Below the pieces are notes generated by a model that saw only the letters and a list, made by a program, of their open reading frames with translations, made no database searches and was not told the origin of the DNA. From the NCBI RefSeq assembly GCF_024055725.1, contig NZ_JAMXMX010000024.1, forward strand, positions 1 to 64,000: a DNA stretch of 64,000 nucleotides, read 5' to 3'. This document shows, piece after piece, positions 1-64,000 of this stretch. This stretch comes from Actinoallomurus spadix. GTDB taxonomy: Bacteria; Actinomycetota; Actinomycetes; Streptosporangiales; Streptosporangiaceae. The position numbers and the translations under genes are program-made. How positions within the stretch are numbered: position 1 is the stretch's first letter; the number at the start of each line of letters is the position of its first letter.

Positions 1-440
1 GGGGTGTCTTCCGCGGGGCCGGCCGCCTCTCGGCGTCCCGCTCCCCTGCGGGCAACGGAAACCATACGTGCCTGCGGCAGCATGGTCAAATCCCGCCGCC
101 GACGCGTAAAGATCCGCAGGTCACGCTTTCCTCTACCCCCGTGCTTCGAGGGCCAAACCTCCCGCACCGGAGAAGATTCGCGATCCCCGACGAGCGGCCC
201 CGGCCGATCCGCGAACACCGCACCGGACCGCTCGCAGTACGGGCGTTCGCCGGCACAGGCACCCGCTCCTCAGGGCCTCGGCCGGCTCGAGCGCACGGAG
301 ACCCGGCAGTACGGGAACCGACCGGCCGCCGGGACCCGGCCTCCCCCGCGACGATTCCACGGTGGCCCCCGCCGGCCTCCTTCACGCGTTCTACGATCTT
401 CACTGTCGTAGCAGGACGACCGGATGCCGGGGAAGATGCC
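1..440. other. No supportable gene
   Basis: Long open frames run through this stretch on both strands, but they are low-complexity Arg/Pro/Gly products of high GC. I recognise no domain, no convincing ribosome binding site and no repeat. The first supportable start codon is the GTG at 441. The stretch probably holds the upstream region of the lipoprotein gene. Confidence 0.5.
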
Positions 441-1106
441 GTGATCGACGAGGACGCCTCCCTCGTACGGCCCCGGGTGACGGCCGTCGCCCTCCTGGCC
501 GCCGTCCTCGTGGCCGTCACCGCCGCGGCCGGTTGCCGGTCGGAGCAGCGGACCGCCATCCGGCCACCGGAGTCCGCGTCCCCGGCGACGCCGGCCTGGT
601 CCGCGCCGAGCCCCGTACCTTCCTCTCCCCAGTCGGCGCCCGCGACCCGTACGGCCAGTGCCGCCGCTCCCTCCGCCGGGGTTCCGGACCGGGCCGCCAT
701 CCGGCGGGTGCTGACCCGTACCGTCGAGGCGGCGGACCCGTCGACCCACTTCGCCAGCGTCCGCCCGCCGGTGACCACGTCGGACCGGCACGGCGGCACG
801 CTCACCGCCGTGATCGGCCAGAGGTACCCGACGGCCGACGGCAAGGGGCAGCTCGTCTTCTTCTGGCACGGCACACGGTTCCTCGGCTGGGACACCGGCA
901 CCGAGACCGACGCCGTACGGGGCGTGACCGCCGGGCCCGGCTCGTTCCGAGTCACCTATCTGCACTACGCGGAGCGGGACCCCGAGTGCTGTCCCTCTCT
1001 GCCTCCCGCCACGGTCACGTACACGTGGCAGGACGGTGGCCGCCTGGCCGCCTCCGGGGCGCCCCCGGTGCACGGCGCGGCGGTCCGCGTGAAGCTGCTG
1101 CCGTAG
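441..1106 (+). CDS. LppP/LprE family lipoprotein
   Basis: Predicted 221-residue exported lipoprotein. The N-terminus has a hydrophobic stretch ending in a lipobox-like VTAAAGC (lipid-acceptor Cys32), followed by a Ser/Pro/Ala linker to about residue 95. The C-terminal domain carries the pattern FFWHGTRFLGWDT, a Gly-rich turn, then DPECCPSLPPATVTYTW, which I recognise from the actinobacterial LppP/LprE lipoprotein family (function unknown; mycobacterial members are surface lipoproteins). The GTG start was chosen because GGGGAAG lies about 6 bases upstream and it puts the signal peptide at the N-terminus; the open frame extends upstream to 141 without protein-like content. It stands alone, followed by a hairpin terminator. 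Confidence 0.8.
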   Translation: MIDEDASLVRPRVTAVALLAAVLVAVTAAAGCRSEQRTAIRPPESASPATPAWSAPSPVPSSPQSAPATRTASAAAPSAGVPDRAAIRRVLTRTVEAADPSTHFASVRPPVTTSDRHGGTLTAVIGQRYPTADGKGQLVFFWHGTRFLGWDTGTETDAVRGVTAGPGSFRVTYLHYAERDPECCPSLPPATVTYTWQDGGRLAASGAPPVHGAAVRVKLLP

Positions 1107-1147
1107 CCCGGCCACCGGACGGCACGTACGGGCGTCCGGCGACCGGT

Positions 1148-1178
1148 CCCGCCCACGCGGAGCGTCCGCGCGGGCGGG
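1148..1178 (+). terminator. Hairpin terminator after the lipoprotein gene
   Basis: Two 14-base arms (CCCGCCCACGCGGA and TCCGCGCGGGCGGG) pair with one mismatch around a 3-base loop, 42 bases after the lipoprotein stop. No T-tract follows, as is common in actinomycetes. It may serve both convergent genes. Confidence 0.6.
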
Positions 1179-1295
1179 CGAAGACGTCCCCGCGCCGGCG
1201 CCGCGCCCCCGGCCGCCGTTCCACGTCCACGCAAGGGAGTCCGCGCGCGCCGGGCGGTGTGGGCGGTCGGCCGTTCCACGCCCGCGTGGGCGAAT

Positions 1296-3665
1296 TCAGG
1301 CGAGACGGCGGAGGCGCTCGAGGATGGAGGGCTTGTTCAGGTCACGGTCGAGGGTGAGGGGGGTGACCGCGGAGCCCGCTCGTACCGCTCCGACACGGGT
1401 GCCTTCGGCGGCCTGGTGGGGCGGGTCGCCGGTGACGTGGACGGGCACGGTCAGCCCGCTCCAGCCGACGACCGTGACCGGGGCGGAGGCGCGCAGGGGT
1501 ACGCGCCCGCCCAGGCCGTCGTCGACCAGCGCGACCTGGGAACCGGCCTTGGCGAGCGTGACGGAGGTCAAGGCGTTCTCGGCGCCGACGACGAGCCGCT
1601 GGGCGGCCTCGATCGCGCCCATCGCGCTGGGTGACTGCTGTCCCATCACGGCGCCGATGATCGTCGTCGTGGTCTTCCCGATCCGCTTGCGCGCGGCGAA
1701 GACGAAGTTGCCGCCCGCCGCGTCGGTGTAGCCGGTCTTGCCGCCGATCACGCCGTGCCGGCCGACGAGGATGTCACCGCCGGAGCGCGACGGACGCCCG
1801 TCGTTCGGCTCGTAGGTGTGCATGGCGACGATCTCGGCGAAGGCGGGGAGCTTCATCGCCGCGGTCAGCAGCTTGACCTGGTCGGCCGCGGTGCTGACCG
1901 TCTGGGAGTCGTACCCGCTGGGGTCGGTGTACGTGGTGGAGGTCATGCCCAGGGACCGGGCGGCGGCGTTCATCTTCTCGACGAACGCCTGCTCGTCACC
2001 GGCGTCCCAGCGGGCCAGTTCGTGCGCCAGGTTGTTCGCCGAGACGATGAGGAGCGCCTCCAGCGCCTTGTGCTCGGTGAACTCCTGCCCGGCGACGACC
2101 TCGACGAGCGACTCGCCGCGCTGTTTACGCTCCGGGAGCCGGGCGGCCTCCTCCGCCGAGATCTGGAACGCGGGGCCGTCCTCGCCCGCCCGCAGCGCGT
2201 GGTCGTGGAGGACGACGTACGCGGTCATCACCTTCGCGACGCTGGCGGTCGGGGTCGGCGACTGCCCGCCGGAGGACCCCATCGACCCGAGGCCCTCCGC
2301 GTACAGGGTCGCCTGGCCCTGGTCCGGCCAGGGCAGGTCGAGGGCGGGGCCGCCGAAGGTGTACCGGGTGGCCGAGAGCGTGAGGCGCAGCTTCGGCGCG
2401 GGCACGGGCCGTACGAGCTGACCGGCCATGAGGCCCGCGAGCAGCACGAGGGCGATGACGGCGACGATCAGGCGGCCGCGCCGCCGCTTCCGTACGGGGG
2501 GTTCCGCCGGGGGGAGCTGCGCGGCGGGCTGCGCCGGCGCCTCCGTCAGGGGCGGCCGCATGGGCCCGGACGAGATCGCCGGAGGCGGGGGCGGTGGTGG
2601 CGTCCGCGTCGGCGCCGCCGGGTACGACGTCGTCGCCACCGCGGGCGGCGTGATCATGGGCACGCCGTCGCGCTGCGTCGTCGACGCGAAGTCCGCGGGG
2701 GCGGCCGGGCGGCGTGCGGGCAGCACCTGTTCGACGGTCGCGGGTGCCGTGGAGTACGCGGAGGCGGCCGGGTACCGCGGAGGCACGGGCGCCTCCACGT
2801 CCGGCCCACGGTCGGCGTCCGGCGTACGCGGCGGAGGAACCGGCGCCGGAGCGGGGTGCGGGGAACGCGGCTCGGATGGAGCGGGGCGCGGGGGGCGCGG
2901 CTCGGGTGGAGTGGGCCGGTGCGGCGCGGTCGGCGGGGGCTCCGGGCTCGTCCTCCGGCGCGGGGGATACGACTGCTGGGGCAGGTCCATGACCGTGTGG
3001 TCCTGGTACGGGATGGGCCGCTCCCCGGGCTCCTCGGGCTCCGGGGCCGTCGTGTCCGCGTGGGGCTCGTTGGCTTCGGGGCGCGGGTGTTCGGGCTCGT
3101 CCGCCGGCTGGGGCCGTACGTGCTCGGCGGTGTCCGTCGCGTCCTCATCAGGGACGGCCTCGGCGGCGATTTCGGCGGAGGTGGGCTCGGAGGACGGCAC
3201 CGCGCGGTAGGCGGGGTCGAAGAGTGGCGCCGGGCGACGGGTGGGCTCGAAGAGTGACGCCGGGTGTTCGGTGGGCTCGGGGGGCGGCGGCGGGTGTTCG
3301 GCGTTCTCCTCGTCCTCGTCCTCGGTGTCCGGGTCCGGGGTGTCGTCGTGTTCCGCGGTGGGTCCGGTCGCCGGGGGGGACTGTTCGGGCTCCGGCTCCG
3401 GTTCGGCGGTGTCGTGGGAGGTGGGGGCGGTGGCGTCTCCGGGGTCCGGGGAGTCCTCCTGGCCGAGGTCGGTGGCGCCCTCGGGGTCCGGGGACTCTTC
3501 CTGGCCGGGCTCGGGCCGGGGCCGCGCGCCGGGTTCGGCGTCGTCGGCGGTGGGGGTGCCCGTCTCCTCCTGGGGTTCGGGACCGCCGTCGGGGTCGCCC
3601 GGCGACGGCGGCCCGGAGGTCTCGTGCCCCGCGTCGTCCTGCGATTCCTGCGACGCGTCGTTCAC
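1296..3665 (-). CDS. D-alanyl-D-alanine carboxypeptidase with long acidic N-terminus
   Basis: A 789-residue penicillin-binding-type serine peptidase (family S11) that trims the terminal D-Ala of peptidoglycan stem peptides. Catalytic motifs are visible in order: SVAK (Ser475, Lys478), SANN near residue 535 and KTG at 643. A single membrane segment near residues 398-415 (VAVIALVLLAGLMAGQLV) puts the catalytic half outside. The first roughly 395 residues are very rich in Glu, Asp, Pro and Thr and look disordered; the usual S11 enzyme is about 400 residues in total. The start is GTG at 3663-3665, with GAGGAGGT about 7 bases upstream. The gene stands alone. Length and composition of the N-terminus are the odd points; the enzymatic call is secure. 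Confidence 0.92.
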   Translation of the reverse strand: MNDASQESQDDAGHETSGPPSPGDPDGGPEPQEETGTPTADDAEPGARPRPEPGQEESPDPEGATDLGQEDSPDPGDATAPTSHDTAEPEPEPEQSPPATGPTAEHDDTPDPDTEDEDEENAEHPPPPPEPTEHPASLFEPTRRPAPLFDPAYRAVPSSEPTSAEIAAEAVPDEDATDTAEHVRPQPADEPEHPRPEANEPHADTTAPEPEEPGERPIPYQDHTVMDLPQQSYPPRRRTSPEPPPTAPHRPTPPEPRPPRPAPSEPRSPHPAPAPVPPPRTPDADRGPDVEAPVPPRYPAASAYSTAPATVEQVLPARRPAAPADFASTTQRDGVPMITPPAVATTSYPAAPTRTPPPPPPPAISSGPMRPPLTEAPAQPAAQLPPAEPPVRKRRRGRLIVAVIALVLLAGLMAGQLVRPVPAPKLRLTLSATRYTFGGPALDLPWPDQGQATLYAEGLGSMGSSGGQSPTPTASVAKVMTAYVVLHDHALRAGEDGPAFQISAEEAARLPERKQRGESLVEVVAGQEFTEHKALEALLIVSANNLAHELARWDAGDEQAFVEKMNAAARSLGMTSTTYTDPSGYDSQTVSTAADQVKLLTAAMKLPAFAEIVAMHTYEPNDGRPSRSGGDILVGRHGVIGGKTGYTDAAGGNFVFAARKRIGKTTTTIIGAVMGQQSPSAMGAIEAAQRLVVGAENALTSVTLAKAGSQVALVDDGLGGRVPLRASAPVTVVGWSGLTVPVHVTGDPPHQAAEGTRVGAVRAGSAVTPLTLDRDLNKPSILERLRRLA

Positions 3666-3929
3666 GGCGCGACCTCCTCGACTATGGCACCGGGCGGAGG
3701 GACAGAATCACCGGACAGGTGCGTGGAACGGTCCCGTCGACGCCTCTCGTACAGGTGAAGACGCGGGCACCGGCGACAAAGTTCACGCACTCGCCGGTTC
3801 ACGACGCCGGCACCGGGTTCAATGCCGTTTCGTCGAGGATCGCCGATCGTGGTCTCGGAGGCCGCCGGTCAGGCGATCCACGAGGGTCTGGCCTCGTTAG
3901 GACGAGCGCCACGGTTCACATCACCAATA

Positions 3930-3954
3930 ATGTAGACAAGGTCGTTGTCTACAT
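3930..3954. promoter_or_regulatory. MarR-type operator palindrome
   Basis: Arms ATGTAGACAA and TTGTCTACAT are perfectly complementary around a 5-base spacer (GGTCG). The site ends 20 bases before the TTG start of the MarR-family gene. It is AT-rich within a GC-rich surround, as expected for autoregulation. Confidence 0.7.
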
Positions 3955-3974
3955 GGTTAACGAGGTCGCCCATC

Positions 3975-4457
3975 TTGTCGAACGATCTGCAGGGCTTCGA
4001 GCTGCCGCTGCGGCTGCTGCTGGGGTTTCGCATGCTCATCGACGAACTGCACGAGGAGCTCGCCCGGCAGGGCCATCCGGAGATGCGGCCCATGCACGGG
4101 TTCGTCTTCCAGGCCATCATGCGAGCCGGCGGCCCGTACGGGACCACGGCCGCCGACCTGGGCCGGGCGCTCGGCGTCTCCAAGCAGGCGGCGGGCAAGA
4201 CCATCGACATGCTGGAGGGGCTCGGCTACGTGCGGCCCGGGCACGATCCCGGCGATGCGCGCCGTAAGACCTACACGCTGACCCCGCACGCCTACGACGC
4301 GCTCGAGCGGTCGGAACAGATCTTCGACGGGCTGCGCGACCAGTGGGCCGAGACCATCGGCGAGGACCGGCTGCGGGCCATGGTGGAGGACCTGCGCAAG
4401 GTCACCCCGTCCGACGTGTTCCGCCTCGACACCCCGCAGTGGTTCAACACGCCGTAA
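3975..4457 (+). CDS. MarR family transcriptional regulator
   Basis: A 160-residue winged-helix regulator. An N-terminal helix (ELPLRLLLGFRMLIDELHEEL) is followed by the wHTH: helix TAADLGRALGVSKQAAGKTID, then the wing with RPGHDPGDARRKTYTLT, the classic MarR DxRxK wing signature. The start TTG at 3975 has GAGGT 7 bases upstream; an earlier in-frame TTG at 3945 lies inside the operator palindrome and is less likely. The gene converges on the PPOX gene with a 15-base gap. The palindrome directly upstream indicates autorepression; the ligand is unknown. Confidence 0.85.
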   Translation: MSNDLQGFELPLRLLLGFRMLIDELHEELARQGHPEMRPMHGFVFQAIMRAGGPYGTTAADLGRALGVSKQAAGKTIDMLEGLGYVRPGHDPGDARRKTYTLTPHAYDALERSEQIFDGLRDQWAETIGEDRLRAMVEDLRKVTPSDVFRLDTPQWFNTP

Positions 4458-4472
4458 CGAGCCCGTTGAGGG

Positions 4473-4961
4473 CTATGGCGCGACGGGACCGTCCAGGGCC
4501 GTTCCGTACAGGTGCGACACCCGCAGTCTGATGACCAGACGCCGGTCGCGCACCATCCGCTCGAAGAACTCCGCCTCGTCCGCCGGGTCGGTGATCCCGA
4601 ACAGCGACCGCAGTTCCCGGCCGACGGCGTCACCGGGCCGTGTCGTGACCTCGGAGACCTCCGCCTCACCTTCGGCCACCGCGTAGGACAGGACGGTCTC
4701 GCCCTGCACATGGAACGTCGCGCGCGGGTCCTTGAGGAGGTGGCGCACCTTGATGCGGTCGGCGATCGACGTGAACCGGATGATCCGCTCTTCCGGGTCC
4801 CAGGTGTAGACCATCGAGGCCAGGTGCGGCTGTCCGCCGCGCTTCAGGGTCGCCAGCACGCCGAACCGCTGTGCGCCGAGGAGCCGGGCGGCCTCCTCCT
4901 CGGTGAGTGCGCGCGGGCCGGGCCCCTGGCCGGGGCGGTACTCGGTCGTGTCGTCGCTCAT
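4473..4961 (-). CDS. PPOX-class (split-barrel) flavin/F420-dependent oxidoreductase
   Basis: A 162-residue split-barrel protein of the pyridoxamine 5'-phosphate oxidase superfamily. Visible signatures are QRFGVLATLKRGGQPHLASM near the N-terminus, RIIRFTSIADRIKVRHLLKDPRATFHV in the middle and a C-terminal RRLVIRLRV strand, matching actinobacterial PPOX-class F420-dependent enzymes. Which cofactor it uses cannot be read from sequence. An upstream ATG at 4970 sits only about a base from GGAAGGA, so the second ATG (4961), about 11 bases from it, is preferred. The gene is monocistronic and tail-to-tail with the MarR gene, with an inverted repeat in its own promoter region. Confidence 0.8.
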   Translation of the reverse strand: MSDDTTEYRPGQGPGPRALTEEEAARLLGAQRFGVLATLKRGGQPHLASMVYTWDPEERIIRFTSIADRIKVRHLLKDPRATFHVQGETVLSYAVAEGEAEVSEVTTRPGDAVGRELRSLFGITDPADEAEFFERMVRDRRLVIRLRVSHLYGTALDGPVAP

Positions 4962-5006
4962 CTGGATCATGTCCTTCCGCTGTGACGAAGTAGGAGAGAC
5001 CTTAGC

Positions 5007-5030
5007 AGATAGTCTTGTTATAGACGATCT
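5007..5030. promoter_or_regulatory. Inverted repeat upstream of the PPOX gene
   Basis: AGATAGTCT and AGACGATCT, complementary with one mismatch, flank TGTTAT. The AT-rich patch sits 46 bases upstream of the PPOX start, in the expected promoter position. The core GTCT..AGAC resembles the MarR operator at 3930 only loosely. Confidence 0.45.
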
Positions 5031-5123
5031 GGTTCCGATCCAGTTCGGGCGCGTCCGTGGCCCGGCTCGCCGCCGGGTTCGCCACCGCCGCCGTTCCAGC
5101 CGGCGGCGGCCGACGGCGGCCGG

Positions 5124-5897
5124 TCAGATGATGCCGCCGTTGGCCCGTACGACCTGGCCGTTGACCCAGTGACCTGCCGGGGAGGCGAGGAAGGCGACGA
5201 GTTCGGCGACCTCCGCGGGGGCGGCGATCCGGTTCAGGGGGGTCTGCGCGGCGACGCGGGCGATGGTCTCCTCGTCCTTGCCGTCGAGGAACATGTCCGT
5301 GGCCGTGGCGCCGGGGGCGACCGTGTTCACGGTGATGTTCCGGTCGCCGAGCTCCTGGGCGAGGACCCGGGTGAGGGCCTCGACGGCGCCCTTGCTCGCG
5401 ACGTACCCGCCGTACGCGGGAAAGGCCAGCCCGACCTGGGAGGTGGAGAACAGGATGACCGACCCGCCGGGACGCAGCGTGCGCGCGGCCTGCCGGGCGA
5501 CGACGAAGGCGCCGCGGATGTTCGTGCGGTGCATCGCGTCGAGGACGGCCAGGTCCAGGTCGGCGATCGGGGACAGATCCATCCGCCCGGCGGCGTTGAC
5601 GACGACGTCGACGCCGCCGTACTCGGATTCGGCCTTCTCGAACATCGCGGCGACCTGGTGCTCGTCGGCGACATCGGCCTGGACGGCGACCGCCCGGCCC
5701 CCGGCCGCGGCGACCTCCTTGACGGCGGCCTCGGCCAGGTCGCGGTTGCCCGCGTACCCGACCACGACGGCGAACCCGTCGGCGGCCAGCCGGGCGGCCG
5801 TATCCCGGCCGATGCCCCGCGAGCCACCGGTGACGATGGCCACCCGCGGGCGCCCGGAGGTCTGCTCGGCCTGCGGCAGCGGTGTTGTGAACGACAT
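5124..5897 (-). CDS. SDR family NAD(P)-dependent oxidoreductase
   Basis: A 257-residue short-chain dehydrogenase of the classical type. The Rossmann motif TGGSRGIG spans residues 23-30, the NAAG motif is at 101-104, and the active site uses Ser151/153 with Tyr165 and Lys169 (YVASK). The C-terminus has the usual substrate loop and GQVVRANGG end. The substrate is unknown. It is divergent from an XRE regulator with a perfect palindrome between them, a gene pair I recognise from other actinomycetes, so the regulator probably controls this gene. The ATG lies downstream of GAGGAGTT. Confidence 0.9.
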   Translation of the reverse strand: MSFTTPLPQAEQTSGRPRVAIVTGGSRGIGRDTAARLAADGFAVVVGYAGNRDLAEAAVKEVAAAGGRAVAVQADVADEHQVAAMFEKAESEYGGVDVVVNAAGRMDLSPIADLDLAVLDAMHRTNIRGAFVVARQAARTLRPGGSVILFSTSQVGLAFPAYGGYVASKGAVEALTRVLAQELGDRNITVNTVAPGATATDMFLDGKDEETIARVAAQTPLNRIAAPAEVAELVAFLASPAGHWVNGQVVRANGGII

Positions 5898-5990
5898 GCG
5901 AACTCCTCAGCTGGTGGAACGGGGACTCGCGTCCCGTCTGCTCCCCCAACGATGCGGCGGCGCGCGGCCGCCGGCCAGGGCTGCGTTCAC

Positions 5991-6011
5991 CCAGGGGTTG
6001 ACGACCCCTGG
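5991..6011. promoter_or_regulatory. Operator palindrome between SDR and XRE genes
   Basis: Perfect arms CCAGGGGT and ACCCCTGG around the 5-base spacer TGACG, midway in the divergent promoter region. Most likely the binding site of the adjacent XRE regulator. Confidence 0.65.
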
Positions 6012-6045
6012 TTACGATCGCGGCGCACGGGACAGGATGGGGAGC

Positions 6046-6918
6046 GTGAACCTCCCCGAACTCGCCGCGTTCCTGAAGTCCCGGCGCGCCCGGGTCCGGC
6101 CCTCCGACGTGGGCCTGCCCACCGGCCCCCGGCGCCGCGTGCCCGGTCTGCGCCGCGAGGAGGTCGCGCAGCTCGCCGGCCTGTCGGCGGACTACTACAC
6201 CGAGATCGAACGCGGGAACAGCGCGCAGCCCTCGGCCCAGGCTCTGGCCGCCCTGGCCCGCGCGCTCCGCCTGAACGACGACGAACGCGACCATCTGTTC
6301 CACCTCGCCGACCGCCGCATCCCGGCGGCGCACGGCCCGGCCGCGCAGGCCCAGCCCGCGCTCCTCGGCCTGCTGGACCGGCTCGCCACCACGCCCGCCC
6401 AGGTCATCACCGACCTGCACGTGACCCTCGCCCAGAACGAACCGGCCGTCGCCCTCATCGGCCGCCAACCGACGATGCGGGGTCCGGCGGCGAGCTTCGT
6501 CCACCGCTGGTTCACCGACCCCGACACGCGGGGCATCCATCCGCCCGAGGACCACGCGTACCATTCGCGGACGCTCGTCGCCGACCTGCGGGCCGTCGCC
6601 GCCCGCCGCGGCCGTGACCCCGAGGTGGCGACGATGGTGGCCTCGCTGCGGCGCCGCAGCGAGGAGTTCGCCGGACTGTGGGACACCCACGACGTCGCCG
6701 TGCGCCGTACCGACCACAAGCGGATCGTCCACCCGGCGCTCGGCGTCATCGAGGTCGACTGCCACAGCCTGTTCAGCGAGGACGGCCGCCAGCGCCTGCT
6801 GTGGTTCACCGCCCCGCCCGGCACCGAGGGGGCCGCCAAGCTCGAACTGCTCTCCGTCATCGGCACCCAGGACCTGGCGCCCGCCGAGGTCGAGCGGCCC
6901 GCCCCCGAGCGGGCCTGA
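6046..6918 (+). CDS. XRE family regulator with MmyB-like ligand domain
   Basis: A 290-residue regulator. The N-terminal HTH_3-type domain has the family hallmark LAAFLKSRRARVRP, then DVGLPTGPRRRVPGLRREEVAQLAGLS and YYTEIERG. The C-terminal two thirds match the MmyB-like sensor domain (PAQVITDLHVTLAQNEPAVAL, SFVHRWFTDPDTR, HPALGVIEVDCHSLFSEDGRQRLLWFTA), which has a PAS-like fold in known members. GTG at 6046 was preferred because AGGA lies about 8 bases upstream and homologues begin here; ATG at 6037 is an alternative. It is divergent from the SDR gene and probably represses it. Confidence 0.85.
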   Translation: MNLPELAAFLKSRRARVRPSDVGLPTGPRRRVPGLRREEVAQLAGLSADYYTEIERGNSAQPSAQALAALARALRLNDDERDHLFHLADRRIPAAHGPAAQAQPALLGLLDRLATTPAQVITDLHVTLAQNEPAVALIGRQPTMRGPAASFVHRWFTDPDTRGIHPPEDHAYHSRTLVADLRAVAARRGRDPEVATMVASLRRRSEEFAGLWDTHDVAVRRTDHKRIVHPALGVIEVDCHSLFSEDGRQRLLWFTAPPGTEGAAKLELLSVIGTQDLAPAEVERPAPERA

Positions 6919-6924
6919 CCGCGC

Positions 6925-7629
6925 TCAGCCGACCGGTGGCTGGGTGAACGGCATCATCGGTCCCGGCACGAGCAGCGCCCAGGACTTGACCGACCCGTGG
7001 CCCTCCCACGGCAGGTGGTCGGAGATCCCCCGGAGGGAGTCCCCGCCGTCGCCGTTGACGAGGGTCACCTCCTCGATCGGGCCGTCCGGCATGCGCGCCG
7101 CGAAGGTGTACCACCACAGCGGCCGGTCCGGCAGCGCGTACCCGTCGAACAGCCGCTCGGCGACGACCATCGTCGGCGACCGGTCCGCCACCGCCCGCTG
7201 CGTCACCTCGCCCAGGCCGCCGAAGTTCCGGATCGCGATCGGCCCGTAGTGGATCCGCGCCGGGCGCCGCCCGTCGTTGCGCGTCTCGGTGTGCACGTTC
7301 GCGGCGAGCTCGTGACCGGGCAGCGCGTACGCGGCGAAGACCGGGAAGACATGGTGCAGCCATTCGTACGCCGCGGCGGCCACCGGATGCCGGTCGTCCC
7401 CGCCGACACCGACGGCCTGGTCCCAGGCGAACACGTCACCCCACGCGGGATGGTTCACCCCGATCGGCACCCGTACGATCACGCCGTTCGGTTGCAGGTC
7501 CGGGGTGTCCACCGCGACCCGCAGCCCGGCGTCCGGCAGCTCGACGACGTTGCCGTCGAGCCGGCAGGCCAGGCCGTGCCCCTCACCGAACATCCGGGCC
7601 AGCAGCTCCGCCGCACTCGCCGCGTCCAT
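6925..7629 (-). CDS. Hypothetical protein (DUF6348-like)
   Basis: A 234-residue soluble protein with no catalytic motif that I can name. Recurring features are an acidic N-terminal region, HPAWGDVFAWDQAVG, YEWLHHVFPVFAAY and WWYTFAARMPDGPIEEV. The pattern resembles actinobacterial proteins annotated DUF6348, but I am not sure of that. ATG 7629 is preceded by GGAAGGTGG. It lies tail-to-tail with the XRE gene, with 6 bases between them. A short palindrome sits in its promoter region at 7649. Confidence 0.6.
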   Translation of the reverse strand: MDAASAAELLARMFGEGHGLACRLDGNVVELPDAGLRVAVDTPDLQPNGVIVRVPIGVNHPAWGDVFAWDQAVGVGGDDRHPVAAAAYEWLHHVFPVFAAYALPGHELAANVHTETRNDGRRPARIHYGPIAIRNFGGLGEVTQRAVADRSPTMVVAERLFDGYALPDRPLWWYTFAARMPDGPIEEVTLVNGDGGDSLRGISDHLPWEGHGSVKSWALLVPGPMMPFTQPPVG

Positions 7630-7648
7630 CGCCCACCTTCCGCCGGGA

Positions 7649-7664
7649 ATTCACGAACGTGAAT
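7649..7664. promoter_or_regulatory. Palindrome upstream of the 6925-7629 gene
   Basis: ATTCACG-AA-CGTGAAT, perfect 7-base arms, centred about 27 bases upstream of the start codon. A plausible operator; the binding protein is unknown. Confidence 0.45.
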
Positions 7665-7714
7665 CCGACGAGCGAACCACCCGCCCGGTTTCACGCCTTC
7701 TCCCCCTGAGCCGC

Positions 7715-7748
7715 GGCGACCCGGCGTGCCGCAGAGGGCCGGGTCGCC
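7715..7748 (-). terminator. Hairpin terminator of the reductase gene
   Basis: Perfect 11-base arms GGCGACCCGGC and GCCGGGTCGCC around a 12-base loop, beginning 24 bases past the stop of the minus-strand reductase gene. Confidence 0.7.
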
Positions 7749-7772
7749 AACGGGAGGGTCGTCATGGTCACC

Positions 7773-8378
7773 TCACTCGCCGGGGTCGGTGGGACGGTCG
7801 TAGGTGAGGAACGCGGCGCCGCTGTCGAGCACGGTGTGATCGGTCAGTTTCCAGTTGCGCGGGTCGAACGCGGCCGTATGGGAGAACAGTGGGATTCCGG
7901 TGCCGATGGTCAGCGGGCCCACCTTGAGGATGAGCCGGTCGATCTCGCCGTACAGGGCGCCGGCGAGCTCGCCGCCACCGACCAGCCAGATGTCCTTGCC
8001 GTTCTCGCGTTTGAGCTCCCGCACCGTCTGGACGGGGTCGGCGGCGAGGACTTCGATGGCGGGGTCGGGGCTCTCGGTGAGGGTCCGGGAGAAGACCAGG
8101 TGCCGCAGGTGGGGGTAGGCGTCGGTGATCCCGGCCTTGAGCCCGATCTCGTAGCTTCGGCGGCCTTCCAGGACGGTGTCGAAGTGCGTGCCCTCGGCGG
8201 TGATCGACAGCGCTGCGCGGGCCGGCCCGGGCAGGGTCTCGGGATAGTGGGCCACGAGGTGCTCGAGGTAGTCGGCGGAGATGGGCCAGAAGCCGTCCGG
8301 GCCGGTGGGGTCGGCGCCGTCCGGTCCGGCGATGAAACCGTCGAGGGTGGTGGCGATGTAGTACACGAGCTTGCGCAA
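7773..8378 (-). CDS. Dihydrofolate reductase / RibD C-terminal family protein
   Basis: A 201-residue protein of the DHFR-like RibD_C family: RKLVYYIATTLDGFIAGPDG at the N-terminus, GRRSYEIGL in the middle, and DIWLVGGGELAGALYGEIDRLIL with IGTGIPLF at the C-terminus. These stand-alone proteins bind NADPH in known cases; the physiological substrate is usually unknown. TTG at 8378 is taken as the start because AGGGAAGG lies 7 bases upstream and homologues begin with RK(L/V); the open frame continues upstream to 8402. It is divergent from a TetR regulator, which probably represses it. Confidence 0.85.
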   Translation of the reverse strand: MRKLVYYIATTLDGFIAGPDGADPTGPDGFWPISADYLEHLVAHYPETLPGPARAALSITAEGTHFDTVLEGRRSYEIGLKAGITDAYPHLRHLVFSRTLTESPDPAIEVLAADPVQTVRELKRENGKDIWLVGGGELAGALYGEIDRLILKVGPLTIGTGIPLFSHTAAFDPRNWKLTDHTVLDSGAAFLTYDRPTDPGE

Positions 8379-8404
8379 GGTGAAGCCTTCCCTGGAGTGC
8401 AACG

Positions 8405-8430
8405 CTTCAACTGATGTACTCTGATTGAAG
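8405..8430. promoter_or_regulatory. Inverted repeat in reductase/TetR promoter region
   Basis: CTTCAA and TTGAAG arms separated by 14 bases, immediately upstream of the reductase gene start and next to the palindrome at 8445. Probably part of the divergent promoter or operator. Confidence 0.4.
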
Positions 8431-8444
8431 TGGTTTCACCGTAG

Positions 8445-8460
8445 TACTGCAGTTGCAGTA
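8445..8460. promoter_or_regulatory. TetR-type operator palindrome
   Basis: TACTGCA-GT-TGCAGTA, perfect 7-base arms, 30 bases upstream of the TetR start codon and inside the divergent promoter region. Probably the site through which the TetR protein represses itself and the reductase gene. Confidence 0.65.
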
Positions 8461-8490
8461 GTGTCAACCAGTTCCCTGCGGAGGCTTTCC

Positions 8491-9060
8491 ATGCGACAGA
8501 ACCCGGCCCGGCGCACCGCGCTCCTCGACGCCGCAATCGACGTCCTGGCCAGGGAGGGATCGCGCGGCCTGACGCTGCGCGCCATCGACAAGGAGGCGGG
8601 CGTGCCCACCGGCACCGCCTCCAACTACTTCGCCAACCGGGACGAGCTGCTCACCCAGGTGATGCGCCGCACCCGCGAACGCCTCACCCCGGACCCCGAG
8701 GCCCTCGCCGAGACCATGAAGCAGGCACCGTCACACGAGCTGGCCGCCGAGCTGATGCGCCAACTGCTGACCCGCATGCGCAACGACCGCGCCGGCAACC
8801 TCGCCATGCTGGAGCTGCGCCTGGAGGCCACCCGCCGCGCCGACCTGCACACCGAACTCAGCGGCTTCCTCGCCGAGGAGAACCGGCAGGTCGTCGACTA
8901 CCACCTGACCGCGGGCCTGCCGGGCGACCGCACCGGCGTCGCGCTGCTCTACTTCGCGATGTTCGGGCTGATCGTGGACGACCTCACCGTCCCCGCCATC
9001 CTGGAGCCCTACTCGACCGACGACCTCATCGAGCAGATGGTGAACCGGCTTCTCCCCTGA
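8491..9060 (+). CDS. TetR family transcriptional regulator
   Basis: A 189-residue repressor. The N-terminal HTH reads TALLDAAIDVLAREGSRGLTLRAIDKEAGVPTGTASNYFANRDELLTQV in order, typical of TetR/AcrR proteins. The C-terminal helices form the ligand-binding domain. ATG 8491 has GCGGAGG 6-7 bases upstream; the frame is open further upstream but that part would cross the palindrome. The 3' end overlaps the convergent membrane-protein gene by 35 bases. The divergent neighbour is the RibD-like reductase, the likely target. Confidence 0.88.
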   Translation: MRQNPARRTALLDAAIDVLAREGSRGLTLRAIDKEAGVPTGTASNYFANRDELLTQVMRRTRERLTPDPEALAETMKQAPSHELAAELMRQLLTRMRNDRAGNLAMLELRLEATRRADLHTELSGFLAEENRQVVDYHLTAGLPGDRTGVALLYFAMFGLIVDDLTVPAILEPYSTDDLIEQMVNRLLP

Positions 9061-9547
9061 CGCCGTTTCCCGGCCACTGACGACGTACGGCGGCGGCGAT
9101 GTCGTCGAGCGAGTGGTCGAGGGACCGGTCGGACAGGACGATCGGGGTCCCGTACCGCGCCAGGTTGCCGCGCGCCTCACGGAACAGCCACGGCCGTACC
9201 CGGTCGACGACCACCTCGGGTGCGGTGGGCACGATCAGCAGTACGGGAGTGGACCGATTGCCGCGCAGGGCGGCGGAGCGCCGGACGTCGACCACCTCGT
9301 CCCAGCTCAGCCGCACACCCATCAGCGGGAGGCGGATTCCGCTCTCGTCGACCGCCAGCACCGGCACCCGGAACACCGTGCTGACGAGGACCGGGCCGCC
9401 GAACAGCACCAGCAGCACGCCGCCGCAGACGGCGACCACCGTGCCGAGCAGGTCGGCCCGGACCAGCCCGAACACCAGCACCGCCACGGCGGCCAGCGTG
9501 AACAGAAGGTACGGCCCGTTGGGCCGCAGGCGTACGAGCAACGTCAT
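9026..9547 (-). CDS. Two-segment membrane protein with PH-like domain, unknown function
   Basis: A 173-residue protein with two adjacent N-terminal hydrophobic segments (about residues 10-30 and 33-58) and a soluble C-terminal half containing VLAVDESGIRLPLMGVRLSWDEV, a pattern seen in bacterial PH-like (bPH) membrane proteins. Function is unknown. ATG 9547 has GTGGAG 6 bases upstream; an upstream GTG at 9580 is less likely. It overlaps the TetR gene at its 3' end and follows the ASCH gene with a gap of about 30 bases, so the two may be cotranscribed. Confidence 0.6.
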   Translation of the reverse strand: MTLLVRLRPNGPYLLFTLAAVAVLVFGLVRADLLGTVVAVCGGVLLVLFGGPVLVSTVFRVPVLAVDESGIRLPLMGVRLSWDEVVDVRRSAALRGNRSTPVLLIVPTAPEVVVDRVRPWLFREARGNLARYGTPIVLSDRSLDHSLDDIAAAVRRQWPGNGVRGEAGSPSAR

Positions 9548-9576
9548 GGGAACTCCACGATCGGCTGCTTCGCCGG

Positions 9577-10008
9577 TCAAGACCGGCCGGGACCGCCGGG
9601 CTCGACCACACGGAAGCGCTCGGCGACGACGAGTGTTCCATCGTCGATCACCGGTGTGTGCCCCAAAAACGCGCTTACACCCTCGCTCTGGAAGAACTCC
9701 TCATGCATCGCCCGCCACTCCGCCGCGTCGGCGTACCCGCGCCCCTCCGCGCGTACGTAGTCGTCGTCGATCTCCTTCATGGGGATGACGCGCACCTCGA
9801 CGAGCTCGATCACGACCGCCGGCCGCCCGTCGGAGTCCAGCACGGCGAACCGCTGCCCGGCCTCCGGCACCGCCTCCCCGGAGTGCTCGTAGATCTCGAG
9901 CAGCCCGGTCATCGCCGTCTTCCGCCCCTCCAGGATCGCCGCCACGCCGCTGTCCCGCAGCGGCCCGGGAAACGCGAGCTCGATCGTCGGAAGATCTTCG
10001 AGTTCCAT
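9577..10008 (-). CDS. ASCH domain-containing protein
   Basis: A 143-residue protein in which FPGPLRDSGVAAILEGRKTAMTGLL, the block AVLDSDGRPAVVIELVEVRVIPMKEI, GYADAAEWRAMHEEFF and the final DGTLVVAERFRVV match the ASCH superfamily (a PUA-like RNA/nucleotide-binding fold). Its molecular target is unknown. ATG 10008 was chosen by homology. There is no clear Shine-Dalgarno, but a TACGCT hexamer lies 6 bases upstream, so a leaderless transcript is plausible. It lies upstream of and in line with the membrane-protein gene. Confidence 0.75.
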   Translation of the reverse strand: MELEDLPTIELAFPGPLRDSGVAAILEGRKTAMTGLLEIYEHSGEAVPEAGQRFAVLDSDGRPAVVIELVEVRVIPMKEIDDDYVRAEGRGYADAAEWRAMHEEFFQSEGVSAFLGHTPVIDDGTLVVAERFRVVEPGGPGRS

Positions 10009-10157
10009 GGCGCGAGCGTACGACCCCGCTCCTTCGAGGACGTCGGCGAGCCGTCCCGTGCCGCGACCGCCCGGCTCAGTAGGCTCCCCGAGCACCCCGG
10101 GAGGAGCCGGACTCAGCGGCTCTCCCACCGATCGTGGAACCGGTCATGGAGGCGAAT

Positions 10158-10643
10158 GTGACCCACCCCCCGAGCCCTCGGCACCAACGGCAGCACCTGC
10201 CCCGGCGCCGGACCGGCCTGACCACCACGGTCACCATCGGCGGAGAGCGGTTCGCCCTGACCGCCAACGGCCGCCAGGACGGCACGCTCGGCGAGGTGTT
10301 CATCCAGTGGGGCAAGCAGGGCCAGACCCAGACCGGCCTCATGGACCTCTACGCCGTCACGCTCTCGGTCGGACTCCAGCGCGGCGTCCCACTCCTCGAC
10401 CTCGTCCGCCAGGGCATGGACCTGTACTTCGTGCCCAACGGCCACACCGACGACCCCGAGATCCCGCGAGTCCGGTCGGTGGTGGACTGGGTCGCCCGGC
10501 GACTGGCGATCGACTGGCTGCCGTACGAGACCCGCGCCGCCGAAGGCATCCTCACGATCCAGGAACGCGAAACCGCCGCCACAGACTGGCTCACAGCCGA
10601 GACCGCCGGCGTCCCGGCGCTCAGCTCCGCGATCAGCTGGTGA
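10158..10643 (+). CDS. Stand-alone TSCPD domain protein (NrdJ C-terminal-like)
   Basis: A 161-residue protein that is essentially one TSCPD domain, the module normally found near the C-terminus of adenosylcobalamin-dependent ribonucleotide reductase (NrdJ). The matching order is TVTIGGERFALTANGR, GTLGEVFIQWGKQG, TGLMDLYAVTLSVGLQRGVPL, VPNGHTDDPEIP and VVDWVARRLAIDWLP. The catalytic barrel and the Cys tail are absent. GTG 10158 is the chosen start, with TGGAGG 5 bases upstream; ATG 10146 and GTG 10134 lie in frame. No reductase gene is adjacent, so it may act in trans or be a repurposed fragment. Confidence 0.75.
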   Translation: MTHPPSPRHQRQHLPRRRTGLTTTVTIGGERFALTANGRQDGTLGEVFIQWGKQGQTQTGLMDLYAVTLSVGLQRGVPLLDLVRQGMDLYFVPNGHTDDPEIPRVRSVVDWVARRLAIDWLPYETRAAEGILTIQERETAATDWLTAETAGVPALSSAISW

Positions 10644-10764
10644 CTGTCGAGTTCTTCGAGGTTCACCGACCTCGCCCGGTGGAGATCGAAGCGCCGTGGT
10701 TGTCGACTAAGGCGAGGCTGCCGGGGACCGCGTATAGGGAACGCGGTGATGCGCTACGACACCG

Positions 10765-11211
10765 CTAATACGAGCAGAGACGTTGTTCGGCCCATACGAT
10801 CTTGCCGCCCTCCTCGCAGTGCACAGCCGACCAGCGCGCGCTGAGCATTTCGATGATTCCCAGCCCCCGGCCGTCTAGGTCGAGGTCGTTCGGCTGACGC
10901 TTGGTCGGGAGGACTGGGTTGATGTCCCAGACCTCGGTGAAGAGGCTGGGGCTCGTCCACTTGAGGCGTAGGCGAATACGGCCGATCTCGGTGATCCCCA
11001 TGGCTTGGTGGAAGGCATTGGTCGCCTTCAGCGCATTGGTGGCCAGCTCGGACACGATCGTCTCCGTGTCGTGGATCAGCTCAGTCGGGAGGTGCCAGTG
11101 CCGAGCCACCTCGGCAACCAGGCGGCGGGCGAGGGGGACGGCGTTCGGTGCGGCAGCCAGGTTGACGGCCTGGTCCTGCTGGTTCGGGAAGAAAGCCACG
11201 GTTGGCCTCAT
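10765..11211 (-). CDS. ATP-binding protein (HATPase_c_2, RsbW-like)
   Basis: A 148-residue protein with the GHKL fold of anti-sigma-factor kinases. The N box is ETIVSELATNALKAT and the G1-type motif is DLDLDGRGLGIIEML. The C-terminal KIVWAEQ end is typical of the many actinobacterial ATP-binding proteins encoded beside XRE/DUF5753 regulators and DUF397 proteins. It is divergent from such a regulator here. Its partner is unknown; the family suggests a role in switching a sigma factor or a developmental regulator. Confidence 0.85.
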   Translation of the reverse strand: MRPTVAFFPNQQDQAVNLAAAPNAVPLARRLVAEVARHWHLPTELIHDTETIVSELATNALKATNAFHQAMGITEIGRIRLRLKWTSPSLFTEVWDINPVLPTKRQPNDLDLDGRGLGIIEMLSARWSAVHCEEGGKIVWAEQRLCSY

Positions 11212-11269
11212 GCGATCACCACACTCGGTAAGTTCTCGGGTGCTCAGTGTGAACCTGCATCAGAGATCA

Positions 11270-11301
11270 ATGCAACCTGTTGCATAGGATTCAGGTTGCA
11301 T
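11270..11301. promoter_or_regulatory. XRE/DUF5753 operator cluster
   Basis: ATGCAAC-CT-GTTGCAT (11270-11285) is a perfect palindrome, and AGGTTGCAT at 11293-11301 is a further half-site, the exact complement of ATGCAACCT at 11270. The cluster ends 20 bases before the XRE start codon. Probable autoregulatory operator. Confidence 0.6.
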
Positions 11302-11321
11302 TTCGTTCCGGGAGGTCCCCC

Positions 11322-12197
11322 ATGCCCGCTCACCCGCACCCCACCGTCCGGTTGCGTCGCCTGGCCGGAAGCCTGAACCGCCTACGTACAGCCCGCGGCC
11401 TGAGTAGAGAAGACGTCGCAGAAGCCACCGGAATCAACAAGGCCACGCTCTACCGGATCGAGAAAGCCAAGGTCCGTCCACAGGCACGCACGCTCGCCGC
11501 CATGCTGACGCTGTACGAGGTCGAGCCGGACGAGCAGCGAGCCCTCACCAGACTCCTCAAGGACTCGTCGCAATCCGGATGGTGGCAGGCGTACACGGAC
11601 GAGCTGCCCGAGGAGTACAGCACCTACATCGAGTTCGAGAACGAAGCGCGGAGTGTCTGGAACTACGAGAGCCTCTACATCCCTGGCCTACTCCAGACCG
11701 AGGACTATGCCCGCGCCGTCATCCCCGGCGGCATGCCATCCCTGAGCCGACAAGAGGTCGACCGGCGAGTCCAGGTCAGGATGGAACGCCAAGCGATCCT
11801 GGACCGCGACCCAGCGCTCCGTCTCTGGGCGATCTGCGACGAGGCAGCGATCCACCGCGCGGTTGGTGGCCCAGCCGTGATGCGTGATCAACTCTTGCAC
11901 CTGGTCTCGGCCATGGAGCGGCCGAACGTCACGCTCCAAGTCGTGCCGTTCAACGTTGGCGCGCACCCCGGCATGCCGGGATCGTTCGTCGTACTTCAGT
12001 TTTCCGGCGATCCGGCTGTTGTCTACATCGACAGCATGGCCGGCAACCTTTTCCTCGAAGAGGAAGCAGACGTACATCGCTACACTGGACTCTACGAACA
12101 CCTCAGAGCTGTCGCAATCAGTCCAGACGCCACCAGAAAGCTGATAATCCGCGTGGCCGACGAGTATCAAGTAAGGGAAGAGACAGACGATGAATGA
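11322..12197 (+). CDS. XRE family regulator with DUF5753 domain
   Basis: A 291-residue regulator. The N-terminal HTH (RLRTARGLSREDVAEATGINKATLYRIEKAK) is followed by the DUF5753 domain: SVWNYESLYIPGLLQTEDYARAV, RMERQAIL, LWAICDEAAIHR and VVPFNVGAHPGMPGSFVVLQF. ATG 11322 is preceded by GGGAGGT 5 bases upstream. In actinomycetes these regulators form modules with a downstream DUF397 protein and a divergent ATP-binding protein, which is the arrangement here. The DUF397 partner is truncated. Confidence 0.9.
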   Translation: MPAHPHPTVRLRRLAGSLNRLRTARGLSREDVAEATGINKATLYRIEKAKVRPQARTLAAMLTLYEVEPDEQRALTRLLKDSSQSGWWQAYTDELPEEYSTYIEFENEARSVWNYESLYIPGLLQTEDYARAVIPGGMPSLSRQEVDRRVQVRMERQAILDRDPALRLWAICDEAAIHRAVGGPAVMRDQLLHLVSAMERPNVTLQVVPFNVGAHPGMPGSFVVLQFSGDPAVVYIDSMAGNLFLEEEADVHRYTGLYEHLRAVAISPDATRKLIIRVADEYQVREETDDE

Positions 12198-12276
12198 CTT
12201 GCCCCAGATCGATTGGCGCAAGAGCAGCCGATCTAGTTCGAACGGCCAGTGCGTTGAGGTAGGAGTAGCCGGATAG
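12190..12276 (+). pseudogene. Truncated DUF397 protein gene
   Basis: ATG 12190 overlaps the XRE stop by 8 bases and opens a 28-residue frame: an N-terminal IDWRKSSRSSSNGQCVEV, the diagnostic start of DUF397 proteins, and then GVAG and a stop. Intact family members are about 60-70 residues and continue with VAVRDSKDP-type sequence and a C-terminal FT..EW segment, none of which follows here. The break lies 38 bases from the first gene of the AT-richer island and is a candidate insertion or deletion junction. Confidence 0.7.
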
Positions 12277-12314
12277 TCAGGAAGACGCCCTGCTTAATCT
12301 TCGATCACTGGCCG

Positions 12315-13925
12315 TTACGGGCGGTGCAGCGCCCGGTGATACCTTATGTATTCCAACCCGACTCGGTGATTGCGCTTCACACGCAGATCACCAACGACTT
12401 CTCCATCCTCATCAATCACAGCATAGTTGTCATTGATGACGAACGAGCCCAACGAAATAAGCATGCGATGATTCGGGCACAAGCACAGGATGTTCTCTGC
12501 AATGTCCGGCCCGTGGTGGGGTGCGCTCAATCCGCGAAGATGTAGCGTTTGCGCGAACCGCATTCCGCCCGGAATCTCGAGAAAAATACCGCACACCTGG
12601 CATTCATAATCATGCACCCGCATGACCGATTCGGCTATACGCCGGTCCTGATATACATCATTTGAGACAAGCTCCCATTGATTGGGGGCCACGTTACGAG
12701 ATCGGCCGATGCCACCGTCACTCTGGAGCTGCTCGAGCCGAAACTGTAGAACGCGAAATCCATCCAATCCCTTAGTGGTCCAGTATTCTCCTACAGAGAA
12801 TAGGCCGTCATATCTGAAACCCACCGGAGGAGAGTGATTAGGATCGCCACCAGCCCCCCGAATTACCCTCACCGGCAGACCAGTCACGATATTTCTCAGC
12901 AGGGCCGCATTACCGGGATCCGTCGGGTCCTGATCCTTAACCTGTTGCTTTGTGTCTTGGTCGCGCCCGCCATGCCCCGTGTAGATGATCACACTCCCGA
13001 AATCTTGGTCGTCTTTATAGCCGCCAGATACAACGATTGATTCAGCACCTCCCCGGGCAGCAGAGCCGCAGATACCAGCCCGCAACTGCCGATGGATGTG
13101 GGCGTCATACAGCGACCGGCGATCAGGGAAGACGGCCCCCACCTCAATTCCCCTGTATTGATGACCGAAGGCAGCTATCGAGACTCTTGAATTCTTCTTG
13201 ATCCCTTGGTTCTTGACGAGAGGAAGCTGGCCTATCTGGTTGTAGCTACGCTTACGCGGCAAGGGCAAGCCCTTGCTCCGCATACTATCCCTCAGGTGGC
13301 TATAAATATCATCCAGGGTTATCTCTTCCGGACCGTTTGGCACTCCAGCGTCGATGAGCTTTATCAATTCACCCGTGAACGCCGTCAGGTCACCATCAAG
13401 AGGCGCAATTGCCTGCTTATCCGCGGACGTCGCAGCGAGGATATAGGCACCATCTATGTCAGCAAGGTCGACGACAGCGCCTACCGAGTCCGACATTGCG
13501 CCGATAGCGCGCCCGCTGTAACAGCAGTCCAGAATAACTATCGTGCGCTTGGCTCGACCCTCTAGGAGGAGGTCGCGAACGTGGTCGTAGGAGACTGCGG
13601 TATATGGACGCTGCGAATCAGAGTCACAGAGCGCGAGGTGGAGCTGACCTTTCTGATCAATGAAGCCGTGACCCGCAAAGTAAAAGATCAGTGTATCAGT
13701 CGCCTCATGTGCCGCCTCTCTGAGAGGATCCAGCATTTCAGGGTTTGTCAGAGGGTCACGAACAAGCTTACAGTTTTGCGGCGGTAGGCCCCAAATACCC
13801 TGACTACAGAAGACCCTTTGAAGCGAATCGATATTGTTCGATGTGCTAGGCAGGGACCCAAGAATGGAGTACTCGCTAACACCCACGAGGACGGCTCGCG
13901 ACTTGGCACCACTTGGCAGCGTCAC
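12315..13925 (-). CDS. Caspase-like protease fused to SRA (YDG) and HNH nuclease domains
   Basis: A 536-residue three-domain protein. Residues 8-240 are a C14 caspase-like domain: VLVGVSEY at the start, catalytic His86 in YFAGHG, and catalytic Cys135 in ILDCCYSG. Residues 251-400 are an SRA/YDG domain, the reader of modified cytosine in UHRF1 and McrA-type enzymes: AGICGSAARGGAESIVVSGG, YKDDQDFGSVIIYTGHGG, LPVRVIRG and YDG at 372-374. Residues 440-490 are an HNH nuclease: CQVC (442-445), His462, HHGPD, ENILCLCPNHR. GTG 13925 overlaps the EACC1 stop by 4 bases (coupled translation). Base composition is AT-richer than the surroundings. SRA-HNH and EACC1-linked caspases are each known; the fusion points to a modified-DNA-sensing defence effector. 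Function is inferred. Confidence 0.85.
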   Translation of the reverse strand: MTLPSGAKSRAVLVGVSEYSILGSLPSTSNNIDSLQRVFCSQGIWGLPPQNCKLVRDPLTNPEMLDPLREAAHEATDTLIFYFAGHGFIDQKGQLHLALCDSDSQRPYTAVSYDHVRDLLLEGRAKRTIVILDCCYSGRAIGAMSDSVGAVVDLADIDGAYILAATSADKQAIAPLDGDLTAFTGELIKLIDAGVPNGPEEITLDDIYSHLRDSMRSKGLPLPRKRSYNQIGQLPLVKNQGIKKNSRVSIAAFGHQYRGIEVGAVFPDRRSLYDAHIHRQLRAGICGSAARGGAESIVVSGGYKDDQDFGSVIIYTGHGGRDQDTKQQVKDQDPTDPGNAALLRNIVTGLPVRVIRGAGGDPNHSPPVGFRYDGLFSVGEYWTTKGLDGFRVLQFRLEQLQSDGGIGRSRNVAPNQWELVSNDVYQDRRIAESVMRVHDYECQVCGIFLEIPGGMRFAQTLHLRGLSAPHHGPDIAENILCLCPNHRMLISLGSFVINDNYAVIDEDGEVVGDLRVKRNHRVGLEYIRYHRALHRP

Positions 13926-14266
13926 GACTCGACCTTTCCGATAGCCGAGTATATCTTGGCAGCCATCTCAGGATCGGCGCCGTCTATGGTTACCTTAATC
14001 CCGTCACGCTCAATCGTGACGGTGCGATGATTACGGCGCGTGGAATACCAGCTGGCGAACGCAAGAGCGAAGTTCCCCACCTGGAACCCCTCATCGAGCA
14101 CCATTTTGATGGCCTCGAAGGATGCACCCATCTTCCCAGGCTCAGGCAAGTCTGAGGATAGGGAGATAAGCGCATCGTGCCTGATATCCGGATCGTCACG
14201 CAGCCACTGCAACAGCGAGCGGAGCTCGTCTGCAGCGCCGTCACCACTTACGGAAATGTTGATCAT
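13922..14266 (-). CDS. Effector-associated constant component EACC1
   Basis: A 114-residue protein with the EACC1 pattern: N-terminal strand ISVSGDGAADELRSLLQWLRDDPDIR, then DLPEPGKMGASFEAIKMVLD, a hydrophobic GNFALAFASWYSTRR and a C-terminal strand pair VTIERDGIKVTIDG. EACC1 was defined by comparative genomics as the constant partner of caspase- or trypsin-like effectors in actinobacterial conflict systems; its biochemical role is unproven. ATG 14266 follows GGGGGAAG by 8 bases; upstream in-frame ATGs at 14284 and 14302 are less well placed. It is first in an operon with the caspase-SRA-HNH gene, which it overlaps by 4 bases. Confidence 0.85.
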   Translation of the reverse strand: MINISVSGDGAADELRSLLQWLRDDPDIRHDALISLSSDLPEPGKMGASFEAIKMVLDEGFQVGNFALAFASWYSTRRNHRTVTIERDGIKVTIDGADPEMAAKIYSAIGKVES

Positions 14267-14395
14267 GGTCGCAGCTTCCCCCATGTCCCTCGCTGTGCAC
14301 ATGCGGAGAACAATTTAGGGCAAATCCACCCCGAGTGCATGCAAATCGCCGATCTTGGTCTTCGCCCTGGTAACGACGCCGCGTACAGTGCCGCC
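14267..14395. promoter_or_regulatory. Divergent promoter region of the defence island
   Basis: The 129 bases between the divergent EACC1 and SauUSI-like genes. On the plus strand TACAGT (14384-14389) ends 6 bases before ATG 14396, a leaderless -10 arrangement. On the minus strand an AT-rich TAAATT lies upstream of EACC1. I see no strong palindrome. Confidence 0.5.
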
Positions 14396-17300
14396 ATGCC
14401 AGAAGCTCAGCCCGGTGTCTACGAGCACCTCATCACCACGGCTGTCCGTAGACAGCTTCAGTGCATCAGCGATGATCTTGTGCACCGTAAGCGGCTAGGT
14501 GATGAGGATGCGGGAGCGATCCTCGGCCGACACCTATCTCAGCTTGTAAGCCGGGCTCTGAAGCTCGCCCGCGAGGCAGACAACGGACGAGACCCGGTGG
14601 CAGCACAGGTGGCGATGGCCAATCGGATCGCGGAGGCCATCGCCTCTGTCATGGCTGATGCGGTGACCAGTGACGACTTCGTCGCTGATGGACATGAGGT
14701 GCTGCTCGCGGTGGCTGCTAGCCGGCGACCTGACGGGACCGTTGCGTTCCCCGACCGACCCGACATCCCTCTCTCGACCAGCGCTCTCCTCGTCAACGGG
14801 CACGAACAACCCCAAGTCGGCCGGCAGGTAGTCAAGGAACTCGACTCTGCTGACCAGGTTGATCTGCTCTGTGCGTTCATCAAGTGGCATGGCCTGCGGC
14901 TGATCGATGACAGCCTTCAGCGTTTCATCGAACGAGGCGGCAGGATGCGGGTGATCACGACGACCTACATCGGCGCCACCGAGCGTAGGGCGCTCGATCG
15001 GCTCGTCGGCATGGGCGCCGAGGTCAAGATCAACTATGAAACGCGCACCACTCGGCTCCACGCTAAAGCTTGGCTGTTTCGCCGTGCTTCGCAGCTGGAC
15101 ACCGCATACGTCGGGTCGTCGAATCTGTCCAAGACAGCTTTGACAGACGGTAAGGAGTGGAACGTCCGGCTCGCCCGCGCGGAGCAACCGCACCTGCTCG
15201 ACACCTTCCAGGCGACCTTCGATGAATATTGGGCAGATCCCTCCTTCGAGACGTACGTCCCGAGCCGGGATACCCAGCGACTCGACGAAGCTCTCAAGAA
15301 GGAAGCTGGGGGACCCACTGACCTCCCACTTCAGATCACCAACATTGCGGTTACGCCCTATCCCTACCAGCGCGAGATCTTGGACGAGGTCCAGGCAGCA
15401 CGCAAGCTACACGGCCACTGGCGGAACCTCGCCGTCATGGCGACCGGCACCGGCAAGACTGTCGTTGCCGCGCTCGACTACAAGCGGCTGCGAGCTCAAG
15501 GCGCTGCTGAGTCGCTCCTGTTCGTCGCGCATCGCAAGGAGATCTTGCAGCAGAGTCTCTTGACCTTCCGGCAGACGCTGCAGGACGGATCGTTCGGGGA
15601 ACTGCTCGTCGATGGCCAGCGACCGCAGGAGTGGCGACACGTCTTCGCCTCGATCCAGTCGCTATCCCGCCTCGACATCGAACCGGACCACTTCGACATG
15701 GTGATCGTCGACGAGTTCCACCACGCGGAGGCGGCAACTTATACCCGGCTGCTTGATCACCTGAAGCCGAAGGTGCTGCTCGGCCTCACCGCTACCCCAG
15801 AACGCACAGACGGTGCCGACATCCTTCACTGGTTCGACGGCGGTAAGCCGACCGTGGAACTTCGGCTGTGGGAAGCGCTGGAACGAGACCTCCTTGTCCC
15901 ATTCCACTACTTCGGGATCCACGATGCCACTGACTTGTCTCAGATCACATGGCGACGTGGCACCGGCTACGACATCGCAGAGCTGACGAACCTCTACACC
16001 GGCCACGACGCGCGTGTCTCCATGGTGATCAAGGCGCTGGCGGACAAGCTCGCCAACGTCCGCGACATGCGTGCCGTCGGCTTCTGCGTCAGCATCGCGC
16101 ATGCGGAGTTCATGGCGACGCGCTTCAACCAGGCAGGTATCCCGTCAGTCGCGGTCACCTCCGCGACTGATCGGAGCGCGCGGGAGCAAACGCTCATCGA
16201 CCTGCGGAACCGGGAGATCAACGTTGTCTTCACGGTCGACCTGTTCAACGAGGGCGTTGACGTGCCCCAAATCGACACAGTGCTCTTCCTCCGCCCCACC
16301 GAGAGCGCCACCGTCTTCCTCCAACAGCTCGGCCGAGGCCTGCGCTTCGCCGATGACAAGCCATGTCTCACGGTCTTGGATTTCGTTGGGCGTCAGAACG
16401 TCAACTTCCGCTTCGACTTGCGGTACCGAGCGCTTACGGGTGACAGTCCCCGCCAGCTCGAACGCGACATCCATGACGGGTTCCCCACCCTGCCAGCCGG
16501 CTGCCATATCGACCTCGATCGCGAGGTCAGCAAGCTGGTGCTGGAGAACCTCAAGCAGGCACTCAACGCTAACAAGAAGGCGATCCTCGCTGAGCTGCGC
16601 AGCTCGGCGGAGCGGAGCCTGGCCGGCTTCCTCGACGAAAGCGGGCTCGAACTTGAGGATCTTTACTCCGGCTCGCGAGGAGGCTGGGTCGGCCTTCGCC
16701 GCGAAGCTGGTCTTGAGCAAAGGATTCCGACAGATCCTAAGGATGACCGTAGTCTCGCCTCCGCGATCGGTCGGATGCTGCACATCGACGATCCTGAGCG
16801 GATCGGCTTCGTCCGCGATGTGTTCTCACAAAACGAACCGCCTCGGCCGGCAACCTTCGATCATCGCCGACGGCGCCTTCTAGCGATGCTTCATGCATCT
16901 GTGGACAGCAGCCTGCCGCTGAGCGCCCTCGCCCGGAATCTTGCGCGTTTCTGGCGGAACCCGGCTCGCAGGGATGAAGTCCTAGAGATCACTGAGGTGC
17001 TACGAGCGCGTCTTCACCGCATCACCCCTCCGTTGGCCGAGGCAAGCCACATCCCTCTTCGCCTCCACGCCACCTACACCAAGGACGAGATTCTGGCTGC
17101 GTTCGGCATGGAGAAGCCACGATCGTGGGTGGCAGGCGTGCGCTGGATGCCTGAAGAGCAAGCCGACATCTTCTTTGTAACGATCAACAAGACCGAAGAT
17201 CACTTCTCACCGCAGACGATGTACAGCGACCGAGCTATCAGTCCTACAGAGTTCCAGTGGGAGTCCCAGCATCTCACCCGCGAGAGCTCCGAGACCGGTC

Positions 17301-17497
17301 AGCGGTACATCCACCACGCGGACCGAGGGTCGAGCGTCCATCTCTTCATCCGCGAGTACAAAGGCGACCCATTTACCTACGCAGGCCCGATGACGTACGA
17401 GAGCCATGAGGGGGAACGCCCGATGCGCGTCCGCTGGCAACTAGCCTATGAACTCCCTGCGGACGTCTTTCACTACGCAAAGGTCACGGCAGGGTGA
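14396..17497 (+). CDS. SauUSI-like restriction enzyme (PLD nuclease, SF2 helicase, DUF3427)
   Basis: A 1033-residue protein. The N-terminal third ends in a phospholipase-D-type nuclease domain with HAK (His222, Lys224) and GSSNLS. An SF2 helicase follows: Walker A ATGTGKT (Lys354), DEFH (439-442), LTATPERTDG, and motif VI QQLGRGLR near 643-650. The last 180 residues resemble DUF3427 (TKDEILAAFG, GVRWMPEEQADIFFVTINK, DRAISPTEFQWESQ, HLFIRE). This order is that of SauUSI, the Staphylococcus type IV enzyme that cuts DNA with modified cytosine; DUF3427 is its specificity domain. The start is leaderless. It is divergent from the EACC1-caspase operon, which fits a shared defence island. Modification specificity is not readable. 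Confidence 0.85.
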   Translation: MPEAQPGVYEHLITTAVRRQLQCISDDLVHRKRLGDEDAGAILGRHLSQLVSRALKLAREADNGRDPVAAQVAMANRIAEAIASVMADAVTSDDFVADGHEVLLAVAASRRPDGTVAFPDRPDIPLSTSALLVNGHEQPQVGRQVVKELDSADQVDLLCAFIKWHGLRLIDDSLQRFIERGGRMRVITTTYIGATERRALDRLVGMGAEVKINYETRTTRLHAKAWLFRRASQLDTAYVGSSNLSKTALTDGKEWNVRLARAEQPHLLDTFQATFDEYWADPSFETYVPSRDTQRLDEALKKEAGGPTDLPLQITNIAVTPYPYQREILDEVQAARKLHGHWRNLAVMATGTGKTVVAALDYKRLRAQGAAESLLFVAHRKEILQQSLLTFRQTLQDGSFGELLVDGQRPQEWRHVFASIQSLSRLDIEPDHFDMVIVDEFHHAEAATYTRLLDHLKPKVLLGLTATPERTDGADILHWFDGGKPTVELRLWEALERDLLVPFHYFGIHDATDLSQITWRRGTGYDIAELTNLYTGHDARVSMVIKALADKLANVRDMRAVGFCVSIAHAEFMATRFNQAGIPSVAVTSATDRSAREQTLIDLRNREINVVFTVDLFNEGVDVPQIDTVLFLRPTESATVFLQQLGRGLRFADDKPCLTVLDFVGRQNVNFRFDLRYRALTGDSPRQLERDIHDGFPTLPAGCHIDLDREVSKLVLENLKQALNANKKAILAELRSSAERSLAGFLDESGLELEDLYSGSRGGWVGLRREAGLEQRIPTDPKDDRSLASAIGRMLHIDDPERIGFVRDVFSQNEPPRPATFDHRRRRLLAMLHASVDSSLPLSALARNLARFWRNPARRDEVLEITEVLRARLHRITPPLAEASHIPLRLHATYTKDEILAAFGMEKPRSWVAGVRWMPEEQADIFFVTINKTEDHFSPQTMYSDRAISPTEFQWESQHLTRESSETGQRYIHHADRGSSVHLFIREYKGDPFTYAGPMTYESHEGERPMRVRWQLAYELPADVFHYAKVTAG

Positions 17498-17597
17498 TGT
17501 TGACGATGATCGAATTCTCCTGCTTCATTCAACGCGTCATATCGATGCTAAGCAGCGGGGATACTCTGCCGATGCCCCATAGCTCCACCGGCCACCA

Positions 17598-18407
17598 CTA
17601 ACACGTGATGACCCGCCGATGTGCCGCCCACGCTCGGGCGGCATTAGCCATGTTCCTGATCCACTCCGCCGAATTGCCGTTGGCGATCTCTTCCCACATC
17701 CTCTCGCACGCTTGTGCGAAGACGACTAGTCCCTCCGCTGGCGCGGCCTGCCAGGCGGGCAGGCTTTCCACTACCTGTTCTGCTGAGGTCGCCCTGTGCC
17801 CGTTCCCGATCAGCCTCAGGATGAGGCATGCCGGATCGATCCAACCGGCTCCCCTCGTCGGCCAGGCCCAGTCGATAAGCAACGCCTGGTCATCGGCGAT
17901 CAGCACGTTGAGCGGGTTGTAGTCGGTGTGAAGGAGCCGGTCACCCTTGAGCCATTCCAGATCCGCAGGCGCGTCCACGTACGTCCGCCAGCGATGTTCC
18001 GCCACTTTCACCGGCAGGTCTGGGCACTGGATCGTGCCGAGCGCCGTCATAGCTTCAACGATCTTCGGCAGGTCGGCGGACCCGGGCCGGTAGTCGGCAT
18101 GCCGGCCGTCGATCATCTCGAAGCCGAGCACGTCCCATTCGCCCTGCACCCGCCACAGCAACCGGGACGACAGATGTGCGACGTACGGGTTGATCACCGC
18201 CTCCATGTCCTGGTTCCAGCGCCGCGGGTAGTCGCGATGCAGTCCCTTGACGAAGACAGGCCCGGCCTCGGTAGCCAGTACGGCCGCCACCGCGGAGTTC
18301 AGCCCTTCGGACACGGTCTTCGCCGACCACACCGCGCCGGTGCGCTCCTCGACTGCTGCCCTGGTCCCAGCAGGAAGGTCTTCCCAGTGGATGCGTTCGA
18401 CCGCCAT
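17598..18407 (-). CDS. APH/choline-kinase-like phosphotransferase
   Basis: A 269-residue protein kinase-fold small-molecule kinase. An ATP-binding lobe (GPVFVKGLHRDYPRRWNQDMEAVI) is followed by the catalytic loop RLLHTDYNPLNVLI and metal-binding LLIDWAWPTRGAGWIDPACL, the APH Brenner-type motifs (H-D-x5-N and D-W). ATG 18407 has AAGGGGG 4-5 bases upstream. It is last in the operon with the radical SAM enzyme and the small peptide. Whether it phosphorylates the peptide, a metabolite or an antibiotic cannot be told; similar kinases occur in some RiPP loci and in resistance. Confidence 0.75.
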   Translation of the reverse strand: MAVERIHWEDLPAGTRAAVEERTGAVWSAKTVSEGLNSAVAAVLATEAGPVFVKGLHRDYPRRWNQDMEAVINPYVAHLSSRLLWRVQGEWDVLGFEMIDGRHADYRPGSADLPKIVEAMTALGTIQCPDLPVKVAEHRWRTYVDAPADLEWLKGDRLLHTDYNPLNVLIADDQALLIDWAWPTRGAGWIDPACLILRLIGNGHRATSAEQVVESLPAWQAAPAEGLVVFAQACERMWEEIANGNSAEWIRNMANAARAWAAHRRVITC

Positions 18408-18480
18408 GTGTCCCCCTTGCTGGCCGTGGCGAAGGGCCGCCCCGCGACATCGTAGGGCGGCCCTATCCCTCGGGCGACGG

Positions 18481-18612
18481 TCAGTACGGCTGGTCGTCGC
18501 CGGCACTACACGAGCACATGGCCGTCTTGACCAGCGTGTCGAGGTCGTCGACGAACTCGGGCTCGGACAGTGCCGTAGTCGGCTTGGGTCCAATGACAAG
18601 ATCGATGGTCAT
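18481..18612 (-). CDS. Candidate RiPP precursor peptide
   Basis: A 43-residue peptide whose ATG overlaps the stop of the radical SAM gene by 4 bases (ATGA). It begins MTIDLVIGPKPTTAL, has an acidic leader-like centre (SEPEFVDDLDTLV) and ends in a compact MCSCSAGDDQPY with Cys33 and Cys35. Size, acidic leader and Cys-rich end fit a ribosomally made peptide modified by the coupled radical SAM/SPASM enzyme. I do not recognise the peptide family. The alternative is a small accessory protein, but its fixed position between maturase and kinase favours the precursor role. Confidence 0.7.
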   Translation of the reverse strand: MTIDLVIGPKPTTALSEPEFVDDLDTLVKTAMCSCSAGDDQPY

Positions 18613-19754
18613 CCAGCTACCCCCTCTCTCGATTCCCGGTGCTGGCAGTAGGTCGCCAGCGGAGCTTTGGCCTTGCGGTAGAGCTGCACGAGCGGCATGC
18701 AGGTGCCGCACGTGCTCTGAAGCGAGCAGCCGGTGCATCCGCCTTGCCGGAGGAGGAGCGAGTCTGCGATCTCTCCGAGCCGACGAAGCCCTTCTACGCC
18801 TTCCGCGACGAGCGGGATATTGGGGTTGCGTCCGATCTTGCAGATGCTGGCCGTGCCGTGTGGATCGACGTGGAAGAAGCTGTGGCCGGCGTTGCAGCCG
18901 GTGAACGGCTTGCGCTCCCGGAGATGCTCGACGGACTGCGCGGGCAGCGTCTCTGCACCGCCGTAGATCGTCGGCGCCATGTTCAAGTAGAGGTGGTGCG
19001 GCACTCCGAGCGCGTCGCCCATGGCCTGCATCTGCTCGACCTCATGGGCATTGGTCTTCGTAATGATCAGGCTGAGCTTGAGTGGTAGGCCGGCCTCGTG
19101 CGCTGCGGTCAGCCCGCGGCTGAACGCCTTGAACGCACCCCGCCGCCGGGTCAAGCCGTCGTAGCTCGTCTCCGTCGCGCCATAAACGCTGATCGTGATT
19201 TCGTGCGGTCGCTGCGTCGTCAGCAGCTCGAGGATATTCGGGTTGGCCAGCCTCGAGCCGTTGGTGAGGATCGTCAGCATCATGCCCAGCCGATAGGCCG
19301 TGCGGTAGACGTCCGGGAACAGCTTGTCGATCATCGGCTCTCCGCCCGTGAGCTGAAGCCACAGCACACCGGCATCCCGGAGGATGTACAGCAGCTTCTC
19401 CCGTTCTGGCCAGGCCAGGCCCTCGAAACGCTTGAGCCCGAGATAGCAGTGCTCGCAGTCGTAGTTACAGCCGAGGTTGAGTTCGTAGGTGGCCCGCACA
19501 TACCCGTACGGCGATTCCGCCCGTACGACGGCCGTCTCGTTGAGCGGTCGGTCACTGATGTCGACCTGCCAGCCCCCACGTACGGCATCGACCAGCCACA
19601 TCGGCGCGTGGCCGCCGTCAGTGGCCGTCTGGCAGAGCTCCCGGTACTTGTCGCGGGGGAGCCGCAGGCCGCTGTGGCTGCCCGGCCGCAGCACGAGGTA
19701 GTCACCGGAGAATGGAGAAACGATCAGTTCGTGCACATTCCAGGCGTTATTCAT
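18609..19754 (-). CDS. Radical SAM/SPASM peptide maturase-like protein
   Basis: A 381-residue enzyme. Residues 1-80 form a small N-terminal domain (SPFSGDYLVLRPGSHSGLRL) that may serve as peptide recognition. The radical SAM domain has CNYDCEHC (Cys96, Cys100, Cys103) binding the SAM [4Fe-4S] cluster, TGGEP at 136-140 and TNGSRL at 164-169. The C-terminal region carries seven more Cys (287, 305, 340, 343, 349, 352, 370) in SPASM-like spacing, so auxiliary Fe-S clusters are expected. ATG 19754 has GGGAAGG 6 bases upstream. The small peptide gene follows with a 4-base overlap; the HAD gene lies 107 bases upstream. Confidence 0.88.
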   Translation of the reverse strand: MNNAWNVHELIVSPFSGDYLVLRPGSHSGLRLPRDKYRELCQTATDGGHAPMWLVDAVRGGWQVDISDRPLNETAVVRAESPYGYVRATYELNLGCNYDCEHCYLGLKRFEGLAWPEREKLLYILRDAGVLWLQLTGGEPMIDKLFPDVYRTAYRLGMMLTILTNGSRLANPNILELLTTQRPHEITISVYGATETSYDGLTRRRGAFKAFSRGLTAAHEAGLPLKLSLIITKTNAHEVEQMQAMGDALGVPHHLYLNMAPTIYGGAETLPAQSVEHLRERKPFTGCNAGHSFFHVDPHGTASICKIGRNPNIPLVAEGVEGLRRLGEIADSLLLRQGGCTGCSLQSTCGTCMPLVQLYRKAKAPLATYCQHRESREGVAG

Positions 19755-19861
19755 CGGCCGCCTTCCCGTGAGGGTGACCTTCGCCTGGACAGTAAGACGG
19801 CGGCAGCCTTCAATTCCGGAACCGGGTTACGGGGTAGGAGCCTGGTTCCTGATGCCGCAGC

Positions 19862-20470
19862 TCAGCCGAGCTGAAGAAGCTGTTCGATGCGAGCGATTCC
19901 TGCCTCGACATCGTCGAAGAGCACTACAGCCATGCCCAGCCGTTCGGCCGGGGGCAGGTTGTGCGCGGTGTCGTCGACAAAGACACACTCCGAGGGTGGA
20001 ATGCCCATCTTGTCGGCAGTGAGCTGGTATATATCCTCTCCGGGCTTACGGAGCCCGACTCGGTCGGAGATCACGACAGCGTCGAACCTTTCCTCCAGTC
20101 CGTACCCGTCGTATGGGTTATAGCTGCCAGTCCCCCATGAGTTAGACAAGATCGCGGTAGCGCTACCCGCCGCACGAGCACGGTCGACCAGGTCCAGGAC
20201 CGGTCGGCACGGCCGTAGGTCGGCGAGAATCTCGCCCAGCAGGCCGTCGGCGTCGACGCCCAGGAGTCGCGCCAGCGTCGCTTCATACTCACGCTGCGGC
20301 ATACGTCCATCCTCGACTTGGGCCAGCGCCGCCCGGCCCTCCTCGGAGTTACGCAGGACGTTCTCGACCGCGGCCTCCCCCAGACCTTCCCGGACGCCGA
20401 ATGCCCGCATCGCTCCGTAGAAATCCGTGGTGACCACTCCGCCGAAATCCAGGATCAGTCCCCGATACAA
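19862..20470 (-). CDS. HAD superfamily hydrolase (subclass IA)
   Basis: A 202-residue haloacid-dehalogenase-type phosphatase. Motif I is LILDFGGVVT, motif II is ILSNSWG, motif III is the Lys in VGLRKPGEDIY and motif IV is CVFVDDTAHNL. Motif I reads DFGGV instead of the usual DxDGT, so the second Asp is missing, as in several HAD-IA proteins annotated as epoxide hydrolase N-terminal-like. The TTG start at 20470 is supported by GGAGG 7 bases upstream. It sits 14 bases after the XRE-TPR gene and upstream of the radical SAM enzyme, so it is probably cotranscribed. Confidence 0.82.
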   Translation of the reverse strand: MYRGLILDFGGVVTTDFYGAMRAFGVREGLGEAAVENVLRNSEEGRAALAQVEDGRMPQREYEATLARLLGVDADGLLGEILADLRPCRPVLDLVDRARAAGSATAILSNSWGTGSYNPYDGYGLEERFDAVVISDRVGLRKPGEDIYQLTADKMGIPPSECVFVDDTAHNLPPAERLGMAVVLFDDVEAGIARIEQLLQLG

Positions 20471-20484
20471 CTCTCAGCCTCCGA

Positions 20485-21822
20485 TCACGAGATCGCCTTC
20501 AGCTCGATCAGCTTCTCACCGAGTCGCCGGACCGTCGGCGTCCGGGTCGATCGGACGGTTTCGAACAACCTGGCTACCCGCTTCAGACTGTCGGCGTGCC
20601 GAGTGTCGCTGATGATCTGCAACGCGTCGAGAGCATGTTCGGCGCCATCGTCGACCTTTCGGTCCCGGACGTATGCCTCAGCAAGGTCGATGTGGGCAGT
20701 GCAACGATGCTTGCGCAGTGCTGGATCCAGCCGTCCGAGCGCGGCCAGTAGTTCGTTCTGGGCTTCGGCGTACCGGCCGAGCCGCATGAGCCCACCACCG
20801 CGGTAAGCGGTCACCTTGTCTGCGTTGAACACACCGATGCCGAGCCACGGTCGCGCAGAGCCATCGCGTTGAAGATGGGAGTCGGCCTCCTCCAGCAGCC
20901 GTTCGCAGTTTCGGTCTTCACCGCACGCAGCGTGCATCTCTGAGGCAACGGCCGACAGCCAGCCGTGAGTGACCGGGTGGATCCCACGTTCTGCCAGATA
21001 GAGCGCACCGCGGGCGAAGCCAACGCCGGCTCTGAGGTCACCATCGTAGGAGGAATGGAACGCCCGACAACCAAGGGCGAACGCCAGGAGCTCAGGGTCG
21101 TCGATGTGCTGGCCTGCCCTCGCTGCGACGGCCAAGTACTGCCGGGAGGACTCGAAGTCGCCTAAATCCAGCATCAACATGACGCCGACCAGCGCGGCCA
21201 TCTGCCCGATCATCGACACTACTCGGTCACGGTGCTCGCCAGCGTCGGGAGCAAGCTCCAAGAGTACGTTTAACGTTCCGTAAGCTGGTCCAATCAGCGA
21301 GAACGCTGAGGAAGATCGATAAACCTGGCGATAACCGAGTGTGGCCTGTTCTAAGCCCTTCAGAGTTTCCGTATCCAAACGATGTTGCTGCGACAGAGTC
21401 GTTGCAAGCCGGTCCCCGAGGTCGCGCGGATTGGCCGGATAGCCGCCAAGTAGCTCTAGCATTCCCATGACCGAGGCGGCCGCCTGCCCGAAGAACCAGC
21501 GACGCTTCATCTCAGACCACATCTCCCAGTCTCGCGGATTGATGACCAGGTGCATGAACTTCAGGCTCTGCCGCTGCTCAGGCTGCTCCTCCTCGCCACT
21601 GGCTCCCGTATCCAGGGCGATCAAATGAGCCAGCCGGACACCGAGGAGAGTGGAGATCTTCTGGGCGAGGTTGAGACTGTCGAGGCGTATCACTCCAGTC
21701 TCCACCTTGGACACCCAACTCTCACTTCGCCCGATCAGGTCTCCGAACTGCAACTGTGAGAGCCCCTTGCGCCGCCGAGCCTCCGCCATACGGCGCCCCA
21801 CTACGGTGTCGCGCTCGTTCAT
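20485..21822 (-). CDS. XRE family regulator with TPR-like C-terminal domain
   Basis: A 445-residue regulator. The N-terminal HTH reads RRMAEARRRKGLSQLQFGDLIGRSESWVSKVETG. The remaining roughly 350 residues are helical repeats (for example LLAFALGCRAFHSSYDGDLRAG, RYAEAQNELLAALGRLDP, HIDLAEAYVRDRKVDDGAEHALDAL), typical of TPR-containing peptide-sensing regulators in actinomycetes. ATG 21822 is preceded by GGAGACGG about 7 bases upstream; GTG 21828 is possible. As first gene of the operon with the HAD, radical SAM and peptide genes it is a candidate cluster-specific regulator, possibly sensing the product peptide. Confidence 0.82.
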   Translation of the reverse strand: MNERDTVVGRRMAEARRRKGLSQLQFGDLIGRSESWVSKVETGVIRLDSLNLAQKISTLLGVRLAHLIALDTGASGEEEQPEQRQSLKFMHLVINPRDWEMWSEMKRRWFFGQAAASVMGMLELLGGYPANPRDLGDRLATTLSQQHRLDTETLKGLEQATLGYRQVYRSSSAFSLIGPAYGTLNVLLELAPDAGEHRDRVVSMIGQMAALVGVMLMLDLGDFESSRQYLAVAARAGQHIDDPELLAFALGCRAFHSSYDGDLRAGVGFARGALYLAERGIHPVTHGWLSAVASEMHAACGEDRNCERLLEEADSHLQRDGSARPWLGIGVFNADKVTAYRGGGLMRLGRYAEAQNELLAALGRLDPALRKHRCTAHIDLAEAYVRDRKVDDGAEHALDALQIISDTRHADSLKRVARLFETVRSTRTPTVRRLGEKLIELKAIS

Positions 21823-22011
21823 GGGCACACCGTCTCCGCTGGTGTCGTCCGCTGCTTCCAGGCAGCATCGAAGCTAATGCATCAACCGCTACATGGCCCA
21901 GCACAATAGAAACATCCCCGACCTCCGGAACGCTCGACGTCCTCGAGCCGCAGCTATGCCACGTCCGCGCATGCGCGTCCCGTTCCTGGCGTGCAGTGAC
22001 GGCAGTAGCGA

Positions 22012-22881
22012 TCAGCGTGATGATCTTTCCGGTCGGTCGTCAACCAGATCGTCATTCTCACTGTCGGCGGGAGGGTCGGCGGCGTTGAGTTCGGCGGCGG
22101 TGGCGGCGAGGGCGGCTCGGCGTTTGCGGAGCGTGGCCACGCGTTCGTTGACGGAGAGGGTCTTGTGGGGGGCGGCGTTGACGACGGGGACGCCGCGGTC
22201 GGCGGCGGTGAGGGCGAGGGCCTCGCCGATGTGGGGCATCGTGCATAGGGCGAGGCTGGAGAACAGACCGGCGGTGACGGTCTTCTCCTTGCGGATCCTG
22301 CCCCGGTAGACGATCTCGCAGGCCACCCGGTCCGGGAGCTCGCCCTCCGGAGGGTCCTCCATGCGGTCCTCCAAGTCCACGGACATGGCCATGACGATCT
22401 GGAGGACCTTGGTGACGGCCCACTTGCGGCCGGGGACCGGGGGGAGGCGGTCGCGGAGGTCGTCGATCGCGAAGTCCCAGATGGCGCCGCAGGCGAGCTC
22501 GGTCACCGTGCGGGTGCGTACCTCGGTGACGCGTTCCCACTCGACGTAGTCGCCATCGAAGCCGATGCCGGCCGGGCCCACCGCGATCGCGCCGAACCTG
22601 TCCAGCGGGGCCAGGAGTCGGCCGATCAGCTGGGGGGCCTTCGGGTGCCGGGCGATGATCGCGCCGATCGACAGGCGCCACTCCTCGGTCAGGGGGAGGA
22701 CGGGTGGCGGGACGGACGCGAGCTGTTCCAGCACCCAGTCGTTGCCGTCCCGCGCTTTCGCGGCGGCGGTGCCGCCGACCTGGGCCGCGCCGCGGCCGGT
22801 GACCCGGGCCGCCTTCGCTCCGGTGTCGAGCGCGGCCGAGGCCGTACGCCGGACGTCGCCTACGCGGTCCCTGAGGCCCAT
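22012..22881 (-). CDS. Conserved hypothetical protein
   Basis: A 289-residue soluble protein of unknown function. An Ala/Arg/Gly-rich N-terminal 50 residues precede LPLTEEWRLSIGAIIARHPKAPQLIGRLLAPLDRFGAIAVGPAGIGFDGDYVEWERVTEVRTR, a block with a PH-like look, then VACEIVYRGRIRKEK and a C-terminal helix VNERVATLRKRRAALAATAAEL. ATG 22881 is preceded by GAGGAGGAG 4 bases upstream. It is transcribed alone; the codon use is the normal high-GC type, unlike the defence island. Confidence 0.6.
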   Translation of the reverse strand: MGLRDRVGDVRRTASAALDTGAKAARVTGRGAAQVGGTAAAKARDGNDWVLEQLASVPPPVLPLTEEWRLSIGAIIARHPKAPQLIGRLLAPLDRFGAIAVGPAGIGFDGDYVEWERVTEVRTRTVTELACGAIWDFAIDDLRDRLPPVPGRKWAVTKVLQIVMAMSVDLEDRMEDPPEGELPDRVACEIVYRGRIRKEKTVTAGLFSSLALCTMPHIGEALALTAADRGVPVVNAAPHKTLSVNERVATLRKRRAALAATAAELNAADPPADSENDDLVDDRPERSSR

Positions 22882-22983
22882 CGAGCTCCTCCTCATCCCC
22901 GTCGGTGCGGCCAGAGCCTACTGGGCGGGATAAGAGCCGGTCGAAGCCTGTTCGGTCGACGGGTGAGCGGCGCCCGGCCCACA

Positions 22984-23020
22984 GTGTGATCACTTCGAAC
23001 GAGGCGCTCACCCAGAGGTA
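22984..23020 (+). repeat. Direct repeat copy 1 (5' relic of a gene)
   Basis: 37 bases identical to 25104-25140. In frame it begins GTG ATC ACT and encodes VITSNEALTQRYAAERER, ending at a TAG at 23039-23041. It looks like the start of a lost oxidoreductase gene; some flavin monooxygenases begin similarly, which I hold only weakly. Confidence 0.7.
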
Positions 23021-23110
23021 CGCAGCAGAGCGGGAGCGCTAGCGGGCGAGCGATCACTCTCGTCCGTGCCTGGCCCTAACGGCTGGGCGTTCTCATCTCC
23101 CAGGGGTTCG

Positions 23111-24328
23111 TCACCAGCTGATCGTCACCCGCGTGGCGGGCCGAATGATGAGCATGCCGGGCGCGAGCTCCTCACCAGGGGTACCGGCGGGGTGCGCGGT
23201 GATGATGGGTTGGGAAGGCCGGTCGTTGTCCCATTGGTGCAGCAGGTCGCTGAGGCTGGCGGCGAGCTTGACGCTGTCGGGCCCGTGCGCAATCACGCCG
23301 AGCTCGTTGACGTCCTCGCTGCAGGGGCGTACCGCGATGTAGGCGATCGTGCCGCCGTCGTACAGGCAGGCGCCGGCCCAGCGCCGGGCGGGGTTGATCA
23401 GGCCGCTGTCGCGGGCTGCGGTGGTGACGGCCAGGCGGCCGAACCGGCTGGCGCTGGTGGCCAGCCACAGGTCGAGGTGTTCGACCGGTTCGTCGTCGCG
23501 GACCCGTAGTCCGGTCCAATGCTCATGGGCGGGGTGGGTGAGGGCCTGGGTGAGCAGGTCGTCGTCGTGGGGGTCGCGGGCGTCCAGTTTCAGGACGACG
23601 TCGGGGCTGAGCTGGGTGATGTGGTCGCCGTGGGCGGCGCTGCCGCGCATGGGCACGAACCCGCACACGCGCGCGTGGCTGCTGACCATCCGGCCCGAAG
23701 AATCGAGGTCGAAGGCGATCGAGCGGGTCAGGCCGCTGCCGTGCAGGCGCAGCGGCACGACGATCCGTCCGCCGGGGGCGAGCTGCTCCCACCATGGAGA
23801 GGGGATGTCCCACGCTTTGGCGGTGACGATGATCCTGTCGTACGGGGCGCCGGCGGGATATCCGGCGGCGCCGTCCCCGCAGATCACCTCGACGTTGCGG
23901 TAACCGGCCCTGGCCAGCGCGGCGCGGGCCCCAGCGGTCAGGTCCTCGTCGATCTCGATGGTGACGACTCGACCGGCGTCGCCGGCCACTTCGGCGATCA
24001 GGGCAGCGTTGATGCCGGTAGCCGCACCGATCTCCAGCACCCGGTGGCCGGGGTGGACGTCCAGGTCCTCGAGCTGGGTGGCGACCAGGTTCGGATGGGA
24101 AGCCGAGGAGATCGCGCTGCCGTCGGGGGCTCGTTTGGTGATGACAATTTGCGGGGCGTAGGCGGTCGCCAGGTCGACGCCTCCCAGGAACAGGTGCCGC
24201 GGCACGGCGAGGAACGCCCGCTCTACCTGCGGGGTACGGAACGTGCCGCGCCTGCGGATGTAGTCGACCAAGCCGGCCCGGAGCTGCGCGGGGTCAAGTC
24301 GCGAGGTGCCCATGGTGTCGTTGGTCAC
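23111..24328 (-). CDS. FxLD-type O-methyltransferase (PIMT family)
   Basis: A 405-residue SAM-dependent methyltransferase of the protein-L-isoaspartate type. Residues 1-60 hold LRAGLVDYIRRRGTFRTPQVERAFLAVPRHLFL and the SAM site is HPGHRVLEIGAATGINAAL with VVTIEID. The extended C-terminal half (ARRWAGACLYDGGTIAYIAVRP) is typical of the methyltransferases annotated with FxLD lanthipeptide systems, which methylate Asp and lead to succinimide or isoAsp in known members. GTG 24328 has TACGCT 7 bases upstream, a leaderless arrangement. No lanthipeptide synthetase or FxLD precursor is adjacent, so its substrate is open; the radical SAM peptide 4.5 kb away is one possibility. Confidence 0.78.
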   Translation of the reverse strand: MTNDTMGTSRLDPAQLRAGLVDYIRRRGTFRTPQVERAFLAVPRHLFLGGVDLATAYAPQIVITKRAPDGSAISSASHPNLVATQLEDLDVHPGHRVLEIGAATGINAALIAEVAGDAGRVVTIEIDEDLTAGARAALARAGYRNVEVICGDGAAGYPAGAPYDRIIVTAKAWDIPSPWWEQLAPGGRIVVPLRLHGSGLTRSIAFDLDSSGRMVSSHARVCGFVPMRGSAAHGDHITQLSPDVVLKLDARDPHDDDLLTQALTHPAHEHWTGLRVRDDEPVEHLDLWLATSASRFGRLAVTTAARDSGLINPARRWAGACLYDGGTIAYIAVRPCSEDVNELGVIAHGPDSVKLAASLSDLLHQWDNDRPSQPIITAHPAGTPGEELAPGMLIIRPATRVTISW

Positions 24329-24432
24329 CGCTGTCAGCGTAGCCGCAGGTGCGGCGGCGAGCGGTGCACTTCCGAGGCCGGGAGGCTCCAGGTCCTGGGA
24401 TCACGCCGGTTCCCCCGGTAACCTGCGGCAAC

Positions 24433-24945
24433 GTGGACAGGATCGCCATCATCGGGTGCGGCGGAAGCGGCAAGACAACCATTGCGCGCAGGCTCGGAAC
24501 AACGCTCGATGTCCCCGTCACCCACCTCGACGTCGCCTACTACGACAACGAGTGGAACACCCTGCCGAAGGAGAAGTTCGCCGCGCTCCAGGAGGAACTC
24601 GTCGCGGCCGACCGCTGGGTGATCGACGGGAACTACGCCTCGACAATGCCGATCCGGCTCGAGCGGGCCGACACCGTCATCTTCCTCGACCTGTCACCGC
24701 TCGCCTGCCTATGGGGCGTCGCCCAGCGTCGCCTCCGCCACGGTGGCGGCCAAAACGATCAGACCGGTGTTTACGACCGCATCACCTGGAACTTCATCAC
24801 GTACGTGCGGAACTACCGCCGCACCATGGCACCCCGCGTCCGGTCGCTAATCGCCGAATACGCCGATCACGCCCAGGTCCATGTCGTGAAGTCACGTCAC
24901 GCCGCCAACGCCCTCACCACCCGCATCGAGAGCGGTTCGATCTAG
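24433..24945 (+). CDS. FlaR/topology-modulation-like P-loop kinase
   Basis: A 170-residue small P-loop NTPase: Walker A IIGCGGSGKTTIARRLG, THLDVAYYDNEW, WVIDGNYAS and DTVIFLDLSPLACLWGVAQRR, matching the adenylate-kinase-like family often annotated as DNA topology modulation protein FlaR. The true substrate of the family is not established. GTG 24433 is chosen by the position of the Walker motif; TAACCT lies 8 bases upstream and no Shine-Dalgarno is visible, suggesting a leaderless transcript. Divergent from the methyltransferase gene. Confidence 0.75.
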   Translation: MDRIAIIGCGGSGKTTIARRLGTTLDVPVTHLDVAYYDNEWNTLPKEKFAALQEELVAADRWVIDGNYASTMPIRLERADTVIFLDLSPLACLWGVAQRRLRHGGGQNDQTGVYDRITWNFITYVRNYRRTMAPRVRSLIAEYADHAQVHVVKSRHAANALTTRIESGSI

Positions 24946-24965
24946 TCATTTCCGGGAGGCGATCC

Positions 24966-25061
24966 ATGTCCACCACCAGCCCGTTCCTCGACTCCGTACC
25001 TGTCCTGTACGCGACGTCGGATCCATCCGCCGCTCTGAATGTCTATCTTCGCCTGGCCTAG
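24966..25061 (+). CDS. Small ORF, 31 residues, unknown
   Basis: ATG 24966 has GGGAGG 6 bases upstream and opens a 31-codon frame (starts MSTTSPFLDSVPVLY, ends NVYLRLA). It begins 20 bases after the kinase stop. It has no Cys and no FxLD motif, so I do not call it a lanthipeptide. The good ribosome binding site is the only positive evidence; it could be the start of a gene truncated by the neighbouring duplication. Confidence 0.3.
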   Translation: MSTTSPFLDSVPVLYATSDPSAALNVYLRLA

Positions 25062-25103
25062 CGTGATCATTTGGCTTGCCGAGCGGACGGGGGTCGGCCT
25101 ACT

Positions 25104-25140
25104 GTGTGATCACTTCGAACGAGGCGCTCACCCAGAGGTA
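25104..25140 (+). repeat. Direct repeat copy 2
   Basis: Identical to 22984-23020 over 37 bases; similarity continues on both sides with substitutions (GAGCGG, GGCC-AC upstream; GCAGAGCGGGAGCG downstream). The same VITSNEALTQRYAAERER start is encoded, then the frame runs on into unrelated sequence. Confidence 0.7.
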
Positions 25141-25229
25141 TGCCGCAGAGCGGGAGCGTCCCACCTCGATGAGGTGCTGGAGGGGCGGCAGGTTGTCTTC
25201 GTCGACCCTTCCCCTCGGAGGTCTCTGTC

Positions 25230-26075
25230 ATGAACGTCGGTATCGGTCTGCCCATCGGCGACCCGGCTCTCCTGCTCGACTGGGCGCGGCGCGCCGACGC
25301 CGGGCCGTTCAGCACGCTCGGCCTGCTCGACCGGCTCGTCTTCGACAATCCCGAGCCCCTGGTGGCGCTCGCCGTCCTCGCGGGGGCGACGTCCCGTGTC
25401 CGCGTGCAGACCGAGGTGCTGCTGGCTCCGCTGCGCGACACCGCGCTGCTCGCCAAGCAGGCCGCCACGCTCGACCGGATGACCGGGGGCCGGCTGGTCC
25501 TCGGCCTCGGCATCGGTGGTCGCGAGGACGATCACCGGGTCGCGGGCGTCGACCTGCGTACGCGCGGTCGTCGTCTCGACGGGCAGCTGGCGGTGCTGCG
25601 GCGCGTGTGGGCCGGGGAGCCGTACGGGGACGGTGCCGGGCCGATCGGGCCCGCGCCCGCGCGTACGGGCGGGCCGGAGGTGCTGTTCGGCGGGTTCAAG
25701 CCGGTCGCGCTCGAACGGGTCGCGCGATGGGGTGACGGGTTCCTCGCCGCCGCGGCGCCGTCGCGGGCGGGCGGGCTGTTCGACACCGTCCGTACGTTCT
25801 GGAAGGAGTACGGGCGCGAGGGCGAGCCGCGGATCGTGGCGCAGGTCAACGTCGCGCTCGGCTCCCCGGCCGTGGTCGAGGACGCCCGCGCCCGCATGCG
25901 CGCGTACTACGCGTTCACCGGTACGGCCGATCGGATGGTCGCCGGGATGCTCACCACGCCCGGCGAGATCCGCGACGCGATCGCCGCGTTCGCCGATCTC
26001 GGCGCCGACGAGGTGATGCTGTACTGCTACGGGCTCGATCCAGCCCAGGTGGACCGCCTCGCCGACGTCCTCTGA
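25230..26075 (+). CDS. LLM class flavin-dependent oxidoreductase
   Basis: A 281-residue TIM-barrel luciferase-like monooxygenase, FMN or F420 dependent. Visible features are an N-terminal MNVGIGLPIG strand, EVLLAPLRDTALLAKQAATLDRMTGGRLVLGLGIGGREDD (the family signature region), PEVLFGGFKPVALERVARWGDGFL and a C-terminal GADEVMLYCYGLDP. The substrate is unknown. ATG 25230 has GGAGGT 7 bases upstream. It stands alone, downstream of the duplicated repeat copy 2. Confidence 0.88.
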   Translation: MNVGIGLPIGDPALLLDWARRADAGPFSTLGLLDRLVFDNPEPLVALAVLAGATSRVRVQTEVLLAPLRDTALLAKQAATLDRMTGGRLVLGLGIGGREDDHRVAGVDLRTRGRRLDGQLAVLRRVWAGEPYGDGAGPIGPAPARTGGPEVLFGGFKPVALERVARWGDGFLAAAAPSRAGGLFDTVRTFWKEYGREGEPRIVAQVNVALGSPAVVEDARARMRAYYAFTGTADRMVAGMLTTPGEIRDAIAAFADLGADEVMLYCYGLDPAQVDRLADVL

Positions 26076-26186
26076 GGGCTCCGGCGGGGCGGGGCGGCGC
26101 CGGCCTCACTCGCGCGAACCGCGGGCCGCGTGGCCGCCCGGCGAAGGCGACCGCGCGGCCGCCGGTCACGTTCCGGCCCATCCCAG

Positions 26187-26261
26187 AGATCATTTCGTTA
26201 CCCGCCGCGTCCGAACAGTCCGCACGGAGTGAGCGTCACACTCGCGAACAGGAAATGATCT
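26187..26261. promoter_or_regulatory. Widely spaced inverted repeat upstream of the kinase gene
   Basis: AGATCATTTC (26187-26196) and GAAATGATCT (26252-26261) are perfectly complementary, flanked by CCCA and TGGG, with 55 bases between. AT-rich in a GC-rich intergenic region, 68 bases before the kinase start. Could be paired operator sites or a long stem-loop. Confidence 0.5.
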
Positions 26262-26328
26262 TGGGTGCCTGACGTGCTCACCGATCTCACGATCGGGCAT
26301 GGACGGTTCGGCGGTGTGGAGGAGCGCG

Positions 26329-27984
26329 GTGACCGGTCGAGTTCTGTTGCCCGGCGACCCGCGGCGCCTCGGGCCGTACGAGCTGATGGGGCGTCTGGGT
26401 GCGGGCGGTCAGGGCGTCGTCTACCTGGCCAGACGTGCCGACGACACCGGCGAGTCCCCGCAGCGCCTCGCGGTGAAGATGCTCCGCCAGGACCTGGCGA
26501 TCGACGACGCGGCGCGCGCCCGTTTCGTACGGGAGGTCGCGGCGGCCAAGGAGGTCGCCCGGTTCTGCACGGCGCAGGTGGTGGACGCCGACGTGACCGG
26601 CGACCGGCCGTACATCGTCAGCGAGTACGTCGACGGCCCGTCCCTGCAGCGGCTGATCTCGGAGAAGGGGCCGCGCAACGGCGCCGATCTGGAACGGCTG
26701 GCGATCGCGACCGCGACCGCGCTCGTCGCCATCCACGACGCCGGGATCGTGCACCGCGATTTCAAGCCGCACAACGTCCTGATCGGCCCGGACGGGGCGC
26801 GGGTGATCGACTTCGGCATCGCGCGCGCGTTCGACGCCGGGGCCACGATGCCCGGCCGGATCTTCGGCACCCCGCCGTACATGGCGCCCGAACAGCTGAA
26901 CGGCGGTGTCATCACGACCGCCAGCGACGTCTTCGCCTGGGCGTCGACCGTCACGTACGCGGCCTGCGGGCACCCGCCGTTCGGGAACGACACCTTCGAG
27001 GCCGTCGCCGCCCGCATCCTGGCGCACGAGCCCTTCCTCGGCGAGCTGGAGAGTCCGCTGCGCGATCTCGTCGCCGACTGCCTGGCCAAGGACCCTGCCG
27101 ACCGCCCGTCGGCCCAGCAGGTGCTGCTGCGTCTGCTCCGGCGCAGTGAGGCGGTCGCCCGGCCGGCCGGTGACGCGCCCGCCGGCGCGGCGGCCACCAC
27201 GGTCATGCTGGCCGCGGGCACCGCGCTCGCCGACCCCACGGGGACCGCTTCACTGCCGAGCACCCTGCCCGGGGCGCTCGGTGCCGCCGGTTCCCGCCGG
27301 AGCGCGGCGGGCGTACTGTCCGGGGACACCATCGCACCCGCGGACGGTACGCCCGGCCTGGAGACCTCGCCGTGGTCCCGGCAGGCGCCGCCCGGGGAGG
27401 TGCCCGCGTCCCGCGAGACGCCCGGCACGGCGAGGCCGCGACGGCGGAGGCGGCGCGTGGTCGTTCTATGTTCCGTGGCGGTCGCCGTCGTGGCCGTCGC
27501 GGCGGCGACCGTGGTTCCGGGCCTCGTCCGGGAAGGGCCTGGCACCACCGAGGCGAAGGCGGTCAGCAGGCTGCTGGGCTCGCAACTCGCGGAGGGGGAC
27601 CCGCTGGCCGGGAAGCGCGCGGCGACCTGTGACGACGTCACCGCACTGCTCCCGGCGTTCGAACGGCTCGTGCGAGACCGCCGGCGGGAGTCGGCTCAGG
27701 TGAAGACCCTGCGGGTCGACCGGCTGCCGCACGGCGCCGAGCTGCGGCAGGCCATCGCCGACGCGTACCGGATCTCGCTCGAATCCGACCAGGCCCACCT
27801 CTCGCACGCCGAGTACGTCACGTCACTGGGCTGCGGCCCGCAGAACGCTCCGGACACCGGATACCTGCAGCAGGCGAACGCCGCCGACGACCAGGCCGGA
27901 CCCGCCAAACGGCGGGTCGTCGCGCTGTGGACCCCGATCGCGCGGAAGGAGCACCTGCCGGTCTACCAGTGGAACCAGCTCTGA
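26329..27984 (+). CDS. Membrane-anchored Ser/Thr protein kinase (PknB-type)
   Basis: A 551-residue Hanks-type kinase. The N-terminal domain has the Gly loop MGRLGAGGQGVVYLAR, the ATP Lys in LAVKML, catalytic HRDFKPHN, DFG in VIDFGIAR, an activation segment and APE-like MAPEQL. A Pro/Ala/Thr-rich linker is followed by one membrane segment (VVVLCSVAVAVVAVAAATVV) and a roughly 150-residue extracellular domain with no PASTA repeat. The start GTG 26329 has GGAGGAG 4 bases upstream; ATG 26299 is an alternative. It is followed by a terminator hairpin. Ligand and targets are unknown. Confidence 0.92.
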   Translation: MTGRVLLPGDPRRLGPYELMGRLGAGGQGVVYLARRADDTGESPQRLAVKMLRQDLAIDDAARARFVREVAAAKEVARFCTAQVVDADVTGDRPYIVSEYVDGPSLQRLISEKGPRNGADLERLAIATATALVAIHDAGIVHRDFKPHNVLIGPDGARVIDFGIARAFDAGATMPGRIFGTPPYMAPEQLNGGVITTASDVFAWASTVTYAACGHPPFGNDTFEAVAARILAHEPFLGELESPLRDLVADCLAKDPADRPSAQQVLLRLLRRSEAVARPAGDAPAGAAATTVMLAAGTALADPTGTASLPSTLPGALGAAGSRRSAAGVLSGDTIAPADGTPGLETSPWSRQAPPGEVPASRETPGTARPRRRRRRVVVLCSVAVAVVAVAAATVVPGLVREGPGTTEAKAVSRLLGSQLAEGDPLAGKRAATCDDVTALLPAFERLVRDRRRESAQVKTLRVDRLPHGAELRQAIADAYRISLESDQAHLSHAEYVTSLGCGPQNAPDTGYLQQANAADDQAGPAKRRVVALWTPIARKEHLPVYQWNQL

Positions 27985-28004
27985 CGTCCGGCCCTGGACG
28001 GCTC

Positions 28005-28029
28005 CCCGGTGCTCATGCCGGGCACCGGG
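28005..28029 (+). terminator. Hairpin terminator after the kinase gene
   Basis: CCCGGTGC and GCACCGGG, perfect 8-base arms with a 9-base loop, 20 bases past the kinase stop. No T-tract. Confidence 0.55.
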
Positions 28030-28129
28030 TCATCGCCGAAGCGGCGCGCCATCGAGGCCAGGAGTCCGTCCAGGGCGGCTGCGGTCTCCTCGACGTGCAG
28101 ACCGCCCTCCGGGAGCCCGACCGGGCCGG

Positions 28130-29092
28130 TCACTGGATGTTCAGGCGGATCGGGTGGGAGGGGTCCTTCGGGCAGGTGAAGACCCGTAGTTCACCGAAGC
28201 GGCCGACGACGACGTCCGGGTCTCCCCCGCTGTCCACGGTCAGGAACACCCGCATGCGCGCGCCGCAGGAACAGTCGATCGGGACCAGGTCGGTGAGGTG
28301 CCAGCTGGGCCACCCGCCGACCTTCCAGCCGGGGCGGCAGGCCAGGTCACGGTGGAACTCGACGCCGCGCTCCTCCGCCCAGCGGCGGCCCTCGTCGTGG
28401 AGGTCGCCGGGCAGTTCGTCACCGTCCGGGAGGTCGACGACCTCCAGCGGAGCGACGGTACACGGGTCCGGGAGGTACATGTCGTTCGCCTCGTCCGGCC
28501 GGGGAGGGGGCGGCGCCGTCTCCGCGACCGACGACGAGCGGTACCGCAGTTCGGCCGCCGGACCCCAGTAGTACGGCTGGCCGGGGAGGTCGCCGTGCTC
28601 GGTCGGGCACCACAGCACCTGCAGGACGTCCATCCCGGCCGGCCAGTGCTCCACGGGCACGTCCCGGGCGTACAGCTGGAGGACCGGAACCATCGGGACG
28701 CCCGGGCCGGAGGTGTCCTGCACCCAGCGGGACCGCTCCCAGGTGATCTGGTCGAGCATCGACGCGCCCGCCATGATCTCGTCCTGGAGCCGGGCCTCCT
28801 CTTCCGTGAGGACGAACCCCCCGCCCGGGTTCCGCCGGCGCCGTTCCTTCATGGCGCGGTCGATCCGCTGCCAGGTCTCGCGTTCCTCGTCCGTCAGGCG
28901 CTCGCGCACCATCGTCAGGTGCGGCGCGCGGCAGACCGGCCACGGCTCGTCCGCCGGCCACAGCAGGGGCCCGCCGACGGAGCTGTCACCGGTGCCGGGC
29001 GTGCCCGCGGCCGGGCGCAGCAGGGTCGCCGGGCGGGCGTACGGCGCGAACGCGGGGACGTCGGCGATCAGGGACTCGGCGGATGCCGGCAC
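28130..29092 (-). CDS. DUF1963 (YwqG-like) family protein
   Basis: A 320-residue protein resembling the YwqG/DUF1963 family: SSVGGPLLWPADEPWPVC near the N-terminus, MVPVLQLYARDVPVEHWPAGMDVLQVLWCP in the middle, and VGGWPSWHLTDLVPIDCSCGARMRVFLTVD. A late GELRVFTCPKDPSHPIRLN, with the earlier CSCG, could be a metal-binding Cys set. Function is unknown; family members are often near toxin-immunity or SUKH-type loci, but none is seen here. It is divergent from the MMPL operon, with a large palindrome between them. Confidence 0.7.
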   Translation of the reverse strand: MPASAESLIADVPAFAPYARPATLLRPAAGTPGTGDSSVGGPLLWPADEPWPVCRAPHLTMVRERLTDEERETWQRIDRAMKERRRRNPGGGFVLTEEEARLQDEIMAGASMLDQITWERSRWVQDTSGPGVPMVPVLQLYARDVPVEHWPAGMDVLQVLWCPTEHGDLPGQPYYWGPAAELRYRSSSVAETAPPPPRPDEANDMYLPDPCTVAPLEVVDLPDGDELPGDLHDEGRRWAEERGVEFHRDLACRPGWKVGGWPSWHLTDLVPIDCSCGARMRVFLTVDSGGDPDVVVGRFGELRVFTCPKDPSHPIRLNIQ

Positions 29093-29181
29093 GGTCGTGA
29101 GCCTCTCCGTGGCGGGACGGCGGGGTCCTGATCATGGCATACACGCCCGTGCGGGCCGGCCCGCGCGGATGCCGGGGCCCG

Positions 29182-29205
29182 GCCGTCCACCGATCGGTGG
29201 ACGGC
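29182..29205. promoter_or_regulatory. 24-bp perfect palindrome upstream of the MMPL operon
   Basis: Arms GCCGTCCACCGA and TCGGTGGACGGC are fully complementary with no spacer. It lies 48 bases before the MMPL start codon, in the divergent promoter region shared with the DUF1963 gene. Probable operator. Confidence 0.65.
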
Positions 29206-29252
29206 AGGTTAGACCGGTCGATGCTGTCGGCGGCAATGGCCCCGCGACCAGC

Positions 29253-31463
29253 ATGAACGGCATGAACAATCCCTCTGTACGCGTGGCGCGGTGGAGCGCC
29301 CGCCGCCCCTGGCTCGCGATCGCCGGGTGGCTCCTGTTCGTGGTGATGTGCCTCGGCGCCGGGATCGCGGTGGGCGGTCACGCCGCGACCTCCGAGGACT
29401 TCCGGGTCGGCGAGGCCGGGCGGGCCGAGGCCCTGGCCGCGAGCGGCGGCCTGCAGCAGAAACCGCTCGAACGCGTCCTGATCTCGGCGAAGGACGGCAG
29501 GGCACTGGACGCCGGCGCCGACGCGGCCGTACGGGACGTGCGCGCGCGGATGGCGCGGCTCGCGGAGGTCGAGTCGGTGGGACGGCCCGTACGGTCGGCG
29601 GACGGGCACGCCGTACGGGTCGACGTGACGATGAAGGGCCCCGAGCTGGAGGGGAAGAAGCACATCGATCCCCTCCTGGCCCAGACCGCGGCGGTGCAGC
29701 GGGCGCACCCGGAGCTGCGGGTCGAGGAGTCCGGCAGCCCGTCCATCAGCAAGGACGTGCAGGGGCAGCGCGGCGAGGACCTGTCGCGTACGGAGCTGTT
29801 CGCGCTGCCGGTGACGCTGATCGTGTTGCTGCTGGTCTTCCGTTCGGTGGCGATGGCCCTCGTGCCGCTGCTGCTGGCGATCTCCTCGATCATGGCCGGG
29901 GTGGGGCTGTCGATGCTCGCCTCGCGTGTCTTCCCCGACGCCGGGGTCGGCACGAACGTCATCCTGCTCATCGGCATGGCCGTCGGCGTGGACTACACGC
30001 TCTTCTACCTCAAGCGGCACCGGGAGGAACGGGCCCGGTCCGGCGGGCGGCTCACCCCGGCCGCCGCCGTGGAGATCACCGCCGCCACCTCCGGGCGCGC
30101 GGTGCTGGTCTCTGGCCTGGCCGTCGCCGCGTCCAGCGCGACGTTGTACCTCGCGGGCGACGTCATCTTCGGCTCGCTGGCGACCGGCGCCATCGTCGTC
30201 ACGATCGCGGCCGTGGTCAGCTCGGTCACCGTCCTGCCCGCGCTGCTGGCCCTGCTCGGCGGCCGTACGTCCCGGCGCGCCGCGCGGAGGGCGCACGACG
30301 CCACGCGCCCGGCGGGCGATGACACCCGAATCCCGGCCGCGCTGCGCCCCGTCGCCCGGCGGCCCGTGCTCATGCTGGGCGTCGCGGTGGCCGCGATGCT
30401 CGCCATGGCGGGTCCGCTGCTGGGCATCAGGCTGACCGACGTCGGACGGGAGACCTACTCCCGTGAACTGCCCGCCATGCAGGCGTACGACCGGGTCAAC
30501 GCGGCCTTCCCCGAGCTGAAGTCGGTGAACCAGGTCGTCGTCCGCGCCACCCCGGACCGGCAGCCGCAGGTCGCCGCCGCGCTGGACGCGCTCGCCGCCA
30601 CGGTGAAACACGATCCGCTGTTCGACGGTCGCACCCGGACCCGCGTTTCGGCGGATCACCGGATCACCATGCTGGAGGTGCCCGTCCCCGCGTACCCGAG
30701 CGAGACCCGCGCGCAGCAGTCACTGAAGCACCTGCGGGCCGACCTGATCCCGGCGACGGTGGGCCGGCTCGCGGGTGCCGAGACCGCGGTCACCGGCGAC
30801 GTCGCGCGGTACGCCGACTACCCCGAGCACCAGAAGCAGCGGCTGCCGCTGATCCTCGGGGCGCTGCTGCTCGTCACCTTCCTCATCACCGCCCGCGCGT
30901 TCCGCTCGGTCGTCCTCGGGCTGGTCGGCATCGTGCTCAACCTCCTGTCGGCCGCGGCCTCGCTCGGCGTCCTGACGGCGGTGTTCCAGCACACCTGGGC
31001 GGAGGGGCTGCTCGGCTTCACCTCGATGGGGTCGATCGGCTCGCGCGTGCCGCTGTTCCTCTTCGTGATCCTGTTCGGGCTCTCGATGGACTACCAGGTG
31101 TTCACGCTCAGCCGGGTGCAGGAGGCCGTCCGCGGTGGCGTGCCGGCCCGGACAGCGGTCCTGCGGGGCATCGGCGGGTCGGCCGGCGTGGTGACCAGCG
31201 CCGCGATCGTCATGGTGACCGTCTTCGCCTCCTTCGTCCCCCTGCACCTGATCGAGATGAAGCAGATCGGGTTCAGCCTGGCCGTGGCGGTGCTGCTCGA
31301 CGCCTTCGTGATCCGACTGGTGATCCTGCCCGCGGTGATGCTGCTGTTCGGCGACGCCGCCTGGTGGCCGTCCCGCCGCCGTGCCTCCCGCTCCGGGGAC
31401 GCCGCCGGGCCTGGTGAGGCCGTCGCCGGCCCCGAGGGTCGCGTGGCGGGGACCGTAGGCTGA
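29253..31463 (+). CDS. MMPL family RND transporter
   Basis: A 736-residue inner-membrane transporter of the MmpL/YdfJ type, which exports lipids or drugs using the proton gradient. It has an N-terminal membrane segment (RPWLAIAGWLLFVVMCLGAGIAVG), an extracytoplasmic loop, and two bundles of helices with the conserved GVDYTLFYLKRHREERA and GLSMDYQVFTLSRVQE motifs carrying the proton-relay Asp-Tyr. ATG 29253 or 29262 is the start; no strong ribosome binding site is visible. It is cotranscribed with the sensor kinase (5-base gap) and the response regulator, so the two-component system probably controls this exporter. Confidence 0.88.
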   Translation: MNGMNNPSVRVARWSARRPWLAIAGWLLFVVMCLGAGIAVGGHAATSEDFRVGEAGRAEALAASGGLQQKPLERVLISAKDGRALDAGADAAVRDVRARMARLAEVESVGRPVRSADGHAVRVDVTMKGPELEGKKHIDPLLAQTAAVQRAHPELRVEESGSPSISKDVQGQRGEDLSRTELFALPVTLIVLLLVFRSVAMALVPLLLAISSIMAGVGLSMLASRVFPDAGVGTNVILLIGMAVGVDYTLFYLKRHREERARSGGRLTPAAAVEITAATSGRAVLVSGLAVAASSATLYLAGDVIFGSLATGAIVVTIAAVVSSVTVLPALLALLGGRTSRRAARRAHDATRPAGDDTRIPAALRPVARRPVLMLGVAVAAMLAMAGPLLGIRLTDVGRETYSRELPAMQAYDRVNAAFPELKSVNQVVVRATPDRQPQVAAALDALAATVKHDPLFDGRTRTRVSADHRITMLEVPVPAYPSETRAQQSLKHLRADLIPATVGRLAGAETAVTGDVARYADYPEHQKQRLPLILGALLLVTFLITARAFRSVVLGLVGIVLNLLSAAASLGVLTAVFQHTWAEGLLGFTSMGSIGSRVPLFLFVILFGLSMDYQVFTLSRVQEAVRGGVPARTAVLRGIGGSAGVVTSAAIVMVTVFASFVPLHLIEMKQIGFSLAVAVLLDAFVIRLVILPAVMLLFGDAAWWPSRRRASRSGDAAGPGEAVAGPEGRVAGTVG

Positions 31464-31468
31464 TCATC

Positions 31469-32611
31469 ATGGCGACCCCCGACGACCAGATCCGGATTCT
31501 CCGCTGGTACACGCCGGTGTGGGTGCTGCTCGGCCCGGCGCCCGAGTTCGCGGCGGGCCTGACCGACCCGGCGGGTACACGGATCTGGTCGCTGGCGGTG
31601 CCGATCGCCCTGGGCCTCGCGGGCGCGGTGGCGGCGCTGTTCCCCGGGCACCGCCCCTGGTTCCCGTACGCGCTCGTCGCCGGGCTGGGCGTCGTGGCCC
31701 TCCTCCGGGACGGCGCCGCCTCCCTGTACGTCGTGTCGCTTCCCTACTTCTGGGTGCCCGCCGGCACCGCCCGGCGGTCCGTGCTGCTGAGCGGCGCCGG
31801 GGCGCTGGCCGCCGTCGCCGGAGGTGCGCTGAGCGGTCACCCCGCCGGCGGGAACGCGATCGTCACCGCGGTGGCCTGCGCCGCCGGAGCCGCCCTCGGC
31901 CTGGCCGCCCAGCGCACCCTGGCCCGGTCCGACGAGCGCGCCCGCCGCCTCGCCGGAGACCTGGCGACCACCCAGGCGGAGCTGGCCGAGGCGTACCGCC
32001 GGCAGGGCGCCGACGCCGAACGCGAGCGGCTCGCCCGCGAGATCCACGACACCCTCGCCCAGGGATTCGCCTCCATCGTCGTGCTCGCCGAGGCCGTACG
32101 GTCCGGGCTCACCACCGACCCGGACGGCGCCGCGCGGCAACTGCTCTCGATCGAGCGGACCGCCCGGGAGAACCTCGCCGAGGCGCGGGCGCTCGTCGGC
32201 TCCTCCCCCGCCCCCGGCACCGGGGCCGAGTCCGGGTCGATCGCCCGGACCCTCGGCCGCGTCCTCGACCGTTTCGCCGAGGACACCGGCCTCACCGTCG
32301 ACGCCGAACTCGACGACGTCGACTGCGACCCGGCCGCCCGCATCGCCCTGCTGCGGTGCACCCAGGAATCACTCGCCAACGTCCGCAAGCACGCCGCCGC
32401 CTCCACCGTCGGCGTCGTCCTGACCCGGCAGCCGCACGGCGTCGAGCTGGAGATCACCGACGACGGTCAGGGCTTCACGGTCGGGGCCACCGGCGGATTC
32501 GGCCTCGCCGGCATGCGCCGCCGCCTCACCGACCTCGGCGGCGACCTCACCATCACCAGCTCCCCCGGCGACGGCACCCGCGTCCTCGTCGTGCTCCCCA
32601 CCGAGGAATGA
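31469..32611 (+). CDS. Sensor histidine kinase, NarL-type system
   Basis: A 380-residue kinase with four to five N-terminal membrane segments (residues 40-150), a coiled coil (EAYRRQGADAERERLAREI) and the HisKA_3 phospho-acceptor His193 in REIHDTLAQGF. The HATPase domain has CTQESLANVRKHA (N box), DDGQGF (G1) and GGFGLAGMRRR (G2). It begins 5 bases after the MMPL stop and its own stop is one base before the response regulator start. The signal is unknown; position suggests it monitors the substrate exported by the MMPL protein. Confidence 0.9.
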   Translation: MATPDDQIRILRWYTPVWVLLGPAPEFAAGLTDPAGTRIWSLAVPIALGLAGAVAALFPGHRPWFPYALVAGLGVVALLRDGAASLYVVSLPYFWVPAGTARRSVLLSGAGALAAVAGGALSGHPAGGNAIVTAVACAAGAALGLAAQRTLARSDERARRLAGDLATTQAELAEAYRRQGADAERERLAREIHDTLAQGFASIVVLAEAVRSGLTTDPDGAARQLLSIERTARENLAEARALVGSSPAPGTGAESGSIARTLGRVLDRFAEDTGLTVDAELDDVDCDPAARIALLRCTQESLANVRKHAAASTVGVVLTRQPHGVELEITDDGQGFTVGATGGFGLAGMRRRLTDLGGDLTITSSPGDGTRVLVVLPTEE

Positions 32612-32612
32612 C

Positions 32613-33251
32613 ATGTCCGAAGACGTCCTCCGGGTCATTCTGGCCGACGACCACCCCGCCATGCGGGCCGGCGTCGCCGCCCTCCTCGCCGGCGAACCCT
32701 CCATCGCCATCGTCGGCGAGGCATCCGACGGCCGGGAGGCCATCGAGCTCGTCGAACGGCACGCCCCCGACGTCGCGCTCCTGGACCTGCGGATGCCCGT
32801 CCTCGACGGCGTCGCCGTCACCTCCCGGATCACCGCCGGTCCCGGAACCACCCGGGTGCTGATCCTCACCACCTACGACACAGACGCCGACATCGAGCGG
32901 GCTGTCGAGGCGGGTGCCGTCGGCTACCTGCTGAAGGACACCACGCGCGAACAGCTCATCGACGCGGTCCGCTCCGCCGCACGCGGCGAGACCGTCCTCG
33001 CCCCGCGGGTCGCCCAGCGCCTCGTCGCCCGGATGCGCCGCCCCGCCCAGCCGGCGCTGACCCCACGCGAGATCGACGTGCTCAACGCGGTCGCCGACGG
33101 CCTGTCCAACGCCGAGATCGGCGACCGGCTGGTCATCGCCGAGGCCACCGTCAAGACCCACCTGCTGCGCGTCTTCGCCAAACTCGACGTCACCGACCGC
33201 ACCCGCGCGGTCGTCGTCGCCCTCGACCAGGGCCTGCTGAAACGCCCCTGA
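32613..33251 (+). CDS. Response regulator, NarL/FixJ family
   Basis: A 212-residue regulator. The receiver domain has the acidic pair ADDH and phospho-acceptor Asp58 in LLDLRMP, Thr in ILTTYD and Lys in YLLKD. The C-terminal LuxR-type HTH reads LTPREIDVLNAVADGLSNAEIGDRLVIAEATVKTHLLRVFAKL. It is third in the operon with the MMPL transporter and sensor kinase. The palindrome at 29182 is a candidate target, but could equally bind another regulator. Confidence 0.92.
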   Translation: MSEDVLRVILADDHPAMRAGVAALLAGEPSIAIVGEASDGREAIELVERHAPDVALLDLRMPVLDGVAVTSRITAGPGTTRVLILTTYDTDADIERAVEAGAVGYLLKDTTREQLIDAVRSAARGETVLAPRVAQRLVARMRRPAQPALTPREIDVLNAVADGLSNAEIGDRLVIAEATVKTHLLRVFAKLDVTDRTRAVVVALDQGLLKRP

Positions 33252-33260
33252 CACGCCCCG

Positions 33261-33293
33261 GCACCGGCTCATGATCACTCGGCGTGCCGGTGC
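33261..33293 (+). terminator. Hairpin after the MMPL two-component operon
   Basis: GCACCGGC and GCCGGTGC are perfect 8-base arms with a 17-base loop, 9 bases after the response regulator stop. Probable operon terminator. Confidence 0.45.
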
Positions 33294-33335
33294 GGCGTCC
33301 GGGGGACCGCCGCACCGGCGTCCCCCGGCGCCCAC

Positions 33336-33387
<52 letters not shown>

Positions 33388-33392
<5 letters not shown>

Positions 33393-34287
33393 GGCCGCTG
33401 CGGGCGGTGCGCCAGCGGCCCGGTGACAGGCCCTCCTGGCGTTGGAAGAACGCCGTGAAGTTCGCCGGGTCGTCGAAACCGAGCCGTTCGGCGCAGCGGG
33501 CCACGGGCAGGTCGGTGTGGGCGAGGAGGCGTTTGGCCTCCAGCAGGATCCGCTGGTCCAGGAACCGCTTCGCGCCCACCCCCGCGCCCACCCGGGTCGC
33601 CCGGGTCAGGGTACGCGTGCCGTAGCCCAGCGCGCGGGCGTAGTCGCCGACGTGATGCCACCGGGTGAAGTGCTCCTCCACAGCGGCGCGGTACCGGTGG
33701 AAGACGGTGCCTCCCTCGCCCGCGGCGGCCGCGCCGGCCTGCCCGGCGGGGACGACCCGCAGGACGAGGGCCGCGAGCAGGTGGGCGAGCACCGGAGGCG
33801 AGGCCAGGCGCGGGTCGGTGACGGCGGCCGCGTGCTCCCGCGCCAGGTGGTCCGCCGCCCGTACGGCCAGGTCCCACGCGCCCGCGTCCAGGTGCCGGGT
33901 CGCCGGCGCGAAGGCGTCCCCCGCCGCGCGGGCGGCCGGACCGGCGGGCAGGAAGCCCTGCTCGAACAGGATCAGCGGGCCGTCGAGATCCTCGACGTCG
34001 GTCCAGCGGTGGACGACACCGGGCCGGATCCACACGACGCTCCGCGCCCGCAGGTCCTCATCGACGAAGTCGGCCGTGTGCCGTCCGGAACCCGACCGGA
34101 CGAGGCCGAGGACGTGGAAGTCCGGGCGCTGCGGCCGGACCCGCCGGCGGCCGGGATCCATCCGCCGCAGCCGCCCGAAGCTCAGCGCCTCGACACCGAA
34201 GCCCGCCCCGGCGGCCGGGGAGTACCGCAGCTGCCGCACACCGGGGAGCCGACCGTTTTCCACAATGCCGACGCGCCTTTCGACCAT
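33388..34287 (-). CDS. AraC family transcriptional regulator
   Basis: A 299-residue regulator. An N-terminal cupin-like ligand domain (FHVLGLVRSGSGRHTADF, SVVWIRPGVVHRW) is followed by a C-terminal double HTH: VGDYARALGYGTRTLTRATRVGAGVGAKRFLDQRILLEAKRLLAHTDLPVARCAERLGFDDPANFTAFFQRQEGLSPGRWR in order. ATG 34287 is preceded by GGACGGAAGG at close spacing; upstream in-frame starts lack support. It is divergent from the alpha/beta hydrolase gene, its probable target. Confidence 0.88.
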
Positions 34288-34381
34288 GCCTTCCGTCCGG
34301 TCCGACCCTAGCGTTGATTTCAGATGACATTCGACCTGATCAGCCCCGTACGGGCGGTCCGGCACTCCGGAGGAGAACACG

Positions 34382-35188
34382 GTGACGACGGAAACCACAA
34401 GCGCGAGCGTGCCGGTGACCGGTGGAACGATCGACGTACGGCGGCAGGGGCGGGGCGGTCCGGCCCTCGTCCTGCTGCACTACTGGGGCGGGTCCGCGCG
34501 GACCTGGGACGCGGTCATGGACCGGCTGCCCGCCGGGCGCGGCGTCGTCCGGTACGACCAGCGCGGCTGGGGCTCGTCGCGGCGGCTGCCCGGCCCGTAC
34601 GACCTCGACCGGCTCACCGACGACGTGCTCGCGGTCGCCGAGGGGCTCGGCCTGGAGCGGTACGTCCTGGCCGGGCACTCGATGGGCGGGAAGGTGAGCC
34701 AGCTCGCCGCCGCCCGGCGCCCCTCCGGGCTCGCCGGGATCGCGCTGGTCGCCCCGGCGCCGCCGCGGCCGGCGCCCATGGTGACGCCCGAGTATCAGCA
34801 GGTCCTGGCGCACGCGTACGACTCGGCGGAGAGCGTGGGGCAGGCGCTCGACCACGTCCTGACCGCCGTCCCGCTGGATCCCGCCGTCAGGGACGCCGTC
34901 GTGCGGGACAGCCTGGCGGGCGACGCGGACGCGCGGCGGGAGTGGCCGCTGCGCGGCATCGCGGCGGACGTCTCGGCGGCCGCCGCGCGGATCGACGTGC
35001 CGGTCCTCGTGCTGGCGGGTGAGAACGACCAGGTCGAGCCGCCGTCCGTCCTGCGGGAGCACCTCCTGCCCTTCCTCCCGGCCGCGCGGTTCGAAGTCGT
35101 GGCGAAGAGCGGGCACCTGCTGCCCCTGGAGGCGCCGGACGCCGTCGCGTCGGCGCTGGAGGACTTCGCCGCCGGCCTCGGCGGCTGA
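34382..35188 (+). CDS. Alpha/beta hydrolase
   Basis: A 268-residue hydrolase of the epoxide hydrolase/lactonase-like group. The oxyanion region is LVLLHYWGGSARTWD, the nucleophile elbow is GHSMGG with Ser100, the acid Asp is in AGENDQVEPP and the catalytic His in KSGHLLPLEAP. The substrate is unknown. GTG 34382 has GGAGGAG 6-7 bases upstream. It is divergent from the AraC regulator. Confidence 0.88.
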   Translation: MTTETTSASVPVTGGTIDVRRQGRGGPALVLLHYWGGSARTWDAVMDRLPAGRGVVRYDQRGWGSSRRLPGPYDLDRLTDDVLAVAEGLGLERYVLAGHSMGGKVSQLAAARRPSGLAGIALVAPAPPRPAPMVTPEYQQVLAHAYDSAESVGQALDHVLTAVPLDPAVRDAVVRDSLAGDADARREWPLRGIAADVSAAAARIDVPVLVLAGENDQVEPPSVLREHLLPFLPAARFEVVAKSGHLLPLEAPDAVASALEDFAAGLGG

Positions 35189-35326
35189 GCGCAGGCCGAT
35201 CGGGCGCCCACGGCAGGCAACTTTACCCATTTTGTCAGCCTAGTGGCTGCAATCCGTCATGACTGGGGAGATGATCGTCTTTCCTGCCACCCGCCCCTTC
35301 GGGCGGACATCCAGGAAGGACGCGTC

Positions 35327-35956
35327 ATGCTCGAGGTCATCGGCGCCGGATTCGGGCGCACCGGCACCCTCTCGCTGAAGCTGGCACTGGAACGACTCGG
35401 CTTCGGTCCCTGCCACCACATGACCGAACTGATGGAGGACCCCGCACAGATGGATCTGTGGGGACGGGTCGTCGCCGGGGAGCCGGTGGACTGGGACGAG
35501 GTCTACCGCGGCTACCGGGCGACGACCGACTGGCCGGGAACGCGCTACTGGCGCCGACTCGTCGAGCACTACCCGTACGCCAAGGTGGTCCTCACCGTCC
35601 GCGACCCGCGGAAGTGGTACGAGAGCGTCCACGAGAGCATCTACCGCACCAGGTCCATCCCCGTACCCGAAGGCTTCGTCACCCGAGGGCGGGAACTCGT
35701 CGACCAGATCATCTGGGAGGGCGAATTCGGCGGCCGGTTCGAGGACGCCGACCACGCCATCGCGGTGTTCAACGCCCACAACGAGGCGGTGCGCCGGGAG
35801 GTCCCCGCCGAACGCCTCCTGGAGTTCCAGGTCGGCGACGGCTGGGAGCCGCTCTGCGGCTTCCTCGGCGTGCCCGTCCCCGACCAGCCGTTCCCGCGCA
35901 GCAACGACCGGCAGGAGTTCGCCGCCCGGGTCGCCCAGCGACTGAAGGACCGGTAA
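35327..35956 (+). CDS. Sulfotransferase family protein, copy 1
   Basis: A 209-residue PAPS-dependent sulfotransferase-like protein of the Sulfotransfer_4 type. The 5'-phosphosulfate loop is GAGFGRTGTLSLKLALERLG at the N-terminus and the 3'-phosphate motif is VVLTVRDPRKWYES. CGFLGVPVPDQPFPRSNDR closes the protein. ATG 35327 has AGGAAGGA 6 bases upstream; a small CCGCCC/GGGCGG hairpin lies at 35291-35306. It is followed 101 bases on by a close paralogue in the same direction. The acceptor substrate is unknown. Confidence 0.88.
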   Translation: MLEVIGAGFGRTGTLSLKLALERLGFGPCHHMTELMEDPAQMDLWGRVVAGEPVDWDEVYRGYRATTDWPGTRYWRRLVEHYPYAKVVLTVRDPRKWYESVHESIYRTRSIPVPEGFVTRGRELVDQIIWEGEFGGRFEDADHAIAVFNAHNEAVRREVPAERLLEFQVGDGWEPLCGFLGVPVPDQPFPRSNDRQEFAARVAQRLKDR

Positions 35957-36057
35957 GGGACCCCGACGCGGGGAGTGGCGCGCGATTCGTGCCGGTTCGT
36001 CCTGCTTTGAGGCGGGGAGAACGCAAACGGGAACCGCCACTCCCCGAGGGGGACGCC

Positions 36058-36684
36058 GTGCTCGAAGTGATCGGGGCCGGATACGGCCGTACGGGAACGC
36101 TGTCACTGAAGCTGGCGCTGGAACGGCTCGGGTTCGGCCCCTGCCACCACATGATCGAACTGATCGACGACCCGGAGCAGATCGACCGGTGGGCACGCGT
36201 GATCGAGGACGGCGACCGAGACTGGGACGACGTCTACCGCGGCTACCGCGCCACCGTCGACTGGCCGGGCGTCGCGTTCTGGCGCGAACTCGTCGCGCAC
36301 TACCCCGACGCCAAGGTGATCCTCACCGTCCGCGACCCGCGAAGCTGGTACGAGAGCGCCCGCGACAGCATCTACCGCGCCAGCTCCATCCACCCGGACG
36401 ACCCGCTCGGCCTGCGACGGCGGCGGCTCGTGCACCGGCTCGTCTGGGAGGGCGACTTCGGCGGCCGGTTCGAGGACGCCGAGCACACGATGGCCGTGTT
36501 CACCGAGCACTACGACGCGGTACGCCGGGAGGTCCCGGCCGGCCGGCTGCTGGAGTTCGGCGTCCGCCAGGGCTGGGAACCACTGTGCGGCTTCCTCGGC
36601 GTACCCGTCCCCGGCGAGCCGTTCCCCCGCACCAACGACCGCCGCGAGTTCGCCGAACGGATCGCCCAGCGGCAGGGACGATGA
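36058..36684 (+). CDS. Sulfotransferase family protein, copy 2
   Basis: A 208-residue paralogue of the preceding gene, alignable end to end without gaps apart from the C-terminus. It shares GAGYGRTGTLSLKLALERLG, VILTVRDPRSWYES and CGFLGVPVPGEPFPRTNDRR. The start GTG 36058 has GAGGGGGA 4 bases upstream. The most divergent segment is the acceptor-side region (HPDDPLGLRRRRLVHRL against PVPEGFVTRGRELVDQI in copy 1), which suggests tandem duplication followed by change of acceptor specificity. That last point is inference. Confidence 0.88.
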   Translation: MLEVIGAGYGRTGTLSLKLALERLGFGPCHHMIELIDDPEQIDRWARVIEDGDRDWDDVYRGYRATVDWPGVAFWRELVAHYPDAKVILTVRDPRSWYESARDSIYRASSIHPDDPLGLRRRRLVHRLVWEGDFGGRFEDAEHTMAVFTEHYDAVRREVPAGRLLEFGVRQGWEPLCGFLGVPVPGEPFPRTNDRREFAERIAQRQGR

Positions 36685-36724
36685 CGGTCTCCCGCCGAGC
36701 CGCTCGAGCGGGTATACAGCGCGA

Positions 36725-38395
36725 ATGAGCGAGCTCACCCGGCTCTACCACGAGGCGACCGGCTTCGGCTCCGGACGCCCGCCGCGGCCCAGCGTCCCCG
36801 GGTTCGTACCGTCGGACCCGGAGAACCGGCCCGTCCCGTTCAAGCGCTATCCCGAGGCGCCGATCCGGGCCCTTCCCATGGACCTGTCCCCCGGAGGCGC
36901 GCCGGCCGTCGCGGCCCTGTCCGGGCGGGTACCCCCCGAACGGGAAGGTGTCGATCTTGAGCTCCTCACCCGGCTGCTGTTCCTGTCCACGGGGATCACC
37001 CGGTGGGCGATGGTGCGGGAGCAGAGCGTCTGGTTCCGTACCGCGCCGTCGGCGGGCAACCGGCACCCCCTGGAGATGTACGTCGCGGCCGGCGCCGTCG
37101 GCGGGCTGGACCCCGGGCTCTACCACTTCGCGCCGGACGTGTTCGCCCTGGAGGAGCTGTCCGCGGGCGACCACCGCCCCGCCCTCGCCGACGCCGCCGC
37201 CGCGCCGGAGGCCGCGGCCGAGCCGCTCGTCCTCATCCTCACCGGCGTCCCCTGGCGCACCGCCTGGAGATACGGCGAGCGCGGCTGGCGGCACGTCTAC
37301 TGGGACGCGGGCACGATGCTCGCCAACCTCCTCACGGTCGCCGAGGCGTACGGGGTACGGGCGCGCGTCCTGCTCGGATTCGCCGACTCGGCGCTGTGCC
37401 ACCGGCTCGGGATCGACGGTATCGCCGAGTTCCCCATCGCGGTGGTCACGGTCGGCGGTCCCGGCGAGCCGGCCACGGCGGGCTCGCCGGGCGCAGCGGG
37501 CGTGGCGCGTTCGGTGGGCTCGCCGGACGTGGCCGGTGTGACCGGCGTGGCGGGCTCGCTCGGCGTGACGGGGGCGGCGGGCGGCCGCCCGCCGCCCCCG
37601 CACCTCGTCGCCAATCCCCCGGCCCGCGCCCCACTGGAACTTCCGCTGATCACCGAGGTGCAGCGCGTCGGCGAGCTCGTGACGGCCGGGCAGGTCGCGG
37701 CCTGGCGGGCGGCGGCGCCCGCCGGGCCGCACACGGACGCGGTGGAACCACCCGCCCCGGTGCCGGCGCCGACCTCGACGCCGACGCGGGACGAGCCGAT
37801 CGACGCGCTCCTCCTGCGGCGCGGGTCAACGCGGCGGATGCGGCCCGACTTCGTACCGGCCGAGCTGCTGGAATGGGGCATGGCCGTGGCCACCCGGCCC
37901 CTGCCCGCCGACGCCCTCCCCGCCGGGACGACCCTGCTCTCCCACCGGCTCACCGTCCACGCCGTCCACGGCGTCGAGTCCGGGCTGTACGACTGGTCGG
38001 GCGGGCGGGCGGAGCCGTACCGCGCCGCGTCGGAGGCGGCGGTACGGCGGCTGAGCCGCTACCTGTGCCGGGACCAGGCGCTGGGCGGCGACGCGGCGTT
38101 CACCGACTACCTCTTCGCCGACCTCGACCAGGTGCTCGGCGTGTACGGGGACCGCGGCTACCGCGTCGCCCAGCTCGAGGCGGGCGTGGCGGCCGGGCGG
38201 CTGCAGCTGGCGGCGTTCGCCCTCGGATACGGCGGCACCGGCCTCACCTTCACCGACGACGACGTGGCGGCGGCGTTCGGCGGCCGGACCGCGTGCATGC
38301 TCGCCGTCTCCGTCGGAATTCCCGCCTACGCGGCCAGGCCGGGCGGTCCGCCCGGCCGGCCCGCGCAGGTGAGGATCGGCCTGACTAGGAGATGA
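36725..38395 (+). CDS. SagB-type nitroreductase with duplicated domain
   Basis: A 556-residue protein with two nitroreductase-like (FMN) domains: the first near residues 70-245 (TRLLFLSTGITRW, RTAPSAGNRHPLEMYV, HVYWDAGTMLANLL), the second from about 355 to the end (LLLRRGSTRRMRPDFVPAELLEWGMAVA, QLAAFALGYGGTGLTFTDDDVAAAF). SagB-type dehydrogenases oxidise azolines in RiPP pathways, but no cyclodehydratase is nearby, so the role is open. The linker holds a degenerate Gly/Val/Ala/Ser repeat (GSPG, VGSPDVAGVTGVAGSLGVTG). ATG 36725 has TATACA 6 bases upstream, so a leaderless transcript is likely. The 3' end overlaps the convergent protease gene by 11 bases. Confidence 0.82.
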   Translation: MSELTRLYHEATGFGSGRPPRPSVPGFVPSDPENRPVPFKRYPEAPIRALPMDLSPGGAPAVAALSGRVPPEREGVDLELLTRLLFLSTGITRWAMVREQSVWFRTAPSAGNRHPLEMYVAAGAVGGLDPGLYHFAPDVFALEELSAGDHRPALADAAAAPEAAAEPLVLILTGVPWRTAWRYGERGWRHVYWDAGTMLANLLTVAEAYGVRARVLLGFADSALCHRLGIDGIAEFPIAVVTVGGPGEPATAGSPGAAGVARSVGSPDVAGVTGVAGSLGVTGAAGGRPPPPHLVANPPARAPLELPLITEVQRVGELVTAGQVAAWRAAAPAGPHTDAVEPPAPVPAPTSTPTRDEPIDALLLRRGSTRRMRPDFVPAELLEWGMAVATRPLPADALPAGTTLLSHRLTVHAVHGVESGLYDWSGGRAEPYRAASEAAVRRLSRYLCRDQALGGDAAFTDYLFADLDQVLGVYGDRGYRVAQLEAGVAAGRLQLAAFALGYGGTGLTFTDDDVAAAFGGRTACMLAVSVGIPAYAARPGGPPGRPAQVRIGLTRR

Positions 38396-39281
38396 CGCCG
38401 TCGATCCAGCGGCGGTAGGCGCCGACGCCGGTGTAGGCGTCCGGGCCGCCGCCGCAGATGTCGCTGACGCCGCGGCTGTCGACGCCCTCGAGCCGCCAGC
38501 GCCCGTCGACCAGCGTCAGCAGCGGCGAGCCGGAGTCACCGCCGCAGGGTCCGCGCACGCCGTCCGGGTTGTCGGTGCAGACGTCGCCGGGGTAGGCACC
38601 GAAGGCGTCGCTGCCGTTCTCGTCCACGTGGCACTTCGGGGTGCTCAGGGGCAGGACCCTGGTGTCGAGTTGCTGCAGTTGCGTCGGCAGCTGGCTCGGG
38701 TCGCTCGCGTCGTCGGAGAGGTACCCCCAGCCGATCTCCCGGACCTTGGTGCCCGGCGCGGGGAGCTTGGAGTCCATGGGAACGGGCTTCACGGACTGCG
38801 GGGTGGTCAGGTGGAGGAGGGCGATGTCCTTGCCGAGGCTCTTGTCCTCGTAGTTGATGAAGTCCGGGTGCACGACGATCTTGTCGATGTCCGAGACGGT
38901 GCCTCCCGTGGTCCGGTCGTTGGAGCCGACCCGGACGTGGAGGAGGGAGGGGTCCCAGGGCACGGACGTGGTGGCGTCCGAGCCGATCGTCATGACGCAG
39001 TGCCCGGCGGTGACCACCCAGTCCTTGCGGATCAGGGCGCCGCCGCAGCGGTGGGAGTTCGGGACGCCGTTGCGGGTGTACTGCAGCGAGACCATGAAGG
39101 GGTAGGCCTGGGTCGCCGTGCCGCCGCCGACGATCCCGGGTGAGGGGTCGCCGCCGGTCGTGTCCGCGGACGCGGCGGCGCCGGTGGCCGCCAGGGCGCC
39201 GGCGGCGACCGCCGCGGTCGCCAGCACGCGCGTGAACGCCCGTCGCCGGCCGGTGGAGGGGGTGGTCAGAGCCGAGGTCAT
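38385..39281 (-). CDS. Secreted trypsin-like serine protease
   Basis: A 298-residue S1 family protease. The twin-Arg-containing signal region (GRRRAFTRVLATAAVAAGALAATGAAASA) ends near residue 39, and the mature enzyme probably begins at Ile50 (IVGG). The catalytic triad is His94 (TAGHC), Asp152 (KDIALLHL) and Ser250 (GDSGSP). Several Cys pairs fit the usual disulfides. Secreted into the medium or cell wall zone; the substrate is unknown. The gene is monocistronic. Confidence 0.92.
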   Translation of the reverse strand: MTSALTTPSTGRRRAFTRVLATAAVAAGALAATGAAASADTTGGDPSPGIVGGGTATQAYPFMVSLQYTRNGVPNSHRCGGALIRKDWVVTAGHCVMTIGSDATTSVPWDPSLLHVRVGSNDRTTGGTVSDIDKIVVHPDFINYEDKSLGKDIALLHLTTPQSVKPVPMDSKLPAPGTKVREIGWGYLSDDASDPSQLPTQLQQLDTRVLPLSTPKCHVDENGSDAFGAYPGDVCTDNPDGVRGPCGGDSGSPLLTLVDGRWRLEGVDSRGVSDICGGGPDAYTGVGAYRRWIDGVIS

Positions 39282-39451
39282 CGTCGCTGACTCCTTGTCA
39301 CATCGTCTGTCAGGGGGCGGATGTGCAGGGGCCGCGCGACGCGTACGCCATCGACCCCGCGCGGGACGTTACCGGCCGGCGGGGAGAAGTTGATCTTGGA
39401 AGCTATGTGATCTTGATCTCGCGCCGCCCCTCCGGCCCGGGCCGCACGGGA

Positions 39452-40795
39452 TCAGGCGCGCAGGTACGACAACTCGGGGAAGCGCGCCTCGTACCGCTCC
39501 AGGAGCCGGTCCGCCACGGTGACCGAGTCGACGAGCGGGTGCGTCGCGAGGGCGCGCAGCGCCGCCGCGCGGGAACCGGTCGCCGCGGCCTCCAGGACGG
39601 CCCGCTCCACCGCCTTCACCGTCGCGACGAGGGCGAACTGGTGATCGGCTAGCGGCGCGCAGGCGACCGGACGGGCACCGTTGGCGTCGACCAGGCACGG
39701 CACCTCGACCACGGCGTCATCGTCCAGCCCCGGGAGCGCGCCACGGTTCCGTACGTTGAGGATCAGCGTGGTGCGCTCGTCGTGGGCGATGGCGCGCATC
39801 AGCGCGAGCGCGACGTTCTCGTACCCGCCGGACTCCAGGTCACTGGAGTCGCGCTCACCCGCGCCGGCGGCCTCGCGGTTCTCCGCCATGTAGGTCGTCT
39901 CGCGGGCCATGCGGGTCGTCTCCCACGCCTCCAGCGCGGAACCCGGCGAATCGGGCGTACGGGCGTAGAAGTCGCGCTGCTGGTCGAGAACGAGCGCGCC
40001 GCGCGTGTGCTCGGCGTCCCGGGCGGCGGCGACCGCGTCACGGGCGAAGTAGTAATAGTGCAGGTACTCGTTCGGGACCGCGCCGATCGCCCGCAGCCAC
40101 GCGCCGCCGAACAGCCGGCCCTCCTCGAACGACGCCAGCGCCGCGTCGTCGGCCAGCAGCTCGGGGAGCACGTCACGGCCCTCGACGCGGACGGCGCGCA
40201 GCCAGCCCAGGTGGTTCAGCCCGGCGTAATCGAACCACGCGGCGCCCGGGTCCACCCCGAGCGCGGCGGCGACGCGGCGGCCGAGACCCACGGGTGAGTC
40301 GCAGATGCCGATCACACGGTCGCCGAGATGACGGGACATCGCCTCGGTGACCGTACCGGCCGGATTGGTGAAGTTGATGACCCAGGCGTCCGGCGCCACG
40401 GCGGCGACCCGGCGGGCGATGTCCACCGCCACGGGGATCGTGCGCAGGCCGTACACGATGCCGCCCGCGCCGACGGTCTCCTGCCCGAGCACGCCCTCGT
40501 CGAGGGCCAGCCGCTCGTCGGCCGCGCGGCCCGCGAGCCCGCCCACACGGATGGCGGAGAACACGAAGTCCGCGCCGGTCAGCGCCTCGTCCAGATCGGT
40601 CGTCGCGGTGACCACCGGGGCGTCCGCGTGGCCGGCGGCCTGCTCGGCGAGGACCTGGCGGATCACGCTCGTACGGTCGGGGTCCAGGTCGTACAGGACC
40701 ACGTCGGTGACACGGCCCTTGCCGCGGTCGGCCAGGAGAGCGCGGTACACGAGCGGCACCCGGAACCCGCCGCCGCCGAGGATGGTCAGTCGCAT
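39452..40795 (-). CDS. Glycoside hydrolase family 4 (6-phospho-beta-glucosidase-like)
   Basis: A 447-residue NAD- and metal-dependent glycosidase. The N-terminal Rossmann segment is MRLTILGGGGFRVPLVYRAL. Family motifs follow: VFSAIRVGGLAGRAADE, ETVGAGGIVYGLRTIPVA, VINFTNPAGTVTEAM, GICDSPVGL (metal-binding Cys) and YAGLNHLGWLRAV (catalytic region). A late VEVPCLVDANGARPV closes the enzyme. ATG 40795 was chosen by homology; the upstream frame to 40867 has no domain. Cytoplasmic, acting on phosphorylated or plain disaccharides; no PTS gene is nearby, so the exact sugar is open. Confidence 0.9.
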   Translation of the reverse strand: MRLTILGGGGFRVPLVYRALLADRGKGRVTDVVLYDLDPDRTSVIRQVLAEQAAGHADAPVVTATTDLDEALTGADFVFSAIRVGGLAGRAADERLALDEGVLGQETVGAGGIVYGLRTIPVAVDIARRVAAVAPDAWVINFTNPAGTVTEAMSRHLGDRVIGICDSPVGLGRRVAAALGVDPGAAWFDYAGLNHLGWLRAVRVEGRDVLPELLADDAALASFEEGRLFGGAWLRAIGAVPNEYLHYYYFARDAVAAARDAEHTRGALVLDQQRDFYARTPDSPGSALEAWETTRMARETTYMAENREAAGAGERDSSDLESGGYENVALALMRAIAHDERTTLILNVRNRGALPGLDDDAVVEVPCLVDANGARPVACAPLADHQFALVATVKAVERAVLEAAATGSRAAALRALATHPLVDSVTVADRLLERYEARFPELSYLRA

Positions 40796-41060
40796 GATCC
40801 CGAGGCTAACCCGCGCGGGCGACGCCGAACATCGGTGATCGCACGAGGCACGGACCGGCGCGCCCACGACACGCCCCAGGGCCGCCGGAGTGGCCGACAG
40901 TGCGTACGGCGGCCCACTAGCCTCGAGAACGACCAGGTCACACTCTGTTCAGGCCGGTGACCGGGCGGGCCGCCGTGCTCGGACACCTCACAGCGAGCGC
41001 CCAGGATGCGGGGAGTTTCGAGGGTTATCCCTAAGGAAAGAACGCGGCAGGGGAGGTGCG

Positions 41061-41894
41061 ATGCGTAAATTGTTGTGGTTGGTGGTGTCCACGGTCCTGC
41101 TGGCCGGCTGCACGGAGGCCCGCGGGGGGACGCCGCACACCGTGGCGGGCGCGCGAAACGCCGTGGCCCCACCGGCCTCCCCGTCCCCGACCGCCACTCC
41201 GACGCCTCTCCCCAAGGGCACGCCGACCGCGAAGTCCCTCACCGCGGGCCGCCGCGTCGGGGCGATCTTCTCCCACGACACCTCGGGCACCCACTTCTGC
41301 ACCGGCAGCACGGTCGACAGCCCGGGCCACAACCTGATCATCACCGCCGCGCACTGCCTGCACGGCGGCAAGGGCAGCAGCTACACCAGCGACCTCGTCT
41401 TCGTCCCCGGGTACCACGACGGCAAGGCCCCGTACGGCGTCTGGAAGATCCGCTCGCTGCTCGTCGACACCCGCTGGGCCCACGGCTCCGACGAGGACCT
41501 CGACGTCGGCTTCGCCGTCGTCGCCCCCCTGAACGGCAAGAACGTCGGCGACGTCGTCGGCGTCAACACGCTCGGCATCGACCCCGGCTTCCGCAACGTC
41601 GTACGCGTCACGGGCTACCCGATGCGGTCCGACAAACCCATCACCTGCGTCAACGCCACGACGAAGGCGGACACCTACCAACTGCGCTTCGCCTGCAACG
41701 GGTACTTCCCCGGCACCAGCGGCAGCCCCTGGCTCGCCGACTTCGACCCGGACCGCGGCGGCCGGGTCGTCGGCGTGATCGGCGGCCGGGACGAGGGCGG
41801 CGACGAGGACGACATCTCCTACAGCTCCTACTTCGACGACGACGTCAAGCACCTCTACGACGAAGCCGTCCGCGAGAGCGCCTCCTCCCAGTGA
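41061..41894 (+). CDS. Lipoprotein V8/trypsin-like serine protease
   Basis: A 277-residue lipid-anchored serine protease. The signal peptide MRKLLWLVVSTVLLAGC ends in a lipobox with Cys17, then a Pro/Thr-rich linker. The triad is His98 (ITAAHC), Asp149 (LDVGFAV) and Ser220 (GTSGSP). The arrangement matches the V8-like/trypsin-like peptidases of actinomycetes. ATG 41061 follows GGGGAGGT 4 bases upstream. Located on the outer face of the membrane; the substrate is unknown. The gene is monocistronic. Confidence 0.9.
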   Translation: MRKLLWLVVSTVLLAGCTEARGGTPHTVAGARNAVAPPASPSPTATPTPLPKGTPTAKSLTAGRRVGAIFSHDTSGTHFCTGSTVDSPGHNLIITAAHCLHGGKGSSYTSDLVFVPGYHDGKAPYGVWKIRSLLVDTRWAHGSDEDLDVGFAVVAPLNGKNVGDVVGVNTLGIDPGFRNVVRVTGYPMRSDKPITCVNATTKADTYQLRFACNGYFPGTSGSPWLADFDPDRGGRVVGVIGGRDEGGDEDDISYSSYFDDDVKHLYDEAVRESASSQ

Positions 41895-42024
41895 TACTGG
41901 CAGAGCGGACACCGCCGGGAGGAACCTTGTTCCCGTCAGCGGCTACTGAGGGAAGAGTCCTCTCGCCTGAGTAGACGCCCCTGGAAAACAAGCCGCCACC
42001 CGACGGCGCCTGCCGGAACCAACC

Positions 42025-43686
42025 CTAGGACTTCGTCCGTGCCGGGGCGCGTTCGCCGTCGCCGCCGGTGACCGCGATGCGCTTCTCCTCTCCGTCGTCC
42101 GTACGGATCCAGGCGGTGTCCGGCGCCGGGACGACGTCGACGAACGCGTGGTTCAGCCGGACCCGTATCCGGTTCGCGGGGCGGTGGGCCGCCTTGGGCA
42201 GCACGCCGTGCTCGTCGGCCTCCGCCGGTGTCATCACCTTCGCCGGCGGCGCCCGGCGGGCGAGGACCACCGCCGCGCCGGTCTCGTTGATCGGGACCTC
42301 GGCCTCGACGTACGCACCGTTGGGCAGCCGTTTGATGATGCCGCTCTCCATGCCGTGCTCGATCATGGTCCGCTCCCGGCGCTGCAGGCCGAGGCACATC
42401 CGCTTCGCGACGAAGAACGCGATGATCGGCCCGATGATCACGGTGATCCGGAAGAACCAGGTGGTGGCGAACAGTGGGATCTCGAACGTCTTGGCGATGA
42501 TGTCGTTGGCGCCGGCCGACCACAGCAGGCCGTAGAAGACGGCGCCCGCCATGCCGATGCCGGTGCGCACGGGCACGTCGCGCGGCCGGTCGAGGAGATG
42601 GTGGATCGCGTAGTCGCGGGTGACCCAGCGTTCGAGGAAGGGGTACACCGCGAGCCCGGTGAACAGCAGGCCCGGCACGACGAGCGCCGGGATGATGACG
42701 TTCATCGGGAGGGTGTGCCCCCACGCGTTGATCTCCCAGCTGGGCATGAGCCGTAGCGAGCCCTCCATGAAGCCCATGTACCAGTCCGGCTGCGAGCCCG
42801 CGCTGATGGCGTCGGGAGTGTACGGGCCGAAGAGCCAGACCGGGTTGATCTGCAGGAACGTCGCCATCAGCGTGATGATCCCGAAGACCCACAGGAAGAA
42901 CGCCGTGGTCTTGGCGAAGAAGACCGGCCACATCGGCTTGCCGATGACGTTGCGGTTGGTGCGATCCCTGCCGGGGAACTGCGTGTGCGTCTGCCGCCAG
43001 GTGAGGATCACCCCGTGGAGGGGGATCAGCGCCAGGAGGATGCCCGGTATCAACAGGATGTGGATGGTGAACAGCCGCGGGATGATGTCGCTCCCGGGGA
43101 ACTCCCCGCCGAACAGGAACATCGTCAGGTACGTCCCGACGATCGGGATGCTCAGCAGCACGCCCTCGAGGATCCGCAGGCCGGTACCGGACAGCAGGTC
43201 GTCGGGCAGTGAGTAGCCGAACAGGCCGTTGACAAGGGCGAGGAGGAACAGCACCACGCCGATCAGCCAGTTGATCTCCCGCGGTTTGCGGAACGCGCCG
43301 GTGAAGAAGTTGCGCAGCATGTGGGCGACGATGGCCCCGATGAACAGGATCGTGGCCCAGTGGTGGATCTGCCGCATGAGCAGGCCGCCGCGTACGTCGA
43401 AGCTGAGGCGGATCGTGGACGCGTACGCCTCGCTCATCGTGACGCCGCGCAATGGCATGTACCGGCCGTTGTAGACGACCTCGTGCATGCTCGGTTTGAA
43501 GAACAAGGTCAAGAAGACGCCGGTCACGACGATGATGAAGAACGAGTACATCGCGACCTCGCCGAGCAGGAAGGTCCAGTGATCGGGAAAGACCTTCCGC
43601 AATGCTTTCGTAAAGAAACGGGCGCCTCCGACGCGTTCATCGAGCGCTCGCCCCGTATTCGACAGTGGTTTCGGCACCCTGGCCAT
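42025..43686 (-). CDS. qcrB: Cytochrome b subunit of bc1 complex (orphan QcrB)
   Basis: A 553-residue actinobacterial-type QcrB, the quinol-oxidising cytochrome b. RKVFPDHWTFLLGEVAMYSFFIIVVTGVFLTLFF begins the membrane domain. Heme His pairs lie in the two helices reading LLMRQIHHWATILFIGAIVAHMLRNFF and IHILLIPGILLALIPLHG. PDWYMGF and further helices follow, with a cytoplasmic C-terminal tail. ATG 43686 (GGAG 7 bases upstream) matches the usual N-terminus; the open frame extends to 43845. No qcrA, qcrC or cytochrome oxidase gene is adjacent, so it is an extra copy or an alternative subunit. It is divergent from the PucR regulator. Confidence 0.9.
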   Translation of the reverse strand: MARVPKPLSNTGRALDERVGGARFFTKALRKVFPDHWTFLLGEVAMYSFFIIVVTGVFLTLFFKPSMHEVVYNGRYMPLRGVTMSEAYASTIRLSFDVRGGLLMRQIHHWATILFIGAIVAHMLRNFFTGAFRKPREINWLIGVVLFLLALVNGLFGYSLPDDLLSGTGLRILEGVLLSIPIVGTYLTMFLFGGEFPGSDIIPRLFTIHILLIPGILLALIPLHGVILTWRQTHTQFPGRDRTNRNVIGKPMWPVFFAKTTAFFLWVFGIITLMATFLQINPVWLFGPYTPDAISAGSQPDWYMGFMEGSLRLMPSWEINAWGHTLPMNVIIPALVVPGLLFTGLAVYPFLERWVTRDYAIHHLLDRPRDVPVRTGIGMAGAVFYGLLWSAGANDIIAKTFEIPLFATTWFFRITVIIGPIIAFFVAKRMCLGLQRRERTMIEHGMESGIIKRLPNGAYVEAEVPINETGAAVVLARRAPPAKVMTPAEADEHGVLPKAAHRPANRIRVRLNHAFVDVVPAPDTAWIRTDDGEEKRIAVTGGDGERAPARTKS

Positions 43687-43789
43687 CGCCGCACTCCGCT
43701 CTGGCGGCCCCCCGACCGCCTCGGCATTCGGGTCTTCCACCCACTTGTACTCTCCGCTTGGTAACGCAGCGGAGTGGAGATGGCCACTT

Positions 43790-43803
43790 TTGGCACAATT
43801 AGT
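43790..43803. promoter_or_regulatory. AT-rich inverted repeat in the qcrB/pucR promoter region
   Basis: TTGGCAC-AATTA-GTGC(AA), partial dyad with 4 perfectly paired bases extending to 6 with a one-base slip, in the AT-rich centre of the 178-base divergent region. Weak candidate operator for the PucR protein. Confidence 0.3.
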
Positions 43804-43864
43804 GCAAGTAGTCACTTCTGGCCGGTAACTTGCGATCTCAGCCATGGGCTGGGGGAGGTACCGC

Positions 43865-45202
43865 GTGACGAACGAAGGGCGGCCGTGGTCTTACATTCCA
43901 CCCGAACTCGCCGCCAAGGTCAGACCCGGGCTGGCCGACGAGATGATGGAGGAGATCCACCGCCGGATCCCCGAGTACGCCCGCCGCTGGGATGACGCCT
44001 TCGCGACGGTCATCCGCTCGGCCATCGACCGGGTGATCGACGAGGTGTTAAGACGGCTCGCCGGCGCCGAGGACGCCGCGCGTCCCTCCGGGGCCGGCGA
44101 CGCCGCGCGTCCCGCACGACCCGGAGCGTCCGGGCGACCCGGAGCGGCCGCACGACCCGGAGCGTCCGGGCGGCCCGCCGGGGCCGGTGACGCCGAGCCC
44201 ATCGCCGACTTCTTCCGCGCCATCGGCCGCAGCGTCGCCCGCGAAGGGCGGGGACTCGACGGCCTCCAGACGGCGATCCGCGTCGCCGGGCTGGCCGTCT
44301 GGCGCCGGATCTCCGCCGACGCGGAGCCGCTGCGGCTCTCCGCGCGGCTGCTGTGCGTCCTCGGCGAGACGGTCATGCTGATCCAGGACGAGGTCGCCGC
44401 CGCGGCCTCCGAAGGCTACGCCCAGGCCGAGGCCGCCGTGGCCGGAGAGCTGACCCGCCGCCGCAACCAGCTCGTCAACCTGCTCCTCGCCCGGCCCCCC
44501 GCCTCCCCGGAGGACGTCGCCGAACTCGCCCGCGTCGCCCGGTGGCCGGTACCGCGCACCGTCGCCGCCGTCGCCCTCTACGAACGCCGCCAGAACGTCG
44601 GACGGCCCGCCGTGCCGCCCGACATCCTCGCCGACCTCAGCCGCTCCAAGCCCTGCCTGATCGTGCCCGACCCGGACGGGCCGGGTCGCGCCCGCCTCCT
44701 CGACGCCGCCCTCACCGACTGGGTCGCCGTCGTCGGCCCGACCGTGGGACTGTCCGAGGTGTCCCGGTCGATGCGCTGGGCCCGGCAGGGCCTCGACCTC
44801 GTACGCCGCGGCCTCATCGACGACGCCGACGTCGTACGGTGCGCCGAGCACATGTCCACGCTCATCCTCTTCCAGGACGAGGAGCTGCTCGCCGCCCTGT
44901 CCGCCCGGCAACTCGCCCCGCTGGCGCACCTGCGGCCCGGCCAGCAGGACCGGCTGGCCGAGACACTGCTGGCGTGGCTGCAGGCCGGGCGCAACGCCAA
45001 CGAGGTCGCCGTACGGCTGCACGTCCACCCCCAGACGGTGCGGTACCGGCTGCGGCAGCTCGACGACCTGTTCGGCGACCGGCTGCAGGACCCGGACCTG
45101 CGGTTCGAGCTGGAGATCGTGCTGCGCGCCCGCGCCCTGCTGTCCGGGGACACCCGCGCCCGGCAACCCGCCGGAGGACAGCTGATCAGCCTGCGCCGCT
45201 GA
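43865..45202 (+). CDS. PucR family transcriptional regulator
   Basis: A 445-residue regulator. It has an N-terminal helical sensor region, a low-complexity insert (residues about 68-115: repeated RPGASGRPGA units) and a C-terminal PucR-type HTH, LAETLLAWLQAGRNANEVAVRLHVHPQTVRYRLRQLDDLFGDRL. GTG 43865 is supported by GGGGGAGGT 5 bases upstream. The DNA behind the insert is a 36-base-period direct repeat of CGACCCGGAGCGTCCGGGC type. It is divergent from orphan qcrB and may control it; its effector is unknown. Confidence 0.88.
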   Translation: MTNEGRPWSYIPPELAAKVRPGLADEMMEEIHRRIPEYARRWDDAFATVIRSAIDRVIDEVLRRLAGAEDAARPSGAGDAARPARPGASGRPGAAARPGASGRPAGAGDAEPIADFFRAIGRSVAREGRGLDGLQTAIRVAGLAVWRRISADAEPLRLSARLLCVLGETVMLIQDEVAAAASEGYAQAEAAVAGELTRRRNQLVNLLLARPPASPEDVAELARVARWPVPRTVAAVALYERRQNVGRPAVPPDILADLSRSKPCLIVPDPDGPGRARLLDAALTDWVAVVGPTVGLSEVSRSMRWARQGLDLVRRGLIDDADVVRCAEHMSTLILFQDEELLAALSARQLAPLAHLRPGQQDRLAETLLAWLQAGRNANEVAVRLHVHPQTVRYRLRQLDDLFGDRLQDPDLRFELEIVLRARALLSGDTRARQPAGGQLISLRR

Positions 45203-45207
45203 CCCCG

Positions 45208-45747
45208 TCACCGCGCGCGGGGCAGCGTGCGGTAGGCGAGGACGGCGGAGAACACGGCCAGCGGGACCTCCAGGACCACCGCCATCGCCACCGCCGTCAC
45301 CTGGTCCGCGCCGGGCGCGGCGGTGGACACGTCGAACCACGCGTCCGCGAGCAGCAGCGTCGCGGTGACCATCGCGGTCAGGCACGCCCGCGGGTCACGC
45401 CGGATCAGCAGCGCGCCCGTCGCGACGAAGGACAGCGCCTCCAGGGTGTCGAGGCCGACCCAGGCGACCCGCCAGTGGGCGGCGGTCGTCGTCGCCGGCA
45501 GGCTGGTGGCCAGCACGAACAGCCAGGGCAGGAGCGCCACCCCGGCGCCGATCAGCCCCAGGCCCAGCCACGCCGGCCGCCGCGAGCGGATGCGCGGCGC
45601 GACACGAGAGGCCGGCGGGCGGGAGCCGGTACGGGTTTCGTACGGCGCGACGCGGGAGACCGGCGGGCGGTGGCCGGTGCGGGTCCGGGGCGGCGGGGCG
45701 GCGGTGATGAGCGACATGATCATAAGCATCGCGATCGGCGGCGTCAC
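45208..45747 (-). CDS. Four-helix membrane protein, unknown function
   Basis: A roughly 170-residue protein. A Pro/Arg-rich N-terminal 55 residues contains a repeated TRTGHRPPVSRVAPYE/TRTGSRPPASRVAPR unit, followed by four hydrophobic segments (LGLGLIGAGVALLPWLFVLA, VGLDTLEALSFVATGALLI, ACLTAMVTATLLLADAWF, AVAMAVVLEVPLAVFSAVLAY). The start is uncertain: ATGs at 45747, 45729, 45723 and 45717 are in frame and none has a strong ribosome binding site. No homologue recognised. It is convergent with the PucR gene. Confidence 0.55.
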   Translation of the reverse strand: MTPPIAMLMIMSLITAAPPPRTRTGHRPPVSRVAPYETRTGSRPPASRVAPRIRSRRPAWLGLGLIGAGVALLPWLFVLATSLPATTTAAHWRVAWVGLDTLEALSFVATGALLIRRDPRACLTAMVTATLLLADAWFDVSTAAPGADQVTAVAMAVVLEVPLAVFSAVLAYRTLPRAR

Positions 45748-45850
45748 CGTCAGTCACGCCGCTTTCCGACCTCGGGGTGGTACTGCCTTCACCCCCGGCC
45801 AGGCACCTGCTCCATGGCACGACGTGATCTCCCCGAATTAGAGTCGCCCC

Positions 45851-47164
45851 ATGACTCCTGCGGTCGCCTCGAACCGCGCCTCCCCCTCCTGGACCGACCA
45901 CCTTCCGTGGTCGCGCGGCGCGTGGCGGAACACGACGTTCGTCACGGCCGGGGTGCCCGTCCACGCCGTGGCGGTGTCGCTGGTCGCCCTGCCCTGGGTC
46001 GGCGCGCCCACCACCCTGCCGGAGATCCTGCTCGCCACCGTCGTCTCGCTCACGCTGTTCGCCGCGCTGTGGCCGCTGAACGCCGTGCAGCGGAGCCGCC
46101 TGTGGGGGCTGCTCGGCGTCGACGTGCCCGCCCCGCCCCGCGGCCGCCTCGGCCTCCGTACCGTGTTCGACCTCCGTACCGCACGCGACCTCCGTACCGT
46201 GCTCGATCTCCGCGCCGTGCTCCGCTCCGGGGCGATGTGGCGGGCGCTGGCCTACCACCTGCTGGCGGGTCCCCTCCTGGGCCTCGGCGGGCTGCTGGTC
46301 GTCGTGATGTGGGCGGCCGGTCTCGGCATGGCGGGGGTGTACGCGTACGCGTGGGCGCTGCCGCCGTACAGCCCGCTCTACGTCCCGGACCACCAGAAGC
46401 TGATCAACGTCTTGACCGCGTCCGGCGTCCTGCTCCTGATCGTCACGCCGACCGTCGCGGCGCTGGTGGCGCGGCTGGACACCCGCGCCGCCCTGGCCCT
46501 CCTCGGGCCGAGCCGTACCGAGGAGCTCGAACGCCGCGTCGAGGACCTCGCCGAGAAGCGGGCCGGCGTCGTCGACGCGGCCGACGCCGAACGCCGCCGC
46601 ATCGAACGCGACCTGCACGACGGCGTGCAGCAGCGGCTCGTCTCCCTCGCCATGAACCTCGGCCTCGCCCGCGAGACGCTCACGGACGTCCCGGACCACG
46701 CCATGCGGGTGATCGCCGAGGCGCACACCGAGGCCAAGGAGGCCCTCACCGACCTGCGGAACGTCGTACGGGGCCTGCACCCGGCCGTCCTCGACGACCG
46801 GGGCCTGGACGCCGCCCTGTCCGGCATCGCCGCCCGCGCGCCCCTGCCCGTCACGCTCCGCGTCGACGTGCCCGAACGCCCCGCGCCGACCGTCGAGGCC
46901 GTCGCGTACTTCGTCGCCTCCGAGGCCCTCACCAACGTCGCCAAGCACGCCCGCGCCGCGCACGTGGAGATGACGCTCACCCGTGAGGAGGACCTGCTGC
47001 GGATGACCATCACCGACGACGGGGTCGGCGGCGCCGACCCCTCCAACGGCACCGGCCTGACGGGACTGCGGCAGCGCGTGGCGTCGGTCGACGGTACGTT
47101 CCGGATCACCAGTCCGGCCGGGGGGCCGACCGTCATCACCGTGGAGTTGCCGTGCGCATTGTGA
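45851..47164 (+). CDS. Sensor histidine kinase, NarL-type system (second)
   Basis: A 437-residue kinase with several membrane segments (about 32-75, 130-170, 187-207), a coiled coil (SRTEELERRVEDLAEKR) and a HisKA_3 motif with His256 in RRIERDLHDGVQQRL. The HATPase domain has ASEALTNVAKHA, DDGVGGA and GTGLTGLRQRV. Residues 101-125 are an in-frame repeat (LRTVFDLRTARDLRTVLDLRAVL), from tandem copies of a DNA unit around 46155-46222. Its 3' end overlaps the response regulator by 13 bases. Confidence 0.9.
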   Translation: MTPAVASNRASPSWTDHLPWSRGAWRNTTFVTAGVPVHAVAVSLVALPWVGAPTTLPEILLATVVSLTLFAALWPLNAVQRSRLWGLLGVDVPAPPRGRLGLRTVFDLRTARDLRTVLDLRAVLRSGAMWRALAYHLLAGPLLGLGGLLVVVMWAAGLGMAGVYAYAWALPPYSPLYVPDHQKLINVLTASGVLLLIVTPTVAALVARLDTRAALALLGPSRTEELERRVEDLAEKRAGVVDAADAERRRIERDLHDGVQQRLVSLAMNLGLARETLTDVPDHAMRVIAEAHTEAKEALTDLRNVVRGLHPAVLDDRGLDAALSGIAARAPLPVTLRVDVPERPAPTVEAVAYFVASEALTNVAKHARAAHVEMTLTREEDLLRMTITDDGVGGADPSNGTGLTGLRQRVASVDGTFRITSPAGGPTVITVELPCAL

Positions 47165-47802
47165 TCGCCGAGGATTCCGTCCTGCTGCGAGCCGGATTGA
47201 TCAAGCTGCTCGAGACGTCGGGATTCGAGGTCGCGGCCGCCGCCGACGACGCCGAGGGCCTGCTCGCCGCGGTCGGGGAGCACCGGCCCGACCTGGTGAT
47301 CGCGGACGTGCGGATGCCCCCCGGCTACTCCGACGAGGGCGTACGGGCGGCGCTCGTCATCCGCCGCCAGTGGCCGGACGTCGCCGTGCTGCTCCTTTCG
47401 CAGTACGTCGAGGAGCGGTACGCCGCGGACCTCCTCGCCACCAACACCAGCGGCATCGGCTACCTGCTGAAGGACCGGGTCGCCGACGTCTCGTCCTTCC
47501 TCGACGCGCTGCGCCGGGTCGCGTCCGGCGGCACCGCCCTGGACCCCGAGGTCGTCGCCCAGCTGCTCGTCCGGCGGCAGAGCGACCCGCTGCAGGCCCT
47601 CACCCCGCGCGAGCGGGACGTGCTCGCGCTGATGGCCGAGGGCCGCTCGAACAGCGGCATCGCCCAGGCCCTCGTCGTCAGCGAGAGCGCCGTCGCCAAG
47701 CACATCAACAACATCTTCGCGAAGCTCGGCCTCGTCGAGGGCGCCGCCGCCGACCACCGCCGCGTCCTCGCGGTACTCCGCTTCCTGGAGGGCGGATCAT
47801 GA
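47152..47802 (+). CDS. Response regulator, NarL/FixJ family (second)
   Basis: A 216-residue regulator with receiver Asp52 (VIADVRMP), Ser in LLLSQY, Lys in YLLKDRVADVSSF, and a LuxR-type HTH (LTPRERDVLALMAEGRSNSGIAQALVVSESAVAKHINNIFAKL). GTG 47152 lies inside the kinase gene; the following DUF4097 gene starts in an ATGA overlap at 47799. The receiver's MPPGYSDEG loop is typical of the LnrK/DesR-like actinobacterial regulators. Probably regulates its own operon. Confidence 0.9.
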   Translation: MRIVIAEDSVLLRAGLIKLLETSGFEVAAAADDAEGLLAAVGEHRPDLVIADVRMPPGYSDEGVRAALVIRRQWPDVAVLLLSQYVEERYAADLLATNTSGIGYLLKDRVADVSSFLDALRRVASGGTALDPEVVAQLLVRRQSDPLQALTPRERDVLALMAEGRSNSGIAQALVVSESAVAKHINNIFAKLGLVEGAAADHRRVLAVLRFLEGGS

Positions 47803-48635
47803 TCACCGACGTGCCGCGCACCCGTGAACCCGAGGCCGCCACGCCCCCGCCGCGCCCGCGCCGCCGGGGACTGTGGACCCTCGTCGCGGCGCTGACCGCG
47901 TTCGTCATCGTCGCGCCCAACGCCGTGCAGATGTGGGGCCGGCTGATCCGCCAGACACAGCGGAGCCGCCTCGCCGTCGGCACGCGCCCGATCACGGCGC
48001 TGGAGGTCGACATCGGCGCCGGTGACCTCACGGTCGTCGGCGACGGTACCGGCGGGGTGACCGTGGACCAGACGCTCAAGTGGGCGATGCGCAAGCCCCA
48101 CGTCCAGGCGACCTGGGAGGGCACGACGCTCCGGCTCAGCGGCCGGTGCGGGACGCGGGCACCGCTGTCCGCCCTCTCGTGCAGTGTCGGCCTGCGCGTC
48201 CGCGTCCCGGCCGGCGTGGAGGTGCGGGCGACCTCATCGTCCGGCACGGTCGACGCCGAAGGGCTCACCGGCCCGGCGCGGCTGTCGACCTCCTCCGGTG
48301 TCGTCTCGATGCGCGACCTCGCCGGGCCGGTCCGGGCGCGCGCCACCTCCGGCGTGATCAGGGGGACCGGCCTGCGGTCCGGCCGCGTGGACGCCGCGCT
48401 GTCCTCCGGCTCCGTCGACCTGACCTTCGCGCAGGCCCCCCAGGAGGTCACGGCGAAGGCCAGCTCCGGAGCGCTCGCCGTCTTCCTGCCTCCGGGACAG
48501 CGCTACCAGGTGACCACGAAGGCGTCCTTCGGCGCCCCGTCCGTCGAAGGCGGCCTGGCCGACGACACCGCCACCCGCCGCATCGACGCGCGAACCTCCT
48601 CCGGCTCGATCGAGATCCGCTACGCCCGCCCCTGA
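47799..48635 (+). CDS. DUF4097 family (putative adhesin-like) membrane protein
   Basis: A 278-residue protein: a cytoplasmic Pro/Arg-rich start, one membrane segment (LWTLVAALTAFVIVAPNAVQMWG), and an extracytoplasmic beta-repeat domain with repeating SSGTVDAEGL, SSGVVSMRDL, SGVIRGTGL, SSGSVDLTF and SSGSIEIRY strands, the hallmark of DUF4097. These proteins commonly sit with NarL-type two-component systems in actinomycetes and Firmicutes and may sense cell-envelope stress. The ATG overlaps the response regulator stop. Confidence 0.85.
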   Translation: MITDVPRTREPEAATPPPRPRRRGLWTLVAALTAFVIVAPNAVQMWGRLIRQTQRSRLAVGTRPITALEVDIGAGDLTVVGDGTGGVTVDQTLKWAMRKPHVQATWEGTTLRLSGRCGTRAPLSALSCSVGLRVRVPAGVEVRATSSSGTVDAEGLTGPARLSTSSGVVSMRDLAGPVRARATSGVIRGTGLRSGRVDAALSSGSVDLTFAQAPQEVTAKASSGALAVFLPPGQRYQVTTKASFGAPSVEGGLADDTATRRIDARTSSGSIEIRYARP

Positions 48636-48675
48636 CCCCGGCACCCGGCTCCGCCGTCACGGAGCGCGGCGAAGA

Positions 48676-48689
48676 CGTCACACGTGACG
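48676..48689. promoter_or_regulatory. Short palindrome upstream of the 48714 gene
   Basis: CGTCAC-AC-GTGACG, perfect 6-base arms, 24 bases upstream of ATG 48714. Followed by TAACGT at 48702-48707, 6 bases from the ATG, a leaderless -10-like position. Candidate operator. Confidence 0.4.
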
Positions 48690-48713
48690 GCCCGGTGGGG
48701 TTAACGTCGTCGC

Positions 48714-49229
48714 ATGACCGACAGGACCGACGGCGACGCGCCGGACCGCGCGTACCTCGACGAGTTTGGTGACCTCGACCTGGCGATCGAGCTGGTCCGG
48801 GGGCTGAACGACGAGCTGGGCGCACCGGACGACCGGTTAGCCCGGCGTCTCGCGGACCGGTTCGCCGACGAGCAGGCCATCGACGACGTCCGTACCGGCT
48901 GCATGACCCTCCTGATGTTCCTCGGCGCGACGTTCCCCGAGCCGCCGCTCGACTTCATCCCGGCCGCCGTCCGCAAGATCCGCAGACTCGGCGTGGTGCC
49001 CGAAGGGGTCCTCCCGATGATCGCGGGCGGGATGACCGCGGCGTTCCTCCGCATCTCCCCGAACGGATGGCGGGACGCCTTCGGCCCGGTCTCCCACGCC
49101 GAGTCCCTCGCCTGGGTCTACGCGGCCTGGGCACTGGTCAACTACGTCGACTTCTGCCTGGAGGAGAAGGGCGCGGCGCTCCGCCACCTCGACGATCTCG
49201 TGAACGAGGTGCTGGACGCGGACGGCTGA
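48714..49229 (+). CDS. Hypothetical protein
   Basis: A 171-residue acidic helical protein with no motif I can name (LDEFGDLDLAIELVRGLNDELG, GCMTLLMFLGATFPEPPLDFIPAAVRKI, GRRLADRFADEQ-like helices, WVYAAWALVNYVDFCLEEKGAALRHLDDL). No signal peptide or membrane segment. The lack of a Shine-Dalgarno and a TAACGT hexamer 6 bases upstream suggest a leaderless transcript. It lies between two two-component operons and belongs clearly to neither. Confidence 0.55.
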   Translation: MTDRTDGDAPDRAYLDEFGDLDLAIELVRGLNDELGAPDDRLARRLADRFADEQAIDDVRTGCMTLLMFLGATFPEPPLDFIPAAVRKIRRLGVVPEGVLPMIAGGMTAAFLRISPNGWRDAFGPVSHAESLAWVYAAWALVNYVDFCLEEKGAALRHLDDLVNEVLDADG

Positions 49230-49296
49230 AACGGCGATTCCCCGGAATTTCGGGCGGACTCCGGCATCATGGGGCACGCCCAGCGGGGAGAGGACC

Positions 49297-50001
49297 GTGT
49301 GCGCGTACATTCTGGTGGCCGAGGACGACCCGAAGCAGGCCGAGCTGGTGCGGAGGTACCTCCGCCGTGAGGAGCACTCCGTGCGGGTGGTGGCCGACGG
49401 CCGGTCCGCCGTCGACGAGGTCCGCCGGGACCGGCCCGACCTGCTCGTGCTCGACGTGATGATGCCCGAGCTCGACGGCCTGGACGTCTGCCGGGTCCTC
49501 CGGCGCGAGTACGACCTGCCCGTGCTGATGGTCACGGCCAGGGCGGGCGCCGACGACAAGCTGCTCGGGTTCGACCTCGGCGCCGACGACTACCTGACCA
49601 AGCCGTACGACCCGCGCGAGCTGATGGCGCGCGTACGGTCGCTGCTGCGCCGGTCGCAGCGCGCGCCGGGCCCGGCCGCCGCGCCGCCCCTGCGGGTGGG
49701 GAACCTCACCGTGGACGCCCTGCGGCACGAGGTGCGGGTGGGCGGCCGGGCCGTCGCCTGCACGCCCGCCGAGTTCCGCATCCTGAGCACGCTGATGGCC
49801 GCGCCCGGGCAGGTCTTCAGCCGCCGCCGGCTGCTGGAGAACGCCTACGGGCTCGACGGGTACATCACCGAGCGGACCATCGACGTGCACGTGATGAACC
49901 TGCGCAAGAAGGTCGAGCAGGACCCGCGCAGGCCCGCCTACCTGCGGACCGTCTACGGCGTCGGATACAAGATCGTCGATGGCCGGCACACCGGCGACTG
50001 A
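49297..50001 (+). CDS. Response regulator, OmpR/PhoB family
   Basis: A 234-residue regulator: receiver with VAEDDP, phospho-acceptor Asp53 (LVLDVMMPELDG), Thr in LMVTAR and Lys in YLTKPYDPREL, then a winged-helix output domain (ACTPAEFRILSTLMAAPGQVFSRRRLLENAYG, TIDVHVMNLRKKVEQDPRRPAYLRTVYGVGYKI). The start GTG 49297 has GGGGAGAGG 3 bases upstream. The sensor kinase gene overlaps it by 23 bases. The three phased direct repeats at 51747-51801 are a plausible binding array for it, since OmpR-type regulators bind direct repeats. Confidence 0.93.
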   Translation: MCAYILVAEDDPKQAELVRRYLRREEHSVRVVADGRSAVDEVRRDRPDLLVLDVMMPELDGLDVCRVLRREYDLPVLMVTARAGADDKLLGFDLGADDYLTKPYDPRELMARVRSLLRRSQRAPGPAAAPPLRVGNLTVDALRHEVRVGGRAVACTPAEFRILSTLMAAPGQVFSRRRLLENAYGLDGYITERTIDVHVMNLRKKVEQDPRRPAYLRTVYGVGYKIVDGRHTGD

Positions 50002-51772
50002 GCCTCGGTGGCGGGGCGGCCTGCGGGTCCGGCTGCTCGCCGGGACGGTGCTGGTCGCGATCTGCTCGATCGGGGCGACCGCGTGGCTGTCCGTGCAGAG
50101 CGCCACCGGAACGATCAAGGCAGAGCAGGGGCAGAACCGCGCCGCCGTGGCCCGGATATACGACGGCGTGCTCGCCTACGCGGCGACCCATCCGAGCTGG
50201 GCCGACGTCGCCCCCGTACTCGCCGACCTGAGCAGGCGCACCGGGATGCGGATCGGCCTGACCGCCGGGAACCGGGTGCCGATCGCCGGCGCGTTCGGGC
50301 CCGACGACCCGCCGCTGCCGGCCACGCCGACGGCCGTGGCCGACCCCCTCGCCGTGGACGTGACCCTGTCGCCGGCCGTCCCCGACGACCGGATCGACCC
50401 CCGGGCCGTCGGGCCGTTCCGGCTGCGCGCCGGCGAACACGACGCCCTCCGCCGTACGGCGGACGCGGAGGTGGCGTGCATGCGCGCCGCCGGGCAGCAG
50501 GCCGCCGTCGCCGAGACGCCCGGCGGCCGGCCGTACGTCCGGTCGAACGCCGCTCCCGCACCGCACTGCGACCGCATGCCGCGCGGCGACGCCGTGGTCA
50601 CCCCGACCAGGACGGAGGCGACCGCGCTGGGCATCCTCAACGACTACCTCGCCGACTGTCTCAAGGGCCACTCCGTACGGCCCTACCAGGCCGTACTCAC
50701 CGCCACCGGCCGCCTGACGTTCATCGTCGCCACCGAGTCCCGGCAGACGTTCTTCGAATGCCTGGGGTCGAGCAGGCGCGCCGTACTGGAACCGTACGTC
50801 GCCCCCGCCGCCCTGCTGTTCATCAGCGCTCCGGCGGGAGACGCGCGCTCCCCGGCCGGGCTGCCCGCCGCCGGCACCACCCGGATCGTCGGCGCCGCCC
50901 TGGCCGTGCTCGTTCTCACCGTCGGCGTGAGCGTCCTGCTCGCCGGCCGGGTGCTGCTGCCGCTGCGGGCGCTGACCGCCGCCACCCAGCGGATGCGCGG
51001 CGGCGACCGTACCGCCCGGGCCGAGGTACGGGCCAAATGGGAGATCGCCGAGCTCGCCGCGGCGTTCAACGAGATGTCCGAGCACCTGGCCCGCACCGAG
51101 CAGCAGCGTAAGGACCTGGTCAGCGACGTCTCGCACGAACTCCGCACGCCGCTGGGCAACATCCGGGGCTGGCTGATCGCCGCGCAGGACGGCGTGGCCG
51201 ACCTCGACCCCGAGCTGCTGGCGTCCCTGCTGGAGGAGACCCTCGTACTCCAGCACCTCGTCGACGACCTGCAGGAACTCGCCTCCGCAGACGCCGGGCG
51301 GCTGAGCCTGCATCCCGAACCCATGGACGCCGGAGAACTCCTCGCACAGGTCGCCGCCGCCCACCCCGCCCGGCTCACCGTCGAGACCTCCGGGGACCTG
51401 CAGCTCGACGCCGACCCCGTCCGGCTGCGGCAGGCCGTCGGCAACCTGGTCGTCAACGCGGTGCGGCACACCCCACCGGACGGCCGGATCACCCTGCACG
51501 GCCACCGCGACGGCGACGCCATCGTCCTGGCGGTCCGCGACACCGGCAGCGGCATCGCACCGGAGGACCTGCCGTACGTCTTCGAACGGTTCTGGCGGGC
51601 GGACAAGTCGCGCAGCCGCGTCACCGGCGGCCGCGGCCTCGGACTCGCCATCGTCCGCCAGCTCGTGGAGGCGCACGGCGGCACCGTCACCGTGGACAGC
51701 GAACTCGGTGCCGGCACGACGTTCACCGTCCGCCTGCCCGCCACCCGTGAAGGAACCGCCCGCCGTCCGTGA
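49979..51772 (+). CDS. Sensor histidine kinase, OmpR-type system
   Basis: A 597-residue kinase. An N-terminal membrane segment (LLAGTVLVAICSIGATAWLSV), a 270-residue extracytoplasmic sensor, a second membrane segment (TRIVGAALAVLVLTVGVSVLLAG), a HAMP domain, HisKA with His386 (VSDVSHELRTPLGN) and HATPase with VGNLVVNAVRHTP, DTGSGIAPED, FERFWRAD and GRGLGLAIVRQLVEAHGG. The sensor region has paired Cys. The gene ends in the first of three GTGAAGGAACC repeats. It very probably controls the downstream export operon. Confidence 0.93.
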   Translation: MAGTPATEPRWRGGLRVRLLAGTVLVAICSIGATAWLSVQSATGTIKAEQGQNRAAVARIYDGVLAYAATHPSWADVAPVLADLSRRTGMRIGLTAGNRVPIAGAFGPDDPPLPATPTAVADPLAVDVTLSPAVPDDRIDPRAVGPFRLRAGEHDALRRTADAEVACMRAAGQQAAVAETPGGRPYVRSNAAPAPHCDRMPRGDAVVTPTRTEATALGILNDYLADCLKGHSVRPYQAVLTATGRLTFIVATESRQTFFECLGSSRRAVLEPYVAPAALLFISAPAGDARSPAGLPAAGTTRIVGAALAVLVLTVGVSVLLAGRVLLPLRALTAATQRMRGGDRTARAEVRAKWEIAELAAAFNEMSEHLARTEQQRKDLVSDVSHELRTPLGNIRGWLIAAQDGVADLDPELLASLLEETLVLQHLVDDLQELASADAGRLSLHPEPMDAGELLAQVAAAHPARLTVETSGDLQLDADPVRLRQAVGNLVVNAVRHTPPDGRITLHGHRDGDAIVLAVRDTGSGIAPEDLPYVFERFWRADKSRSRVTGGRGLGLAIVRQLVEAHGGTVTVDSELGAGTTFTVRLPATREGTARRP

Positions 51773-51828
51773 AGGAACCGCCGGCGACACGTGAAGGAAC
51801 CTGAACGACGTCCTGACAGGTTCTTCAC
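51747..51828. promoter_or_regulatory. Phased direct repeats upstream of the export operon
   Basis: GTGAAGGAACC occurs at 51747, 51769 and 51791, exactly 22 bases apart (two helical turns), and an inverted near-copy GGTTCTTCAC at 51819-51828. The last direct copy and the inverted copy can also pair as a 12-bp stem. The array ends 23 bases before the lipoprotein start. Probable binding array for the OmpR-type regulator. Confidence 0.65.
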
Positions 51829-51851
51829 ATTCGCCGATCATCCTTTCGGGC

Positions 51852-52448
51852 ATGACCCTGACACGACGTCTCAGCGTCCTCGCGGCCGTGACCGCGCTCT
51901 CGGCGTCGGCCGCGTGCGGCTCGTCGCAGCCGAAGCCGAAGGTGGCGACCCTGCAGACCCCGGGCGCCGGGGGCACCACGAGCGCCCGCGCCTCGGGCGC
52001 GTCGCACCCCGAGGCCCGGCCACGCGAACGCCTCGACATGACCCCGGAGGAACAGGACGCCCTCTGGGCCACCTACAACCGCTGCCTGGACCAGAACGGC
52101 CTCAGCAAGTTCAAGCCGAAGGGCGGAGCCGGTTCAGGACCGAAGGCCGTACGGGTCGATCCGAAGGTCGAGGCCAAGGCGGAGGCCGCGTGCAAGAACA
52201 AGGAACCGCTGCCGCCGTGGCAGTACGACACCGCCAACCCCGAGTCGCTCGACTTCATCCACAAGCTGGTGCGGTGCCTGCGGAACAAGGGCGTACGGTA
52301 CGTCGAGGAGACCCCCGCCGGCCCCGGCGAGGACCGCAACGCCATCTCCTTCGGCGGGAAGAACAACGACCGCGCCTCCATCAGCAAGGGCCTGAACCTG
52401 ACGCCCGTCTGCGAGAAGGAACTCTCCGTCGGCGGCGGGCATAAGTGA
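51852..52448 (+). CDS. Hypothetical lipoprotein of the MacAB-like operon
   Basis: A 198-residue lipoprotein: signal peptide MTLTRRLSVLAAVTALSASAAC with lipobox Cys22, then a Ser/Gly/Ala linker and a domain with EQDALWATYNRCLDQNGL, AEAACKNKEPLPPW, LVRCLRNKGVRYVEE and PVCEKEL. The four Cys probably form two disulfides. It resembles extracytoplasmic lipoproteins encoded with MacB-like exporters in actinomycetes. The adaptor gene starts in a GTGA overlap. Its start is supported by the signal peptide only; no strong ribosome binding site. Confidence 0.75.
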   Translation: MTLTRRLSVLAAVTALSASAACGSSQPKPKVATLQTPGAGGTTSARASGASHPEARPRERLDMTPEEQDALWATYNRCLDQNGLSKFKPKGGAGSGPKAVRVDPKVEAKAEAACKNKEPLPPWQYDTANPESLDFIHKLVRCLRNKGVRYVEETPAGPGEDRNAISFGGKNNDRASISKGLNLTPVCEKELSVGGGHK

Positions 52449-53500
52449 ACCGATGGCTGATGCCCGGGCTCGCCGCCGGGCTCGCCGTCGCCGTGGCCGC
52501 CGCGATCGCCTATAGCCGGTTCACCGAGCGGCCCCCGGTCGTCGCGGACGGCACGCCGGCCGCCGCCCAGACCGTACGGATCCGCCGGATGGACCTGAAC
52601 ACCTCCGTCACCGTCCCCGGCACCGTGGGCCATGGCGCGTCCACTCTGTTCACCGGCCGCAAACCGGGCACGCTGACCTGGCTGCCGAAGACCGGGACCG
52701 TGGTCCGGCGCGGGCAGCGACTGTACGCGGTGAACGCCAGGCCCGTACCGCTGCTCATCGGCGCGACCCCGCTGTACCGCACGATGCGCGCCGGCGTCGC
52801 CCCCGGCCCCGACGTCCGCGAGCTGATCGAGAACCTGCGGGCGCTCGGCCACGGCGACGCCGGTACCGGTGACCGGTTCGGACCGGCCACCAAGGCGGCG
52901 GTGAAACGCTGGCAGCACGCGAACGGGCTGAAGGAGACCGGAACCGTCGGCGCCGGCGACGCGGTCATGCTGCCGCGGCCGGTGCGCATCGACGCGCGCA
53001 AGGCGCAGCTCGGCTCCCCCGCGACCGGTGAGCTGTTCGCCTACACCTCCATCCACAAGACGATCACCCTCCAGCTCGACCCGACGCAGACCACCGCCCC
53101 CACCCTGAAGGCCGGCGCGAAGGTCACGGTGCTGATCCCCGGAGGCGGGCGGACCCCGGGCAAGGTCACCCGGGTCACCGACTCGGCCGCCGACGACTCC
53201 GGCGCCGGAGACGGCGGGCCACCGAAACAGAAGGCCACCGTGACCGTGCCCGACCAGTCGGCGATCGCCGAGGTGAACGGATCCGTCGACGTCAAGATCA
53301 CTGCCGAGGCCCGCCGTGGCGTGCTCGCGGTCCCCGTCACGGCACTGCTCGCGCTCGCCGAAGGCGGATACGCCCTCCAGGTCGCCGACGGCACCGCGAA
53401 GAGACTCGTCGGCGTACGGACCGGCCTCTTCGCCGACGGCATGGTCGAGGTCAGCGGCACCGGCCTCGCCGAGGGCATGCGCGTGGTGATCGCCTCATGA
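52445..53500 (+). CDS. Peptidoglycan-binding efflux adaptor (MacA-like)
   Basis: A 351-residue membrane-fusion-type protein. The N-terminal segment ([20 protein letters not shown]) anchors it. A beta-barrel/lipoyl-like segment ([50 protein letters not shown]) is interrupted by a PG_binding_1 domain ([39 protein letters not shown]). C-terminal adaptor strands ([44 protein letters not shown]) follow. This pairing with an ABC ATPase and FtsX permease is a known actinobacterial export design. It overlaps both neighbours by 4 bases, so translation is coupled. Confidence 0.85.
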
Positions 53501-54273
53501 CCCCCGCCCTCGCCGTACGGAACGCCGAGAAGGTCTACCCCGGCGGCGTCCGCGCCCTCGACGACGTCTCCCTCGACGTCCACCACGGCGAATTGCTGGC
53601 GGTCGTCGGACCGTCCGGATCCGGCAAGTCCACCCTGCTGCACGTCATGGGCACCCTCGACCGGCCGACCAGCGGAAGCGTACGGATCGACGGCATCGAC
53701 GCCGACGCCCTCCCCGACCGCCGCCTGTCCGCGCTGCGGGCCCGGCGCATCGGGTTCGTGTTCCAGCAGTTCCACCTCGCCGACGGCCTGTCCGCCGTGG
53801 ACAACGTCGCCACCGGGCTCCTGTACGCCGGCGTCCCCCGGCGGGAACGGCGCCCCCGTGCCGCCGCCGCACTCGAAAGCGTCGGCCTCGGCCACCGCGC
53901 CGCGCACCGCCCCAACGAACTGTCCGGCGGCGAACGCCAGCGGGTGGCCATCGCCCGCGCCCTGGTCAACGACCCGGCGATCGTCCTGGCCGACGAACCG
54001 ACCGGCGCCCTCGACACCGCGACCGGCCGTACGGTCCTGCGGCTCCTGGAGGACCTCAACCGCGCCGGCACCACCATCGCCGTCATCACCCACGACCGGG
54101 ACATCGCCGCCGCGCTCCCGCGACGCGTCGAACTGGTCGACGGCCGCATCCGCTTCGACTCCGGCCGGCCGCAGGAGACAGGCCGGCCGCAGGAGACAGG
54201 CCGGCCGCAGGAGACAGGCCGGCTGCGGGAGGCAGGCCGGTCGCAGGGCCGGTCGCGGGAGGCCGGGGAATGA
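53497..54273 (+). CDS. ABC transporter ATP-binding protein (MacB/LolD-like)
   Basis: A 258-residue ATPase: Walker [11 protein letters not shown] loop FVFQQFHL, signature LSGGERQR, Walker [13 protein letters not shown] and the switch His in VITHD. The C-terminus carries an unusual in-frame repeat of GRPQET (three copies, then [17 protein letters not shown]), from an 18-base tandem repeat at about 54163-54240. This tail is outside the ATPase fold and probably variable between strains. It overlaps both neighbouring genes by 4 bases and powers the permease encoded next. Confidence 0.93.
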
Positions 54274-55511
54274 CGCGCCGGGGAAGGACACGTCGAAGGA
54301 CGGCGCCCGGCCCGACCACGCCGGTCCGGATGGCCGTCGCGGACCTGCTCGCGCTGGGCCTGTCGGGCCTGCGCATCCGCCCCCTGCGCGCCGTGCTGTC
54401 GGCGCTGGGAATCGCGATCGGCATCGCCACCATCGTCGTGGTGGTCGGCATCCCCGCGTCCGGCCGGCAGGCCCTGAACGACCGGCTGTCCGCACTCGGC
54501 ACCAACCTGCTGCGCGTCCAGGCGAAGATGGACGAACAGCCCCAGACCCTGCCGCCGGTCCCCGAGGCCGCGGCCGGAATGGTGACGCGAATCGGCCCCG
54601 TGCAGCGCGCCAGCGCGGTGGCGAACACCCACGCCACCGTGCAGCGAACCGACCGCATCCCGCCCGAGGACGGCTCCGGCCTCACCGTGCTCGCCGCCCG
54701 GCCCGACCTGCTGCCGGCCATCGGCGGGCACGTCTCGTCCGGGCGGTACCTCGACGCCACCACCGCCGCGCTGCCGACCGTGGTTCTCGGCGACCAGGCG
54801 GCGACGCGCCTCGGGATCACCTCGGTCCCGGCGGGGGCCTCCGCGCCGATGGTGTGGATCGGCGGCCGCTGGTTCACCGTCATCGGCGTACTCGCGCCGC
54901 TGCCCCTCGCCCCGGACGTCGAACGCTCCGTGCTCGTCGGCTGGCCGGCCGCCCGCCGGTGGCTGCGGTTCGACGGGCACCCGACCGAGCTGTTCGTCCG
55001 GGCACGCGAGGACCAAGTGGAGAGCGTACGGTCGGTGCTCGCGGCCACGGTCTTCCCGGAGAACCCCGCCAAGGTCGAGGTCAGCCGCCCGTCCGACGCG
55101 CTCACCGCCAAGCGGATCACCTCCACCGCCTTCTCCGGCCTCTTCATCGGCCTCGCCGGGGTCGCCCTGTTCGTCGGCGGGGTCGGCGTCGCCAACACCA
55201 TGGTGATCTCGGTGCTGGAACGCAGACCCGAGATCGGGCTGCGGCGTGCCCTGGGCAGCACCCGGGGACAGATCCGCGGCCAGTTCCTCGCGGAGTCGGT
55301 CAGCGTCTGCGCGCTCGGCGGCTGCGCCGGCGCGGCGCTCGGCGCCCTGGGCACCGCGGTGTACGCGGCGTCGCGCGGCTGGCCCGCGGTCATCCCGGCG
55401 TTCGCGGTGCTCGGCGGCACCGGGTCCGCCCTGCTGATCGGCGTGCTCGCCGGCCTCTACCCGGCCGCCCGCGCCGCTCGCCTCCCCCCGGTCGAGGCCC
55501 TCGCCCTGTGA
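54270..55511 (+). CDS. ABC transporter permease, FtsX/MacB type
   Basis: A 413-residue permease with an N-terminal membrane segment ([22 protein letters not shown]), an extracytoplasmic MacB-like periplasmic core (residues 50-285) and three C-terminal segments ([41 protein letters not shown], the FtsX signature; [57 protein letters not shown]). Last intact gene of the operon that begins at 51852. Exports an unknown envelope-active molecule. Confidence 0.92.
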
Positions 55512-55957
55512 AGCGCGCGCCGGTGCCGAGGATCCTCGTCGTCCGAACGACGCGCATCCTCGGCGCCGAGGGTCGACCGGGCGGACAGGCCCAGTTCATC
55601 GAGACGCCGCTGCCGCCCGAGACCGGAACCTCGCTCGCCGCGACGCGGGCCTGGGCACTCGGCAACCTGCACGAACCGCTCACCCGCGCCGACCTCGCCG
55701 CCCACGCGCGGACCAGTGTCCGCACCCTGGCCCGCAGGTTCCACGCGGAGACCGGCCTCAGCCCTCTCCAGTGGCTTCTTCACCAGCGTGTGATCCGGGC
55801 GCAGGAACTTCTGGAGACGACGGACCTGCCGATGGACGGCATCGCCCGGCTCAGCGGCCTCGCCACCACCGACTCCCTGCGCCGGCACCTGTTCCGACGG
55901 ACCGGATCGACGCCCAGCGCCTACCGCGCCACGTTCACCCGGCGCTCTGGAGGGTGA
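55508..55957 (+). pseudogene. 5'-truncated GlxA-type AraC regulator
   Basis: The 149-codon frame matches only the C-terminal part of GlxA-family regulators: GGQAQFIETPLPP, then the AraC HTH (AATRAWALGNLHEPLTRADLAAHARTSVRTLARRFHAETGLSPLQWLLHQRVIRAQELLE). The DJ-1/PfpI-type domain of about 170 residues is absent. Its first 20 residues are the translation of a strong hairpin at 55526-55563, so the original start is lost. The GTG overlaps the permease stop by 4 bases, so a short protein could still be made by coupling, but I read it as a relic. Confidence 0.65.
55526..55563 (+). terminator. Long hairpin after the export operon
   Basis: 17-base arms (CCGAGGATCCTCGTCGT and ACGACGCGCATCCTCGG) pair with two mismatches around a 4-base loop CCGA, starting 15 bases after the permease stop. 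No T-tract. Best read as the operon terminator. Confidence 0.65.
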
Positions 55958-55971
55958 CCTCGCCCGCACCG

Positions 55972-57003
55972 CTACCCTCGGCCGTCGGTCCCGGTGGCCA
56001 GGAGGTCACGGACGGCCCCGTCGATGAAGGCGGCGTCGGCGGGGTTGGCGCCGCCGCCGGTCAGATGGCCCCAGATGCCGGGGATCACCCGGACCCGGCC
56101 GCCGGGGATGTGCTGCGCGGCGCGGATCTCGTCCTCGGGCGGGAAGTACAGGTCCTTCTCCGCGGGGAGGGCGAGGGTCTCGGCCGTGATGGAGCCGAGC
56201 GCGCGCTTGATGTCGCCGTCCATGCCGGGCGTGGCCGACACGTCGGCGTGCCGCCAGGTCCACAGCATCGCCAGCAGGTCATTGGCGTCCTGGTCGATGA
56301 AGTTGGCCTCCCAGAACCCGGTCAGGAACTCCTCCAGCGTCGTGAAGCCGAGCTGCCGGTAGGTCTCCTCCCCGTAGAACGCCTGGGAGAAGCCCCAGCC
56401 GGCGTAGACGCGGGAGAACGCCCTGATGCCCGCGAGGGGCGGAGCCTCATAGCGTCCGTCGCGGTAGGCGGCGTCCAGGGTGAGGGTCGCCCGCAGGCTC
56501 TCGATGAACACCACGTTGTGCGGCGAGGTCTTCGGCGCGCCACAGAACGGCAGGGCACGCGCCACCATCTCCGGATGGGTGACCGCCCACTGGTAGGTCT
56601 GCAGGGCGCCCATGGAACATCCGAGGACGAGTTCGAGTCGTTCGATGCCGAGGTGCTCGGTGACCAGGACGTGCTGGGCCCGGACGTTGTCGCGGATGGT
56701 GACGTTCGGGAAGTCGGCGGCGTCGTGCGGCGCCGGGGTGTTGGAGGGGGACGAGGACACGCCGTTGCCGAACAGGTTCGGCACGATGACGAAGTACTTC
56801 CGCGGGTCGAGTGCGCGGTCCTCCCCGATCAGCCACTCGTTGGAGCGGTGGTCCCCGGCGAACCAGGTGGGGAACAGGACGGCGTTGGTCCGGTCGGCGT
56901 TCAACCGGCCGTACGTCTTGTAGGCGAGCCGGGCCGGCCGCAGGGTGCCCCCTTGCTCCAGCGCGAAGTCGGGGAGTTCAAGGATCTCGTGGTCAGTGGA
57001 CAT
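55972..57003 (-). CDS. MetX-like alpha/beta hydrolase
   Basis: A 343-residue protein of the homoserine O-acetyltransferase superfamily. RLAYKTYGRLNADRTNAVLFPTWFAGDH forms the oxyanion region, the nucleophile elbow is LVLGCSMGA with Ser130, the acid is in PAEKDLYFPPEDE and the His in IPGIWGHLTGGG. The fold is clear; being last in an operon with amidase and nitrilase genes, it is more likely a hydrolase or acyltransferase of that pathway than a methionine enzyme. ATG 57003 has GGAGAG 4 bases upstream. It overlaps the amidase gene by 11 bases. Confidence 0.82.
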   Translation of the reverse strand: MSTDHEILELPDFALEQGGTLRPARLAYKTYGRLNADRTNAVLFPTWFAGDHRSNEWLIGEDRALDPRKYFVIVPNLFGNGVSSSPSNTPAPHDAADFPNVTIRDNVRAQHVLVTEHLGIERLELVLGCSMGALQTYQWAVTHPEMVARALPFCGAPKTSPHNVVFIESLRATLTLDAAYRDGRYEAPPLAGIRAFSRVYAGWGFSQAFYGEETYRQLGFTTLEEFLTGFWEANFIDQDANDLLAMLWTWRHADVSATPGMDGDIKRALGSITAETLALPAEKDLYFPPEDEIRAAQHIPGGRVRVIPGIWGHLTGGGANPADAAFIDGAVRDLLATGTDGRG

Positions 57004-58384
57004 GTGACTCTCCAATCAGGGGACTCTCGTGGTCGGTTCGGGGGACGGCGCGGGCGGCGGTCTCGAAGAGCCGGTGCTCCTCGCCGATCCGGCAGATGAG
57101 CTGCAGCCCGGTGGGCAGGCCGTCGACCGTCCCGGCCGGAACGGTGAGCGCGGGCAGGCCCAGCACGTTCCACGGGCTGGTCAGCGCGAGCAGGGCGTCC
57201 CGTACGCCCACCCGCCCGCCGTCCAGGTCGACCTCCCTCCGGTCGATGAGCGGCGCGACGATCGGCACGGTCGGCAGCGCCAGGACGTCGTGCCGCTCGA
57301 ACAGCGCGTCGACGGCGTCGGCGAGGCGCGGACGTGCCTTCAGCCCCCGCACGTACCGCCAGGCGGGCACGGTGGCGGCCGCCCGGAGGCGGTCGAGGAC
57401 CTCCGGGTCGAACAGGTCGGGTCGTTCGGCCAGGCGTTCGGCGTGAACGGCCGCCGCCTCGCCGCTCTGGATCGCGGTGTACGCCTCGCGAAGCTCCTCG
57501 GCGACCCGCTGCGGAACGCGAAGTTCGTCGAGCGGGCCGGTCGAGGACTCCAGCACCGTACGCGCCGAGCGCAGCACGCGGGCGTCGACGGGGAACAGCG
57601 TGCGGGGGTCGAGCCAGCCGACTCGGGACGCGTGCTCCGCCGACGGCCGGCCGCCGGTGACGAGGGCGTGGTAGGCGATCCGGCAGTCTTCCGCGCTCGC
57701 GGCGAGCAGGCCGACGTGGTCGTACGTCTTGGACAGCGGGAACACGCCGCCGGTCGGCAGTACGCCGTACGCGGGCTTGAACCCGGCCGTCCCGCACAGC
57801 GCCGCCGGGATGCGGACGGAGCCGCCGGTGTCGGTGCCGATCGCCAGGGGGACCATGCCCGCCGCGACGGCCACGGCGCTTCCGCCACTGGAACCGCCGG
57901 ACATCCGTCCGGGATCACGCGGGTTGCGGGAGGGACCGGTCGCGGAGCGGTCCCCCGTGGGGCCGTAGGCGAACTCGTGCGTGGTCGTCTGGCCGACCAG
58001 GACCGCGCCCGCCTCCTTCAGCCGCCGGACGCAGTCGGCGTCGGTGGTGGGCACGTGGCCGGCGAAGTGCCGTGAGCCCATGGTCACGGGACGGCCCGCG
58101 ACCATGATGACGTCCTTGACCGCCACCGGTATGCCGTGCAGGGGACCCCGGTCGAGGCCGTCGGCGAGTTCGCGGTCCGCCTGCCGGGCGGCGGCCAGTG
58201 CCTCGTCGGCGGACACGGTCGTGAAGGCGTTGACGAGGGGGTCGAGCCGGGCGACGGCGTCCAGCGCGTGCCGCGCGAGGTCGGTGGCCGTGGTGCGGCG
58301 CCGCCGCAGGTCGGCGGCGAGGTCACCGAGCGACCGGCCGGCGAAGTGGCCGCGGGGTGCGGCGCTCGTAGGGGAGGAGATCAT
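56993..58384 (-). CDS. Amidase (amidase signature family)
   Basis: A 463-residue amidase. The Ser-cisSer-Lys triad is Lys90 (GIPVAVKD), cis-Ser165 (SGGSSGGSA) and nucleophile Ser189 (GTDTGGSVRIPAALCG). The surrounding LHGIPVAVKDVIMVAG and TAGFKPAYGVLPTGGVFPL are textbook for the family. The substrate amide is unknown. The gene is third in a four-gene operon (nitrilase, membrane protein, amidase, MetX-like) and overlaps the last gene by 11 bases. Its start lies 34 bases downstream of the membrane-protein gene. Confidence 0.92.
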   Translation of the reverse strand: MISSPTSAAPRGHFAGRSLGDLAADLRRRRTTATDLARHALDAVARLDPLVNAFTTVSADEALAAARQADRELADGLDRGPLHGIPVAVKDVIMVAGRPVTMGSRHFAGHVPTTDADCVRRLKEAGAVLVGQTTTHEFAYGPTGDRSATGPSRNPRDPGRMSGGSSGGSAVAVAAGMVPLAIGTDTGGSVRIPAALCGTAGFKPAYGVLPTGGVFPLSKTYDHVGLLAASAEDCRIAYHALVTGGRPSAEHASRVGWLDPRTLFPVDARVLRSARTVLESSTGPLDELRVPQRVAEELREAYTAIQSGEAAAVHAERLAERPDLFDPEVLDRLRAAATVPAWRYVRGLKARPRLADAVDALFERHDVLALPTVPIVAPLIDRREVDLDGGRVGVRDALLALTSPWNVLGLPALTVPAGTVDGLPTGLQLICRIGEEHRLFETAARAVPRTDHESPLIGESHVH

Positions 58385-58418
58385 GGGTGGTTCCTAGAGG
58401 TCGGAGCACCGGCCGTCG

Positions 58419-59621
58419 TCACACGTGCCGGAAGCCGGCGAGCAGGTCGAGCAGCGGGATGATCGTCGCCGTGCACAGTGCCATGGTGGCGGTGTAGGCG
58501 ACCATCGGCGGCAGGTGCGGCGGCAGCCGCCGGGCCAGCGCCGCACCGAGCGGGGGTGCGACGAGCGCGCCGAGCACGGCGCCCGAGATGATCGCCGGGA
58601 GCGTTCCACCGAAGGCCAGCACAGTGGCCGGGGCGACCGACACGACCGGGACGAAGGTCGGGTACCAGCCGTGCGCCGCGTGGCCCCCGCGCCAGACCAG
58701 CACGCCACAGGCCGCCGTCAGGATCTGTGCGGCGAGCAGGTGCGGCAGCAGGCCGCTGCCGTACGCGGGGGCGGCGGGGTTCAAGAGGTAGTGCAGCACG
58801 CAGCCCAGCAGCAGCCCGGCGCCGGCCCACTCATTGCCGTAGAAGTGGGCCTCGGTGAAGTCCGCGAGGATCCGGCGCGGCACCCAGGAGGGGCCGTGGC
58901 GTACCTGGGCCGGCGGCGTCGGCTCGACGGGGGTGAGGCTCGCCCGGAGGGGTGGCATCCAGGGCAGCCTCATACAGATCGAGCAGGCGATGAGGCCGCC
59001 GAGGGACATGGCGAGCACGCTGCCCACCACCGGTGACAGGCCCAGCGGCACGCACACGTCGTTCACCGCCACCACGGCGATGGGTGTCACGAGGGTGGCG
59101 CCCAGCGCGGCCCCGGTCACGGCGACCAGCCAGCCCTCGCCATACAGGATCACCACCGCGGGCGGCACCGACACGAACGGCGCGAACGTCGGCTGCCAGC
59201 CGCCCGGCGTCGACAGCGTCCACCCCCACATCAGGTTGCTCGCCACCACCCCCAGGCCGCCGCTCAGGGCGACCCACGGCCACATCCCCGTGCCGCACGC
59301 CTGCGTGAAGCCCTGGTAGCGGGCTCCCCGCCGCCGGGCCGCGTGTGCGAACGCCGCGCCGCCGATCATGAGGAGACCCCCGAGAGCGGACTTGGCCAGC
59401 GTCGCCTCGGTGGTGTCGCCGAGGATCCAGTAGAGGTACCAGGCGGGATGGGCGTAGCCGAGCCGCCAGGAGCTGTAACCGGGCACGAGCTCCGGGAGCG
59501 CGGGCCGCAGGAGGGTGAGCGCCACCGCCAGCGATGACGCCAGGGCGACCACCGTGGCGGCGGTGGCCCAGAGCCGGAGGGGGTGCGGACGCCCGGACGC
59601 GCGGAGCGTCGTCGTGGTCAT
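58419..59621 (-). CDS. Polytopic membrane protein of the amidase operon (putative transporter)
   Basis: A 400-residue protein with about ten hydrophobic segments (for example LWATAATVVALASSLAVALTLL, WLVAVTGAALGATLVTPIAVVAV, LLLGCVLHYLLNPAAPAYGSGLLPHLLAAQILTAACGVLVW). The two halves repeat a pattern, GGWQPTFAPFVSVPPAVVILYGEG in the first and HGWYPTFVPVVSVAPATVLAFGGT in the second, pointing to an internal duplication. I do not recognise the family. Position between nitrilase and amidase genes suggests uptake of their substrate. Confidence 0.7.
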   Translation of the reverse strand: MTTTTLRASGRPHPLRLWATAATVVALASSLAVALTLLRPALPELVPGYSSWRLGYAHPAWYLYWILGDTTEATLAKSALGGLLMIGGAAFAHAARRRGARYQGFTQACGTGMWPWVALSGGLGVVASNLMWGWTLSTPGGWQPTFAPFVSVPPAVVILYGEGWLVAVTGAALGATLVTPIAVVAVNDVCVPLGLSPVVGSVLAMSLGGLIACSICMRLPWMPPLRASLTPVEPTPPAQVRHGPSWVPRRILADFTEAHFYGNEWAGAGLLLGCVLHYLLNPAAPAYGSGLLPHLLAAQILTAACGVLVWRGGHAAHGWYPTFVPVVSVAPATVLAFGGTLPAIISGAVLGALVAPPLGAALARRLPPHLPPMVAYTATMALCTATIIPLLDLLAGFRHV

Positions 59622-59633
59622 CGGAACCCGTCC

Positions 59634-60554
59634 TCAGCGCGGGGCCGCGGGGTTCAGGGTGTAACCGAGCATCGGGTCGTACAGGTCGGTGCGCCGGTCA
59701 CGGATCAGGTCGTTCAGCGGAGTCCAGATCGGTGCGCTACGCGCGGAGACGACGTCGATGTCGGCCGCCAGGATCGTCTCCTCATCGGCGCCCGCGACGC
59801 GCCCGATGGGCCAGCCATTGGTCCCGGCGATCAGCGAACAGCCCAAGAAACGGGCGTCCCGGTCGGTCCCGACCCGGTTGGCGGCGGCGATGAACACGTT
59901 GTTGACGTGCGCGGCGGTCATGGTCAGGTACGAGGCCATGCACCGGCCGCTCTCGTCGAAGATCGGCGGTGGTGTCCACACCCAGTTGTTGACGCTGCAG
60001 ATGATGTCGGCGCCCTGCTGGGCCAGTAGCCGGGGCACCTTGGGGAACCAGATGTCCCAGCAGATCAGCAGGCCGATCCGCCCGATCCGCGTCTCGAACA
60101 CCGGGAAGCCCACGTCACCCGGGGTGAACCACAGCTTCTCCTCGTTCCACAGGTGGGCCTTGCGATAACGGCCGACGTAGCCGTCCGGCCCGACGAGGAC
60201 GGCCGTGTCGTAGAGACGCACGCCGTCGCGCTCGGCCAGGCCGCCGACCAGGTACACCCCGCGCTGCCGAGCGAAGGACTCCCAGGCCCGGACCGTCTCA
60301 CCGCCTGGGACGCTCTCCGCGTGGTCGTACGCCTCCGCGCGGTCGCGGAAGCTGTAGCCCGTCGTCGCCAGCTCCGGCAGGACGATCAGCGTGGCGCCGT
60401 CCTCGGCGGCGCGGGCCACCAGGGCGAGGGCCCGTTCGGAGTTGGCGGCGCGGTTCTCTAGGCCGACCTGGGGGTCGAACTGGATCACGGCGACCCGCGC
60501 CGGGCTGACGGCCGAGTCGGGCGCCGATGGTCCGTGCGAAGGGGTGGTCGTCAT
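59634..60554 (-). CDS. Carbon-nitrogen hydrolase (nitrilase superfamily)
   Basis: A 306-residue enzyme with the catalytic triad Glu61 (VLPELATTGYSF), Lys132 (GRYRKAHLW) and Cys165 (GLLICWDIWFP). FFP-type carbamoylase/amidase features are seen, for example LWNEEKLWFTPGD. It hydrolyses a nitrile, amide or N-carbamoyl compound. ATG 60554 has AAAGGA 6 bases upstream. First gene of the four-gene operon; the 31-bp LacI-type palindrome lies 17 bases upstream of the ATG, so the operon is under its control. Confidence 0.92.
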   Translation of the reverse strand: MTTTPSHGPSAPDSAVSPARVAVIQFDPQVGLENRAANSERALALVARAAEDGATLIVLPELATTGYSFRDRAEAYDHAESVPGGETVRAWESFARQRGVYLVGGLAERDGVRLYDTAVLVGPDGYVGRYRKAHLWNEEKLWFTPGDVGFPVFETRIGRIGLLICWDIWFPKVPRLLAQQGADIICSVNNWVWTPPPIFDESGRCMASYLTMTAAHVNNVFIAAANRVGTDRDARFLGCSLIAGTNGWPIGRVAGADEETILAADIDVVSARSAPIWTPLNDLIRDRRTDLYDPMLGYTLNPAAPR

Positions 60555-60570
60555 CGCGGGTCCTTTCCGT

Positions 60571-60601
60571 AACCCAAACGTTTGGGCCAAACGTTTGGGT
60601 T
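60571..60601. promoter_or_regulatory. 31-bp LacI-type operator palindrome
   Basis: Arms AACCCAAACGTTTGG and CCAAACGTTTGGGTT are perfectly complementary around one base. Each arm is itself a CCAAACGTTTGG palindrome with the central CG typical of LacI-family sites, so this is a double operator. It lies just upstream of the nitrilase ribosome binding site. Confidence 0.8.
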
Positions 60602-60660
60602 AGCATGGACGCCACTACCGGAGGCCGTCAAGAGGTACGACGTGATCCATTTCACCCGTG

Positions 60661-60790
60661 GTACGGGGGGCGGTCTCACCGGTCTCCCACGGAGTACGGG
60701 ACGGGGGGCTCACCCGCCTCCCGTACGGGGTGGACGGCTCACCGGTTACTCGCAGGGTACGGGTGGGCGGCTCAACGGTTGCCCCGGGAC
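60661..60790. repeat. Four imperfect ~30-bp repeats upstream of the LacI gene
   Basis: Units beginning GTACGG at 60661, 60694, 60723 and 60757 (spacing 33, 29 and 34) share GTACGGG, GGCGG/GGACGG and CTCACCGGT-like blocks. They fill the space between the operator and the LacI gene. A frame runs through them but looks like an artefact. Confidence 0.55.
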
Positions 60791-60838
60791 TCGGCCACCG
60801 GCGTAGGGTGAGCCGGTGCCGAAGGAGGTGAGGGGTTC

Positions 60839-61873
60839 GTGGCGGACCCGAAGGCTCGCCCGGTGACTCTGCGGTCCATCGCCGACCAGCTCGGGCTGCA
60901 CGTCTCCACCGTCTCCCGCGTGCTGAACGGTCCCTCCGAGGGCGGTGCGCGCGCGGCCTCCGGCGATACCGCCGAGCGCATCCGCCGCCTGGCCGCCGAA
61001 CTCGGCTATCAGCCCGACCCCCACGGCAGCGGTCTGCGCACCGGGCGCAGCAGGCTCGTCGGGGTCCTCGTCCCCCGGCTCTCCGACCTCGTGCTGTCGA
61101 CGATCTACGAGGGCATCGATGAGGCCGCCGGCGAACGCGGGCTCACCACCATCGCCGCCAACAGCCTGGACGACGACGAGACCCGGCGAACGCGGACGAA
61201 GATGCTCCTCGCCCGTCGCGTCGATGGCCTGATCTTCGGCGACGCCCGCCTCGACGACGCGTTCCTCGACCGACTGGCCACCGACGGGGTGCGGTTCGTC
61301 CTGGTCAACCGCAGGGCCGGGAATCACCCTTCGGTGACGCCCGACGACCGGCTCGGCGGCCGGTTGGCCGCCGAGCACCTTCTCGGCCTGGGCCACACCG
61401 ACGTCGCCGTCATCGCGGGCCCGCCGTTCGCCAGCACCGGCGCCGACCGCACCGCCGGCTTCGTCGGCCACTACCGGGAGCACGGCATCCGCGTCCCGGA
61501 CGATCGGGTGCTGCACTCCCCGTTCGACACCTCCGGCGGGCGAGCCGTCGCCGACCGGCTGCTCAGGTCGCCGAACCGGCCCACCGCAATCTTCGCCGTG
61601 AACGACTTCGCGGCGATCGGCGCCTTGGGCGCCGCCCGTGATCACGGCCTCCACGTCGGAACGGATATCGCGATCATGGGATACAACGACACCCCGCTGG
61701 CCGCCGAGCTGCCGATCCCCCTCACCAGCGTCGCCGTCCCGATGCGCGAGATCGGCCGCCGCGCCCTCGAACTCCTGACCCGCCTGCTGGCGGGCGAGAA
61801 CGTCGATTCGGAACGCCTGCGGCCGGTCTTGGCCCCCCGCGCCTCGACGGGCCCCCGACGAACGGGCCCTTGA
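60839..61873 (+). CDS. LacI family transcriptional regulator
   Basis: A 344-residue repressor. The N-terminal HTH with hinge reads VTLRSIADQLGLHVSTVSRVLNG. The periplasmic-binding-protein-like effector domain (LVGVLVPRLSDLVLSTIYEGIDEAAGERG, GLIFGDARLDDAFLD, AVIAGPPFASTGADRTAGF, PTAIFAVNDFAAIGALGAARDHG, DIAIMGYNDTPLAAEL) follows. GTG 60839 is downstream of AGGAGGTGA. The double palindrome 240 bases away, in front of the nitrilase operon, is its probable target. Confidence 0.92.
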   Translation: MADPKARPVTLRSIADQLGLHVSTVSRVLNGPSEGGARAASGDTAERIRRLAAELGYQPDPHGSGLRTGRSRLVGVLVPRLSDLVLSTIYEGIDEAAGERGLTTIAANSLDDDETRRTRTKMLLARRVDGLIFGDARLDDAFLDRLATDGVRFVLVNRRAGNHPSVTPDDRLGGRLAAEHLLGLGHTDVAVIAGPPFASTGADRTAGFVGHYREHGIRVPDDRVLHSPFDTSGGRAVADRLLRSPNRPTAIFAVNDFAAIGALGAARDHGLHVGTDIAIMGYNDTPLAAELPIPLTSVAVPMREIGRRALELLTRLLAGENVDSERLRPVLAPRASTGPRRTGP

Positions 61874-61966
61874 CCGGGTTCGTCGGGTACGGCGCGCCGG
61901 TAACCCGGCAGCCGCTCACACGGGCGTAAGCGAGGTTGAGGATGGCGCCTCGCCCAGGCGGGGAGT

Positions 61967-62200
61967 TCAAGGACCGAACCGGGCCCAGACGACCTTTCCC
62001 CGGTGCGGGACGCCTGCCAGCCAAGGCGTCCGTTCGTCAGCTCCCGGATCAGGAACAGCTCACGCCCGGTCTCGTCAGCCTGCTCCGGATCGATGACCCG
62101 CGGCATCGTCGCGCCGTCGGGGTCCCACACCCCGACCTCGATCAGGGCTCCGTCACATCGCTCAGCCACCGCACCGCTCGGGGGTCCCTGTCGCCACCCT
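61967..62200 (-). pseudogene. Frameshifted fragment of an RsbW-like ATP-binding protein
   Basis: On the minus strand the frame reads IEVGVWDPDGATMPRVIDPEQADETGRELFLIRELTNGRLGWQASRTG, the C-terminal half of actinobacterial HATPase_c_2 proteins. The expected ending KVVWARFGP is present but in another frame, so a one-base loss lies just before it at about 61995. The N-terminal half (with the N box) is missing. A relative of the intact gene at 10765-11211. Confidence 0.7.
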
Positions 62201-62262
62201 GCTGCCGGGATGGACACCTTGACCGAGTGTTTCGTGCACCCCCTCGATCGCGGACGGACTCG

Positions 62263-62283
62263 CTGTAACCTTTTCTGTTACAG
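62263..62283. promoter_or_regulatory. Rrf2 operator overlapping the ribosome binding site
   Basis: CTGTAAC and GTTACAG, perfect 7-base arms with a 7-base spacer. The right arm overlaps the CAGGAGG ribosome binding site of the Rrf2 gene. Confidence 0.7.
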
Positions 62284-62293
62284 GAGGTGGTTC

Positions 62294-62725
62294 ATGGCGG
62301 CCAACAGTCGGCTCACGATCGCCGTGCACGCTCTCGCCTGGCTCGCGCTGGCGCGGCGGCAGGGACGGGAGCAGCTCACGTCGGACCAGGTCGCCGCCAG
62401 CGTCAACACCAACCCGGTCATCATTCGTCGCAGCCTCGGCGACCTTCGCCGGGCGGGTCTCGTCAGCGTTCGCCACGGGCCGGGGGCCGGCTGGAGCCTC
62501 GCCCGGCCGCCCGAAGAGATCTCCCTCGCGGAGGTCTACGACGCGGTCGAGGGCGATCCGGTCTTCGGGATGCACCACACCGAGCCGAACCTCGAGTGCC
62601 CGGTCGGCAAGGGCATTCGCCCGGCGCTGGGGTCGATCTACAGCGGAGCCCAGCAGGCCCTGCGACGGGAGCTGGGCCGTACGTCGATCGCAGACGTGCT
62701 CCGGCAGACCTTGCAGGTGAGCTGA
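62294..62725 (+). CDS. Rrf2 family transcriptional regulator
   Basis: A 143-residue Rrf2-type winged-helix regulator: AANSRLTIAVHALAWLAL, LTSDQVAASVNTNPVIIRRSLGDLRRAGLVSVRHGPGAGWSLARPPEEISLAEVYDAVEGDPVF, ending in LRQTLQVS. Only one Cys (in NLECPVGKGIRPAL) of the three Fe-S Cys is present, so it is a non-cluster Rrf2 protein that may sense redox or another ligand. ATG 62294 follows AGGAGG closely. The palindrome over the ribosome binding site indicates autorepression. Confidence 0.9.
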   Translation: MAANSRLTIAVHALAWLALARRQGREQLTSDQVAASVNTNPVIIRRSLGDLRRAGLVSVRHGPGAGWSLARPPEEISLAEVYDAVEGDPVFGMHHTEPNLECPVGKGIRPALGSIYSGAQQALRRELGRTSIADVLRQTLQVS

Positions 62726-62727
62726 GC

Positions 62728-62991
62728 GGCCACGCCGGCGCGTCGCCGCTGGCGTACCTGCAGACCGAGCACGCCGAGAACACCTACCCCGCGCTGCCCG
62801 TACGGACCGGCGAGAACTTCTTCGTATGGTTCGCCCGGTTCGCCGGCCACGCCGACGCCACCGCGCACCAACGGCGACTGGAGCGTTCCCGGGGGTGGCG
62901 CGAGGATGTGCTGCCGCGGCTGTCGGCGGTCCTCACGAGCGCGCCTCAGCACCTGACGCTGGCCCCGACCGCACGGTCTCTCCTGCGCTGA
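62728..62991 (+). pseudogene. 5'-truncated NIPSNAP family gene
   Basis: This frame encodes the C-terminal part of NIPSNAP-domain proteins: EHAENTYPALPVRTGENFFVWFARFAGHADATAH and QHLTLAPTARSLLR. The first roughly 25 residues of the domain and any start codon are missing. It begins immediately after the Rrf2 stop, so a deletion fused the end of this gene to the regulator locus. Confidence 0.6.
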
Positions 62992-63145
62992 GCCACCAGC
63001 GGCCCGGGCGGGTGACGGACCGGCGGATTTGCATCTGACACCAATGTGAGGTCTTAGCGTGGTGAGCGTCGGCGTTCACCGAGCGTTTCACCCCTCTGAT
63101 CTCACGGACGGCCGGGTCAAGCCGTGTGTGGAAAGGCAGAACGTC

Positions 63146-64000
63146 ATGCGCGCAGCCCGCTATCACGAGTACGGCGGTGTGGAGACCCTCGTGGTCGAGC
63201 AGGTACCGGACCCTCATCCCGGGCCCGGCGAGATCCGCATCCGCGTCGCGGCGGCCGGCGTCAATCCGGTCGACTGGAAAGTGCGTTCCGGTGCGGTGCG
63301 CGAGGTGCTCCCCGTGGACCTGCCGGCGATTCCCGGCCGTGACGCCGCCGGCGTGGTCGACGAGATCGGGGAGGGCGTGCAGGGGGTGAGCGTCGGCGAC
63401 CGTGTCTTCGGGCTGGGCGGCGTCACCGGCGCGACGGCGGAGCTGGCCGTGCTCTCGGCCTGGGCGCACGCACCCACGACGTGGACCGACGAGGAGGCCG
63501 CCGGCGCCGGTCTGGCATCCGTGACCGCGATGGGCGGGCTGAAGGCGCTCGGTCCCCTACAGGGGCGCAGCCTTCTCATCGAGGGCGCCGCCGGAGGCGT
63601 GGGCAGTGCCGCGGTCGAGATCGCGGTGGCTCAGGGCGCCACCGTGATCGGGACGGCCAGCGAGCGCAACCACGAGTTCCTCACCTCTCTCGGCGCCGTT
63701 CCCACCACCTACGGCACCGGCCTCGCGGAGCGCCTCGCCACCCTGGCTCCGGACGGTGTCGACCTCGCGCTCGACACCGCGGCCTCCGGGTCTCTGGCCG
63801 ACCTCGTCGCGATCGTGGGCGACCCCGCTCGCGTGTCGACGATCGCCGACTACGCCAGCGCGCATCGCCTGGGTGTGCATCTGGCCAACGCGGAGAACGA
63901 CCCCGCGCTCCTCGCCGAAGCGGGCGAACTCGGCCGGCAGGGCCGCTACACACCGCGCATCGAGCGGACCTACCCGCTCGAACAGATCGCGGAAGCGCAC
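63146..64000 (+). CDS. NADPH:quinone oxidoreductase-like MDR enzyme (partial)
   Basis: The 5' 285 codons of a medium-chain dehydrogenase/reductase of the QOR type. It has RYHEYGGVETLVVEQVPDP, the domain motif AAGVNPVDWKVRSG, PGRDAAGVVDEIGEGVQGVSVGDRVFG and the Rossmann motif LLIEGAAGGVGSAAVEIAVAQGATVIGTAS. No catalytic-zinc Cys pattern, so it is the zinc-independent quinone reductase type. The frame is open at the window edge, ending at YPLEQIAEAH, so about 20-30 residues are missing. The ATG lies 12 bases downstream of GGAAAGG. The Rrf2 regulator upstream is in the same direction. Confidence 0.9.
   Translation, partial: MRAARYHEYGGVETLVVEQVPDPHPGPGEIRIRVAAAGVNPVDWKVRSGAVREVLPVDLPAIPGRDAAGVVDEIGEGVQGVSVGDRVFGLGGVTGATAELAVLSAWAHAPTTWTDEEAAGAGLASVTAMGGLKALGPLQGRSLLIEGAAGGVGSAAVEIAVAQGATVIGTASERNHEFLTSLGAVPTTYGTGLAERLATLAPDGVDLALDTAASGSLADLVAIVGDPARVSTIADYASAHRLGVHLANAENDPALLAEAGELGRQGRYTPRIERTYPLEQIAEAH

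Follow-up and report, generated by a model that had tools for sequence, protein, structure and literature searches.

A caspase fused to an SRA-HNH module that has lost metal-binding residues: a candidate modified-cytosine sensor in Actinoallomurus spadix and its relatives

Background

A two-gene conflict system made up of EACC1 and a caspase (System 4) was described by Kaur et al. (2020, PMC7159879), in whose account of the system the C-terminal domains of the caspases, among them the modified-DNA-binding "SAD", are read as effectors. In the window analysed here (the whole stretch of 64,000 nucleotides from Actinoallomurus spadix, contig NZ_JAMXMX010000024.1), a pair of this kind encodes a caspase followed by an SRA and an HNH domain, and the question is which part of the chain recognizes a target and which part does the harm. 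The locus resembles System 4 in its 5' EACC1 gene and in its 3' gene for an N-terminal caspase with an intact dyad and a variable C-terminal domain (PMC7159879). A preliminary description of the locus knew of no described example, a claim that does not hold because Kaur et al. already name SAD in the EACC1-caspase system (PMC7159879), and an undescribed architecture was rejected on the same ground. We met no experimental study of EACC1-caspase systems in the open-access literature searched.

Results

The features of the locus are as follows.

13922..14266, minus strand: EACC1 gene, first of the pair, 114 aa (Pfam PF19953)
12315..13925, minus strand: caspase-SRA-pseudoHNH gene, 536 aa, GTG start
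13236..13901, minus strand: caspase (C14) domain, residues 9-230 (PF00656 and NF047832), dyad His86/Cys135
12723..13157, minus strand: SRA domain, residues 257-401 (PF02182), modified-cytosine pocket Y303, D306 and Y315
12432..12602, minus strand: HNH domain, Pfam stretch 442-498, zinc ligands kept, catalytic metal ligands lost (Arg487, Ser491)
14396..17497, plus strand: divergent SauUSI-like gene (PLD nuclease, SF2 ATPase, DUF3427), predicted modified-cytosine-dependent restriction enzyme
14267..14395: 129-bp gap between the divergent units (gene coordinates), where promoters are likely

As the preliminary description had stated, the EACC1 gene overlaps the fusion gene by 4 bp (ORF coordinates), and its product matched PF19953 with an E value of 2.9e-26 (92 bits, cut-off 23.6). 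The three-domain chain in one operon was likewise supported by the profile searches and structure prediction carried out on 12315-13925. The caspase part was recognized both by the NCBIfam model NF047832 "caspase, EACC1-associated type" (residues 9-217, E 3e-70, 236 bits vs a cut-off of 140) and by Pfam C14 (E 1.1e-13), the SRA part by SAD_SRA (E 4.5e-40), and the HNH part by its TagI-like fold. The AF2 model of the whole chain was of fair quality (pLDDT 77.7), with values below 50 in the SRA parts beside the pocket (281-294 and 299-301), and its pTM of 0.47 means that it does not fix the domain arrangement. Structure comparison showed that the modelled caspase domain resembles the MALT1 paracaspase. 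A scan of the locus for promoters and terminators found sigma-70-like promoter sites no more often than expected by chance.

Of 344 further genomes from the order, 22 encoded the same chain, at 43-59% identity (in one relative, the open frame lacks about 21 N-terminal residues), and an EACC1-like gene stood directly upstream in 23/23 loci, which bears out the proposed gene order and led us to reject a chance or split gene. These fusions, from a group of soil actinobacteria, formed a clade apart from standalone SRA-HNH enzymes (support 100/99). All 23 genomes belong to one family and 16 of them to two genera, so that they are not independent. Spread beyond the order was also considered and found little support: outside that family, no full-length fusion was detected in a 394-genome sample of the class at E <= 1e-50, a lower bound since few candidates were scored per genome. 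A first scan, also a lower bound because six exact peptides served as query and the best 80 loci were kept, had yielded at least seven full-length matches, all in Nonomuraea, Planomonospora, Actinomadura or Spongiactinospora. A plasmid-borne element was rejected as well: 82 plasmid records matched parts of the query and none spanned 80% of it.

Alignment of the 23 fusions showed that the caspase dyad (H86 and C135) is invariant, and so is the Y372-D373-G374 motif of the SRA domain, and both features thus stand as first described. Also kept in all 23 are the pocket residues Y303, D306 and Y315, equivalent to Y55, D58 and Y67 of TagI (6ghs), the best solved relative over residues 252-532 (E 1.2e-65). 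Mean pairwise identity was highest in the SRA domain (66.5%), followed by HNH (51.5%) and caspase (50.9%). Each of the 23 genomes held one PF02182 match, the fusion itself. Downstream of the caspase, Asn239 is invariant; an autoprocessing motif at this place was considered and dropped, as the preceding Lys or Arg is present in only 18/23 fusions.

The HNH domain gave a different picture from the one first drawn. An HNH site had been reported, and of this the fold (Foldseek E 2.0e-29 to 6ghs) and the zinc ligands (C442, C445, C483 and H486, present in 23/23 fusions in the alignment to TagI) stood, but the essential metal residues are replaced and Pfam HNH_2 stayed below its cut-off (16.9 vs 21 bits). 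The positions of TagI His254 and Asp258, both essential for activity in the mutagenesis reported for that enzyme (PMC6212794), are Arg487 and Ser491 in the window. Across the fusions the metal-binding His was lost in 23/23 (R, S, A, Q or M instead), the metal-binding Asp was kept in only four, with Glu in two more, and the general-base His was kept in 18 and lost in 5, whereas 15/15 standalone SRA-HNH relatives keep all three. The catalytic His-Asn-His plus metal Asp by which SRA-HNH endonucleases are recognized is therefore incomplete in the fusion, which we did not file as a working nuclease; a working HNH was judged improbable, and the DNA cutting first attributed to the chain is unsupported. 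The new point of this analysis is that the HNH domain is predicted to be nuclease-dead: because the metal His is lost in every fusion and kept in every standalone relative, the chain is most likely a reader plus a protease with no working nuclease. Compared with TagI and ScoA3IV, it shares the SRA-HNH chain, the base pocket and the Cys/His zinc site, and it differs from them in the lost metal His, the caspase in front and the EACC1 partner.

DNA cutting is more probably the task of a partner, the SauUSI-like gene (14396-17497, plus strand), which lies beyond the pair considered in the preliminary description. PADLOC mREase_IV was matched by the ORF 14177-17497 (E 7.4e-278) and the SauUSI structure 7clg by the product of the window's copy (E 1.4e-82), and PF13091, PF04851 and PF11907, found in one chain, correspond to PLD nuclease, SF2 helicase and DUF3427/TRD. 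SauUSI, a Type IV restriction enzyme of PLD-SF2-TRD build, reads 5mC and 5hmC through an SRA-like domain (PMC7913695); unlike the fusion, it is an ATP-dependent nuclease, a separate protein and without a protease. A homologue adjoined the fusion in 12/23 loci as against 0/73 loci of related caspases (p 2e-9), an EACC1 gene having been found upstream in 55 of these 73 with a model of the fusion branch, and 0/41 when only comparison loci with EACC1 found and long flanks were counted (p 4e-7). SauUSI-like genes were also commoner in fusion genomes as a whole (13/23 vs 74/322), and no enrichment of DUF3427 was detected in genomes with standalone SRA-HNH enzymes (4/14 vs 70/308, p 0.53).

Cytosine-5 methyltransferase genes (PF00145 at E <= 1e-10) were present in 3/23 fusion genomes and in 209 of the 322 others (p 1e-6), or in 190 of the 322 genomes without the fusion at the stricter E <= 1e-20. 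With genus strata assigned in part by assuming that genome numbering follows genus, the avoidance gave p 4e-6 in a CMH test across seven genera and P = 5e-5 in a within-genus permutation. It was shared by genomes with standalone SRA-HNH enzymes (1/14 vs 208/308) and, less strongly, by those with SauUSI-like DUF3427 genes (25/70 vs 183/238), and it was seen in fusion genomes without DUF3427 (1/10 vs 183/238, p 2.6e-5). It was not seen in genomes with other caspase matches (129/177 vs 79/131), nor were adenine methyltransferases depleted in fusion genomes (PF02384 in 21/23 vs 54/57 chosen others). The three exceptions were G266, with six C5-methyltransferase matches and a fusion gene that is broken into different reading frames close to the start; G180, with a weak match (4.6e-12); and G148, with a clear one beside an intact fusion. 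The avoidance shows an incompatibility with 5mC and does not identify the caspase as the harmful output. SauUSI-like genes themselves avoid C5-methyltransferases and are commoner in fusion genomes, which also counts against the reading, and only 10 fusion genomes are without them.

The EACC1 protein of the window was modelled as a small, compact alpha/beta fold (pLDDT 81) that looks soluble, and a fold search returned nothing below E 0.001, the best hits being weak PII/HPPK-type matches. Kaur et al. predicted a transmembrane helix and proposed EACC1 as a membrane sensor (PMC7159879). In the proteins of the fusion branch no convincing membrane helix was apparent from hydropathy, which makes such a helix doubtful but does not prove its absence: the best 19-residue hydropathy mean was 0.92 in the window, and 9 of the 23 EACC1 proteins of fusion loci reached 1.6.

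Discussion

On balance we favour the explanation that the pair is a defence system in which a former restriction enzyme serves as sensor of modified cytosine, the caspase is the output, and a SauUSI-type nuclease is the partner. The SRA domain would flip out and bind a modified cytosine of foreign DNA, either 5mC or 5hmC, and the HNH domain would no longer cut and would keep its zinc fold, probably for DNA binding and dimerization. Once bound to or clustered on modified DNA, the protein would switch on its caspase, with EACC1 as gate or helper; the caspase would cleave proteins of the cell or the invader and probably stop growth, as in abortive infection; the SauUSI-like neighbour would add a DNA-cutting layer against the same mark. 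What can be read directly from the sequences of the genomes examined is the set of domains, the loss of the HNH metal site, the intact pocket and dyad, the linkage and the C5-methyltransferase avoidance. The coupling of modified-DNA recognition to a protease, as suggested in the preliminary description, is supported; activation of the protease by DNA, the part played by EACC1, the protease targets and the fate of the cell are what we infer. In contrast to the effector reading of System 4 (PMC7159879), the C-terminal part is here a whole SRA-HNH enzyme whose nuclease site is lost and which is best read as a sensor.

Three other explanations have to be weighed. EACC1 and the caspase could do the sensing and switching, with the SRA-HNH part as effector, released by autoproteolysis as a functional restriction enzyme, which is the general model of Kaur et al. 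for the C-terminal domains (PMC7159879) and close to that of the preliminary description. A released nuclease would equally produce the C5-methyltransferase avoidance, and there is room for a cleavage site at Asn239 with its frequent basic neighbour (18/23). TagI, however, needs both metal residues (PMC6212794), and with the His gone from all fusions, the Asp from 19 (Glu in two of them) and the general base from five, while the standalone enzymes keep both metal ligands, we hold this to be improbable. Alternatively, the dead SRA-HNH part could mimic a restriction enzyme, so that phage anti-restriction proteins bound to it fire the caspase. Kaur et al. describe such modules as, in general, inactive versions of components taken from cell subsystems and as possible decoys (PMC7159879), and two related caspases (L045 and L023) do carry dead copies of enzymes that are intact elsewhere in the genome. 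A decoy, on the other hand, would not need the base pocket kept in 23/23 fusions and would leave the methyltransferase avoidance unexplained, and no further SRA match that might represent the imitated enzyme turned up in any of the 23 genomes, which makes a decoy unlikely. Finally, the SRA-pseudoHNH part might bind modified DNA solely to bring the caspase to the DNA of an invader or to hinder the use of that DNA, with EACC1 perceiving the trigger, for instance at the membrane. Conservation of the pocket and of the zinc site fits DNA binding without cutting, and a membrane sensor has been proposed (PMC7159879), but the weak hydrophobicity and compact model of EACC1 in this branch speak against it, and we give this explanation very little credence.

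If the modified-cytosine sensor reading is correct, the fusion would represent restriction by protein cutting, with the nuclease traded for a caspase, a modified cytosine directly triggering the protease, and a SauUSI-type DNA cutter completing a two-layer unit; for this wider claim we judge the chances to be even. We know of no protease that a modified DNA base activates, and met none in the open-access literature, so that this would be the first. Type III-E CRISPR-Cas relies on RNA-guided recognition of RNA by unrelated parts, whereas the fusion would respond to a modified DNA base without a guide. The two would be alike in coupling nucleic-acid recognition to a protease, which in Type III-E is caspase-like (CHAT; PMC10952713). 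A large family of bacterial caspases would gain a concrete trigger (5mC/5hmC) and output (the caspase), the published reading of their C-terminal domains would turn from effectors to sensors, and the trigger of a defence protein might be deduced from the methyltransferases that its hosts avoid.

The state of the active site may also offer a general test for the role of C-terminal domains in EACC1-caspases: should dead enzymes be common among them, they would be sensors or decoys and the caspase the weapon, an arrangement comparable to animal inflammasomes and to plant receptors with integrated decoys. The C-terminal parts of 53 related caspases matched 97 Pfam families (E <= 0.01), with many overlapping WD40 models among the 25 listed. 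No solved structure related to the Eco29kI-like module of L050 was found. In L016 the kinase-like part looked degenerate by eye, and the Pfam kinase model did not detect it at 1e-4. The dead copies in the NF047832 caspases L045 and L023 are a trehalose synthase and a JAB protease, respectively, each genome also encoding the intact paralogue. Inactivation is not, as far as seen, a general rule for the C-terminal enzymes, since the histidine-kinase boxes of L018 appear intact by eye.

The EACC1-caspase pair and its surroundings

The preliminary description reported a 114-residue EACC1 protein whose gene overlaps by 4 bases that of a 536-residue caspase-SRA-HNH protein (hereafter the fusion). This is confirmed here, and the pair lies 129 bp from a third gene:

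13922-14266 (-), EACC1 gene, 114 aa, 4-base overlap with the fusion gene
12315-13925 (-), fusion gene, 536 aa
14396-17497 (+), PLD-helicase-DUF3427 (SauUSI-like) protein, 1033 aa

The caspase and SRA domains attributed to the fusion were both detected by profile searches, residues 9-230 matching the Pfam C14 caspase and the NCBIfam 'caspase, EACC1-associated type' (NF047832 type, E 3e-70), and residues 257-401 the Pfam SRA domain (E 4.5e-40). The HNH match was weak (residues 442-498) and under the Pfam cut-off, and TagI, an SRA-HNH modification-dependent endonuclease (6ghs), aligned to residues 252-532 (E 1.2e-65). The product of 14396-17497 matched the PADLOC Type IV restriction model (E 7.4e-278) and SauUSI (7clg, E 1.4e-82).

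An HTH/DUF5753 regulator (11280-12197, +) is convergent with the fusion gene; within the same stretch (11280-12276) it is followed by a short ORF that by eye resembles the usual small DUF397 partner. The window also carries a weak APH match under the cut-off (17598-18599, -), a radical SAM/SPASM-like gene (18609-19754, -) and, within 18481-18738 (-), a short ORF whose Cys-containing tail ends in MCSCSAGDDQPY. Together, the genes of 17598-19754 (-) resemble a small cassette for a modified peptide (RiPP).

Spread and origin of the fusion

At least 22 of 344 other genomes of the window's order encode a caspase-SRA-HNH chain (43-59% identity); the count is a minimum, since scoring was limited to the first few candidates of each genome. 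The alignments started at or before query residue 9 in 21 of the 22 relatives and at residue 22 in G266. The seven full-length members named among the matches listed were from Nonomuraea, Planomonospora, Actinomadura and Spongiactinospora. The gene order of the window is kept elsewhere, EACC1 being directly upstream in 23/23 loci, and Pfam SRA and C14 were matched in all 23 fusions and HNH_2 in 20 (E <= 1). In the SRA-HNH tree, the fusions formed one branch (100/99) against TagI and 15 standalone relatives without caspase, which were the best non-fused matches (14 from the order, one elsewhere in the class). A quick caspase tree needed two changes and placed L008-L010, caspases without SRA, beside that of the window with modest support. 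Because of the single branch in the former and the two changes in the latter, the simplest reading is that the fusion arose once, perhaps with a later module swap. L008, L009 and L010 bear another C-terminal part without Pfam match (L008 alone was scanned singly), possibly the result of such a swap.

A probable base reader with a lost nuclease site

According to the TagI study (PMC6212794), His229 (base), Asn245 and His254 (metal) are essential and Asp258 (metal) is required for activity; the zinc site is Cys3-Asp, for which relatives show variants with CxxH and CxxC, and the base pocket consists of Y55, D58 and Y67. The HNH site of the preliminary description did not stand up to this comparison, since the fusion of the window carries Arg487 and Ser491 at the metal-ligand positions. 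The alignment showed that the His254 equivalent is replaced in 23/23 fusions (Arg in 18, Ala in two, and Ser, Gln and Met in one each) and that of Asp258 retained in only four (Glu in two), while the equivalents of His229 and Asn245 are kept in 18 and 23, respectively. All four residues were present in 15/15 standalone relatives. Zinc ligands and the Y/D/Y pocket were conserved in 23/23 fusions, and so was the caspase dyad, as had been proposed for the window. The SRA was the most conserved part, with a mean pairwise identity of 66.5% (caspase 50.9%, HNH 51.5%). A fully preserved base pocket, combined with the loss of catalysis, suggests that the SRA-pseudoHNH part acts as a reader rather than as a cutter.

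The AF2 model of the fusion (pLDDT 77.7, pTM 0.47), with the SRA partly poorly modelled near the pocket, confirmed only the folds: the SRA-HNH part resembled TagI and UHRF1, and the caspase part MALT1 paracaspase and a metacaspase. For EACC1, the model gave a compact alpha/beta fold (pLDDT 81) with longest helices of 13-14 residues. Its hydropathy is low in the window, and 9/23 EACC1 proteins reached a 19-residue value of 1.6 (alignment A2). A convincing membrane helix is thus missing from the majority of the EACC1 proteins in this branch, which departs from how the domain was described in print. The low hydropathy and the model of the EACC1 of the window do not favour, but are compatible with, the membrane role that Kaur et al. 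suggested.

Avoidance of cytosine-5 methylation

If the fusion reacts to 5mC, its hosts are expected to lack 5mC of their own. Cytosine-5 methyltransferases (C5-MTases; PF00145, E <= 1e-10) were found in 212/345 genomes of the order, but in only 3/23 with the fusion versus 209/322 without (p 1e-6), and at E <= 1e-20 in 2/23 versus 190/322 (p 2e-6); these p-values treat as samples genomes that are related and hence not independent. The contrast persisted inside seven genera (CMH p 4e-6, permutation 5e-5), the genus of unlisted genomes being assigned from the order of the genome handles. As positive controls, genomes with standalone SRA-HNH (the 14 among the matches listed) had C5-MTases in 1/14 cases versus 208/308, and those with SauUSI-like DUF3427 genes in 25/70 versus 183/238. 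No such depletion was seen in the negative controls, which were genomes with other caspase-search matches (129/177, versus 79/131 with none) and the adenine methyltransferase PF02384 (21/23 fusion genomes versus 54/57 chosen others). Fusion genomes without DUF3427 gave 1/10 versus 183/238 (p 2.6e-5). Among the exceptions, G148 is genuine, G180 has a weak C5-MTase match only, and G266 has six matches and a fusion start in a different reading frame from the rest (L102/L161), owing either to actual breakage of the gene or to faulty assembly. Fusion-bearing genomes mostly avoid cytosine-5 methylation.

The SauUSI-like neighbour

A SauUSI-like gene adjoins the fusion in 11/22 relatives and in the window (12/23 loci), divergent, tandem or convergent and about 1.2 kb or less away. 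It was near 0/73 related caspases (p 2e-9), comparing flanks of about 9 kb for the fusions and up to 6 kb for the related loci, with some loci of both sets truncated (that of G160 spans only 4 kb). EACC1 was found upstream of 55/73 related caspases with the model of this branch; those bearing EACC1 and long flanks also yielded 0/41 (p 4e-7). Since SauUSI cuts 5mC/5hmC DNA (PMC7913695), the pair would often be located beside a nuclease reading the same mark. By coordinates, SauUSI-like genes were near 3/14 standalone SRA-HNH genes (G140, G145, G155), and genomes with the latter were no richer in them (4/14 versus 70/308).

Proposed mechanism and published systems

Sequence comparison thus depicts an intact reader pocket, a lost nuclease site and an intact protease dyad, in hosts mostly without C5-MTases and paired with a nuclease of 5mC-dependent type. 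We propose that binding of modified DNA would switch on the caspase, which EACC1 may gate or assist, and that the caspase would then arrest the cell or cut proteins of the invader. That the caspase instead frees a working SRA-HNH restriction enzyme is improbable, as such a model fails on the lost active site. Kaur et al. (PMC7159879) remarked in general terms that such systems typically use inactive versions of modules acquired from cell subsystems, which may serve as decoys. A dead SRA-HNH mimicking a restriction enzyme would account for the inactivity but not for the conserved pocket or the C5-MTase avoidance, and no second SRA match was found in a search of the 23 fusion genomes, so that we consider it rather unlikely.

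The preliminary description knew of no described example, but Kaur et al. 2020 (PMC7159879) describe the EACC1-caspase pair and already name SAD as one of up to 50 domains at the C-terminus, which they regard as effectors; in the main text of that paper 'SRA' does not appear and HNH does once, for NucA. No study of a caspase-SRA protein was met in the open-access literature searched. The present analysis adds the dead HNH across the whole sampled family, the C5-MTase avoidance, the connection with SauUSI and, resulting from these, the interpretation as a sensor.

Other EACC1-associated caspases

Two further caspases of NF047832 type (214 and 241 bits, against a cut-off of 140) are fused to enzymes:

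L045, Actinosynnema sp. ALI-1.44, 5980-8466, caspase fused to trehalose synthase
L023, Micromonospora sp. MW-13, 153-1358, caspase fused to JAB domain

In L045, with no EACC1 gene found adjoining, Cys replaces the nucleophile Asp and Arg an active-site His, both kept in an 80% identical paralogue of the same genome (unbroken 627-codon frame). The L023 JAB has lost three conserved residues of the HxH-S-D motif, retained in a 57% identical paralogue of that genome. Presuming that the changed residues are catalytic, L045 and L023 clearly appear to carry dead enzymes beside intact paralogues. The C-terminal modules seen in these few loci would fit sensors and decoys better than effectors; the histidine kinase module of L018 looks intact.

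In Streptomyces, the C-terminal part of the L015 and L017 caspases contains a PcrA/UvrD Tudor domain, and L013 has a weak DnaX-C-like match. By eye, L012 and L015 display similar DnaX-like repeats. The C-terminal parts of L013, L015 and L017 look like pieces of housekeeping proteins of replication and repair in sensor or decoy position.
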